Origin: Deltaproteobacteria bacterium
Lineage (GTDB): Bacteria > JAMCPX01
Reading direction: 5' to 3'
DNA: 37,052 nt
Assembly: GCA_023382265.1 (NCBI GenBank)
Contig: JAMCPX010000010.1
Span: 1-37,052 of the forward strand
The number at the start of each line of letters is the position of its first letter. Position 1 is the first letter of the stretch. The position numbers and the translations under genes were made by a program. This document shows, piece after piece, positions 1 through 37,052 of the stretch. The notes under the pieces were generated by a model. The model ran no database searches. It saw only the letters and a list, made by a program, of their open reading frames with translations, and was not told where the DNA came from.

Positions 1-77
1 GATGCCGTGACACGCAGGATTAAGGGTACCTTAATGGAGCATTCTCAATTAAAAATGGCTGTCTAATGAATACGCTT

Positions 78-127
78 ACTGACATTTTCACGTGGTAATT
101 AACTGACATATTGACGTGGCTTTAACA
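78..127. mobile_element. IS21-type element end (terminal repeats only)
   Basis: Two near-identical 18-bp direct repeats occur 24 bp apart: ACTGACATTTTCACGTGG at 78-95 and ACTGACATATTGACGTGG at 102-119, followed by CTTTAACA ending at 127. Read on the minus strand this begins TGTTAAAGCCACGT and carries two copies of an ATGTCAG-ending unit. That layout (tip TGTyAA followed by tandem internal repeats ending in ATGTCAG) resembles IS21-family ends as I recall them. No transposase is visible in the window; the rest of the element would lie before position 1. The open frame from base 1 to a TAA at 64-66 could be the tail of a gene in that element, but I do not recognise its 21 residues. Confidence 0.45.
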
Positions 128-207
128 TACTTTGTAATTGTTGTTATTTAACACATAACATAAATTCGATAATATGGCAGAGATTCAAACACCGGGTTTT
201 ATCTTAG

Positions 208-234
208 GGGTGATTCGGTTAATCGCCCTTTTTT
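208..234 (+). repeat. REP-like hairpin followed by a T-tract; copy 1 of a dispersed repeat
   Basis: GGGTGATT (208-215) pairs with AATCGCCC (221-228) with one G-T wobble, followed by TTTTTT at 229-234. It looks like a plus-strand intrinsic terminator, but no plus-strand gene ends just before it inside the window. The same 21-base core recurs at 19321-19341 with one base changed and without the T-tract. It resembles the GGGCGATTC/GAATCGCCC palindromes scattered through many bacterial genomes. It could be both a repeat and a terminator for transcription leaving the IS-like end. Confidence 0.55.
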
Positions 235-259
235 GGTGCTGCCTGAATACCTGAAAAAA

Positions 260-1003
260 TTATTTCAAAACCTCCACAACACCATATCCATTAAGAATCA
301 ACCTATTACGTACTGCTATAAACCATGCAAGATTTGGCGCTGACATGCCGAAGTCCGTGAATTTAGCATCAATTATTGTCGATATAGCGAACTTATTATC
401 TCCTATCTTATTGAAAGATACTGCAGTGTCAAAGTCTTTTGACCCGCCTGCTACGGTAAGCCTGCCGGTTAAATGAATTTCGCCCTTATCGCTGTTGATA
501 GCATTGAGGATATCATCTCTTAGTTTTCCCTCTACCAATAACTTTTCACCCCCTGCCTGCAAAAGTAAGGGGGTGTTTTCTTTAGTAGGAACAATTATAT
601 CAACAATCATATTCTTAAGAGCGGTTTTAATGACCAGACTTTTATTTACCGGATGCAGGACTTTTGATAGCGGTTCCCCATCTATTTTTAATATATCAAA
701 GGTTATTTCCGGATACGTGCCTGACTTCAGGTACAGTGTCTTTACAGACCAGTCCCGCATTGGTCTGTCGGTTTTAAATCCCGAGGATGAGATTAATAGC
801 TTTGCCGCAACATTTTCAGGTGAAGCAAGCATTTCAATGGAAAGGTCCTTATTGCGTCCAATTACCGTTTTTAGTTCAGAGCCCAGATTAGTCTCGTGTG
901 CTTCATACGTAACATACGCATTTGTAACGCGGAATTCTATAATGGGTTTTTGTGGTGCCGCTATAAGCATCGCATGTAATACTATACCTGCCAATAAGAT
1001 CAT
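260..1003 (-). CDS. YceI-like periplasmic protein
   Basis: This 247-residue protein has a short hydrophobic N-terminus (about residues 1-17) consistent with a signal peptide. The rest looks like a divergent YceI lipocalin-type beta barrel: a start resembling the family's xVxYEAH, an LxIxSSGFKTDRPMRDW-like segment, YPEITFDI near residue 100, LTVAGGSKDFD around 180, and a closing DFGMSAPN/VEVL strand. YceI proteins bind isoprenoid or other amphipathic molecules in the periplasm; no ligand can be assigned here. The start is well supported by AGGAGGT about 8-10 bases upstream and by a sigma-70 promoter at 1046-1073. It is a single-gene unit on the minus strand, divergent from the radical SAM gene. 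The family call is from motif shape, so moderate confidence. Confidence 0.65.
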   Translation of the reverse strand: MILLAGIVLHAMLIAAPQKPIIEFRVTNAYVTYEAHETNLGSELKTVIGRNKDLSIEMLASPENVAAKLLISSSGFKTDRPMRDWSVKTLYLKSGTYPEITFDILKIDGEPLSKVLHPVNKSLVIKTALKNMIVDIIVPTKENTPLLLQAGGEKLLVEGKLRDDILNAINSDKGEIHLTGRLTVAGGSKDFDTAVSFNKIGDNKFAISTIIDAKFTDFGMSAPNLAWFIAVRNRLILNGYGVVEVLK

Positions 1004-1045
1004 ATAAACCTACCTCCTTTTTAATGACCTCTAATACTATTTTAA

Positions 1046-1073
1046 ATTATATTGTCCCCCTTTAATAAGTCAA
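1046..1073 (-). promoter_or_regulatory. sigma-70 promoter for the YceI-like gene
   Basis: On the minus strand TTGACT (1068-1073) is followed after 16 bases by a perfect TATAAT (1046-1051). The predicted start point near 1038 leaves about 35 bases of leader containing AGGAGGT. Confidence 0.7.
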
Positions 1074-1106
1074 GTGCGGAGTTTTTTAAATAATAGATTT
1101 TCAGAC

Positions 1107-1134
1107 TTGACACCGACTTATGAAATGATACAAA
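1107..1134 (+). promoter_or_regulatory. possible sigma-70 promoter for the radical SAM gene
   Basis: TTGACA (1107-1112), 16-base spacer, then TACAAA (1129-1134), a weak -10. It would give a leader of about 100 bases that includes the 13-codon frame at 1248-1289. Other AT-rich -10-like words lie between 1160 and 1215, so the true promoter is uncertain. Confidence 0.3.
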
Positions 1135-1247
1135 TAGCGGGCGGCGTTCACTGCTTGCAAGGTTTTGAATATTAGGATAACTTGTAATGATTTAAAAAAA
1201 TTATGTTATATAAGATGGGTTCTATGCTTACACCAAAAAGGAGTTTT

Positions 1248-1289
1248 ATGCTTTTGAGAATTCAAAAAGGAATAGGTAACAAAATATGA
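1248..1289 (+). CDS. possible 13-codon leader peptide coupled to the radical SAM gene
   Basis: An ATG at 1248 sits behind a good ribosome-binding site (AAAAAGGAG at 1235-1243). It opens a 13-residue frame, MLLRIQKGIGNKI, whose stop TGA (1287-1289) overlaps the radical SAM start ATG (1286-1288) as ATGA. The downstream start has only a weak site of its own, so ribosomes finishing the leader may re-initiate there. The peptide has no obvious run of a regulatory amino acid, so coupling is a simpler reading than attenuation. It may also be chance. Confidence 0.35.
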   Translation: MLLRIQKGIGNKI

Positions 1290-2533
1290 AGTTTCATTTA
1301 ATTTTTCCGCGGTGGCCGAAATTGCCACAGCAAACGCCTTTCACCCTTCCTCCCTTAGGGGTTATTACAGTAGCGGCAAGCCTTCCTGACACGGTGGAAG
1401 CAAGTGTATGCGACGAAAACGTACAACCCGTTAATTTTGACAAAGACTGTGATGTGGTAGGTATATCTATCATGTTGAGCTGCCAGGCACCAAGAGCCTA
1501 CGAGATAGCCGGGGAATTTAAAAAACGGGGGAAAACAGTCATCCTTGGAGGCTTACATGTAGCTCTACGCCCTGATGAGGCGATCGGGCATGCCGACAGT
1601 ATTGTTATTGGAGAAGCTGAAGGGCTTTTAGAACAGGTTGTTAGGGATTTTCAGGAAGGCAGGCTTAAAAAATCATACTCGATGATCGGTTTTCCGGATA
1701 TCTCTAAAATTCGGAATCCAAGGCGTGATCTGTACAATAAAAAAAGGGATTATGTGTATAAAGGGTGGGAATTGGTGGACCTTGTCCAGACATCACGGGG
1801 ATGCCGTTTTAACTGCTATCCGTGCTGCGTACCTTACCTTGGCGGGCGTAAGCACCGCATACGTCCCATTGATCAGGTTGTTTCGGACATGGAAAGCTGC
1901 TCAGATCTTTTATTCATAGTAGATAATTCGCTGGAACAGAATGTAGCATGGGAGAAAGAGGTTTTCCGTTCTATGGCAGGGATGGGGAAACGCTGGGTAT
2001 CTCATCCAATTTCTCCCGTACCCGAGGTATTGGACCTGGCACGAAAAGCGGGCTGCTGGTACATCTATCACGCTATATATACGATTTCAGACAAAATCAA
2101 GGACAGGATAAAGATGTATCATGATTACGGTATAGGTGTGGAAGGTACTATTCTTCTGGGTATGGATGAGCATACAGAAGACTTTATAAAAAGATTCATT
2201 GATTTCCTTCTCACCATTGAGCTTGATCTGGCTGAATTCACTATTCTTACCCCATTTCCAGGAACACAAGTCTATGAGCAAATGAAATCGGAGGGCAGAA
2301 TATTTGACACGGATTGGAACCACTACAACGCCTCAACAGTGGTTTTTCAGCCGTACAGAATGACCCCGGACGCGCTTCAGAAACTGTATTATGATGCATG
2401 GGACAGTTTCTATGCGGCTGAATCTCAATCCGTTAAAATGAGTAAACTTTTCTTACAAATATACAAGGACAGGCGTAAAGACTCTACCGTAAGTGTTCAT
2501 GATAAAGTGTCATCTCCATTAAGCCAAAGTTAG
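1286..2533 (+). CDS. B12-binding-domain radical SAM protein
   Basis: A 415-residue protein with the usual two-part layout of cobalamin-dependent radical SAM enzymes. An N-terminal Rossmann-like B12-binding domain (about 20-150; DVVGISIMLSCQAPRAYEIA and VILGGLHVALRPDEA) precedes a radical SAM barrel starting with GCRFNCYPCC near residue 175. The CxxxCxxC triad holds the [4Fe-4S] cluster that cleaves S-adenosylmethionine. The canonical DxHxxG cobalamin ligand motif is not evident, so B12 may bind base-off or not at all. The LLGMDEHTEDF and TPFPGTQVYEQM segments are typical of the subfamily that includes hopanoid and methyltransferase-type members. The substrate cannot be told from sequence: the gene stands alone, with no biosynthetic partners beside it. 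Translation may be coupled to a 13-codon leader (see 1248-1289). Confidence 0.85.
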   Translation: MKFHLIFPRWPKLPQQTPFTLPPLGVITVAASLPDTVEASVCDENVQPVNFDKDCDVVGISIMLSCQAPRAYEIAGEFKKRGKTVILGGLHVALRPDEAIGHADSIVIGEAEGLLEQVVRDFQEGRLKKSYSMIGFPDISKIRNPRRDLYNKKRDYVYKGWELVDLVQTSRGCRFNCYPCCVPYLGGRKHRIRPIDQVVSDMESCSDLLFIVDNSLEQNVAWEKEVFRSMAGMGKRWVSHPISPVPEVLDLARKAGCWYIYHAIYTISDKIKDRIKMYHDYGIGVEGTILLGMDEHTEDFIKRFIDFLLTIELDLAEFTILTPFPGTQVYEQMKSEGRIFDTDWNHYNASTVVFQPYRMTPDALQKLYYDAWDSFYAAESQSVKMSKLFLQIYKDRRKDSTVSVHDKVSSPLSQS

Positions 2534-2706
2534 TCTTAGGCTAACAAAGGCTTATAAATTCTTGCTATGTTAATTTTTTGATGCATCATTCTTTTCTTTT
2601 AAGAGCTTTCAAAAAGAAGTTTAGCGATAGTAATTTTTTGTATTACGTTATTCTATAAACCTGTTGATCTGTTTACGCGACGGAGATTTTTTATTACACA
2701 GATCGT

Positions 2707-2866
2707 ATGAAGTTACAAAATGCTCAATGTCCTAAATCGGATACCGGCAGAAAGGTTGCAGCAAGGGCAATACACAGTGCAGGCAACAGGAAGAAGGGAT
2801 CCTTTGTAGCTATAAACTGTACTGCTATACCGGTATAACTGCTTGAGACAGGGTTGTCCGGTAAAA
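2707..2866 (+). pseudogene. relict of an NtrC-type sigma-54 activator (AAA+ core fragment)
   Basis: The frame starting at 2707 reads into a piece of the sigma-54-interaction AAA+ domain: DTGRKVAARAIHSAGNRKKG, then SFVAINCTAIP. This matches the conserved stretch after Walker A (GTGKE-LVARAIH...FVAINCAAIPENLLESELFG). The Walker A lysine region is degraded, and an in-frame TAA at 2836-2838 replaces the expected Asn of PENLLE. The same frame then continues LLETGLSG, still aligned with LLESELFG. Neither the receiver domain nor the DNA-binding end is present within this 440-base spacer. It is a fossil of a regulator that has almost entirely decayed. No ribosome-binding site precedes ATG 2707. The rest of the spacer from 2534 to 2975 holds nothing else I recognise. 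Confidence 0.7.
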
Positions 2867-2975
2867 GCACAATCACAATAAACATTCCAGACATCAACCT
2901 TCTTGGACTTATGACAAGAAGTGCATATCTTCTTTAAGAGAAAAGCTTTACATTGAGGAGGTATAACAAGAGATT

Positions 2976-3392
2976 ATGAAGAAAATAATTTTATTTGTTT
3001 CCTTATTTGTTTTTACGTTTGTGCAGGGAAGTTACGCTCAAAATATACATACGTTGCTTGAATATACCAAGCCGATATCTTCAAACAGTAAAAAATCTTT
3101 TACGCTTGATATTCGAGGGAAAGGATATGCAAGGGTTAAGATCGAATGTAAAGTGGATCAACAAAATGTCGTGATGTATTATAAGACCAGTACTATGAAT
3201 TCTTATAAGTCGATATCAACTACCGGGCTGCCGGCTTTATATAACTACTATTATCATAAGACACTGTTTGTTTTGTCTGCCTCTGTACAGGTCAAAGGGG
3301 CTGATTACATACGTTTTATCGTAGAAAACAAAAGCGATAAAGAGACATCGATCCAATTAACAGTGTATGGCTTAACCGGAAATACGCCATAA
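2976..3392 (+). CDS. small secreted protein of unknown function
   Basis: A 138-residue protein with a clear Sec signal peptide (basic MKK, hydrophobic stretch to residue 18, SYA-Q cleavage after about residue 21). The mature part of about 117 residues alternates short beta-strand-like segments, is rich in Lys, Ser and Tyr, and has a single Cys, so no disulfide is expected. I do not recognise the family. A strong GAGGAGGT (2953-2960) lies 15 bases before the ATG, a longer spacing than usual. Upstream is regulator debris and downstream a hairpin-bearing spacer, so it is probably transcribed alone. It may be a small beta-sandwich exported to the periplasm. Confidence 0.6.
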   Translation: MKKIILFVSLFVFTFVQGSYAQNIHTLLEYTKPISSNSKKSFTLDIRGKGYARVKIECKVDQQNVVMYYKTSTMNSYKSISTTGLPALYNYYYHKTLFVLSASVQVKGADYIRFIVENKSDKETSIQLTVYGLTGNTP

Positions 3393-3481
3393 GGTAATGC
3401 ATTATAAGAGAGAGTTAAATCTTGCAGAGGATTGTTATCGCGAAGAATAAATTATGGTGTACTCTTTATTGGGATGGAGCA

Positions 3482-3512
3482 AGTTGTCGTTCCACGGAGG
3501 GGAACGACAACT
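3482..3512. repeat. REP-like perfect hairpin
   Basis: AGTTGTCGTTCC (3482-3493) and GGAACGACAACT (3501-3512) are perfect complements around a 7-base loop. There is no T-tract, so it is not a standard intrinsic terminator. The arms resemble the TTGTCATTCC-type palindromes dispersed in many bacterial genomes (compare 19134-19233). Confidence 0.55.
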
Positions 3513-3545
3513 ATACCATATCTCTTCATTCATCCCCGCCGCTAG

Positions 3546-3755
3546 CTATGGACTGAAGCCTTTTCCCTTCTTCTTTTGTTCGGTAATGTTGTTCATATCA
3601 GGCTTCGTTTGCTTGATGCTTATGCAAGAGACGTTGAAAAAGTAAGAGTCTGGTATGGAATTGACCAAAAATCCATACTGCATCTTGACAAATACAGTAA
3701 GAGAACTATCATTCATTCAATGAGAAGAAAACAAATAGGCGTTAACAGATCATGA
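3546..3755 (+). pseudogene. unexplained open frame, possible gene remnant overlapping the next start
   Basis: The frame is open for 69 codons after a TAG at 3543-3545. From about 3610 it reads like protein (DAYARDVEKVRVWYGIDQKS, then ILHLDKYSKRTIIHS), rich in charged residues and unlike random AT-rich DNA. Its TGA (3753-3755) overlaps the next ATG (3752-3754) in the classic ATGA coupling. No good ATG or ribosome-binding site starts it, so it may be the 3' remnant of a gene once cotranscribed with the lipoprotein. I do not recognise the family. Confidence 0.25.
3685..3712 (+). promoter_or_regulatory. sigma-70 promoter for the lipoprotein gene
   Basis: Consensus TTGACA (3685-3690), 16-base spacer, TATCAT (3707-3712). 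The predicted start near 3719 is about 33 bases before the ATG at 3752. Confidence 0.6.
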
Positions 3756-4327
3756 AAAAAATGAGCTCATTGAGTATATTTAGTTTGTTTGTATGTCTTG
3801 TGTTCTTTAGTGTTTCGGGTTGCCAGAAACCAGCTTCTCCTGTACATTCCTCTCCACGACATCCTTCTCCAGCACCTCCATCACAAGAACATCCACAGGG
3901 TAGTTTAGAGCAATGGCAAAAAGCCGAGGCAATGGCAGGTAAAACACGCCAGAGCCTTATTGCTGAATACAGCCAGGCTGTTGATGATTATGTAAAACAA
4001 ACATTGAGGACAACAGGAACCTTGCCTGTTAAAGATGTTCTGGGCAGAGATGTGGAAATACCTGGCAAATTAGAGCTTGTGCGTATTATGAAAGATAAGA
4101 TTACCCCTTATGAGGGGAATACCTATTTTGCCTGTTCAGACTTCCTCGCTAAATCTGGGAATACCCAAACAAAATATGATTTAGATTTTTTTATGACCCA
4201 CGTTCATGGTGCATGGAAACTGAACAAGATACTCCTGCATAAGATGGATGGGAAACCTCAGATGATGTATGTAGATAATAAACCTGTCCCCATAACAAAG
4301 AAACAATTCATTGCGGATGATAAATAG
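3752..4327 (+). CDS. lipoprotein of unknown function with Pro-rich linker
   Basis: 191 residues. The N-terminus is a lipoprotein signal with lipobox VSGC (Cys24), followed by a flexible Pro/Ser/His-rich linker (about 25-50) that would hold the folded part away from the membrane. The folded part (about 52-191) starts with a helix (QWQKAEAMAGKTRQSLIAEY) and ends with strands around YDLDFFMTHVHGAWKLNKIL, a pattern reminiscent of NTF2-like lipoproteins; that is only an impression. Function unknown. It has its own promoter, weak ribosome-binding sequence, and precedes the rhodanese-TlpA gene by about 100 bases. Both may act in the envelope, but nothing ties them biochemically. Confidence 0.6.
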   Translation: MKKMSSLSIFSLFVCLVFFSVSGCQKPASPVHSSPRHPSPAPPSQEHPQGSLEQWQKAEAMAGKTRQSLIAEYSQAVDDYVKQTLRTTGTLPVKDVLGRDVEIPGKLELVRIMKDKITPYEGNTYFACSDFLAKSGNTQTKYDLDFFMTHVHGAWKLNKILLHKMDGKPQMMYVDNKPVPITKKQFIADDK

Positions 4328-4428
4328 GGATTAAACAGAGCATTCAGGATTATCAAAGTAACTTCTTTTAAATAAACATCAAATATTGTGAGGAGTTACG
4401 CATATATGCCTATTAAGGAGAAGTAGAA

Positions 4429-5460
4429 ATGACAGCGAAAGAAAAAAACGCCGGCAGGAGCGGGCTTATCATAAAAGCATCAATTATTGTCATACTTTTA
4501 TTGACGGGTGTACTTGGATATATAGGCATCAGTAGAACAACACCGCAACAGGAGTCGAAATCCGGTATAACAGGACAATTGTCCGATAACGCACAGTTGA
4601 TTCAGCCAGCAGACCTCGTAAAATTACTCCAGTTGAAAAAAGAAGAACAGCCGCTAATCCTCCATGTTGGCTTCCTTAGTCTGTACAATCAATCGCATAT
4701 TCCCGGCGCCGATTATGTTGGTGCTGCTTCAAGTCCGGAAGGATTGCAGAAGCTGCGGGAGCTGTTAAAGGATCTGTCACGGAATAAATTCATTGTTCTG
4801 TATTGCGGATGCTGTCCGTGGAATAACTGTCCCAACATTAGGCCTGCGTACAAGGAATTAATGGCCATGGGTTTTACAAATGTGAAGATGCTTTATCTTC
4901 CTAATGGTTTTGTCATTGACTGGGTTCAAAAGGGCTATCCTGTTGTTAGCGGAACTGGCAATAACAACGCATCCGGGGAAGGGTCAAATTTACCAAATAA
5001 TCAGGGGCCGGTAGAGAATGAAAATGCACCTGATTTTAAGCTTCCAACAGTTGAAAACAAAATCGTCAACTTATCCTCTTATAGAGGAAAGGTTGTATTA
5101 CTTAATTTCTGGGCAACATGGTGTCCACCATGCAAGATGGAACTGCCATCAATGGAAAGGCTTTCAGAGAAACTAAAAGGACAGCCATTTGTAATACTCG
5201 GTGTTAATGTTGATGAAAGTAATCCTGATCATGTTAAAACGTTTATACAGAAGATGGGTATAACATTTCCCATTCTTATTGATAATGGCTCGGTCTCTAA
5301 CGAATACAGAGTAAATGGTATACCAATAACCTTTATTATAAGAAAAGACGGAACAATATACGACATTGTAAATGGTGCAAGGTCATGGGATAAGAACAGC
5401 TATGTAAATGTGTTCAAAAAGTTGATAGCTGAGCCGTATATAAAGCATAAACATACTTGA
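4429..5460 (+). CDS. membrane-anchored rhodanese-TlpA/ResA-like thioredoxin fusion
   Basis: 343 residues: an N-terminal membrane anchor (about 13-34), a rhodanese-like domain (about 53-174), a Gly/Asn-rich linker (175-195) and a TlpA/ResA-type thioredoxin domain (about 198-340). The thioredoxin active site is WCPPC (Cys232/Cys235), as in periplasmic thiol-disulfide reductases of cytochrome c maturation. The rhodanese loop is unusual: YCGCCPWNNCPN gives four cysteines (126, 128, 129, 134) where a classical rhodanese has one in a CR-type loop. The set could bind metal or form disulfides. Joining sulfur-transfer and thiol-redox folds in one periplasmic chain suggests handling of persulfide or cysteine-bound metal; that is inference. 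The start has a good AAGGAGA site. It precedes the M16 peptidase by 33 bases. Confidence 0.85.
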   Translation: MTAKEKNAGRSGLIIKASIIVILLLTGVLGYIGISRTTPQQESKSGITGQLSDNAQLIQPADLVKLLQLKKEEQPLILHVGFLSLYNQSHIPGADYVGAASSPEGLQKLRELLKDLSRNKFIVLYCGCCPWNNCPNIRPAYKELMAMGFTNVKMLYLPNGFVIDWVQKGYPVVSGTGNNNASGEGSNLPNNQGPVENENAPDFKLPTVENKIVNLSSYRGKVVLLNFWATWCPPCKMELPSMERLSEKLKGQPFVILGVNVDESNPDHVKTFIQKMGITFPILIDNGSVSNEYRVNGIPITFIIRKDGTIYDIVNGARSWDKNSYVNVFKKLIAEPYIKHKHT

Positions 5461-5493
5461 ATCAAACAGCTTCTATGTTTAGAACATGTTAGC

Positions 5494-8235
5494 ATGGGTG
5501 TAGTAGATATGGTAATAAACAAAAACATAACACGGCGTTATCATTTTTTGGTATTGATTCTGCTTTTAATGATAGTTTTGCTGTCATTGCCTCTGAGTAC
5601 CAAGGCAGCAGGGAAGGCATCAAAGACCGCCGGGAACACGCAAAAAGTCTTTCGTGCAACGTTGAAGAATGGGCTCCGGGTTATAATCGTTCGTAATACT
5701 CTTGCACCTGTTGTAACTACAGAGATAAACTATCTTGTTGGTTCTGACGAAGCGCCAAAAGGATTTCCTGGAACAGCTCACGCTCTTGAACACATGATGT
5801 TCCGGGGAAGCCGTGGTTTATCGGCGTCGCAGCTTGCTGACATTATGGCTGCAATGGGCGGCGATTTTGATGCAGACACACAGCAGATGGTAACACAGTA
5901 TTTCTTCACGATACCTTCCGGGGACTTGAATGTAGCTCTTCATATTGAAGCTACCAGGATGAAAGGAATTCTTGGCACGGACAGGTTATGGGACAAAGAG
6001 CGGGGAGCTATAGAACAAGAAGTCGCGCAAGACCTTTCAAATCCAGAATATGTTCTCTTTACGAACCTCTTGGCAACAATGTTCAAAGGAACACCGTATG
6101 CTCATGATGCACTCGGGACCCGACCATCTTTCGACCACACGGCGGCAGCAATGTTAGATAGCTTCCACAAAACATGGTATGTACCAAACAATGCGATTCT
6201 TGTTATTGTTGGAGATGTGAAACCACGTATAGCCCTTGCAGAAGTTAAAAGGTTGTTCGGGAGCATCCTTCCTGGAAAATTACCGCAACGTCCAAAGTTT
6301 AATTTCAGGCCTGTTAAACCGATCGTACTGCATTTGACAACTGATCTGCCGTATGGTCTTGCAGTAATTGCTTATAGAATGCCCGGTACGAACAGTCCCA
6401 ATTATGCAGCCTCTCAAATTCTATCTGATGTTCTAAGCAGTCAACGAGGAAGGCTCTATGCCCTTGTTCCAGAGGGGAAGGCACTCTTTGCTGCATTCGA
6501 GTTTATGGCACTGCCAAAATCAGGGATCGGTTTTGCTCTTGCTGCATTTCCGAAGGGATACAATCCGCAAAAACTTATCAATAAGATAAAAAAAATATTA
6601 TCTCAGGAGGTAAAGAAGGGCGTTTTATCGGACATAGTTGAAGCATCAAAAAGGGTCGAGATTTCCGATGCCGAGTTCCAGAAGAATTCTATTCCTGGAT
6701 TGGCGATGGCATGGTCTAATGCAGTGGCCATTGAAGGGAGGAACTCACCAGAAGATGATCTGAGAGCAATAGAAAAAGTGACTGTTGATGATGTAAATCG
6801 AGTAGCAGTGAAGTACCTTGATCCGAAGCAAGCAATCGTAGCAGTACTCACTCCACAGGTATCAGGCAAGCCGGTTTCTTCGCACGGATTTGGAGGTGCT
6901 GAATCTTTTACTCCTCAAAAGACTAAAAATGTGAAACTGCCGGCATGGGCAGAGGCAGCTATTGGAAAAATCACCGTGCCCCACTCCACAGTGAAACCTT
7001 CGGTGATAATTCTGCCGAACGGTATCAAACTCATTGTACAACCGGAATCCATAAGCAATACAGTTACTATTATTGGCGGCATTAAGAACAATCCACTGCT
7101 TCAGACTCCTCAAGGTCAGGATGGTGTGAGCAGCATTATCGATCAGCTCTTTGAATATGGTACAACCTCTCTGAGCAGGGTTGCATTCCAGAAAGCATTA
7201 GATGATATCGGCGCCCGTGAATCCGCAGGTTCAAGCTTTTTTATTCGTGTTCTCAGCAGCAAATTTGATAGAGCCGTGCAGCTTCTTGCAGACAATGAAC
7301 TTCATCCACTGCTTCCAGCAAAGGCATTCAAGATTGTACAGCGCAGAACTGCGGCTGCAGTAGCAGGAGAGCTTGAAAGTCCGGATTACCTGACAAGCCG
7401 TGCCCTTCATGTTGCACTTTTTCCAAAAGGTGATCCTGTCCTCAGACAACCTACACCGAAAACGATCGACTCGCTCACTTTACAGGATGTCAAAGATTAC
7501 TACAACAAGGTTTTTCGACCCGATATGACAACGATCGTGGTCATAGGAGATGTCACACTTCAAGAAGCACGCGAGGTTGTATCAAAATATTTTGGGAACT
7601 GGAAGGCAAGTGGTCCTAAACCGAAAACTGACCTTCCGTCAGCTCCTTTGAACAAGCCTTCTATTGTTGCAATACCCGATGAAAGCCGCGTGCAGGATAA
7701 GGTCTATCTTACCGAGACGCTCGGATTAACGCGATCTAATCCCGATTACTATCCTTTACAATTAGGTAACCACGTCCTTGGCGGTGCATTCTATGCTACA
7801 AGGTTCTACCGCGATCTCCGCGAGAATAGAGGCTTGGTTTACTACGTTAGCTCAACTTTCGACATTTCCAAAACGCGGGGAATATACCAAGTCAGCTACG
7901 GCTGTGATCCCCGGAATGTATCAAAAGCGCGGACAATTATCGTGCACGATCTCAAACAGATGCAGGAGTCTGATATAACGCCAGAAGAGCTGAGGCAGGC
8001 AAAGGCCCAGCTTATGCGTGACATACCACTGTCAGAGTCAAGCGAAACCAGCATAGCCAGCGGATTGCTGAGCAGGGCTATAAGAGGACTGCACTTAAAT
8101 GAGCCAATACTCTCAGCGCATATATATTTGAAGCTGAGTGCAAAACAAGTTCAGGATGCTTACAGAAAATGGATACGGCCGAATGACCTCGTCCAGGTTG
8201 TAGAAGGTCCGGAACCATCCCTGGAAACGAAATAG
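5494..8235 (+). CDS. M16-family zinc metallopeptidase, two-module (pitrilysin/processing-peptidase type)
   Basis: 913 residues with an N-terminal signal or anchor (about 16-38, STKAAG cleavage-like) and two M16 repeats. The first (about 50-480) carries the inverted zinc motif HALEH (His96, Glu99, His100) and the third ligand in AIEQEV (Glu177), so it should be active. The second (about 500-910; VIILPNGIKLIVQPES onwards) lacks HxxEH and would complete the clamshell. Such proteins degrade or process peptides in the periplasm. Start choice is uncertain: ATG 5494 and ATG 5509 are both in frame and neither has a strong ribosome-binding site. It lies 33 bases after the rhodanese-TlpA gene and may be cotranscribed with it. 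The second module still has the R/Y pair (TRFYRDLRENRGLVYYV) that positions substrate in this family. Confidence 0.88.
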   Translation: MGVVDMVINKNITRRYHFLVLILLLMIVLLSLPLSTKAAGKASKTAGNTQKVFRATLKNGLRVIIVRNTLAPVVTTEINYLVGSDEAPKGFPGTAHALEHMMFRGSRGLSASQLADIMAAMGGDFDADTQQMVTQYFFTIPSGDLNVALHIEATRMKGILGTDRLWDKERGAIEQEVAQDLSNPEYVLFTNLLATMFKGTPYAHDALGTRPSFDHTAAAMLDSFHKTWYVPNNAILVIVGDVKPRIALAEVKRLFGSILPGKLPQRPKFNFRPVKPIVLHLTTDLPYGLAVIAYRMPGTNSPNYAASQILSDVLSSQRGRLYALVPEGKALFAAFEFMALPKSGIGFALAAFPKGYNPQKLINKIKKILSQEVKKGVLSDIVEASKRVEISDAEFQKNSIPGLAMAWSNAVAIEGRNSPEDDLRAIEKVTVDDVNRVAVKYLDPKQAIVAVLTPQVSGKPVSSHGFGGAESFTPQKTKNVKLPAWAEAAIGKITVPHSTVKPSVIILPNGIKLIVQPESISNTVTIIGGIKNNPLLQTPQGQDGVSSIIDQLFEYGTTSLSRVAFQKALDDIGARESAGSSFFIRVLSSKFDRAVQLLADNELHPLLPAKAFKIVQRRTAAAVAGELESPDYLTSRALHVALFPKGDPVLRQPTPKTIDSLTLQDVKDYYNKVFRPDMTTIVVIGDVTLQEAREVVSKYFGNWKASGPKPKTDLPSAPLNKPSIVAIPDESRVQDKVYLTETLGLTRSNPDYYPLQLGNHVLGGAFYATRFYRDLRENRGLVYYVSSTFDISKTRGIYQVSYGCDPRNVSKARTIIVHDLKQMQESDITPEELRQAKAQLMRDIPLSESSETSIASGLLSRAIRGLHLNEPILSAHIYLKLSAKQVQDAYRKWIRPNDLVQVVEGPEPSLETK

Positions 8236-8436
8236 GGAAAAAGCCTGTCAGATGACCATCGCTTTTCGATTTTGGTGCCTCTCCCATCTGTGATCATGCC
8301 GGTGTAGGTAGAATAGCACAACCATGAAAGATCAAAACTACATTGTTATAGGGGTCACGGGATCCGTATGCTCTCCGACTGATGAGTTTTATATTATTGT
8401 TCATCCCTTACACATCACCATGTACAAAGATGAGGT

Positions 8437-8451
8437 CTGTTTTTAAAACAG
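8437..8451. promoter_or_regulatory. short palindrome upstream of the DUF302 gene
   Basis: CTGTTTTTAAAACAG (8437-8451) is a perfect 7-bp palindrome around one central base, about 50 bases before the DUF302 ATG. The arms are too close to make a stable RNA hairpin, so a protein-binding site is the more natural reading. Nothing else recognisable was seen between 8236 and 8503. Confidence 0.3.
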
Positions 8452-8503
8452 GCTTGATATTTATCCATACAGTTATTATTCTTTTACGGAGGGAGGGATT
8501 ATT

Positions 8504-8890
8504 ATGGAAGCCTTCGATTATACGGTCCGGACGACGAAGACCTTTGACGGGGCAGTGAGCACTGTTGAAGCAAAGACAAAGGAAAAAGGGTTTGCTGTAC
8601 TGCATATCCACGATATCAAGGCAATCTTTGCAAGCAAGGGCATCGAGCATGAGCCTCTTAAGATCATTGAGATCTGCAATACAAAATACGCAAGCCAGGT
8701 ACTTGCAAAGGACATCAAGATCGCTCTTATGCTCCCCTGCCGCATCAGTGTCTATGCGGAGGGAAAAGAGACTCTCATCAGTGCATTACGCCCAAGAGTA
8801 ATCGCAGACTTCTATCCGCAGGCGGATATAGGTGCAATGGCGCAGGAGATTGATAAAATCATCCTTAGTATCGTGGACGAATCGAAATAG
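8504..8890 (+). CDS. DUF302-family protein
   Basis: 128 residues matching the DUF302 fold. FDYTVRTTKTFDGAVSTVEA and KGFAVLHIHDIKAIFASKGI lead into PLKIIEICNTKYASQVLAKD and the family's hallmark ALMLPCRISVYAEGKETLIS with its conserved Pro-Cys. DUF302 proteins are small cytosolic proteins, often encoded near redox or metal-resistance genes; their function is unknown. A strong GGAGGGAGGG site lies 9 bases before the ATG. The gene ends about 95 bases before the sigma-54 promoter of the Cus-like operon, so it is a separate unit. Its position suggests, but does not show, a role in metal stress. Confidence 0.8.
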   Translation: MEAFDYTVRTTKTFDGAVSTVEAKTKEKGFAVLHIHDIKAIFASKGIEHEPLKIIEICNTKYASQVLAKDIKIALMLPCRISVYAEGKETLISALRPRVIADFYPQADIGAMAQEIDKIILSIVDESK

Positions 8891-8905
8891 CGGGTTTCTG
8901 AACAC

Positions 8906-8927
8906 TATTCTTCATTCCTGAAGAATA
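8906..8927. promoter_or_regulatory. 22-bp palindrome: candidate enhancer site for the sigma-54 promoter (or weak terminator of the DUF302 gene)
   Basis: TATTCTTC (8906-8913) and GAAGAATA (8920-8927) are perfect inverted repeats with a 6-base gap. The centre is about 97 bases upstream of the predicted sigma-54 start point (near 9013), the usual distance for an NtrC-type activator site. As RNA it would also be a hairpin just after the DUF302 stop, but it lacks a uniform T-tract. Confidence 0.45.
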
Positions 8928-8985
8928 ATGTTTGTTTGACTCTGATCAGGGCAAGATAACCTGCTCATTTTCATGACATATTACT

Positions 8986-9002
8986 CTGGCACGATAATTG
9001 CC
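8986..9002 (+). promoter_or_regulatory. sigma-54 (RpoN) promoter of the Cus-like efflux operon
   Basis: CTGGCACGATAATTGCC matches the RpoN consensus (TGGCACG-N4-TTGC) at every key position. The invariant GG (8988-8989) and GC (9000-9001) are exactly 10 bases apart, as required. The start point would be near 9013, 45 bases before the cusC-like ATG. A sigma-54 promoter needs an NtrC-type AAA+ activator, none of which is intact in this window; metal-responsive examples (ZraR type) are known. Confidence 0.8.
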
Positions 9003-9057
9003 TTTAATCTTTGGAGAACAAAGTTGATTAAAGGCTCCAAGGGGATATGATAAAAGT

Positions 9058-10329
9058 ATGAAAAAATTGTTATGGATTGTATATGCTGTTTTGATCCTTG
9101 TGCCATCTGTTACCATGGCTCAGGAGGGTACTACTCAGAACAGGTTTACGCTGAACCAATACGTTGTCGAAGTGCTGAAAGCCAACCCATCTATCAAAAG
9201 TATGCAGGCAAAGGTTGCCGATTTTGAAGCACGGTATCACTACACCGGCGTTATCCCTGATCCATCATTGATGTTCAAGATAAACAACATGGACACAAGT
9301 TATTCTGTCGGCGAGGATCCGATGAGTTTTTTGGCCATAGAGCTTGATCAGGTAATACCTTTTCCCATGAAGCTGCATCTTGAATCCGAGATCGCATACA
9401 AAAAGTTCCAGATAAGCAGACAATTGCTCAGGCAGAAAGAGCTTGAAATCCAGTCACAGGCTGTATCTGCGTTCAGCGATTATTATTACGATGTTGAATC
9501 ATTATCCTTGCTTGAGCAATATGTAAAGGTGATTGATACGGTTATAGGAACAGCAAGACAGAGGTACGAAACAGGTATTGCATCCCAGCAGGACATGCTG
9601 CGCGCGATGCTTGAACGTTCAAGGCTTGATGAGAGGATCGAGCTTATAGACCTGGAGCTGAACCGTTCAACCGCGCGGATGAACGGTTTGCTTGGTAAAA
9701 CGCCTGACACACAACTGCCTAAGCCTGAAACACTTGAGCCTTTTGCCATAGGCTATGGCAGGGAAGCACTTTACAACTCTGCCGGAAATAATTCACCAGA
9801 GATATCCATTGCAAAAATAGACGTGGAACAAGGCAAGCTGGAGTTATCTAAAAGTAAATGGTCTTACGCCCCTGATCTCGATATCGGTGGAGGTATCATG
9901 ACAAGAGGTTCTTACCCTCCCGGTTGGACAGCACAGATAGGAATAAGCCTGCCTTTATACTTCTGGGCAAAGCAGAGATACATGGTCAAGGGTGCAGGTG
10001 CAGAGCTGATCGCAGCACAACAGGGTGAGAACAACACAGAAAAATCGACACTTGCAGAGATAGATGCTGCATATCAAGAGGCACAGACAACCTACTCATT
10101 GATTAATCTGTACAGCAACAAGATCGTACCTGAAGCAGCACTTACATTCAGCTCAGCGATCAGCAGCTACACAACCGGCAGGGTAGACTTCCTTACGACC
10201 ATGGATGCACTGCTCATGCTCATCGATTACAAACAGTTGTTGTATAAAAGGACAGCGGAATATTACAAGGCGCTGGCACGGCTCAGCGTGCTGAGCGGTG
10301 TAGACCTGATAAAGGCCGGTAAGGAATAG
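9058..10329 (+). CDS. cusC: TolC-family outer-membrane efflux protein (CusC-like)
   Basis: 423 residues with a Sec signal (cleavage TMA-Q, after about residue 21) and two outer-membrane efflux protein repeats rich in long alpha-helical coiled-coil segments (about 85-215 and 285-420). It is the outer-membrane channel of a tripartite RND pump. There is no lipobox, unlike E. coli CusC, so it is probably not acylated; the symbol rests on operon position before cusB- and cusA-like genes. AAGGGG lies about 13 bases before the ATG. It is the first gene behind the sigma-54 promoter. The 157-base gap to the adaptor gene contains a large imperfect inverted repeat (10374-10450). Confidence 0.85.
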   Translation: MKKLLWIVYAVLILVPSVTMAQEGTTQNRFTLNQYVVEVLKANPSIKSMQAKVADFEARYHYTGVIPDPSLMFKINNMDTSYSVGEDPMSFLAIELDQVIPFPMKLHLESEIAYKKFQISRQLLRQKELEIQSQAVSAFSDYYYDVESLSLLEQYVKVIDTVIGTARQRYETGIASQQDMLRAMLERSRLDERIELIDLELNRSTARMNGLLGKTPDTQLPKPETLEPFAIGYGREALYNSAGNNSPEISIAKIDVEQGKLELSKSKWSYAPDLDIGGGIMTRGSYPPGWTAQIGISLPLYFWAKQRYMVKGAGAELIAAQQGENNTEKSTLAEIDAAYQEAQTTYSLINLYSNKIVPEAALTFSSAISSYTTGRVDFLTTMDALLMLIDYKQLLYKRTAEYYKALARLSVLSGVDLIKAGKE

Positions 10330-10373
10330 GCATGAACTATACTGACTTTTTTTTCATTGCGTATTCGGAAGCA

Positions 10374-10450
10374 CGGCGAAGCCGGCTCGGGGGTGTCATT
10401 ACGGACGAAGTGAAGCAATCCCCCCCGGATACCGGTAGAATACTTCGCCG
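10374..10450. repeat. 77-bp nested inverted repeat with a GCGAAGCAATC-type core
   Basis: The outer arms CGGCGAAG (10374-10381) and CTTCGCCG (10443-10450) are perfect complements. Inside, CCGG and GGGGG on the left face CCCCCC and CCGG on the right. The core from 10394 to 10420 (GTCATTACGGACGAAG, then TGAAGCAATC) resembles the GTCATTGCGAG...GAAGCAATC repeat found scattered in many bacterial genomes. It sits between cusC and cusB and could act as a processing or stability element in the operon mRNA. Confidence 0.6.
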
Positions 10451-10492
10451 CAAAACGCTCCCCGTCATGAGAGGTAGTTACAGGAGATGAAC

Positions 10493-11842
10493 ATGAAGAG
10501 ATATTTTATCATACTCGGCATTACATTCGTGGCTTTGACAGCATACGGATGCTCGAAGCATAAAACACAGGGCAATGCTGCAAACGGACAGATCCAGCAG
10601 AAAAAAGAAAAATGCAAGACCATGTACAAATCCACCATGATGCCCAAGGAAGTATCAAGTACCCCGGGCAAGGATTCCATGGGCATGGAGATGGTACCGT
10701 TCCAGGTCTGCGAACAGACAGAAAAGGAAAAGTCCCTTGCACCGGGGACCGTTCAAATATCATCGAGACTCCAGCAGATGTACGGTGTAACGCTCGGTGC
10801 CGTAAAAAACAGGAAACTTACATTTTCCGTACGTAACGATGCAATCATCAGATATGATGAAACACGGCTGAAGGACATCAACATAAGGTTTTCCGGATAT
10901 ATTCAAAAACTGTATGCCGATTATAAAGGCATGATGGTGTACAAAGGCCAGCCCCTGTTTACGATCTATTCCCCGGAGCTTTTATCGGCGGAACAGGAAT
11001 ACCTTCTCGTTGTCAATAATCCCTATTCGGCAAACAACAGGGAACTTGTCCATGCTGCCGAGCAGAAACTGAGACTATGGAACATCACCGGCAGGCAGAT
11101 ACAGGAGATTAAGAAGGCGGGCAGGGCTTATGACACACTTTCTTTCTACGCACCCTTCACCGGTTATATCATCGAAAAACACGTTGTTCAGGGACAGCAT
11201 GTCGATGCCGGGCAGACATTATTCAGGATCGCGGACTTGAGCGATGTATGGGTAATGGTTGATATATACGAAAGTCAGATTCCGTTTGTCCGCACAGGGC
11301 AGCAGGTGAGCCTGCAGCTCCTGGCATTCCCCGGAAAAGAGATAAAAGGCAGGATCGATTATATATATCCCTATCTGGATAACGGGACCAGGACCGTAAA
11401 AGCGCGGGTAGTCATATCCAATCCAGGGTATCACATTAAACCGGACATGTACGGCTCTGCAGTTATCCGGGACGAAATCGGAGAGAAGCTTGCAGTGCCT
11501 GCCGATGCTGTCATGAACACGGGGACAAGGCAGGTGGTGTTTGTGGACAGGGGTGATGGCTACTTTGAGCCGCGTACCGTAAAGCTCGGCGAGCACGTGG
11601 ACAGATATTATGTCGTGATTTCAGGGCTCGTGTCGGGGGACAGGGTCGTGACAAACCCGGTGTTCCTGATCGATGCGGAATCCAATCTTAACGAGGCAAG
11701 CGGTGCAATCGGTTCAATGCCGGGTATGGAAATGAACAGCGGTAAAAAGGTTCAAGGTCCGCAGAAGTCAGTGGAAAGGCCATCAGAACAGAAGACGGCT
11801 CCAGTAAATCAGGACAATTCCATGCCCGGGATGAAGATGTGA
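10493..11842 (+). CDS. cusB: RND periplasmic adaptor lipoprotein with heavy-metal-binding domain (CusB-like)
   Basis: About 449 residues from the preferred ATG at 10493. An in-frame ATG at 10487 directly abuts CAGGAG (10481-10486), so the second ATG has the right spacing. The lipobox is TAYGC (Cys20). Next comes a heavy-metal-binding segment (MYKSTMMPKEVSSTPGKDSM, then GMEMVP, about 37-65) like that fused to CusB/CzcB adaptors, then the membrane-fusion beta-barrel, hairpin and lipoyl parts (about 85-385). The C-terminus carries two Met clusters, MPGMEM and MPGMKM, the kind that bind Cu(I)/Ag(I). It bridges the CusA-like pump and the outer-membrane channel, and delivers metal. The gene is followed after 51 bases by the pump gene. 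Confidence 0.88.
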   Translation: MKRYFIILGITFVALTAYGCSKHKTQGNAANGQIQQKKEKCKTMYKSTMMPKEVSSTPGKDSMGMEMVPFQVCEQTEKEKSLAPGTVQISSRLQQMYGVTLGAVKNRKLTFSVRNDAIIRYDETRLKDINIRFSGYIQKLYADYKGMMVYKGQPLFTIYSPELLSAEQEYLLVVNNPYSANNRELVHAAEQKLRLWNITGRQIQEIKKAGRAYDTLSFYAPFTGYIIEKHVVQGQHVDAGQTLFRIADLSDVWVMVDIYESQIPFVRTGQQVSLQLLAFPGKEIKGRIDYIYPYLDNGTRTVKARVVISNPGYHIKPDMYGSAVIRDEIGEKLAVPADAVMNTGTRQVVFVDRGDGYFEPRTVKLGEHVDRYYVVISGLVSGDRVVTNPVFLIDAESNLNEASGAIGSMPGMEMNSGKKVQGPQKSVERPSEQKTAPVNQDNSMPGMKM

Positions 11843-11893
11843 ATATGAAGAAATTCAAGATGCTACATTCAAGGTTCAATATTCAGGAATGCC

Positions 11894-14800
11894 ATGATTA
11901 ACCGTATCATCGAGTACTGCGCAAAAAATAAATTTATCGTGTTCCTCGGTACGGCCTTTCTGATCGGATGGGGAATATGGGTGATCAACAAAACGCCGCT
12001 GGAGGCAATCCCGGACCTTACGCCGGTGCAGGTGATAATTTATACAAAATGGGAAGGCCAGAGCCCGAACATCATAGAGGATCAGGTAACCTATCCCATT
12101 GTAACCGCCTTGATCTCCGCACCGAACGTTCAGGTTGTACGGGGCCTGTCCACGTTCGGATATTCGTACGTGTATGTTCTGTTCAAAGACGGGACCAACA
12201 TGTACTGGGCGCGGAGCAGGGTGCTGGAATATCTCCAGCAGATCAACGGTAAACTCCCGCCGGGTGTCAATCCTACGCTCGGGCCCGATGCAACAGGTAT
12301 CGGCTGGGGACTTGAGTATGTGCTGCTGGATAAGGGACACAGGTATAACCTTGCCGACCTGAGGACGTTCCAGGACTGGTATCTGAGATACTGGCTTGAA
12401 TCCGTTCACGGTGTATCCGAGGTGGCAGGAATCGGTGGATACCAAAAGGAGTTCAGGGTAAACGTCTATCCGGCCAGGCTTCAGGCATACCATATTCCTT
12501 TGAGCAGGGTCATAGATGCTGTCAGACATTCAAACAACGATGTCGGCGGCGCATCCATAGAGATCAACGGCACGGAGTTTGTCATCAGGGGCAACGGCTA
12601 CATTGAGTCATTGAAAGACCTCGGCAATACCGTTGTTTATGCCTCGCCTCACGGGACCCCGGTCCTTTTGAAGGACATCGCGGATATAAAATATGATGCG
12701 GTCATGAGACGGGGGATTGCGGATTATAACGGCACAGGCGATGTCGTGGGAGGTATCGTTATTGTCCGCTACGGCGCGGATATGTATAAGATCCTGAATG
12801 ACGTAAAGGCGAAGATCAAACAGATTACACCATCGCTTCCCAAAGGCGTCGAACTAAAGATCGTTTACGATCAATCCAAATTGATCAAGAGGTCCGTTGC
12901 AACGCTGCGGGAAAAGCTCATTGAGGAAAGTATTATCGTAAGTATTGTTTCCATCATATTCCTCTACAGCATTACCAGTGCACTTGTCGCTATTGTAATC
13001 TTACCTCTTGCTATTTTGATGGCCCTAATCGGCATGTACTATGTAGGGGTATCATCCAATATTATGTCTCTCGGCGGCATAGCGATCGCGATCGGCGCTA
13101 TGGTGGACGCCTCGATCGTGATGATAGAGAATGCAAATAAATTCCTGGAGCAGGAACATAATCTCACCAACAAAAGGCGTGAAGAGATTATCATACAGGC
13201 TGCAAAACTCGTCGGCAGGCCCCTGTTCTTTTCCCTGCTCGTTATAGCGGTCGCATTCCTGCCGATCTTTGCTCTCACAGGGCCAGAGGGAAAGCTCTTC
13301 AGGCCGCTTGCGTATACAAAAACCTTCTCCATGTTGTTTGCAGCATTCCTCTCCATTACCCTGGGACCGACGTTAATGACCCTCTTCATACGCGGGAAGA
13401 TCACGCCGGAAGAAAAAAATCCGATCAACCGCCTTATGATCCGGGTTTATCACCCGGTCGCCCTGTTTGCGCTCAAGCACAAAAGGCTTATCCTTATTTC
13501 AGCGGTCCTGATTATCTTAACCATCATATTCCCTTTCACACGGCTCGGCAGCGAATTTATGCCGCCGCTCAATGAAGGAACGATCCTTTACATGCCGAGC
13601 ACGATACCCGGCATATCCATTACCCAGTCAAGACAGATGTTGCAGGTTACGGACAGGATCATAAAATCTTTTCCCGAGGTAACATCCGTTTTTGGAAAGG
13701 CGGGCAAGGCAGATACCTCGACAGACCCGGCACCGTTGGAGATGATAGAAACCATCATCAACCTTAAACCGCAGTCACAGTGGCCCAGTGGAGTGACATG
13801 GAAAGGATTAATCAATCAAATGAATGCAGCGCTCAATGTGCCCGGAGTAACAAACGCATGGACAATGCCGATAAAAGGCAGGACAGACATGCTGACCACA
13901 GGCATACGTACCCCTGTTGGTATTAAGATCTATGGTCCAAGTCTTGGCGAAATGGAAAATATCGGGAAGATGCTGGAAAGCACCCTCGGAAAGATACCCG
14001 GGACAAGGAGTGTTTTTGCGGAAAGGGCAGTGGGCGGGCATTACATAGATTTTGACATAAACCGTGAAGCCATCGCACGGTACGGGCTGACCATCAGCAA
14101 TGTGGAGGATGTTATAGAAACAGCCATAGGCGGTATGTCCATCGGCAAGGTTATTGACGGACGCGAACGTTTTGCGATTGCACTGCGGTATCCCCGGGAA
14201 CTCCGCGATAATACCGATAACCTCAAGATGACACTTGTTCCAACTCCGTCAGGCGCCCAGATACCCATTGGAGAGCTTGCCAGTATTCATAGAGTCAACG
14301 GACCTCCGATGATAAGGGACGAAAACGGCATGCTGTCCGATTGGGTGTATGTGGACTTAAACACAAGCAATATCGGCGGATACGTGGAACGTGCAAAGAA
14401 AGCCGTAAACGATGAGATTATAAAAAAAGGCATGCTCCCCGCGGGTTATACGCTTGAGTGGACAGGCGAATATAAATATATGGAACACGCGAAAAAGACT
14501 CTTATGATCGTGATCCCGCTTACCCTGTTTATTGTGTTTTTGCTCCTGTATTTCAATAAACATTCGGTAACAGAGGCACTCATTGTCATGCTTGCGATCC
14601 CGTTCTCGCTGACCGGCGCATTCTGGGGACTTTACATCGTGCATTACGAGCTCAGCGTCGCTGTATGGGTCGGTATCATTGCACTTGCCGGGGTTGATGC
14701 CGAAACAGGGGTCGTCATGCTCGTGTACCTTGATGAGGCTTATCACAGGTGGATCGATGAAGGAAAGATGCACACCGAAAACGATCTCAAGGAATCCATC

Positions 14801-15022
14801 ATGTACGGTGCTGTCCAGAGAATACGCCCGAAGATGATGACCGTCGTTGCCATTATTATGGGGCTTGCGCCAATCATGTGGAGTCACGGGAGCGGTGCGG
14901 ATGTCATGAAGCGTATTGCCATGCCTATGATAGGAGGCGTATTCACCTCTGCGATCATGGAGCTTGTCGTATACCCGGTAATCTATCTTTACTGGAAGAG
15001 AAGGACGCTGCCCCGGGAATGA
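11894..15022 (+). CDS. cusA: heavy-metal efflux RND pump (CusA/SilA-like)
   Basis: 1042 residues, the normal length of the HME-RND family, with 12 membrane spans and two large periplasmic loops. The proton-relay residues of CusA are all recognisable: Asp in AIGAMVDASIVMIEN (about residue 405), Glu in GVDAETGVVML and Lys in RIRPKMMTVVAI. Of the three methionines that bind Cu(I)/Ag(I) in CusA, one is kept in TDMLTTGI, one is shifted by a residue in AIGGMSIG, and the third position appears replaced in SGVTW. Copper/silver export is favoured over the divalent CzcA type because of this and the Met-rich partners, but the site is not a perfect Cus match. CAGGA lies 5-9 bases before the ATG. It exports periplasmic or cytosolic metal through the CusC-like channel using proton influx. 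Confidence 0.9.
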   Translation: MINRIIEYCAKNKFIVFLGTAFLIGWGIWVINKTPLEAIPDLTPVQVIIYTKWEGQSPNIIEDQVTYPIVTALISAPNVQVVRGLSTFGYSYVYVLFKDGTNMYWARSRVLEYLQQINGKLPPGVNPTLGPDATGIGWGLEYVLLDKGHRYNLADLRTFQDWYLRYWLESVHGVSEVAGIGGYQKEFRVNVYPARLQAYHIPLSRVIDAVRHSNNDVGGASIEINGTEFVIRGNGYIESLKDLGNTVVYASPHGTPVLLKDIADIKYDAVMRRGIADYNGTGDVVGGIVIVRYGADMYKILNDVKAKIKQITPSLPKGVELKIVYDQSKLIKRSVATLREKLIEESIIVSIVSIIFLYSITSALVAIVILPLAILMALIGMYYVGVSSNIMSLGGIAIAIGAMVDASIVMIENANKFLEQEHNLTNKRREEIIIQAAKLVGRPLFFSLLVIAVAFLPIFALTGPEGKLFRPLAYTKTFSMLFAAFLSITLGPTLMTLFIRGKITPEEKNPINRLMIRVYHPVALFALKHKRLILISAVLIILTIIFPFTRLGSEFMPPLNEGTILYMPSTIPGISITQSRQMLQVTDRIIKSFPEVTSVFGKAGKADTSTDPAPLEMIETIINLKPQSQWPSGVTWKGLINQMNAALNVPGVTNAWTMPIKGRTDMLTTGIRTPVGIKIYGPSLGEMENIGKMLESTLGKIPGTRSVFAERAVGGHYIDFDINREAIARYGLTISNVEDVIETAIGGMSIGKVIDGRERFAIALRYPRELRDNTDNLKMTLVPTPSGAQIPIGELASIHRVNGPPMIRDENGMLSDWVYVDLNTSNIGGYVERAKKAVNDEIIKKGMLPAGYTLEWTGEYKYMEHAKKTLMIVIPLTLFIVFLLLYFNKHSVTEALIVMLAIPFSLTGAFWGLYIVHYELSVAVWVGIIALAGVDAETGVVMLVYLDEAYHRWIDEGKMHTENDLKESIMYGAVQRIRPKMMTVVAIIMGLAPIMWSHGSGADVMKRIAMPMIGGVFTSAIMELVVYPVIYLYWKRRTLPRE

Positions 15023-15081
15023 CCATAAACAGTCTTGTATTTGTCCGGTAAAATGTATAATCTATAAAAAAGGAGGTTACT

Positions 15082-15243
15082 ATGGCAAAACATGAAGACC
15101 CTGTTTGTAAAATGGTAATTGACGAAAAACTTGCACCGGAAAAGTACGATTACAAGGGAAAAACCTATTACTTCTGTGCAAAGGGATGCAAGGACAAATT
15201 CGAAAAAGAACCTGAGAAATATCTGGCTCAAAAAACAAAATAA
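15082..15243 (+). CDS. small YHS-domain metal-binding protein
   Basis: A complete 53-residue YHS protein, shorter than most gene callers' cut-off. The pattern is DPVCKM (Cys9) followed by KGKTYYFCAKGCKDKFEKEP (Cys32, Cys36). YHS domains bind copper or other soft metals through these cysteines, and single-domain versions often accompany Cus-type pumps and copper ATPases as small cytosolic carriers. A strong AAAAAAGGAGG lies just before the ATG. TTGTAT (15035-15040) and TATAAT (15056-15061), 15 bases apart, could be an internal promoter letting it be expressed apart from the pump. It has no signal peptide. Confidence 0.88.
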   Translation: MAKHEDPVCKMVIDEKLAPEKYDYKGKTYYFCAKGCKDKFEKEPEKYLAQKTK

Positions 15244-15255
15244 AAAGGAGACACA

Positions 15256-15660
15256 ATGACCAAAACAAAGATGCTTGTAAGTATACTTATTGTGATGTTT
15301 GTAGTAACGGCAATAACAGTCGTGACACAGATATCAAAGGCTTGCCAATGTGGTGCTGACTCAAAGGTTATTAGTATGAACATGGGTGATTCGAATAACA
15401 TGAACGGAACAGGTATGAAGGGTATGAAAACCGGTAATGATGGAAAATTACAGCGGGGCTATGCTATATGCCCGGTATGTCACATGAAGGTTAAGATAAC
15501 AAAAAATACGCCATTCGTTGTCTACGGTGACAGAAAATACTACTTTCATACGGATGAAGAAAAACAGGAATTCCTTAAGGATCCTCAAAAATACATAAAC
15601 AGCATGAAGTCCAGGCCTGTCAATAAACCGCCGTTGTCTAATGAAAATAAGGGCATGTAA
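15256..15660 (+). CDS. exported YHS-like protein with Met-rich linker
   Basis: 134 residues: an N-terminal hydrophobic segment (about 8-25) acting as signal or anchor, CQC just after it (Cys30, Cys32), a Met-rich linker (about 41-58: MNMGDSNNMNGTGMKGMK), then a YHS-like domain (about 70-114) with ICPVCHMKV (Cys72, Cys75). The second cysteine pair of ordinary YHS domains is missing: FCxxxC has become FHTDEE, leaving His98. Metal binding through CxxCHM, His98 and the methionines is a reasonable inference, making this a likely periplasmic copper carrier for the pump. AAAAAGGAG lies just before the ATG, 12 bases after the small YHS gene. It is the last gene of the operon, before a strong hairpin. 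Confidence 0.8.
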   Translation: MTKTKMLVSILIVMFVVTAITVVTQISKACQCGADSKVISMNMGDSNNMNGTGMKGMKTGNDGKLQRGYAICPVCHMKVKITKNTPFVVYGDRKYYFHTDEEKQEFLKDPQKYINSMKSRPVNKPPLSNENKGM

Positions 15661-15703
15661 CAGCCCGGTAAAGATAGTTTAAACCAAAAAGATGCAATAA
15701 GAT

Positions 15704-15733
15704 TGCAGGGGTTTGATTAATTAAACCCCTGCA
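15704..15733. terminator. strong hairpin closing the Cus-like operon
   Basis: TGCAGGGGTTT (15704-15714) and AAACCCCTGCA (15723-15733) are perfect 11-bp complements, and the 8-base centre is nearly self-complementary too. Only a broken T-rich tail (TGTTTGCTT) follows, so termination may be partial. It separates the efflux operon from the PilZ operon. Confidence 0.65.
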
Positions 15734-15811
15734 TGTTTGCTTCAATGATTATTACACAAGCCTATAGTCTTATTTTAGTAATTCACCTTCAAAGCTTAAA
15801 TAAAAGTAAGA

Positions 15812-15840
15812 TTGACATAATCGTAAAATTATATGATATT
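15812..15840 (+). promoter_or_regulatory. sigma-70-like promoter of the PilZ operon
   Basis: Consensus TTGACA (15812-15817), 17-base spacer, GATATT (15835-15840). The distance to the first ATG is only 23 bases and the AAGGAGGTG site lies directly downstream, so the leader would be very short. Confidence 0.5.
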
Positions 15841-15863
15841 GGCAATAATCAAGGAGGTGTTTT

Positions 15864-16226
15864 ATGGCAGCAGAAAAGAGAAATAACACCCGTTTAGATA
15901 CGAAACTTGAGGTAAAATATGGTGATATAACAAGCTTTATCTCTGATTATGCCATGAATATAAGCAGAGGCGGTATGTTTATATCAACTAAAAACACACT
16001 GGCAATAGGCACAACAATAGAGATAGAATTTACAATCCCTGCTATAACAGTACCAATAAGGGTCCAAGGGAAAGTTACATGGGTTAATGCGCCTGAAAAG
16101 ATAAAAGGTACCAATCTTATACCAGGTATGGGTGTAGAATTTAATAAGATATCAAGTGATGATCGGAAAAAGCTTGAGCACTTTATTGAGAAGCTGTCCT
16201 TAATGCAATCATCTCAAAACGTGTGA
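15864..16226 (+). CDS. PilZ-domain protein, myxobacterial-type (TIGR02266-like)
   Basis: 120 residues, one PilZ domain and nothing else. Both c-di-GMP-binding motifs are intact: RxxxR as Arg6-NNT-Arg10 and NxSxxG as Asn32-Ile-Ser34-Arg-Gly-Gly37. The sheet follows (GMFISTKNTLAIGTTIEIEF, then VQGKVTWVN, GMGVEF), the pattern of the short PilZ proteins abundant in deltaproteobacteria. It should bind cyclic di-GMP in the cytosol and pass the signal to a partner. The AAGGAGGTG site is strong. Its stop overlaps the start of a second PilZ gene as TGATG, so the two are translationally coupled and may work as a pair. Confidence 0.9.
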   Translation: MAAEKRNNTRLDTKLEVKYGDITSFISDYAMNISRGGMFISTKNTLAIGTTIEIEFTIPAITVPIRVQGKVTWVNAPEKIKGTNLIPGMGVEFNKISSDDRKKLEHFIEKLSLMQSSQNV

Positions 16227-16603
16227 TGCAAAACATAAACAACAGAAAAGGTCCGAGGGTACTTGTCAAGGTCGTAATGGAGTATAAGGATGATCAGATC
16301 GTAAAGATGCTCCTTGATTACCCAAAAAGTGAGGCATACCTTTATGATTACTCAACAAACCTTAGCGAGGGTGGTATATTTATAAAAACAAACAAACCCG
16401 CAGTCATTGGAGCAGCCTTATCTTTAAAGTTTACTCTGCCCAATACTGTAAAATTAATTGAAGTTAAGGGAATGGTAAGGTGGTTAATAACAGAAGAAGA
16501 TGCGCAAACGAATAATCTTATACCGGGTATTGGAATAGAGTTTATAGAACTTAAAGGCCATGACAAACAATTCTTAAAAAAGTTTATAGAAGCTATTCAA
16601 TGA
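16226..16603 (+). CDS. second PilZ-domain protein
   Basis: 125 residues from the ATG at 16226, or one more from GTG at 16223. The ATG is preferred because it forms TGATG with the preceding stop. PilZ motifs are intact: RKGPR and NLSEGG. It shares the neighbour's architecture (GGIFIKTNKPAVIG, MVRWL, PGIGIEF) but with diverged sequence and an insertion before the NxSxxG motif (LDYPKSEAYLYDYS). It is clearly a tandem paralog. A pair of coupled single-domain PilZ proteins could sense c-di-GMP at two affinities or form a heterodimer; that is inference. The stop overlaps the pentapeptide gene's ATG by four bases (ATGA). Confidence 0.88.
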   Translation: MQNINNRKGPRVLVKVVMEYKDDQIVKMLLDYPKSEAYLYDYSTNLSEGGIFIKTNKPAVIGAALSLKFTLPNTVKLIEVKGMVRWLITEEDAQTNNLIPGIGIEFIELKGHDKQFLKKFIEAIQ

Positions 16604-17310
16604 ATCTATTTGACAGGGAATGTGTAATAGAAGGTATAAAAAAGAGGGAATCTTTTGAAGGTGTAAACCTAAAAGGACTTGATCTGAGGAACCTTGATCT
16701 CTCCGGGATTAATTTCAAAGGTGCAAATTTTAGATATGCGGATCTGACAAACGCAAATCTATCAAGAGCAGATCTCTCCGATTCATCGTTGAGGCATGCG
16801 GTTCTTGTAAATACGGATCTCAGCGGAGCTGATCTGACCAATGCTGATCTAACGCACGCAGATGTCAGAGGAACCATAATGGTTGGTGCAACTCTTAAGG
16901 GAACCCTGATACAGGGGGCTAAAGGCGTATCTGAAAAGGTATTCTTTACGCAGGGTATGCTCGATGATCTTAACGCAAGCGGTAAACTCATTCTCGATAA
17001 TGATACAATAACAATACTTACCAAAACCCAGCCAAAATTTCAGTTGCAGCAAGCGGTAAGATTCATAAAAATAGACGAAGGCGTTGACACAAATAAACTT
17101 GTGGGTAAGGTAAAGTCTGTTGATGAGTTGAAAGGGCTCAAAGCAGATATTTTCTCCGACTCCGCTGTTGTTAATGACTCCGTATACAGGATAGAATCAG
17201 GCTTTATCGGGCTTCCAATCAAAGCAAATGAAGGGGAAAGATCAAGAGAGGCCAAGGCTAAAAAAGATGAAGAGCTGCTATCCGAATTCTTTCTAAAAAA
17301 TGTAAAATGA
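16600..17310 (+). CDS. pentapeptide-repeat protein with an unassigned C-terminal domain
   Basis: 236 residues. About 17 tandem pentapeptides of A(D/N)LxX form (roughly residues 22-108: DLTNA, NLSRA, DLSGA, DLTNA, DLTHA and so on) should fold as one right-handed quadrilateral beta-helix. After it comes a domain of about 115 residues (KVFFTQGMLDDLNASGKLIL, then VRFIKIDEGVDTNKLVGKVK, DSVYRIESGFIGLPI) that I do not recognise, ending in a charged, probably helical tail. The protein has no signal peptide, so it is cytosolic. It overlaps the PilZ gene before and the phosphoesterase gene after by four bases each (ATGA), so its synthesis is coupled to both. It may be the partner or scaffold of the PilZ pair. 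Gyrase-protecting Qnr-type function is unlikely given the short helix and the extra domain. Confidence 0.85.
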   Translation: MNLFDRECVIEGIKKRESFEGVNLKGLDLRNLDLSGINFKGANFRYADLTNANLSRADLSDSSLRHAVLVNTDLSGADLTNADLTHADVRGTIMVGATLKGTLIQGAKGVSEKVFFTQGMLDDLNASGKLILDNDTITILTKTQPKFQLQQAVRFIKIDEGVDTNKLVGKVKSVDELKGLKADIFSDSAVVNDSVYRIESGFIGLPIKANEGERSREAKAKKDEELLSEFFLKNVK

Positions 17311-18047
17311 GGATAGGGATCATAGCGGATATTCACGCAAACCTTGAGGCAATGCGTATCGTTTATGATGATCTCAAAAAACAATCTCTTGATTTTATTA
17401 TATCTCTTGGGGATGTAGTTGGTTATGGTGCCGATCCCAATGAGTGTTGTGAAATTGTAAAAGGAATTGTTCAGTACAATCTTATGGGGAATCATGATGC
17501 ATCTATAAATGATATTCTTGATACAAAAGATTTTAACGAGGCTGCAAAATATGTGATAGCGTGGACAAAAAAAAGGATTAATTCTGTTTATGCATCATGG
17601 CTTAATTCATCTCCCCATACATATAGCAATGATATTATGCTGTTCTCACACGGCTCACCAATAAATCCCGAGGCATTTGATTATGTTATAACTAAAGAAA
17701 ATGTAGAATCCATATTCAATCATTTTAAGGATCAGTACAGGATATTCTTTGTAGGGCATGCGCATAAAAGATTTGTGGTATCAAGACAAACAAATAGCAA
17801 TGGGCAGCTTGTTTCTGATAATTCTGACGTTATCAATATAGAGAAGGACAGGCTTTATCTGATAAGTGCAGGAAGTGTTGGACAGCCCAGGGACCATGAT
17901 GTAACTACATCTTTCGGAATACTTGACACAAAAAAATGGACTTATAATGTAAGAAGGCTTAACTATGATATTGTAACGGCTTCTGATAAAATAATAAAAG
18001 CAGGGCTACCAGAGTGGCTTGCATATAGATTAACTATAGGAGTTTAA
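17307..18047 (+). CDS. YfcE/MJ0936-type metallophosphoesterase
   Basis: 246 residues with the complete calcineurin-like metal-binding set in order: DIHAN (Asp8, His10), GDVVGYG (Asp36), GNHD (Asn62, His63), SHGSP and GHAH. It therefore should hydrolyse phosphoester bonds with two metal ions. Relatives cleave phosphodiesters, cyclic nucleotides or phosphoproteins; the natural substrate is unknown. Its position directly after two PilZ proteins and a pentapeptide protein, with an ATGA overlap, suggests the output or regulation of a c-di-GMP circuit. Whether it acts on nucleotides is inference. The C-terminal LYLISAGSVGQPRDHD segment is typical of the family. The next gene starts 3 bases after its stop. 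Confidence 0.9.
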   Translation: MRIGIIADIHANLEAMRIVYDDLKKQSLDFIISLGDVVGYGADPNECCEIVKGIVQYNLMGNHDASINDILDTKDFNEAAKYVIAWTKKRINSVYASWLNSSPHTYSNDIMLFSHGSPINPEAFDYVITKENVESIFNHFKDQYRIFFVGHAHKRFVVSRQTNSNGQLVSDNSDVINIEKDRLYLISAGSVGQPRDHDVTTSFGILDTKKWTYNVRRLNYDIVTASDKIIKAGLPEWLAYRLTIGV

Positions 18048-18050
18048 AGT

Positions 18051-19064
18051 ATGATAATTGTAATGAAACCAAACGCAACAAAATCGGATCTTGAACATAT
18101 TGTAAAAACGATAAAGGACATGAAATTGAGACCGCACCTGTCCAAGGGCAAAGAAAGGACGATTATCGGTGCAATAGGTGACGAGAGGAGGCTTGCAGAG
18201 TTACCCTTGATAACCTTTCCAGGCGTAGAAAAGGTTCTGCCAATCCTCAGCCCGTATAAGGTTGTGAGCAGAGAATTCAAGAAAGATAACACGATCATAC
18301 GAATAAACGGCGTATCAATCGGTTCTAAAAAAATTGTTGTAATGGCAGGTCCATGCTCAATAGAAGGCAGAGAAATGCTTCTTGAAATAGGTAAACTTGT
18401 TAAATCAGCAGGTGCATCCATACTAAGAGGCGGGGCATATAAGCCGAGAACATCACCATACTCTTTTCAGGGAATGGGGCAGGAAGGGCTGGAGTATTTA
18501 AAAGAGGCAAAAAAAATACTTGGAATGCCGGTTGTAACGGAGATAATGGATACGAGAGATATCGATACCATGATAAATTACACGGACATCTTTCAGGTTG
18601 GTGCAAGAAATATGCAAAACTTTGCTCTTTTAAAAGAGCTGGGAAATACAAACAAACCTGTACTTTTAAAGAGAGGTCTGTCTGCTACTATCAAAGAATT
18701 TTTAATGTCAGCGGAGTATATTGCATCAAAAGGCAACGATAAGATTATTCTTTGTGAAAGAGGTATAAGAACGTTCGAAACAGAGACTCGAAATACCCTT
18801 GATCTAAATGCTATTCCGGTTCTTAAAAAATTAACGCATCTACCCGTGATCGTGGATCCAAGTCACGGAACTGGCAGGAGTGATATAGTTGCAACAATGG
18901 CTCTTGCATCAATAGCCGCAGGAGCAGACGGCTTGATCATAGAGGTGCATCCGCAGCCGGAAAAGGCTTTAAGCGATGGAGAACAATCATTAAAACCCGA
19001 TGAGTTTAAACAGATGATTAAAAACCTATCAAAGGTATCAAAGGCGGTAGGAAGAGATATATAA
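18051..19064 (+). CDS. aroF: 3-deoxy-7-phosphoheptulonate synthase (DAHP synthase, type I beta)
   Basis: 337 residues. It condenses phosphoenolpyruvate and erythrose 4-phosphate in the committed step of the shikimate pathway. An N-terminal ferredoxin-like regulatory domain (about 1-70; MIIVMKPNATKSDLEHIVKT) precedes the TIM barrel. Diagnostic sites are MAGPCSIE (metal-ligand Cys), RGGAYKPRTSPYSFQG (substrate binding), DPSHGTGR (ligand His) and EVHPQPEKALSDGEQS. The N-terminal domain is the one that mediates feedback control by Tyr or Phe in relatives such as the Thermotoga enzyme. AGGAG lies 7-8 bases before the ATG, and the gene follows the phosphoesterase after 3 bases, so it is the last gene of the PilZ operon. 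No other shikimate gene is adjacent, which is unusual. Confidence 0.95.
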   Translation: MIIVMKPNATKSDLEHIVKTIKDMKLRPHLSKGKERTIIGAIGDERRLAELPLITFPGVEKVLPILSPYKVVSREFKKDNTIIRINGVSIGSKKIVVMAGPCSIEGREMLLEIGKLVKSAGASILRGGAYKPRTSPYSFQGMGQEGLEYLKEAKKILGMPVVTEIMDTRDIDTMINYTDIFQVGARNMQNFALLKELGNTNKPVLLKRGLSATIKEFLMSAEYIASKGNDKIILCERGIRTFETETRNTLDLNAIPVLKKLTHLPVIVDPSHGTGRSDIVATMALASIAAGADGLIIEVHPQPEKALSDGEQSLKPDEFKQMIKNLSKVSKAVGRDI

Positions 19065-19133
19065 GTGCTCCCCGCGGGTTAACCCAAGGATGCGTTTTTA
19101 AAAGAGGTAGGGCTGGGAAGTGAGTGTTTGGTT

Positions 19134-19233
19134 TGTCATTCCGGCGAAACTTTTCCTCAAGAAGACGGGGAGCTGGGATCCATAAACCTTGCAAACTTGG
19201 CAAAACTGGATTCCGGTCTACACCGGAATGACA
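19134..19233. repeat. 100-bp MITE-like inverted-repeat element (TGTCATTCCGG type)
   Basis: Perfect 11-bp terminal inverted repeats, TGTCATTCCGG (19134-19144) and CCGGAATGACA (19223-19233), bound a 100-bp element whose inner part contains GGGATCCA and CTGGATTCCGG. This matches the widespread TGTCATTCC...CTGGATTCCGG...CGGAATGACA family of non-coding bacterial repeats. The interior is imperfect, so this copy is probably old. It carries no gene. Confidence 0.7.
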
Positions 19234-19320
19234 GAAAAAGAAGAATGTATAAAAAAAATAAGTAATACATATTACCTGAATATAAACTTGCAGATGACAT
19301 TAAATATGTATTTAATTGTA

Positions 19321-19341
19321 GGGTGATTCGGTGAATCGCCC
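19321..19341. repeat. REP-like hairpin, copy 2
   Basis: GGGTGATTC (19321-19329) pairs with GAATCGCCC (19333-19341) around a 3-base loop with one G-T wobble. It is 20 of 21 identical to 208-228. There is no T-tract here, so the repeat is not simply a terminator. Confidence 0.65.
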
Positions 19342-19458
19342 ATACGTGCTGATTACAGTTTTGAACGGACATGTAGGACGGGTTTAAATCCCATTCTATA
19401 ACACTGATACATTTTTTGGATTAATGGTTAAAAATTAAACCGTATCTATTAACATTAT

Positions 19459-21258
19459 ATGAATAACATGAACCACGCCCTACTATCAGGGAATGAGGCA
19501 GTTGCAAGAGGTGCTTTTGAGGCTGGTTGCAGGTTTGCAACAGGCTATCCCGGTACACCCTCAACAGAGATCCTTGAGAGTATAACCAATTACAAGGATA
19601 TTTATGCAAACTGGGCTGTAAATGAGAAAGTCGCCTTAGAATCGGCATCGGGTGCTTCAATAGCGGGTGCAAGATCGATTGTTACAATGAAGCATGTTGG
19701 TTTAAATGTTGCATCAGATCCTTTTATGACACTTGCCTATACGGGTGTAGGCGCGGGACTTGTCATAGTATCCGCAGATGATCCGGGGATATTCAGTTCA
19801 CAAAATGAACAGGATAACAGGTGGTATGCCTTGTTTGCAAAAGTGCCGATGCTTGAGCCTTCCGACAGCGATGAGGCACGTGTATTTACAAAAAAGGCTT
19901 TTCAAATCAGTGAGATGTTTGACCTGCCCGTCCTTTTAAGACTTACGACGCGTATCTCACATTCTAAATCAATTGTTAAAATAGAAGATCCGGATCAGGT
20001 AAGAGAAACGGTTTATCCAAAAAAACAGATTGAAAAGTATGTTATGGTGCCTTCAAATGCAAGGGGAAGGAGGTTGTTGCTTGAAGAAAGGTTTAAGAAA
20101 CTTACAGAATTCTCAGAAGGCTTTGAGCTAAACCGTACGGAATGGAAAAACAAAGACATTGGTATAATCACATCGGGCATTTCGTATCAATATGTCAAGG
20201 AATCCATGCCTGATGCAAGCATACTCAAACTTGCACTGACAAATCCGTTACCGTTTAACATGATCGATGATTTTGTAAAGAGGGTAAGAAAGGTACTTAT
20301 AGTTGAAGAGCTTGATCCTTATATAGAGATGCAGATCCGTTACATATCTACTAAAATTCATGGAAAGGAATTTGTATCATCAATATCTGAATTTACGCCT
20401 TTAAAGGTAAAAAATGGGATCGATAGATTTCTTGGTAAGCCAGTTAATGCCGCAAAACCTCCTGTAATGGATGTATCACAAAGGCCGCCCATATTATGTC
20501 CCGGATGTCCGCACCGGGGACTATTTTATCAATTATATAAACTCCGCGTATTTGTTGCAGGGGATATAGGATGTTATACTCTTGCCTTTGATCAGCCATT
20601 AAATGCTGTTCATACCTGTCTTGATATGGGTGCAGGTATCAGCCAGGCGATGGGTATTGAAAGGGTAATGCCTTCTGGAAGTGAAAAGCCGGTAGCAGTT
20701 ATTGGAGATTCCACATTCCTCCATTCAGGCATTACATCTCTTTTAAATGCGGTTTACAACAGGAGCAATATTCTTGTTATAATCCTTGATAACAGAACAA
20801 CCGCAATGACAGGTGCTCAACCGAACCCTGTTGCAGGTATGGATATCTACGGTAATCCTGCGCCGGAGGTCTCTCTTGAAAAACTTGTTTCCGCTATTGG
20901 TGCAGAATGGGTAAAAACGGTTGATCCTTATGATACAAAACTGACAGAAAAGACTCTTAAAGATGCCCTATCTTATAGGGGTACTGCTGTTGTTATCACA
21001 AAGGGCCCATGCGTTTTATTGCCAGGGTATAAGGAGAAAAAGCAAAAGCCTTATATCGTCAAAACCGAGATGTGTACAGGATGCACAATATGTCTTAACA
21101 TAAATTGTCCGTCTGTATGGTGGGAGTCAACAGAGAAAAAACTTCCGGGCAGAAAAAGGGCCCGAGGCATAGCATACATAGATCCATTAACATGTACCGG
21201 ATGCGGCTTATGTGCGGATATTTGCAGTTTTGACGCCATTGTAAAGGTTGAGGAGTAA
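19459..21258 (+). CDS. iorA: indolepyruvate:ferredoxin oxidoreductase, alpha subunit
   Basis: 599 residues. The N-terminal part holds the 2-oxoacid oxidoreductase core (RFATGYPGTPSTEILESI; VNEKVALESASGASIAG), the middle the TPP-binding domain (GDIGCYTL; IGDSTFLHSGITSLLNAVYN), and the C-terminus two [4Fe-4S] clusters (CTGCTICLNINCP near 535 and CTGCGLCADICSFDA near 580). With IorB it oxidatively decarboxylates indolepyruvate, phenylpyruvate and hydroxyphenylpyruvate to aryl-acetyl-CoA, reducing ferredoxin; this is a strictly anaerobic reaction. No strong ribosome-binding site precedes the ATG at 19459, so translation may be weak or the start slightly different. It overlaps the TTG alternative start of iorB and lies one base from its ATG. 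Confidence 0.95.
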   Translation: MNNMNHALLSGNEAVARGAFEAGCRFATGYPGTPSTEILESITNYKDIYANWAVNEKVALESASGASIAGARSIVTMKHVGLNVASDPFMTLAYTGVGAGLVIVSADDPGIFSSQNEQDNRWYALFAKVPMLEPSDSDEARVFTKKAFQISEMFDLPVLLRLTTRISHSKSIVKIEDPDQVRETVYPKKQIEKYVMVPSNARGRRLLLEERFKKLTEFSEGFELNRTEWKNKDIGIITSGISYQYVKESMPDASILKLALTNPLPFNMIDDFVKRVRKVLIVEELDPYIEMQIRYISTKIHGKEFVSSISEFTPLKVKNGIDRFLGKPVNAAKPPVMDVSQRPPILCPGCPHRGLFYQLYKLRVFVAGDIGCYTLAFDQPLNAVHTCLDMGAGISQAMGIERVMPSGSEKPVAVIGDSTFLHSGITSLLNAVYNRSNILVIILDNRTTAMTGAQPNPVAGMDIYGNPAPEVSLEKLVSAIGAEWVKTVDPYDTKLTEKTLKDALSYRGTAVVITKGPCVLLPGYKEKKQKPYIVKTEMCTGCTICLNINCPSVWWESTEKKLPGRKRARGIAYIDPLTCTGCGLCADICSFDAIVKVEE

Positions 21259-21259
21259 C

Positions 21260-21868
21260 ATGGTTATAAGCACAATTGTAACAGGCGTTGGCGGACAGGG
21301 TGTTGTATCTACCTCTGATGTAATAGCAAACATGGCGTACTTAAACGGTTTTGATGTAAAGAAGAGCGATGTCCATGGCATGGCACAAAGGGGCGGTGCT
21401 GTTATAAGCACGGTTAGGTTTGGAGAAAAGGTTTTCTCTCCCATTATAGATTTTGATACGGCGGACTCATTGATTGCACTTGAGGAGCTTGAAGGGTTAA
21501 GGGGCGTTAACTATCTCAAGGATAATGGAATATTAATACTCAGCAACTATCATATGCCGACACCAGACATCACACTTGGATACACATCATATCCTGATGA
21601 TATAAAAGAAAGGATCAGGGAGATTAAACCGCACATACTGGTTTATGATATTGATGTACAGGGTATGTTAAAAAGGCATCCTTCTTATCGCGACAATATG
21701 TTTTTACTTGGCATATATGCCAAACTTTTAAAATATGAAAAATCATTATGGCTGTCCGCTATAGAACAAAGGTTTAAAAATCCCGATAATCCGGCGAACA
21801 GCTTTCTATACGGTTATGAGAATAAAGATGCACTTGTAAAGTCCGGCACTGTTGGTGTAGAGAAGTAA
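21260..21868 (+). CDS. iorB: indolepyruvate:ferredoxin oxidoreductase, beta subunit
   Basis: 202 residues from ATG 21260, which has GAGGAG (21250-21255) at the right spacing. An upstream TTG (21248) lies inside that site and is not credible. The hallmark TGVGGQGVVSTSDVIANMAY (residues 8-27) and HGMAQRGGAVISTVRFG are the gamma-type domain of 2-oxoacid:ferredoxin oxidoreductases that completes the IorA active site. It starts one base after the iorA stop, so the subunits are made together. PaaK, which activates aryl acetates, follows 15 bases later. Overall this is a normal IorB length. Confidence 0.95.
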   Translation: MVISTIVTGVGGQGVVSTSDVIANMAYLNGFDVKKSDVHGMAQRGGAVISTVRFGEKVFSPIIDFDTADSLIALEELEGLRGVNYLKDNGILILSNYHMPTPDITLGYTSYPDDIKERIREIKPHILVYDIDVQGMLKRHPSYRDNMFLLGIYAKLLKYEKSLWLSAIEQRFKNPDNPANSFLYGYENKDALVKSGTVGVEK

Positions 21869-21883
21869 AAGTATGGAGGTATT

Positions 21884-23182
21884 ATGATTTTAAGGGATGT
21901 TGAACATTATACCAGAGATAGCCTTGATGAGATCAAATTAAACAAACTTAAACGGGTAGTGGAATGGGTTTATGACAGGGTACCTTTTTATAAACAGCGA
22001 TTCGACAAGATAGGTCTTAAACCGCACCACATAAAAAGTCTTGATGATATAAAACACATACCATTTACAACAAAGAACGATCTCAGAGATAATTATCCGT
22101 TCGGGTTATTTGCAGTTAATATGTATGATGTTGTCAGGATACATGCATCATCAGGTACAACAGGCAAACCGACCGTTATAGCATACACACAAAATGATAT
22201 AGAAACATGGGCAGAGGTTATGTCAAGGGCTCTTACATCTGCAGGGGTTCATAAAGGGGATATTCTTCAAAACGCTTACGGCTACGGGTTATTCACAGGA
22301 GGACTTGGCATACACTATGGTGCAGAAAAGCTTGGCGCTGCTGTTATCCCGATGTCGGGGGGTAATACACAAAAACAGGTCATGCTCATGCAGGACTTTG
22401 GATCAACAGTTCTCACCTGCACGCCGTCTTATGCACTTAATGTAGCAGAAGTCGCGAATGATATGGGTGTGAGAATGGATTCACTCAAGTTAAAAATAGG
22501 CGTGTTCGGTGCAGAGCCGTGGACAGAGGACATGCGGGCAGAGATAGAAAAAAAACTGCGCATTGATGCAATTGATATATATGGTTTGAGCGAGATCATG
22601 GGGCCTGGTGTCGCTGTTGAATGCCTTGAAGCAAAATCGGGACTGCACATATATGAAGACCATTTTTTACCTGAGATAATAGACCCTGATACACTCCAGC
22701 CTTTACCTTACGGTGAACAAGGAGAGCTTGTTATTACAACATTAACAAAAGAAGCTATTCCTTTGATCAGATACAGGACAAGGGACCTTTCAGGACTTAA
22801 TCCGGAGCCATGCGCATGCGGAAGAACCATAACCCGTATGTCAAGGATCGCGGGTAGATCGGATGATATGCTTATCATAAGGGGTGTTAATGTGTTTCCA
22901 TCCCAGATAGAGAGTGTTATATTGAAGTTTGACAGCATAGCTCCATATTATCAGATCATTGCAGATAAGGAAGGCGCACTTGATACCCTTGAAATACGGG
23001 TTGAGGTGAGTGATAAAATTATGTTTGATGAGATAAAGGTACTTGAGAATCTCAAAAGAAAGATGGAGCATGATATAAAAGACTATCTTGGTATAAGTGC
23101 AAACGTAAAGCTTGTAGAACCAAAAACTATTGAAAGGACAGCAGGTAAGGCGGTGAGGGTAATAGATAAAAGAAAGAAGTAA
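21884..23182 (+). CDS. paaK: phenylacetate-CoA ligase (AMP-forming)
   Basis: 432 residues, the usual PaaK length. The adenylate-forming signature is [16 protein letters not shown] (about 88-103), with [28 protein letters not shown] and YRTRDL further on; the C-terminal ACT-like domain starts near 340 ([14 protein letters not shown]). It converts phenylacetate or related aryl acetates to their CoA thioesters using ATP. In anaerobes the same enzyme run with IorAB allows aryl-CoA made from aromatic amino acids to be turned into aryl acid with energy conservation, or the acid to be activated for use. TGGAGG precedes the ATG. It is the last gene of the iorA-iorB-paaK unit and converges on the racemase-like gene. 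Confidence 0.93.
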
Positions 23183-23220
23183 AAAGGATGGCTGTTTATT
23201 AACCCAAAATGCAATAATCA

Positions 23221-23257
23221 AAAGATTTCCCCGGCGCTTGCGACGGAGAGCTTCTTT
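23221..23257. terminator. imperfect bidirectional hairpin between convergent genes
   Basis: AAAGATTTCCCCGGCGC (23221-23237) folds back on GCGACGGAGAGCTTCTTT (23240-23257) with several mismatches. A-rich sequence lies on one side and T-rich on the other, in the convergent gap between paaK and the CoA-enzyme gene. The tails are short, so efficiency is uncertain. Confidence 0.35.
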
Positions 23258-23286
23258 GTGCCTGTTTTTTCATTGTATTTTTTAGT

Positions 23287-24441
23287 TTAAACAACGCCTT
23301 TTTGCTTAAGCTGCTCTATCTCCTTATCCGAGTAACCGGTAGACTTTAATAACTCAACAGTATGTTCACCGGATGCCGGTGCTTTTTTAAAATCGTCATT
23401 CTTATCCTTATAAAATGGATTCCTTATTGTTATAGCCTTCCCATGCTCTGTTTGCACATAACCAAACATACCTCTATAAATTATCTGCGGGTCATTTAGC
23501 AGTTCATTTGGTTCATTAACAGGCTCTATACAGACATCCTGACCATTGAAAAAATCTACCCATTCTTTTCTTGTTTTTTTTATAAATACGGACTCAATAT
23601 CTTCACTCACCCTTTTCATCTCATCGCCTCTCGCATACTGCTTATCAAGCAGGTCGGGCCTGCTGATCATCTCAACAAATTTTGCCCAGAACTTTGGTTC
23701 GATCGCACCGATTGTAATAAATTTATCATCTTTTGTTTTATAGACATTATAGCATGGGACGCTGCCTATAAGCTCCATACCGCCCCGTTTTATACCATCT
23801 TTAACATAAGGCAGATAGGCACTCATAAACGCCAATAGTCCATCAATCATTGATACATCAAGATTCATACCGCTGCCCGTCTTTTCTCTATTATAAAGTG
23901 CAAGCATAATTGAGCCAAATGCAGTAAAACTACCTCCACCTATATCTCCGATTTGAACGCCTGGTATTACAGGTTTATCAATAGTGCCTGTTACTCCAAG
24001 TACACCCGAGATCCCCATATAATTAAGGTCGTGTCCCGCCTTTTTTGCATAAGGGCCATCCTTGCCATAACCTGTAATGGAGCAGTAGATTATGGATGGA
24101 TTGATCTGTGAAATTGCATCATATCCAACGCCGAGTCTATCCATTACACCTGGTCTGAATCCCTCAACAACAATGTCTGCATATTTTGATAGCCTTTTGA
24201 ATACCTCAACCCCTTGTTTTACCTTTAGATTAAGCCTTATGCCCTTTTTATCCCTGTTCAATGCCTCAAAAAGACTACCCCGCGTGCTGTCTATTTCAGA
24301 CATCTGTCTTAAATAATCACCCTGATCCGTATCCTCGATCTTGATAACTTCGGCGCCGAGATCGGCAAGAAAAAGCGTTACTAAAGGACCCGGCAAAAGC
24401 CTTGTCAGATCAAGTACCCTTATGTTTTTTAGTATTTTCAT
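23287..24441 (-). CDS. CoA-transferase family III protein, alpha-methylacyl-CoA racemase-like
   Basis: 384 residues from ATG 24441, with AGGA 11 bases upstream; a TTG at 24450 is also in frame. The CaiB/BaiF fold is clear (RVLDLTRLLPGPLVTLFLAD, LGAEVIKIED, LNLKVKQG). The residues that distinguish racemases are all present: His137-Asp138 in AGHDLNY, Asp166 in GDIGGG and Glu248 in GAIEPKF, corresponding to His126, Asp156 and Glu241 of the Mycobacterium MCR enzyme. So epimerisation of 2-methylacyl-CoA is more likely than CoA transfer, though activity on other aryl- or acyl-CoAs is possible. It is convergent with paaK, so proximity to the CoA-forming genes is suggestive but not an operon. Confidence 0.85.
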   Translation of the reverse strand: MKILKNIRVLDLTRLLPGPLVTLFLADLGAEVIKIEDTDQGDYLRQMSEIDSTRGSLFEALNRDKKGIRLNLKVKQGVEVFKRLSKYADIVVEGFRPGVMDRLGVGYDAISQINPSIIYCSITGYGKDGPYAKKAGHDLNYMGISGVLGVTGTIDKPVIPGVQIGDIGGGSFTAFGSIMLALYNREKTGSGMNLDVSMIDGLLAFMSAYLPYVKDGIKRGGMELIGSVPCYNVYKTKDDKFITIGAIEPKFWAKFVEMISRPDLLDKQYARGDEMKRVSEDIESVFIKKTRKEWVDFFNGQDVCIEPVNEPNELLNDPQIIYRGMFGYVQTEHGKAITIRNPFYKDKNDDFKKAPASGEHTVELLKSTGYSDKEIEQLKQKGVV

Positions 24442-24644
24442 GCTATCCAATGTCCTGTCAGTAAACTTAAATAATCCCGCACACCATTAATTATACGATA
24501 ATGACGGATGATATGTTTTTCAAATGAAGGAGTCAATCTTTAATGAATTCGTTAAACAACCAATGCAGTTAAAGACGTAGAGTTATTCCAACTTTTCCGC
24601 CTTTTAAAAACAAAAAGGTGGATTTATCAATATGTTATATATAA

Positions 24645-24670
24645 AAATAAGTGTGAAACCGCACTTATTT
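24645..24670 (-). terminator. intrinsic terminator of the glycosyltransferase pair
   Basis: On the minus strand AAATAAGTGCG pairs with CACACTTATTT around GTTT, followed by TTATATATAAC. It lies just after the polyprenol-phosphate sugar synthase stop, 20 bases downstream. The region 24451-24689 holds nothing else I can name. Confidence 0.65.
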
Positions 24671-24689
24671 AAAAAGTCAGGAGCATCAC

Positions 24690-25391
24690 TTATATTAGTT
24701 TTAACCTAATCATCAGCACCCTTATGAACGCTTCTATCACGATTCCATTTGACATCTTTGATTGTCCCGCCCTTCTATCCTCAAAGATAATCGGTATCTC
24801 TTTTATATTGAATCCAGCCTCTTTTATCCTGTATGACATTTCTACTTGAAACCCATAGCCGTTTGATCTTACACTATCCAGATCAATCTTTTTAAGTGCA
24901 GAAACATTATAACATCTGAACCCTGCTGTCATATCGGTAACATTTAAACCAAGCATAAACCTTGAATATAGGTTGCCGCCTTTGCTTACAAATCGTCTCA
25001 ATAAGCCCCAATTGACTGTCCCGCCTCCATCTATATACCTTGAGCCTATAACAAGGCCGTTATCTTTAAGGCCCTCAAGTAATCTTGGAAGATCCTCCGG
25101 TTTATGTGAAAAATCAGCATCCATCTCGAATACCACATCATAACCTTTCTCTATGGCGTATCTAAAGCCACTGTTATACGCATTACCCATACCCATTTTT
25201 TTGGGTCTATGAATCACTCGAATTCTTAAATCAGCCGCTGATAGGGCATCAACAATCTTACCTGTGCCGTCTGGTGAATTATCATCGATAATGAGGATAT
25301 CCGTTTGCGGGAGATAATTGAATATTTCCTGAATAAGCTTCCTAATGTTCTCTGCCTCGTTGTATGTGGGAATTATAACGAGAGATTTCAC
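24690..25391 (-). CDS. polyprenol-phosphate mannosyltransferase (DPM1-like GT2)
   Basis: 233 residues with the compact GT2 fold of Dpm1-type enzymes: VIIPTYNEAENI, IIDDNSPDGTG, the metal-binding MDADFSHKPEDLPRLL and the GSRYIDGG loop. RRFVSKGGNLYSRF and the TDMTAGFRCY motif are typical of the short bacterial Dpm1 group that lacks membrane spans. It would transfer mannose or another sugar from a nucleotide sugar to undecaprenyl phosphate on the cytosolic face. The ATG overlaps the stop of the upstream GT39-type gene by four bases, and that neighbour uses exactly such lipid-linked donors, so the two likely form one pathway adding a sugar to a periplasmic acceptor. The exact sugar is unknown. 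Confidence 0.88.
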   Translation of the reverse strand: MKSLVIIPTYNEAENIRKLIQEIFNYLPQTDILIIDDNSPDGTGKIVDALSAADLRIRVIHRPKKMGMGNAYNSGFRYAIEKGYDVVFEMDADFSHKPEDLPRLLEGLKDNGLVIGSRYIDGGGTVNWGLLRRFVSKGGNLYSRFMLGLNVTDMTAGFRCYNVSALKKIDLDSVRSNGYGFQVEMSYRIKEAGFNIKEIPIIFEDRRAGQSKMSNGIVIEAFIRVLMIRLKLI

Positions 25392-26872
25392 GGACGTATA
25401 ATCCCTTCAAAACCATAGCATTTGTAGACATAAAATGTTCTCGCATAATGCCCGAATCTATAAATATTGATTGGAGATAATTCTACCCATTTTTTGCATT
25501 TAAAGTGCTGCAGAGGATCTATCCTGAAACTATTGTCGTTAATATAAACGGCGTTCCAGCCTATAAGTTTCTTTGTAACATTCATGCCCCAGTCATGATA
25601 AGAGTCTCCTGTATTGTTTGATGTGTATACCTGCGGCTGTCCGGGTGCATTAAATGCAAGCTGGCTTGAAAGCTGATACTTATGAGTAAAGATAAAGGTT
25701 TTGCCTTGTTTGGAAAGCTCATCATAAGCCTTCATCACTGCCTTGCCGGCTGTGTGCCATCCGTACAGATCGTTTGTAAGGTCCGTATCAGCAGGCTTTA
25801 AAGGGATCAGCGGATAATAAAGTTGTATGTGTATGAGCATTGTAAAAAGTAGTGCAATCGACAGAGCAAGCCATAGATAAAACCTATATCCTTTCTTTTG
25901 ATACATATCATAAGAAAGCTGGATCATAATGATAACCGCGGGTATGTACCCCATTAGTGCCCAGTTTGGTTTTTCATCAACAACAAAGCTTACGGCAAAA
26001 AAGAAGCTCACAATCACAATAGAGAATATTGATAAGAAAAGATATGTTTTATTCTTATCCCTTTGCCATACCTTAAATCCGTAATAAATGGCATAAAGTA
26101 TAAGAAAATAGATGAAAGGAGAAACCAGTCCGACTTGAGAGCCGAGAAATGTAAAGAATTTATTTATGCTTAAATGAAAGTTCGGGTTTCTTGATACAAG
26201 CTCAAATCTTACAGACGCAAAATTATGCTGTATATTCCATACAATGACGGGAGTAAATATTATAAGCGCAATGATGGCTGCGATATAAGTCCTTTTATCT
26301 TTAAACCATTTTCTATCATCTTTTGAAACAATCATAAAAGTGAGGGCTGATAAAGGAATAAAAATCGAATGATATTTACTCAGCATTGCAAAACCAAGTG
26401 CGGTGCCCGCAGCATACCAGTAATTACCCTTTCCATCCATAAACACCTTTACAAGAAAATACATTGTTAAAAGCCAGAAAAATCCGAGCGGTGCATCGGG
26501 AAGCATCATCAGTCCGCCTATAGCATAAGCAGGTATAATGTTTATAACAATAACTGCAAAGGATGCCTTCATCCTGTCTTTAAGGAGCTTGCCAGCAATA
26601 AGCCATACGAGTATCGAATCGCCAATAGAATAAAGTAATGCCGACATCCTTACTGCATAAGCTGTACTGCCAAGAAATTGCATCATAATATAATTTGACC
26701 ATGCGACAAGCGGCGGATGCTCGTAGTAGCTTAATGATAAATATCTTGCAAACTGCCAGTAATAAGCCTCATCATCACTCAGATTAAGCGTAAAGATGAA
26801 CACAAGTCTGATTATAGTTAGAAACACGATTGTTATAATAAACAGCCATAAAGCTTTTTTATTCTTTTCCAT
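25388..26872 (-). CDS. integral-membrane GT39/ArnT-like glycosyltransferase
   Basis: About 494 residues from ATG 26872; an in-frame TTG at 26902 adds ten mostly polar residues and is less likely. The N-terminal region LNLSDDEAYYWQFARYLSLS followed by YYEHPPLVAW is the acidic first periplasmic loop of the PMT_2/ArnT family, with the DDE-type carboxylates that bind the polyprenol-phosphate sugar. About ten to eleven further membrane spans follow to residue 360, then a soluble C-terminal periplasmic domain. It would move a sugar from the lipid donor made by the DPM1-like partner onto an acceptor such as protein, LPS or peptidoglycan-linked polymer; the acceptor is not evident. The two genes overlap by four bases. 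Confidence 0.85.
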   Translation of the reverse strand: MEKNKKALWLFIITIVFLTIIRLVFIFTLNLSDDEAYYWQFARYLSLSYYEHPPLVAWSNYIMMQFLGSTAYAVRMSALLYSIGDSILVWLIAGKLLKDRMKASFAVIVINIIPAYAIGGLMMLPDAPLGFFWLLTMYFLVKVFMDGKGNYWYAAGTALGFAMLSKYHSIFIPLSALTFMIVSKDDRKWFKDKRTYIAAIIALIIFTPVIVWNIQHNFASVRFELVSRNPNFHLSINKFFTFLGSQVGLVSPFIYFLILYAIYYGFKVWQRDKNKTYLFLSIFSIVIVSFFFAVSFVVDEKPNWALMGYIPAVIIMIQLSYDMYQKKGYRFYLWLALSIALLFTMLIHIQLYYPLIPLKPADTDLTNDLYGWHTAGKAVMKAYDELSKQGKTFIFTHKYQLSSQLAFNAPGQPQVYTSNNTGDSYHDWGMNVTKKLIGWNAVYINDNSFRIDPLQHFKCKKWVELSPINIYRFGHYARTFYVYKCYGFEGIIRP

Positions 26873-26946
26873 ATTTTTTTTCTTATCATTTACACAATTC
26901 AAAGGTCAACAAATGTAAACGTGCATGCCATTAAATATCCAGCCTA

Positions 26947-26975
26947 TTGACTTATATGTAAACAGGTTTTATCCT
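26947..26975 (+). promoter_or_regulatory. sigma-70-like promoter of the htpX-clpA cluster
   Basis: TTGACT (26947-26952), 17-base spacer, TATCCT (26970-26975). The predicted start near 26982 gives a leader of about 29 bases. No heat-shock (sigma-32) consensus or CIRCE-like palindrome is visible before htpX. Confidence 0.5.
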
Positions 26976-27010
26976 TTCAATAAGAATTTAAAAAATAGAG
27001 GTGGTAAAAG

Positions 27011-27856
27011 ATGAATCAACTTAAAACGGTAGTGCTGCTGGGCGCATTGACAGGGCTGCTTATATTTATAGGCGGTGCAATAGGCGGCCAGAGCGGCATG
27101 ATGATAGCTTTTGTGATAGCAGTTGTCTTGAATTTTATAAGTTACTGGTTTTCGGACAAGATTGTATTATCTCTTTATAAGGCAAAAGAGGTTCAGGAAA
27201 ATGATGAGCCCAGGTTATTCAGTATAGTGAGAAAATTAACGGCCCAGGATGGATTACCAATGCCTAAAATATATATTATACCAACCGATACTCCCAATGC
27301 ATTTGCCACGGGAAGAAATCCTGAGCATGCAGCTGTAGCCGTAACGAGGGGTTTGATCGGTATGTTGAATGAAGAAGAGCTTGAAGGCGTGCTTGGTCAT
27401 GAGCTTTCACATGTAAAACACAGGGACATACTTATAAGCAGCATATCAGCTACAATAGCAGGCGCTATCATGATCCTTGCGAGAATGGCCATGTTCGCAG
27501 AGTTTTTTGGCGGATTTAACAACAGAAATAAAAAGGGCGGCTTGCTTGTTATGCTTGCATTTGCGATACTTGCACCTGTTGCGGCTACGGTTATCCAGCT
27601 TGCCATATCAAGATCGCGGGAGTTTATGGCAGATGAGGGAAGTGCAGGACTCACCGGTAATCCGAATGGTTTGATCTCTGCACTGAAGAAAATAAGCTAT
27701 GGTAATGCAAGGCTTCCGATGAATTCCAACCCTTCTACTGCACATATGTTTATAATATCACCATTCCATGGTAAGGGAGTATTGTCATTGTTCAGTACTC
27801 ACCCACCGGTGGAAGCAAGGATTGAAAGATTAGAAAAAATGATGTATGGTAGATAA
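27011..27856 (+). CDS. htpX: HtpX-type membrane zinc protease (M48)
   Basis: 281 residues with two N-terminal membrane spans (about 6-24 and 28-47) and two more after the active site. The M48 zinc site is GHELSHVKHRD (HExxH, about residues 130-134) with the third ligand in SRSREFMADEGSA. HtpX removes damaged or misassembled inner-membrane proteins on the cytosolic face. GAGGTGG lies 8-9 bases before the ATG. It starts a plus-strand cluster with clpA 14 bases downstream, so membrane and soluble protein quality control may be expressed together. Confidence 0.93.
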   Translation: MNQLKTVVLLGALTGLLIFIGGAIGGQSGMMIAFVIAVVLNFISYWFSDKIVLSLYKAKEVQENDEPRLFSIVRKLTAQDGLPMPKIYIIPTDTPNAFATGRNPEHAAVAVTRGLIGMLNEEELEGVLGHELSHVKHRDILISSISATIAGAIMILARMAMFAEFFGGFNNRNKKGGLLVMLAFAILAPVAATVIQLAISRSREFMADEGSAGLTGNPNGLISALKKISYGNARLPMNSNPSTAHMFIISPFHGKGVLSLFSTHPPVEARIERLEKMMYGR

Positions 27857-27870
27857 ATAAGAGGATATAA

Positions 27871-30171
27871 ATGTTTGATCTTGCTGATTATAAGGAAAGA
27901 TTATCAGAAAAAGCCCAGGAAATGATAGGCACCGCCATCGAGGAGTCAAAAAAACGTCAGCAGTTCTATGTTGGAGTTGAACATTTATTTCTTGCGTTTA
28001 TAATGTCGGAGAAGGATTTTATCAATGATTTAAATCGTGCACTCGGGGTAGGCACAAAGTTGATAGAAGATCTGTTAGATGAACATCTTAACAATACCAA
28101 ATACTTTGTTACAAGTGGAATCAAGTTTTTACCAGATGTGGTAACCGTTTTACAGATAGCATGGGATAATACCCAAAATTCGGGCAGGCAGCTTGTTACG
28201 CCGGTGGATATACTTGAATCAATGTTTAAAGAAGGGCATTGCTATCCTGTTCAACTTATGAGGGGGTTTGGGATTGAACCGAGGGTTGTAATTATAGAAA
28301 TAGAGAAACAGACGAGAAAACGTGAAGACAAGGAAAAAGAGTTAAAGAAAAAATATGAACTGCCGCCATACTTGAAACAGTTCGGTATAAATCTTAATAA
28401 ACTTGCGAGGCTTGATAAGCTCCAACCTCTTATAGGAAGAGAAAATGAACTCGCACAGGTTCTCGAGATCTTGATGCATAAGGAACGCAGCAACTCGGTT
28501 ATGCTTGTAGGTGAAGCGGGGGTTGGCAAAACAGCTATTGTAGACGGACTGGCAAGGATAATAGAACTCGAGCCGGAAAAAGTTCCCTACAGGTTGAGAA
28601 ATAAGCAGGTGGTAAACCTGCAGATGAACACCATAGTTGCAGGCACCATGTTTAGGGGTATGTTTGAAGATAGAATAGAGCATATAATTAAAGAGGTTAA
28701 AGAAAGACAGAATATTATACTTTTCATAGATGAGGCGCATAGTATTGTTGGAGCCGGTTCTGCTATGGGGGTGCCGAGTGATGCGGCAAACATATTAAAA
28801 TCCAGTCTTGCAAGAGGTGAGGCTCAGATTATAGGAGCTACCACGTATACGGAATACAAGGAATTTATTGCAGAAGATGAAGCTCTTGCGCGAAGATTCA
28901 GGCTTGTCCATATTAAAGAGCCGTCACTGAAGGAAACCCGCATTATAGTGGAGGGAATCATACCGAGACTTGAAAAATTGTACAACGTGACAATACCCCA
29001 TGATACGATAGATGTTATCCTGAATCTCAGCGAAAGGTATAACCGTTCAGTCCGTTTACCCGATAAGGTTATTGGCTGGCTTGACACATCGGCAGTTAAA
29101 ACAGAGGTAAATAATGAAGATGTTGTGTCGTCTGGTACAATCAGGCAGGTTGTCGCACAGGAATCTCAAATACCTATTGATATGGTTGTAAGGGATACGT
29201 CACAGCGGTTTTTAAACATAGAATCAGTTCTTTCAAAAAGGGTTGTTGGTCAGGAAGAGGTCATAAGAAGGCTATCAAACCGCTTAAGGCTTAACAAGGG
29301 ACCATTGAAAGAAAATTACAACAGACCCGATGGTGTATTGCTCTTCCTGGGTCCGACCGGTGTAGGTAAGACGGAACTGGCAAAGGCGCTTGCAGAGTTT
29401 TTTTATGAAGATGAGCATAAAATAATTCGTATTGATATGTCTGAATATTCCGATTCTTCAATGGCAGTTGATAGATTAATCGGTATGCCGAGGGGCATAG
29501 TTGGTTCTGAAAGAGGCGGTATACTGACAAATGTGCTGAGAGATAATCCTTCATCGGTAGTACTTCTCGATGAGATAGAAAAGGCTAACGGTTTTATACA
29601 CAATATACTATTACAGGTTTTTGATGAAGGATGGCTTACCGATGGAAAGGGTAAAAAAGTTTACTTCAGCGATGCAGTGATTATTATGACAAGTAACCTT
29701 GGTTCAGAGCATTTTAAAAAGTTTATGCAGCCTCTTGGATTTTTAAATGATGTAACACAGGGTTTTGAATCTGTGAGAAAGGCTGTAGTTTCAGAGGCTG
29801 AGAGGATATTTTCACCCGAATTCTTGAACAGGATAGATGAGATAATAGTGTTCAATCCATTGAAGTATGAGAGTGTTAAACAGATAGCGCTTATGTATAT
29901 AAATCAGATAGAAAAAACCTTAACAAGGGACGGGAAAACCATAATCATTACCGATGAAGCACTGGATATGATTGTAAAAAACGGGTACAGTCAAAAGTAC
30001 GGAGCACGATTTTTGAAGCGAACTATTGATGAGCTTATAAAGATACCGTTAACGATTAATTGGTATAATGGAAATAAGTTTACAATCTATGTACAAAACG
30101 ATGACATAGAAATAAAATCTGAATTTGACGGCACACTTGCACATGAACTTTATGCCCCGGTAAATATCTAA
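27871..30171 (+). CDS. clpA: ClpA-type AAA+ unfoldase, ATPase subunit of the Clp protease
   Basis: 766 residues, close to E. coli ClpA (758), with the Clp_N double repeat (about 1-145) and two AAA+ modules: Walker A GEAGVGKT (214-221), Walker B ILFIDEAH (283-290), second Walker A GPTGVGKT (494-501), second Walker B VVLLDEIEKA. There is no ClpB-type middle domain. An LGF tripeptide (622-624), in the position of ClpA's IGL loop, should dock ClpP, so this is a protease partner rather than a disaggregase. Neither clpP nor the adaptor clpS is in the window. It follows htpX by 14 bases. A charged linker (about 147-163, EDKEKELKKKYE) joins N-domain and first ATPase. Confidence 0.93.
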   Translation: MFDLADYKERLSEKAQEMIGTAIEESKKRQQFYVGVEHLFLAFIMSEKDFINDLNRALGVGTKLIEDLLDEHLNNTKYFVTSGIKFLPDVVTVLQIAWDNTQNSGRQLVTPVDILESMFKEGHCYPVQLMRGFGIEPRVVIIEIEKQTRKREDKEKELKKKYELPPYLKQFGINLNKLARLDKLQPLIGRENELAQVLEILMHKERSNSVMLVGEAGVGKTAIVDGLARIIELEPEKVPYRLRNKQVVNLQMNTIVAGTMFRGMFEDRIEHIIKEVKERQNIILFIDEAHSIVGAGSAMGVPSDAANILKSSLARGEAQIIGATTYTEYKEFIAEDEALARRFRLVHIKEPSLKETRIIVEGIIPRLEKLYNVTIPHDTIDVILNLSERYNRSVRLPDKVIGWLDTSAVKTEVNNEDVVSSGTIRQVVAQESQIPIDMVVRDTSQRFLNIESVLSKRVVGQEEVIRRLSNRLRLNKGPLKENYNRPDGVLLFLGPTGVGKTELAKALAEFFYEDEHKIIRIDMSEYSDSSMAVDRLIGMPRGIVGSERGGILTNVLRDNPSSVVLLDEIEKANGFIHNILLQVFDEGWLTDGKGKKVYFSDAVIIMTSNLGSEHFKKFMQPLGFLNDVTQGFESVRKAVVSEAERIFSPEFLNRIDEIIVFNPLKYESVKQIALMYINQIEKTLTRDGKTIIITDEALDMIVKNGYSQKYGARFLKRTIDELIKIPLTINWYNGNKFTIYVQNDDIEIKSEFDGTLAHELYAPVNI

Positions 30172-30229
30172 ATTAAATTTTTTCTTTTTAATTTGGAACT
30201 ATCCTAATTTTAAACAATGGGAGAATATT

Positions 30230-31162
30230 ATGATAGAATTAAAAAATGTTGTTAAAAAATATGGTGAAAGAGTGATACTGCATGGTATTTCATTCAGTGT
30301 TGAAAAAGGAGAGGTCCTTGGTTTTCTAGGCCCCAACGGTGCCGGGAAAACAACCACAATGCGCATCATAACAGGTTATCTGTCGGCTTCTTCAGGCGAT
30401 ATCGTGGTTGACGGTTATAATGTTAGGCAATACCCTAACAAGGTAAAAGGTATAATAGGCTATTTACCGGAACTCGCGCCCGCGTATCATGAAATGACTG
30501 TACTGAGTTATCTAAAGTTCATGGCGGGTATAAAAGGAGTACCCGGGAATACGGTAAATTCAGCATTACAAAGGGTAATATCCCAGTCACATGTAGAGAA
30601 CGTGAAGGACAGGCTCATAGGCAATTTATCAAGGGGATACAGGCAAAGGGTCGGCATTGCTCAGGCACTGTTAAACGATCCAAAAATCTTGATACTCGAT
30701 GAGCCGACGGTCGGGCTTGATCCGGAACAGATCATTGAAATAAGAAATCTTATAAATGATCTTGGTAAAGACCATACAATCATACTCAGTACTCACATAC
30801 TGCCGGAGGTTGCTATTACGTGCACAAGGGTACTTGTTATTAACGACGGCAAATTACTTACCCATGAGTCATTTGATAACCTTTCAAAAAAGCTGCAGGA
30901 TGAAAAGGTCTTCAGCCTCATTCCAACAAGAATAGATGATAAAATGATAGCATCGTTAAAAACCATAGATAAGGTTATATCTGTAACAACAGTTGACAGA
31001 GAGATATCCATAAAAACGGAGAATGGTTTTGATAAACCGGAGCTCATATCAGAAGCGGTCTTCAAATCAGGGGGTAACATTATAAAATTTGCTCCTGAAA
31101 CATTTAACATGGAAGATATATACATAAAACTGATCTCGCAGGATAGAGGGGGTGCACAATGA
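30230..31162 (+). CDS. gldA: ABC transporter ATP-binding protein (GldA-like)
   Basis: 310 residues, one ABC ATPase with complete motifs: Walker A GPNGAGKT (34-41), signature LSRGYRQRVG (133-142, usually LSKGFRQRVG), Walker B ILILDEPTVGLDP (Asp157) and the H-loop THILPE. A C-terminal domain of about 90 residues (FSLIPTRIDDKMIASLKT onwards) is characteristic of GldA/NatA-type subunits. It should energise the permease encoded next, with which it overlaps by four bases. Naming follows the gldA/F/G order seen outside Bacteroidetes, where these genes do not imply gliding. A 58-base AT-rich gap separates it from clpA. Confidence 0.88.
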   Translation: MIELKNVVKKYGERVILHGISFSVEKGEVLGFLGPNGAGKTTTMRIITGYLSASSGDIVVDGYNVRQYPNKVKGIIGYLPELAPAYHEMTVLSYLKFMAGIKGVPGNTVNSALQRVISQSHVENVKDRLIGNLSRGYRQRVGIAQALLNDPKILILDEPTVGLDPEQIIEIRNLINDLGKDHTIILSTHILPEVAITCTRVLVINDGKLLTHESFDNLSKKLQDEKVFSLIPTRIDDKMIASLKTIDKVISVTTVDREISIKTENGFDKPELISEAVFKSGGNIIKFAPETFNMEDIYIKLISQDRGGAQ

Positions 31163-31935
31163 GTATAAAAAAGATATGGACTATTGCAAGAAGAGAGCTT
31201 AATTCGTACTTTACATCACCTATTGCTTATGTGATTCTGGCTATATTCACTTTTCTTACAGGATACTTCTTTTATGTAAGGGTACAGTTTTATAACTTTT
31301 TAAGTCTTCAGTTTATGCGCTATCAGGGACACATAGGCGCCCTTAATATCAACGATTACATACTAAAACCCTTGTACGGGAATCTCGGTGTGATACTGCT
31401 GCTTCTCATACCTATAATTACAATGAAAACGTTTGCAGAGGAGAAAAGGAACGGTACAAAGGAGTTGATAATGACATCTCCTGTTACATTGACTGACATA
31501 GTATTGGGGAAATTCACCGCTTCTGCCATAATTCTTATTGTAATGCTCGCTTCTACAATATCTGCCCCGATATTTTTATTGAGCTATGCATCGCCTGATA
31601 AAGGGGTTATATTATCCATATATTTAGGTATGTTTTTGATGGGCATTGCAATGCTATCTGTTGGTATGTTTGCTTCAAGCCTAACAGAGAATCAGATAGT
31701 AGCTGCTGTAATATCTTTTGGTATATTGCTTGGATTCTGGGCAATAGGCTGGGCATCACATGGTACGAATCCTGCGATTGCCTCTGTACTGACGTTTTTA
31801 TCTTTGATTGATACACATTTTCAGGATCCTTTAAAAGGGCTTATAGATACAAGGGATATTTTGTACTATCTAAGTTTTACATTCTTCTTTTTGTTCCTCA
31901 CACATAGGATTTTAGAATCAGAGAGATGGAGGTAA
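31159..31935 (+). CDS. gldF: ABC-2-type permease (GldF-like)
   Basis: 258 residues with six membrane spans in the ABC-2 arrangement: the first after the conserved RRELNSYFTSPIAYVILAIF, a polar stretch with RYQGHIGALNINDYIL, then MKTFAEEKRNGTKELIMTSP, the cytosolic coupling helix typical of GldF/NosY-like permeases. It is probably a homodimer working with the GldA-like ATPase. Substrate unknown: in Bacteroidetes GldA/F/G supports gliding; elsewhere it is unassigned. It overlaps gldA by four bases and is 4 bases from the GldG-like gene. AGAGGG precedes the ATG. Confidence 0.85.
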   Translation: MSIKKIWTIARRELNSYFTSPIAYVILAIFTFLTGYFFYVRVQFYNFLSLQFMRYQGHIGALNINDYILKPLYGNLGVILLLLIPIITMKTFAEEKRNGTKELIMTSPVTLTDIVLGKFTASAIILIVMLASTISAPIFLLSYASPDKGVILSIYLGMFLMGIAMLSVGMFASSLTENQIVAAVISFGILLGFWAIGWASHGTNPAIASVLTFLSLIDTHFQDPLKGLIDTRDILYYLSFTFFFLFLTHRILESERWR

Positions 31936-31939
31936 GTAT

Positions 31940-33460
31940 ATGAAAAAAATAATAGGTTTTCTCGGTTTAGGCATTTTTGTAGTTGGGGTATTCATAAGGC
32001 TCGTTGCATCAACATGGGGTGTTTTGGCAATAAGCCTTTTTGTCACAGGCATAGTACTCATTACTCTATGGGCTGTTTTGAGAAGAGAAGCATTAAAAGA
32101 GCTTTTGAAGGGTAGAAAACTTTTTTACGGGATCAATGTGGTTGTGCTTGTTATTGTAGTTCTCGGTATCGTAGTCGCGGTGAATTATGTATCAACGAAT
32201 TATTACCATAGATGGGATTTAACGGCTAATAGGCAATTTACACTTTCACAAGAAACGGATAAGGTTCTTAAAGGGCTCAGGCACGGGCTAAAGATTACAG
32301 CCTTTTTTGAAGTTGGTACAGGTCAAAGTATAAGAGACCTGCTTGCAGATTATGCCTATAAAAGTAAAGAAGTAAAATACGAGGTTGTTGATCCTGAAAA
32401 GGAACCCACAATCGCACAGAGTTATGGCATAAGTTCTAACGGGGTAATTGTTATTGCGTATAATGGTAAAACCATTAAAACAAGTCAGGCGACAGAGAGT
32501 GGTATTACGAATGCTATTGTAAAACTTTTGAGAAATAAAATCATCAATGTCTGCTACATAACAGGGCATGGAGAAAAATCTTTGTCAGATATGGCAGGGG
32601 TTGACGGTTATGGTGCATTCAAACAGGCGTTAATGGATCAAGATTATAGTGTGAAAGAATTGCTTTTACCTAGTATAGGAGCAATACCAACGGATTGTTC
32701 TGTGTTAATAGATGCAGGCGCAATAAAACCATTTTTCCCTAACGAGATGGATGTATTAACAAAGTATCTTCAGGACGGCGGACATATGTTGGTGATGATT
32801 GATCCATTGACCAATTCTGGTATTATCAAGTTTCTGTCAAAATATAATATAGAAGTAGGCAATAACGTAGTGCTTGATCAGGTAGTAAGGTTATTTCAGG
32901 GTCCCAGTCTTGGAGTAGAACCTATTGTGAAACAGTACAGTCTTATTAGCGATATAACAAAGGATTTTAAAGGCGATACGATATTCCCTCTTGTTAGAAC
33001 AGTGAGTCCGGGGAATAGCAAGAACCCGGATTACAGTATTGATTCGATCGCCAAAACAAGCAATACAAGCTGGTCTGATGCAGATTTGAAAATACTTTTT
33101 AGCAAAGGTATTGCTAAATTTAATCCTAAAGTGGATACCAAAGGTCCCCTTAGTGTAGCAGTACAGGGCACTCTAAAGTTTGGGAACAATACGGCACGAA
33201 TAGTCGTATTCGGGACATCAAGAATGGTTACGAACAAGTATATAAATGCTCTTTATAACAAGGATCTTGTTATGAACAGTATAAGCTGGCTTTCAAAAGA
33301 AGAAAACCTGATTACCATAAGACCCAAGCCGGCAAACAACCAGCAGATGTTTCTTACGCAGTCCGAGGGTAAATTGATCCTTTATATGACAGTAATATTG
33401 ATTCCACTTTTACTTTTCTTTGGAGGAATCCTTGCCTATACAAGGATGAAGAGGTTATAG
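31940..33460 (+). CDS. gldG: GldG-like ABC transporter auxiliary protein
   Basis: 506 residues: about three membrane spans near the N-terminus (about 5-24, 27-48, 62-86), a large periplasmic ABC_transp_aux domain (about 95-470) and a C-terminal membrane span (about 478-500) with a basic tail (RMKRL). The entry to the domain has the family motif RWDLTANRQFTLSQET. The middle resembles a Rossmann-like GATase fold (VCYITGHGEKSLSD; LIDAGAIKPFFPNEMDVL), the part thought to bind a ligand in GldG. It likely forms one complex with GldA and GldF. GGAGG lies 7-11 bases before the ATG. The DUF4340 gene follows after 10 bases and is a recurrent companion. Confidence 0.85.
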   Translation: MKKIIGFLGLGIFVVGVFIRLVASTWGVLAISLFVTGIVLITLWAVLRREALKELLKGRKLFYGINVVVLVIVVLGIVVAVNYVSTNYYHRWDLTANRQFTLSQETDKVLKGLRHGLKITAFFEVGTGQSIRDLLADYAYKSKEVKYEVVDPEKEPTIAQSYGISSNGVIVIAYNGKTIKTSQATESGITNAIVKLLRNKIINVCYITGHGEKSLSDMAGVDGYGAFKQALMDQDYSVKELLLPSIGAIPTDCSVLIDAGAIKPFFPNEMDVLTKYLQDGGHMLVMIDPLTNSGIIKFLSKYNIEVGNNVVLDQVVRLFQGPSLGVEPIVKQYSLISDITKDFKGDTIFPLVRTVSPGNSKNPDYSIDSIAKTSNTSWSDADLKILFSKGIAKFNPKVDTKGPLSVAVQGTLKFGNNTARIVVFGTSRMVTNKYINALYNKDLVMNSISWLSKEENLITIRPKPANNQQMFLTQSEGKLILYMTVILIPLLLFFGGILAYTRMKRL

Positions 33461-33470
33461 GAGACTATTC

Positions 33471-34781
33471 ATGAACTACAAACTTACAATAATCCTTGCA
33501 GGAATCCTTGTAATCCTGATAGCAGGCATATTGATCGTTAGACATGGGAAAGTAGGTATATACGGTACTGTGTTAAAGGAGAAACGGGTTTTTAATATTA
33601 TTAATGGGGATATATCACGGATTGATTTGAGCAATAAAAACGGTAATTTTGTTATAAAAAAGGATACATCGGGGAAATGGATTATAACACATCCTATCAA
33701 GACAAACGTAGATACCTCTACACTTAATACCTTTATCAGCGTTATACAAAATCTGAATTACGAAAGGAACATAGGTACCGGTTCTTTAACAAGCTTTGGT
33801 TTGAGTCCGGCTTCAATAACAGCAACTGTAACATCATCCGATAAAAAAACTTATAAGCTTGAGATAGGGAATAAGACACCAATTAACCAAGACTATTACG
33901 CGATGGCGTATAATGGGAGTAAAGGTATTTTCACCATAACAAAATGGGTAAGAGATAACATGGATAAGAATTTGTTCGATTTAAGGAATAAATACGTTGT
34001 TAAAGTCGGATGGAACGATGTGAAGTCTATAACCTTTAAGAAGAAAGGAATCACGGCCTACAGCCTTGCTAAAAATGATAATGTATGGTCATTCAAAAAG
34101 CCATCATATAACAGGATAAAAAATTCAATAATGAACAACATGATTTTTGAGTTAGCAAATCTCAAGGCTTCAAATATTATCGACAATTTTACAGATATTG
34201 CAAAATTAGGACTTGAAAGGCCATTGGAGAATATTATTATAACAACAATGAATAACAAGCAATATGATATTAAAATAGGTAATAGTGTAAACAATAATGA
34301 GTATGCGATGTTAAATGATCAAAAGCAGCATGTGTATGTAATATTGAAGAGTGTGCTTTCAGCTTTTGATAAACCTATAGGTCAAATGATAGATAAAAAA
34401 TTGTTAACCCAAAATCAGTGGAATATCTCTTCTATAATGTTTGTAAATAATGGTAGTGCTGTAATCTTAAAAAAGAATGCCAAGGCCCAGTGGGATAAAA
34501 ACGGTACGCTGTATACTAAAGTTAGCTATGTAAATAAGTTAATTCATGATCTGACATCCCTTAATGCTACCGGTTTTATTGGTAATACTGATTTATTAAA
34601 AGAGCCCGCACTTACATTTACGATAACGAGTGCAACAGCACCTACAATGACTACGATCTCTTTTGGTAATTATAATAGCAGGGTTGTGTATGCAAAGACA
34701 TCCATTGACCCAAGATTAGCGGAGTTGCCTGTTTTAGCGGTTAGATCGCTTGAGGCAGACGTGAAATCAATATCAGAATAA
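33471..34781 (+). CDS. DUF4340 protein with three tandem modules
   Basis: 436 residues. One N-terminal membrane span (about 4-24) anchors a periplasmic chain that seems to contain three repeats of the same beta/alpha module, starting near residues 43, 180 and 316. Each runs through an 'I..I.f' strand, a 'lkk..W' strand pair and an 'I..L..L.a' helix; the first two continue into 'fGL/lGLerP...I.I.....y...iGn' and a 'YAM' strand. DUF4340 proteins accompany GldG-type auxiliary subunits and are of unknown function; a periplasmic substrate- or peptidoglycan-binding role is a guess. GGAG lies 10-13 bases before the ATG. The composition is very AT-rich, Asn/Lys-heavy. Confidence 0.8.
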   Translation: MNYKLTIILAGILVILIAGILIVRHGKVGIYGTVLKEKRVFNIINGDISRIDLSNKNGNFVIKKDTSGKWIITHPIKTNVDTSTLNTFISVIQNLNYERNIGTGSLTSFGLSPASITATVTSSDKKTYKLEIGNKTPINQDYYAMAYNGSKGIFTITKWVRDNMDKNLFDLRNKYVVKVGWNDVKSITFKKKGITAYSLAKNDNVWSFKKPSYNRIKNSIMNNMIFELANLKASNIIDNFTDIAKLGLERPLENIIITTMNNKQYDIKIGNSVNNNEYAMLNDQKQHVYVILKSVLSAFDKPIGQMIDKKLLTQNQWNISSIMFVNNGSAVILKKNAKAQWDKNGTLYTKVSYVNKLIHDLTSLNATGFIGNTDLLKEPALTFTITSATAPTMTTISFGNYNSRVVYAKTSIDPRLAELPVLAVRSLEADVKSISE

Positions 34782-34798
34782 ATAAAAGGTATATTTGT

Positions 34799-35224
34799 AT
34801 GGAAGAAAAAAAAGATGATGAAATAAAGGTTACCGATAAAAGGCGGTTTAAAATGGAAGAAGATGGTAAAGCTGCGGCAGCTGATAAGAATGAAGTGAAC
34901 GATATGCCTGAAAACAATGAATCACTAAAGGATGAAGGTTCTTTAATAGAAGATGAAAAACAGGAACAGGACATCGGCGATTACAAATTAAGCTTTATAG
35001 ACCTTATTAATTCGCTTGCAGGTACAGCTCTTATACAGCTTGGTGTTGTAACAGATCCCGCAACAAATAAACTCCAGAAAGATGTAAAAGCAGCAAAACA
35101 AACAATAGATATTATAGAAATCCTTAAAGAAAAGACAAAGGGCAATTTGGCTAACGAGGAGTCCATGATACTTGATAATGTGCTTTTTGATCTTAGAATG
35201 AGGTATATTGCCACTCAGAAGTAA
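34799..35224 (+). CDS. DUF1844 protein with acidic N-terminal tail
   Basis: 141 residues. The first 60 are highly charged and look disordered (EEKKDDE; DEGSLIEDEKQEQDIGD). The rest is the DUF1844 domain: LSFIDLINSLAGTALIQLG, a short loop, then a helical pair with KAAKQTIDIIEILKEKTKGN and EESMILDNVLFDLRMRYI. DUF1844 proteins are small cytosolic proteins widespread in deltaproteobacteria and related phyla, with no known function. Only a weak AAAAGG (34784-34789) is visible ahead of the ATG. It sits between the DUF4340 gene and htrA, 17 and 19 bases away, so the cluster is likely cotranscribed. Confidence 0.82.
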   Translation: MEEKKDDEIKVTDKRRFKMEEDGKAAAADKNEVNDMPENNESLKDEGSLIEDEKQEQDIGDYKLSFIDLINSLAGTALIQLGVVTDPATNKLQKDVKAAKQTIDIIEILKEKTKGNLANEESMILDNVLFDLRMRYIATQK

Positions 35225-35243
35225 AGGAATAAGGAGGAAAAAA

Positions 35244-36770
35244 ATGAATAAAAAAGGTTACAGAATATTAGGTGTAGGGGTGCTTATATTGGCATCGGTT
35301 GTAGTAGGTTTAATACTTTCTGCAAGGATGAGCATTACAACCCCTATAAGTGCTAAAGAGACAAAGCTATGGAGTACAAAGCCTGAAACACAGCAGGAAA
35401 CTAATTTGACACAGAAATATGTACCTGCTTCATTCTCACCGCTTGTTAATGCGGTAAAGGGTGCGGTTGTGAACATATCAACAACAAAGATTGTAAAAAC
35501 AGTGCCGATGAACCAGCAGATGCTCGGTAATCCGATGATGCAGCAGTTCCAGCAGTTTTTCGGTCCGCATTTTCAGGAATTCTTGGGACCTCAGGTACCG
35601 CAAGAATATAAAGAACACGCCCTTGGATCAGGCTTTATTATTAACAAAGACGGTTATATCCTTACAAACAATCACGTAATAGCCGGCATGTCCGATATCA
35701 AGGTAATAACGGATAACGGAGACCAGTATACTGCAAAGGTAATCGGGACCGACCCAAAAACAGATATTGCACTTTTGAAAATAGATCCCAAGAAAGCACT
35801 TGATGTAGCCTATCTTGGTGATTCTTCAAAAGTACAAGTTGGGGATTGGGTTGTTGTTATAGGTAATCCTTTCGGTCTTGATCACACGGTTACCGCGGGA
35901 ATTATAAGTGCAGAAGGCAGAAGACTTAGTAATGAAAGTAATTATGACCAATTCTTACAGACGGATGCGGCCATAAACAGAGGGAACAGCGGCGGGCCGG
36001 TATTTAATCTTAAGGGAGAAGTTATAGGCATAAGCACAGCGATAATAGCTCCAAGCATAGGACAGGGAATAGGTTTTGCCATACCCATCAACGTAGCCAA
36101 GACGATTTTACCCCAGCTCCTGGCACATGGCAAAGTTGTAAGAGGATGGCTTGGCGTTTATATACAGGACATTACTCCTGATCTTGCAGAATCATTCCAT
36201 CTAAAAAGAAATCAGAAGGGTGCAGTAGTAACTAAAGTGGTTAAAGATGGACCTGCTTACAAAGCTGGCATAAGAGAAGGGGACGTGATCATAAAGTTCG
36301 ACGACAAACGGATAAAGAGTGCAGATGTACTCCCATGGATTGTTTCAAATGTGCCTGTTAATAGTAAGGCATCGGTTGTTGTTATCAGGCATGGGAAAGA
36401 AAAGACATTTACAGTTACAATAGGTGAACTGCCGTCTAATGAACAGATAGCGAGCGAAAGTGTTAAAAAGAAAGAATCGGCGAGTAGTGCTGCCTTAGGC
36501 ATAACGGTAGAGAATATAACCCCTGGTGTACAAAACCAATATAGATTACAGACAAATAAAGGGGTTATTATTACTAATGTTGCATCGGGCAGCCCTGCTG
36601 ATATGGCAGGCATCCAGAATGGCGATGTAGTAAGGCAGGTTAATCAGCAAGCGGTAAATAATGTAAATGAATACAACAAGCTTATTTCAAAGGTAAAGAA
36701 AGGTGAAATGGTTTCGCTGCTCATATCAAGAGGTAATGCAAACATCTATGTAGCAATGACAGCACAGTAG
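35244..36770 (+). CDS. htrA: Do/DegP-family periplasmic serine protease-chaperone
   Basis: 508 residues from ATG 35244, which has AAGGAGG 7 bases upstream; an in-frame TTG at 35208 lies in the preceding gene and lacks a site. An N-terminal signal or anchor (about 7-27) precedes a Gln/Met-rich LA-type loop (QQMLGNPMMQQFQQFF), the trypsin-like domain with triad His144 (TNNHVIAG), Asp174 (KTDIALLKI) and Ser249 (GNSGGP), and two PDZ domains (about 300-395 and 420-505). It degrades or refolds misfolded envelope proteins. It closes the htpX-to-htrA cluster and is followed by a good terminator, so quality-control genes bracket the ABC module. Confidence 0.95.
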   Translation: MNKKGYRILGVGVLILASVVVGLILSARMSITTPISAKETKLWSTKPETQQETNLTQKYVPASFSPLVNAVKGAVVNISTTKIVKTVPMNQQMLGNPMMQQFQQFFGPHFQEFLGPQVPQEYKEHALGSGFIINKDGYILTNNHVIAGMSDIKVITDNGDQYTAKVIGTDPKTDIALLKIDPKKALDVAYLGDSSKVQVGDWVVVIGNPFGLDHTVTAGIISAEGRRLSNESNYDQFLQTDAAINRGNSGGPVFNLKGEVIGISTAIIAPSIGQGIGFAIPINVAKTILPQLLAHGKVVRGWLGVYIQDITPDLAESFHLKRNQKGAVVTKVVKDGPAYKAGIREGDVIIKFDDKRIKSADVLPWIVSNVPVNSKASVVVIRHGKEKTFTVTIGELPSNEQIASESVKKKESASSAALGITVENITPGVQNQYRLQTNKGVIITNVASGSPADMAGIQNGDVVRQVNQQAVNNVNEYNKLISKVKKGEMVSLLISRGNANIYVAMTAQ

Positions 36771-36806
36771 GGACATGAAAACTGTTATAAAAAGAGGATG
36801 TAAAAA

Positions 36807-36836
36807 AGCTCTATCTTTTACGATAGGGCTTTTTTT
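36807..36836 (+). terminator. intrinsic terminator after htrA
   Basis: AGCTCTATC (36807-36815) pairs with GATAGGGCT (36822-36830) around TTTTAC with one G-T wobble, followed by six further Ts. It lies 37 bases after the htrA stop. Confidence 0.85.
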
Positions 36837-36944
36837 AAATAAAGCGGTATTGCCATAGAAGTAGGAAAGAACTTGACCTTTAGCGAATAACTCATTAAAT
36901 TTTAATGTGGTTTTAAATAATAAATTTACAAATAGGAGGTTTAA

Positions 36945-37052
36945 ATGGTAGAACAGAAGCCACAACCGCAGGTTGTACTCTTCTCAACACCAACATGTTC
37001 ATGGTGCAGAAAGACAAAACAATATTTATCGGAACATAGAATAAGGTGCTAT
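36945..37052 (+). CDS. glutaredoxin/thioredoxin-like protein, cut by the window end
   Basis: The first 36 codons of a gene are visible: MVEQKPQPQVVLFSTPTCSW, then CRKTKQYLSEHRIRC. The CSWC motif after a hydrophobic beta strand (VVLFSTPT) and the following helix are the start of a small glutaredoxin-like fold that reduces disulfides. AGGAGGT (36934-36940) precedes the ATG. It follows the htrA terminator and so has its own promoter, probably in the AT-rich 36840-36930. The 3' end is outside the window. Confidence 0.8.
   Translation, partial: MVEQKPQPQVVLFSTPTCSWCRKTKQYLSEHRIRCY

Follow-up and report, generated by a model that had tools for sequence, protein, structure and literature searches.

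A candidate sigma-54 promoter module upstream of a Cus-type RND operon, with recurrent copies before copper-type genes in one bacterial family

Operons for copper export are a textbook case of control by sigma-70 regulators of the CusR, CueR, and CsoR kinds. In E. coli, CueR controls copA and cueO, and CusR, an OmpR-type regulator of a sigma-70 promoter, controls cus. Sigma-54 is rarely linked to copper. How, then, is a Cus-type operon controlled in a Deltaproteobacteria bacterium (assembly GCA_023382265.1) for which a first-pass annotation proposed sigma-54? The operon lies on contig JAMCPX010000010.1; the whole stretch analyzed, 37,052 nucleotides, is called the window. The proposal is supported by observations read from sequence, among them a promoter module that is conserved, a pump of the CusA kind, and the presence of rpoN in the genome. 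We consider it highly probable that 8901-9002 contains a sigma-54-dependent promoter of cusCBA-yhs that would be activated in trans, within a small copper regulon. The features are collected in Table 1.

Table 1. Position and basis of the features discussed, in window coordinates
Feature	Position	Strand	Basis
Decayed sigma-54 activator AAA+ fragment	2737-2865	+	internal stop (TAA); just before the 138-aa gene 2976-3392
Palindromic enhancer (upstream activating sequence), putative	8901-8932	.	exact core 8906-8927; conserved in relatives; recurs with -24/-12
Conserved spacer block	8950-8975	.	recurs between enhancer and promoter; function inferred
IHF-like match, 2 mismatches	8957-8969	-	inside spacer block; within shuffle range
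-24/-12 sigma-54 promoter element	8986-9002	+	exact match; predicted start near 9013
cusC-like outer-membrane efflux protein	9058-10329	+	PF02321
cusB-like periplasmic adaptor, Met-rich tail	10487-11842	+	PF16576; best NCBIfam matches CzcB/CusB types, below cut-offs
cusA-like RND pump	11894-15022	+	TIGR00914 above cut-off
YHS-domain protein, Met-rich stretch	15256-15660	+	PF04945 just below cut-off, 30.1 vs 30.3 bits

Promoter elements and the operon behind them

The candidate -24/-12 element is CTGGCACGATAATTGC, which occupies 8986-9001 and has the form GG-N10-GC. The GG is at 8988-8989 and the GC at 9000-9001; that is, ten bases separate them, and the ideal spacing claimed in the first-pass annotation holds. 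This is the single match to YTGGCACGNNNNTTGC with zero mismatches in the whole window. Allowing up to 2 mismatches gives 2 matches to YTGGCACGNNNNTTGC versus 3.66 in shuffles, and allowing up to 3 mismatches gives 40 matches to TGGCACGNNNNTTGCW versus 43. Since these loose-pattern matches do not exceed the shuffle counts, only the exactness of 8986-9001 stands out. In the whole genome (2.63 Mb), TGGCACGNNNNTTGCW with at most 1 mismatch is found at 18 sites, versus 9 for the reversed control, and at the control rate the chance of a correctly oriented -24/-12 in a given 100 bp is about 1.7e-4. When each is taken alone, the promoter match is stronger than the palindrome.

The palindrome, TATTCTTC-ATTCCT-GAAGAATA, is exact, as had been claimed for a TATTCTTC-N6-GAAGAATA palindrome about 97 bases upstream of the start; by eye, its arms extend to 13 bases with one mismatch. 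The center is about 96 bp upstream of the predicted start, and a gap of 59 bp separates the palindrome from the -24/-12. A conserved sequence thus sits near -96, within the range of about 80-200 bp from the start in which sigma-54 enhancers are looked for. Considered in isolation, the palindrome is close to what chance gives in the window. Perfect inverted repeats (arm 8, loop 3-12, with the 8906-8927 palindrome entering twice) number 17, versus a shuffle mean of 9.2 and a range of 3-21 in 12 shuffles. Likewise, a genome-wide regulon drawn from the window's own palindrome was rejected, as up to 3 mismatches gave 42 sites per strand versus 48 in the reversed control. The weight of the palindrome comes from its conservation in relatives and its recurrence, not from its own statistics.

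Between the two elements, a block resembling GGTATAACCTGTTAATTTT recurs across the modules. All nine long modules scored (G008 excluded) have their best IHF-like match at the complement of this block, with strand and offset unchanged, and at no single promoter is the match significant, 0.07-0.57 of shuffles scoring equally well. The genome has three HU/IHF-family genes. A weak terminator-like stem at 8949-8966 (1 found vs 0.1 expected) overlaps the block.

A copper/silver pump is the natural reading of the RND operon. The window CusA aligns to E. coli CusA with 1064 bits, versus 473 bits for the CzcA-like ZneA. As in the pump of E. coli cusCFBA, the three CusA methionines, which we take to be positions 573, 623, and 672, are kept here, within LYMPST, APLEM, and TDML. 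A YHS-domain protein gene also lies 3′ of cusA in a relative, G003.

The module in related genomes

Of 117 genomes searched for cusC, 66 had matches. Besides the genome itself, only three carry close orthologues (75%, 73%, and 84% identical, the 84% over 230 residues), and all three belong to the same family. The palindrome and the -24/-12 are both kept upstream of cusC in each of them, 61 bp apart versus 59 in the window, and the flanks around both elements have diverged. In G001 and G003 the gene 5′ of the cus promoter is an orthologue of window 2976-3392, not the DUF302 gene; in G004, only 138 bases precede cusC on its contig. Relative to G001 and G003, the window has about 5.5 kb (3393-8890) between this 138-aa gene and the cus promoter, containing a lipoprotein-like ORF, a rhodanese-thioredoxin fusion, an M16 peptidase, and DUF302.

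The phylum sample consists of 9 genomes of a single family. In these, the core TATTCTY-N8-RAGAATA with at most 1 mismatch is found at 41 sites, versus 22 for the reversed control. Each of the seven zero-mismatch cores is followed by a -24/-12, 59-61 bp away in six cases and 37 bp away in one. Six of the seven lie outside the window, and for these the -24/-12 position was not preset: it had the highest score of the 260 positions, lying at offset 60 in five cases and at 36 in the other. Among the 34 one-mismatch cores, 4 have a -24/-12 behind them at the usual spacing; no module was found at the other 30, two of which were scored individually and the remainder covered by a relaxed pattern search. 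In total, 11 modules are found in 6 of the 9 genomes, including all four that are at least 90% complete. G005-G007 are only 80-84% complete, and modules or activator groups missing there are weak evidence. The gap is 59-61 bp in 10 of the 11, the exception being the 37-bp module, which has no spacer block.

Nine modules were aligned, leaving out the 37-bp module and a near-identical copy in G008. The -24/-12 carries 1.59 bits of mean information, versus 0.95 for the 42 bases preceding it and 0.58 for what follows; as the alignment anchors, TGGC and TGC are invariant by construction.

A relaxed form of the module has 10 sites in 6 of the 9 family genomes and 8 scattered sites in 5 of the 108 others, versus 1 site in all 117 genomes for the reversed control. 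The relaxed match is 94-96 long at 9 of the 10 family sites and at none of the 8 others (Fisher p 4e-4, the family sites sharing descent). In the genome_contigs collection, which may exclude the genome studied here, the strict module is found on 5 contigs: three of the family, with 5 sites in all, and two others, whose 2 sites fall within coding frames. Module sites are related by descent, so none of these counts are independent.

The genes behind the modules are cusC, genes for Met/His-rich proteins and PCYCGC proteins, and a CPH-type P-type ATPase gene. The first-pass annotation had advised looking for the palindrome elsewhere in the genome, and the core does recur on contig C65, followed at an equal distance by a -24/-12 of its own. 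C65 carries two modules. One precedes genes for a PCYCGC protein and a Met/His-rich, secreted-looking protein, and the other a 66-codon frame and a HAMP protein gene. The second module of G001 precedes a Met/His-rich protein gene, and G002 and G008 have one module each, before genes for a Met/His-rich protein and a CxxCH-bearing protein. In G004, one module lies before the gene of a CxxCH-bearing protein with an outer-membrane barrel, with a PCYCGC-like protein further on, and another directly precedes a P-type ATPase with a CPH motif, of which no close orthologue was found in the genome studied here (best 39%). The same three-part module stands upstream of these other copper-type genes, which suggests that the phylum has a small regulon for copper (or copper/silver).

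Several neighbors of the modules deserve mention. Proteins of about 497 aa with one CxxCH are encoded behind a copper module at L101 3925-5421 (-), L102 2-1483 (-), and L103 1354-2847 (-); the first has no Pfam match. The HAMP proteins of L100 4052-4738 (-) and L083 9038-9700 (+), of 228 and 220 aa, lie in copper clusters of two genera. They have two apparent membrane segments and a kinase-like stretch and lack a catalytic domain; possibly they are signalling accessories or decayed kinases. Adjoining the copper cluster on C65, L100 8089-9038 (-) has two ORFs like an IS630-type transposase.

Competing readings and known systems

The mechanism we favor for this layout is as follows. An NtrC-type activator, encoded elsewhere in the genome, would bind the palindrome, the spacer probably being bent by an IHF/HU-family protein. 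Through the resulting loop, the activator would then use ATP to open the sigma-54 RNA polymerase held at the -24/-12. Copper, or copper/silver, would be the signal for the regulon.

Some features of the window copy could be read as signs of wear. The enhancer of the relatives is fuller, with two AATATT dyads about 20 bp apart, e.g., CTACAGAATATTCTCC-N6-GAAGAATATTCTGTAG in G003, and the window palindrome departs from it in both outer halves. The 59 bp of the window is also the shortest of the regular module gaps, and a broken activator fragment is found in the window. The module could thus be genuine in the relatives and decaying at cus here, the local activator lost and the window copy responding weakly or not at all. 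This seems to us improbable, as the palindrome core and the -24/-12 are exact, the TTGC of the window is nearer the general consensus than the CTGC carried by 7 of the 10 other copies, and the two modules on C65 persist.

Sigma-54 control also has to be weighed against the usual control of Cus operons, by sigma-70 and CusR. Here the palindrome would be the operator of a sigma-70 regulator, CusR-like or other, with a start perhaps in the spacer block, where a TATAA-like sequence is found, and the -24/-12 would be incidental. A scan found one sigma-70-like site, at 9024-9051, but the shuffles give 1.1 and the site is downstream of the predicted start. Unlike E. coli cus, the region upstream of cusC has no match to a CusR box, searched as a pattern with at most 3 mismatches; the window has 3 matches versus 3.28 by chance, one of which, with 2 mismatches, falls on the start of cusC (9058-9073). 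Moreover, the -24/-12 is the top-scoring site downstream of independent palindrome copies. We give this reading little credence.

That the palindrome is a terminator or RNA hairpin of the DUF302 gene ending at 8890, unrelated to the promoter, can hardly be right: it starts 11-16 bases past the DUF302 stop, its RNA folds at -12.8 kcal/mol (-19.5 and -20.1 in two relatives), and the stem at 8949-8966 is separate from it, but G001 and G003 keep the palindrome-promoter distance behind a different upstream gene, the palindrome recurs before other genes 59-61 bp from a -24/-12, the terminator scan did not score the palindrome itself, and 8400-9200 has no Rfam match at E <=1.

If the region is a sigma-54 promoter, how novel is it? 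Sigma-54 control of copper genes is already established for the CorSR system of Myxococcus xanthus (PMC3707914). In the accessible part of that source, an NtrC-type regulator with receiver, sigma-54 activator, and Fis-type HTH domains activates the curA copper operon, from predicted sigma-54 promoters, and its targets include a copper P-type ATPase and a His-rich protein. Copper-type genes behind predicted sigma-54 promoters are found here too, judging by sequence, and one candidate kinase, on contig C7, resembles CorS in having a HAMP domain and an apparent periplasmic segment (PMC3707914). The systems differ in organization. The CorSR kinase and regulator are encoded within the operon, whereas no regulator is linked to the modules here; four promoters lie along one cluster there, versus an RND pump and unlinked operons here; one CorSR target is also under the ECF factor CorE; and, unlike in CorSR, one palindromic enhancer is common to the modules, at a near-fixed distance (PMC3707914). 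Relative to CorSR, then, the new elements would be the RND operon as target, the unlinked activator, the one shared enhancer, the near-fixed architecture, and the phylum, seen as one family.

The three-part layout has a close parallel in the orp promoters of Desulfovibrio vulgaris, where palindromic activator sites, a sigma-54 promoter, and IHF sites between them have been tested (PMC3897727). As far as the accessible text goes, the genes and the palindrome are different, and the activator gene is known. In D. alaskensis under copper, RND genes go down and a PAS-type sigma-54 regulator goes up, according to the accessible part of PMC8836040; the accessible part of PMC4641369 does not mention copper. 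In the open-licence literature, with most subscription papers outside that scope, we recognized no report of sigma-54 control of a Cus-type RND operon.

If true, this would be the second sigma-54 copper case, Myxococcus CorSR being the first; its target would be an RND pump and its host an uncultured phylum, and it would tie copper defence to a promoter needing ATP-driven activation. The recurring layout could serve both to search for the regulon and, as a reporter, to find the sensor.

Candidate activators and sensors

The first-pass annotation named the absence of rpoN as grounds for abandoning its proposal; the genome has an intact rpoN with the RpoN box ARRTVAKYRE. The NtrC-type genes that it asked for are also present. 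Eleven strong sigma-54 activator matches correspond to about ten NtrC/NifA-type genes, as two matches look like overlapping contig-end pieces of one, and by eye nine have an N-terminal receiver domain. In keeping with the claim that the activator is encoded elsewhere, such genes lie outside the window and none is intact inside it; none is tied to the promoter. No intact activator or kinase was found among the 30 of 45 window ORFs scanned, which the other 15 overlap, and none is seen beside a module in the stretches read around modules, where several contigs end nearby. In G003, one activator is on the cus contig, about 15 kb from the module.

Six activator groups, named by contig, have an orthologue in each of the three further genomes of at least 90% completeness: C34, C28, C17, C7, C33, and C26/C55. 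Three of them we infer from context to be poor candidates for the cus activator, and they were set aside: C34, of which the best model is NtrX, below cut-off; C28, which adjoins pilus genes; and C26/C55, which is NifA-like and, by eye, beside glnA/amt-like genes. The C17 regulator is without a linked kinase. The C7 and C33 kinase-regulator pairs, which have no evident target adjoining, lead the list, with neither preferred. A comparison of the activator HTH motifs did not separate the candidates, and 8 palindrome-like sites (at most 2 mismatches) in the activator loci were examined, none being accepted as an autoregulatory module.

ZraSR of the enterobacteria is mentioned in PMC12316311. It is zinc-linked and has other targets. 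The likeness to it is the combination of a metal-linked kinase with a sigma-54 activator; the C7 and C33 pairs score with the ZraS/ZraR models, all below the curated cut-offs, and by the same cut-off no candidate here qualifies as ZraR. The C7 kinase has its HAMP domain and a segment read as periplasmic. The C33 kinase has no Pfam sensor domain; conserved His, Met/Leu, and Cys residues lie in its apparent first membrane segments, in the motif FHY-x-YG-[ML]-S-[HG] ... H-x-R-L-C. Among seven alignable genomes, the second histidine of this motif is present in all five that have modules and is a glycine in both that do not, in a small sample of related genomes in which the two without modules are 80-82% complete.

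The decayed fragment in the window is possibly a relic of a local regulator. Orthologues of the gene next to it, 2976-3392, directly precede cusC in G001 and G003. By similarity, the fragment falls closest to the C33 group, the source of its six best matches, over 43-56 residues only and by few bits, and the C33 copy of the same genome ranks lower. We put forward, as a tentative and rather doubtful extension, that the copper defence of the phylum may be one sigma-54 regulon with the unlinked C33 pair as sensor, signalling to an NtrC-type activator. The motif in the first membrane segments of the kinase might then bind Cu(I) in the membrane, and the decayed fragment near cus would be what remains of a C33-like copy once present there. 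On contig C49, a partial and divergent sigma-54-activator-like frame (L015 1501-1707) matches only positions 2-71 of a 168-position model.
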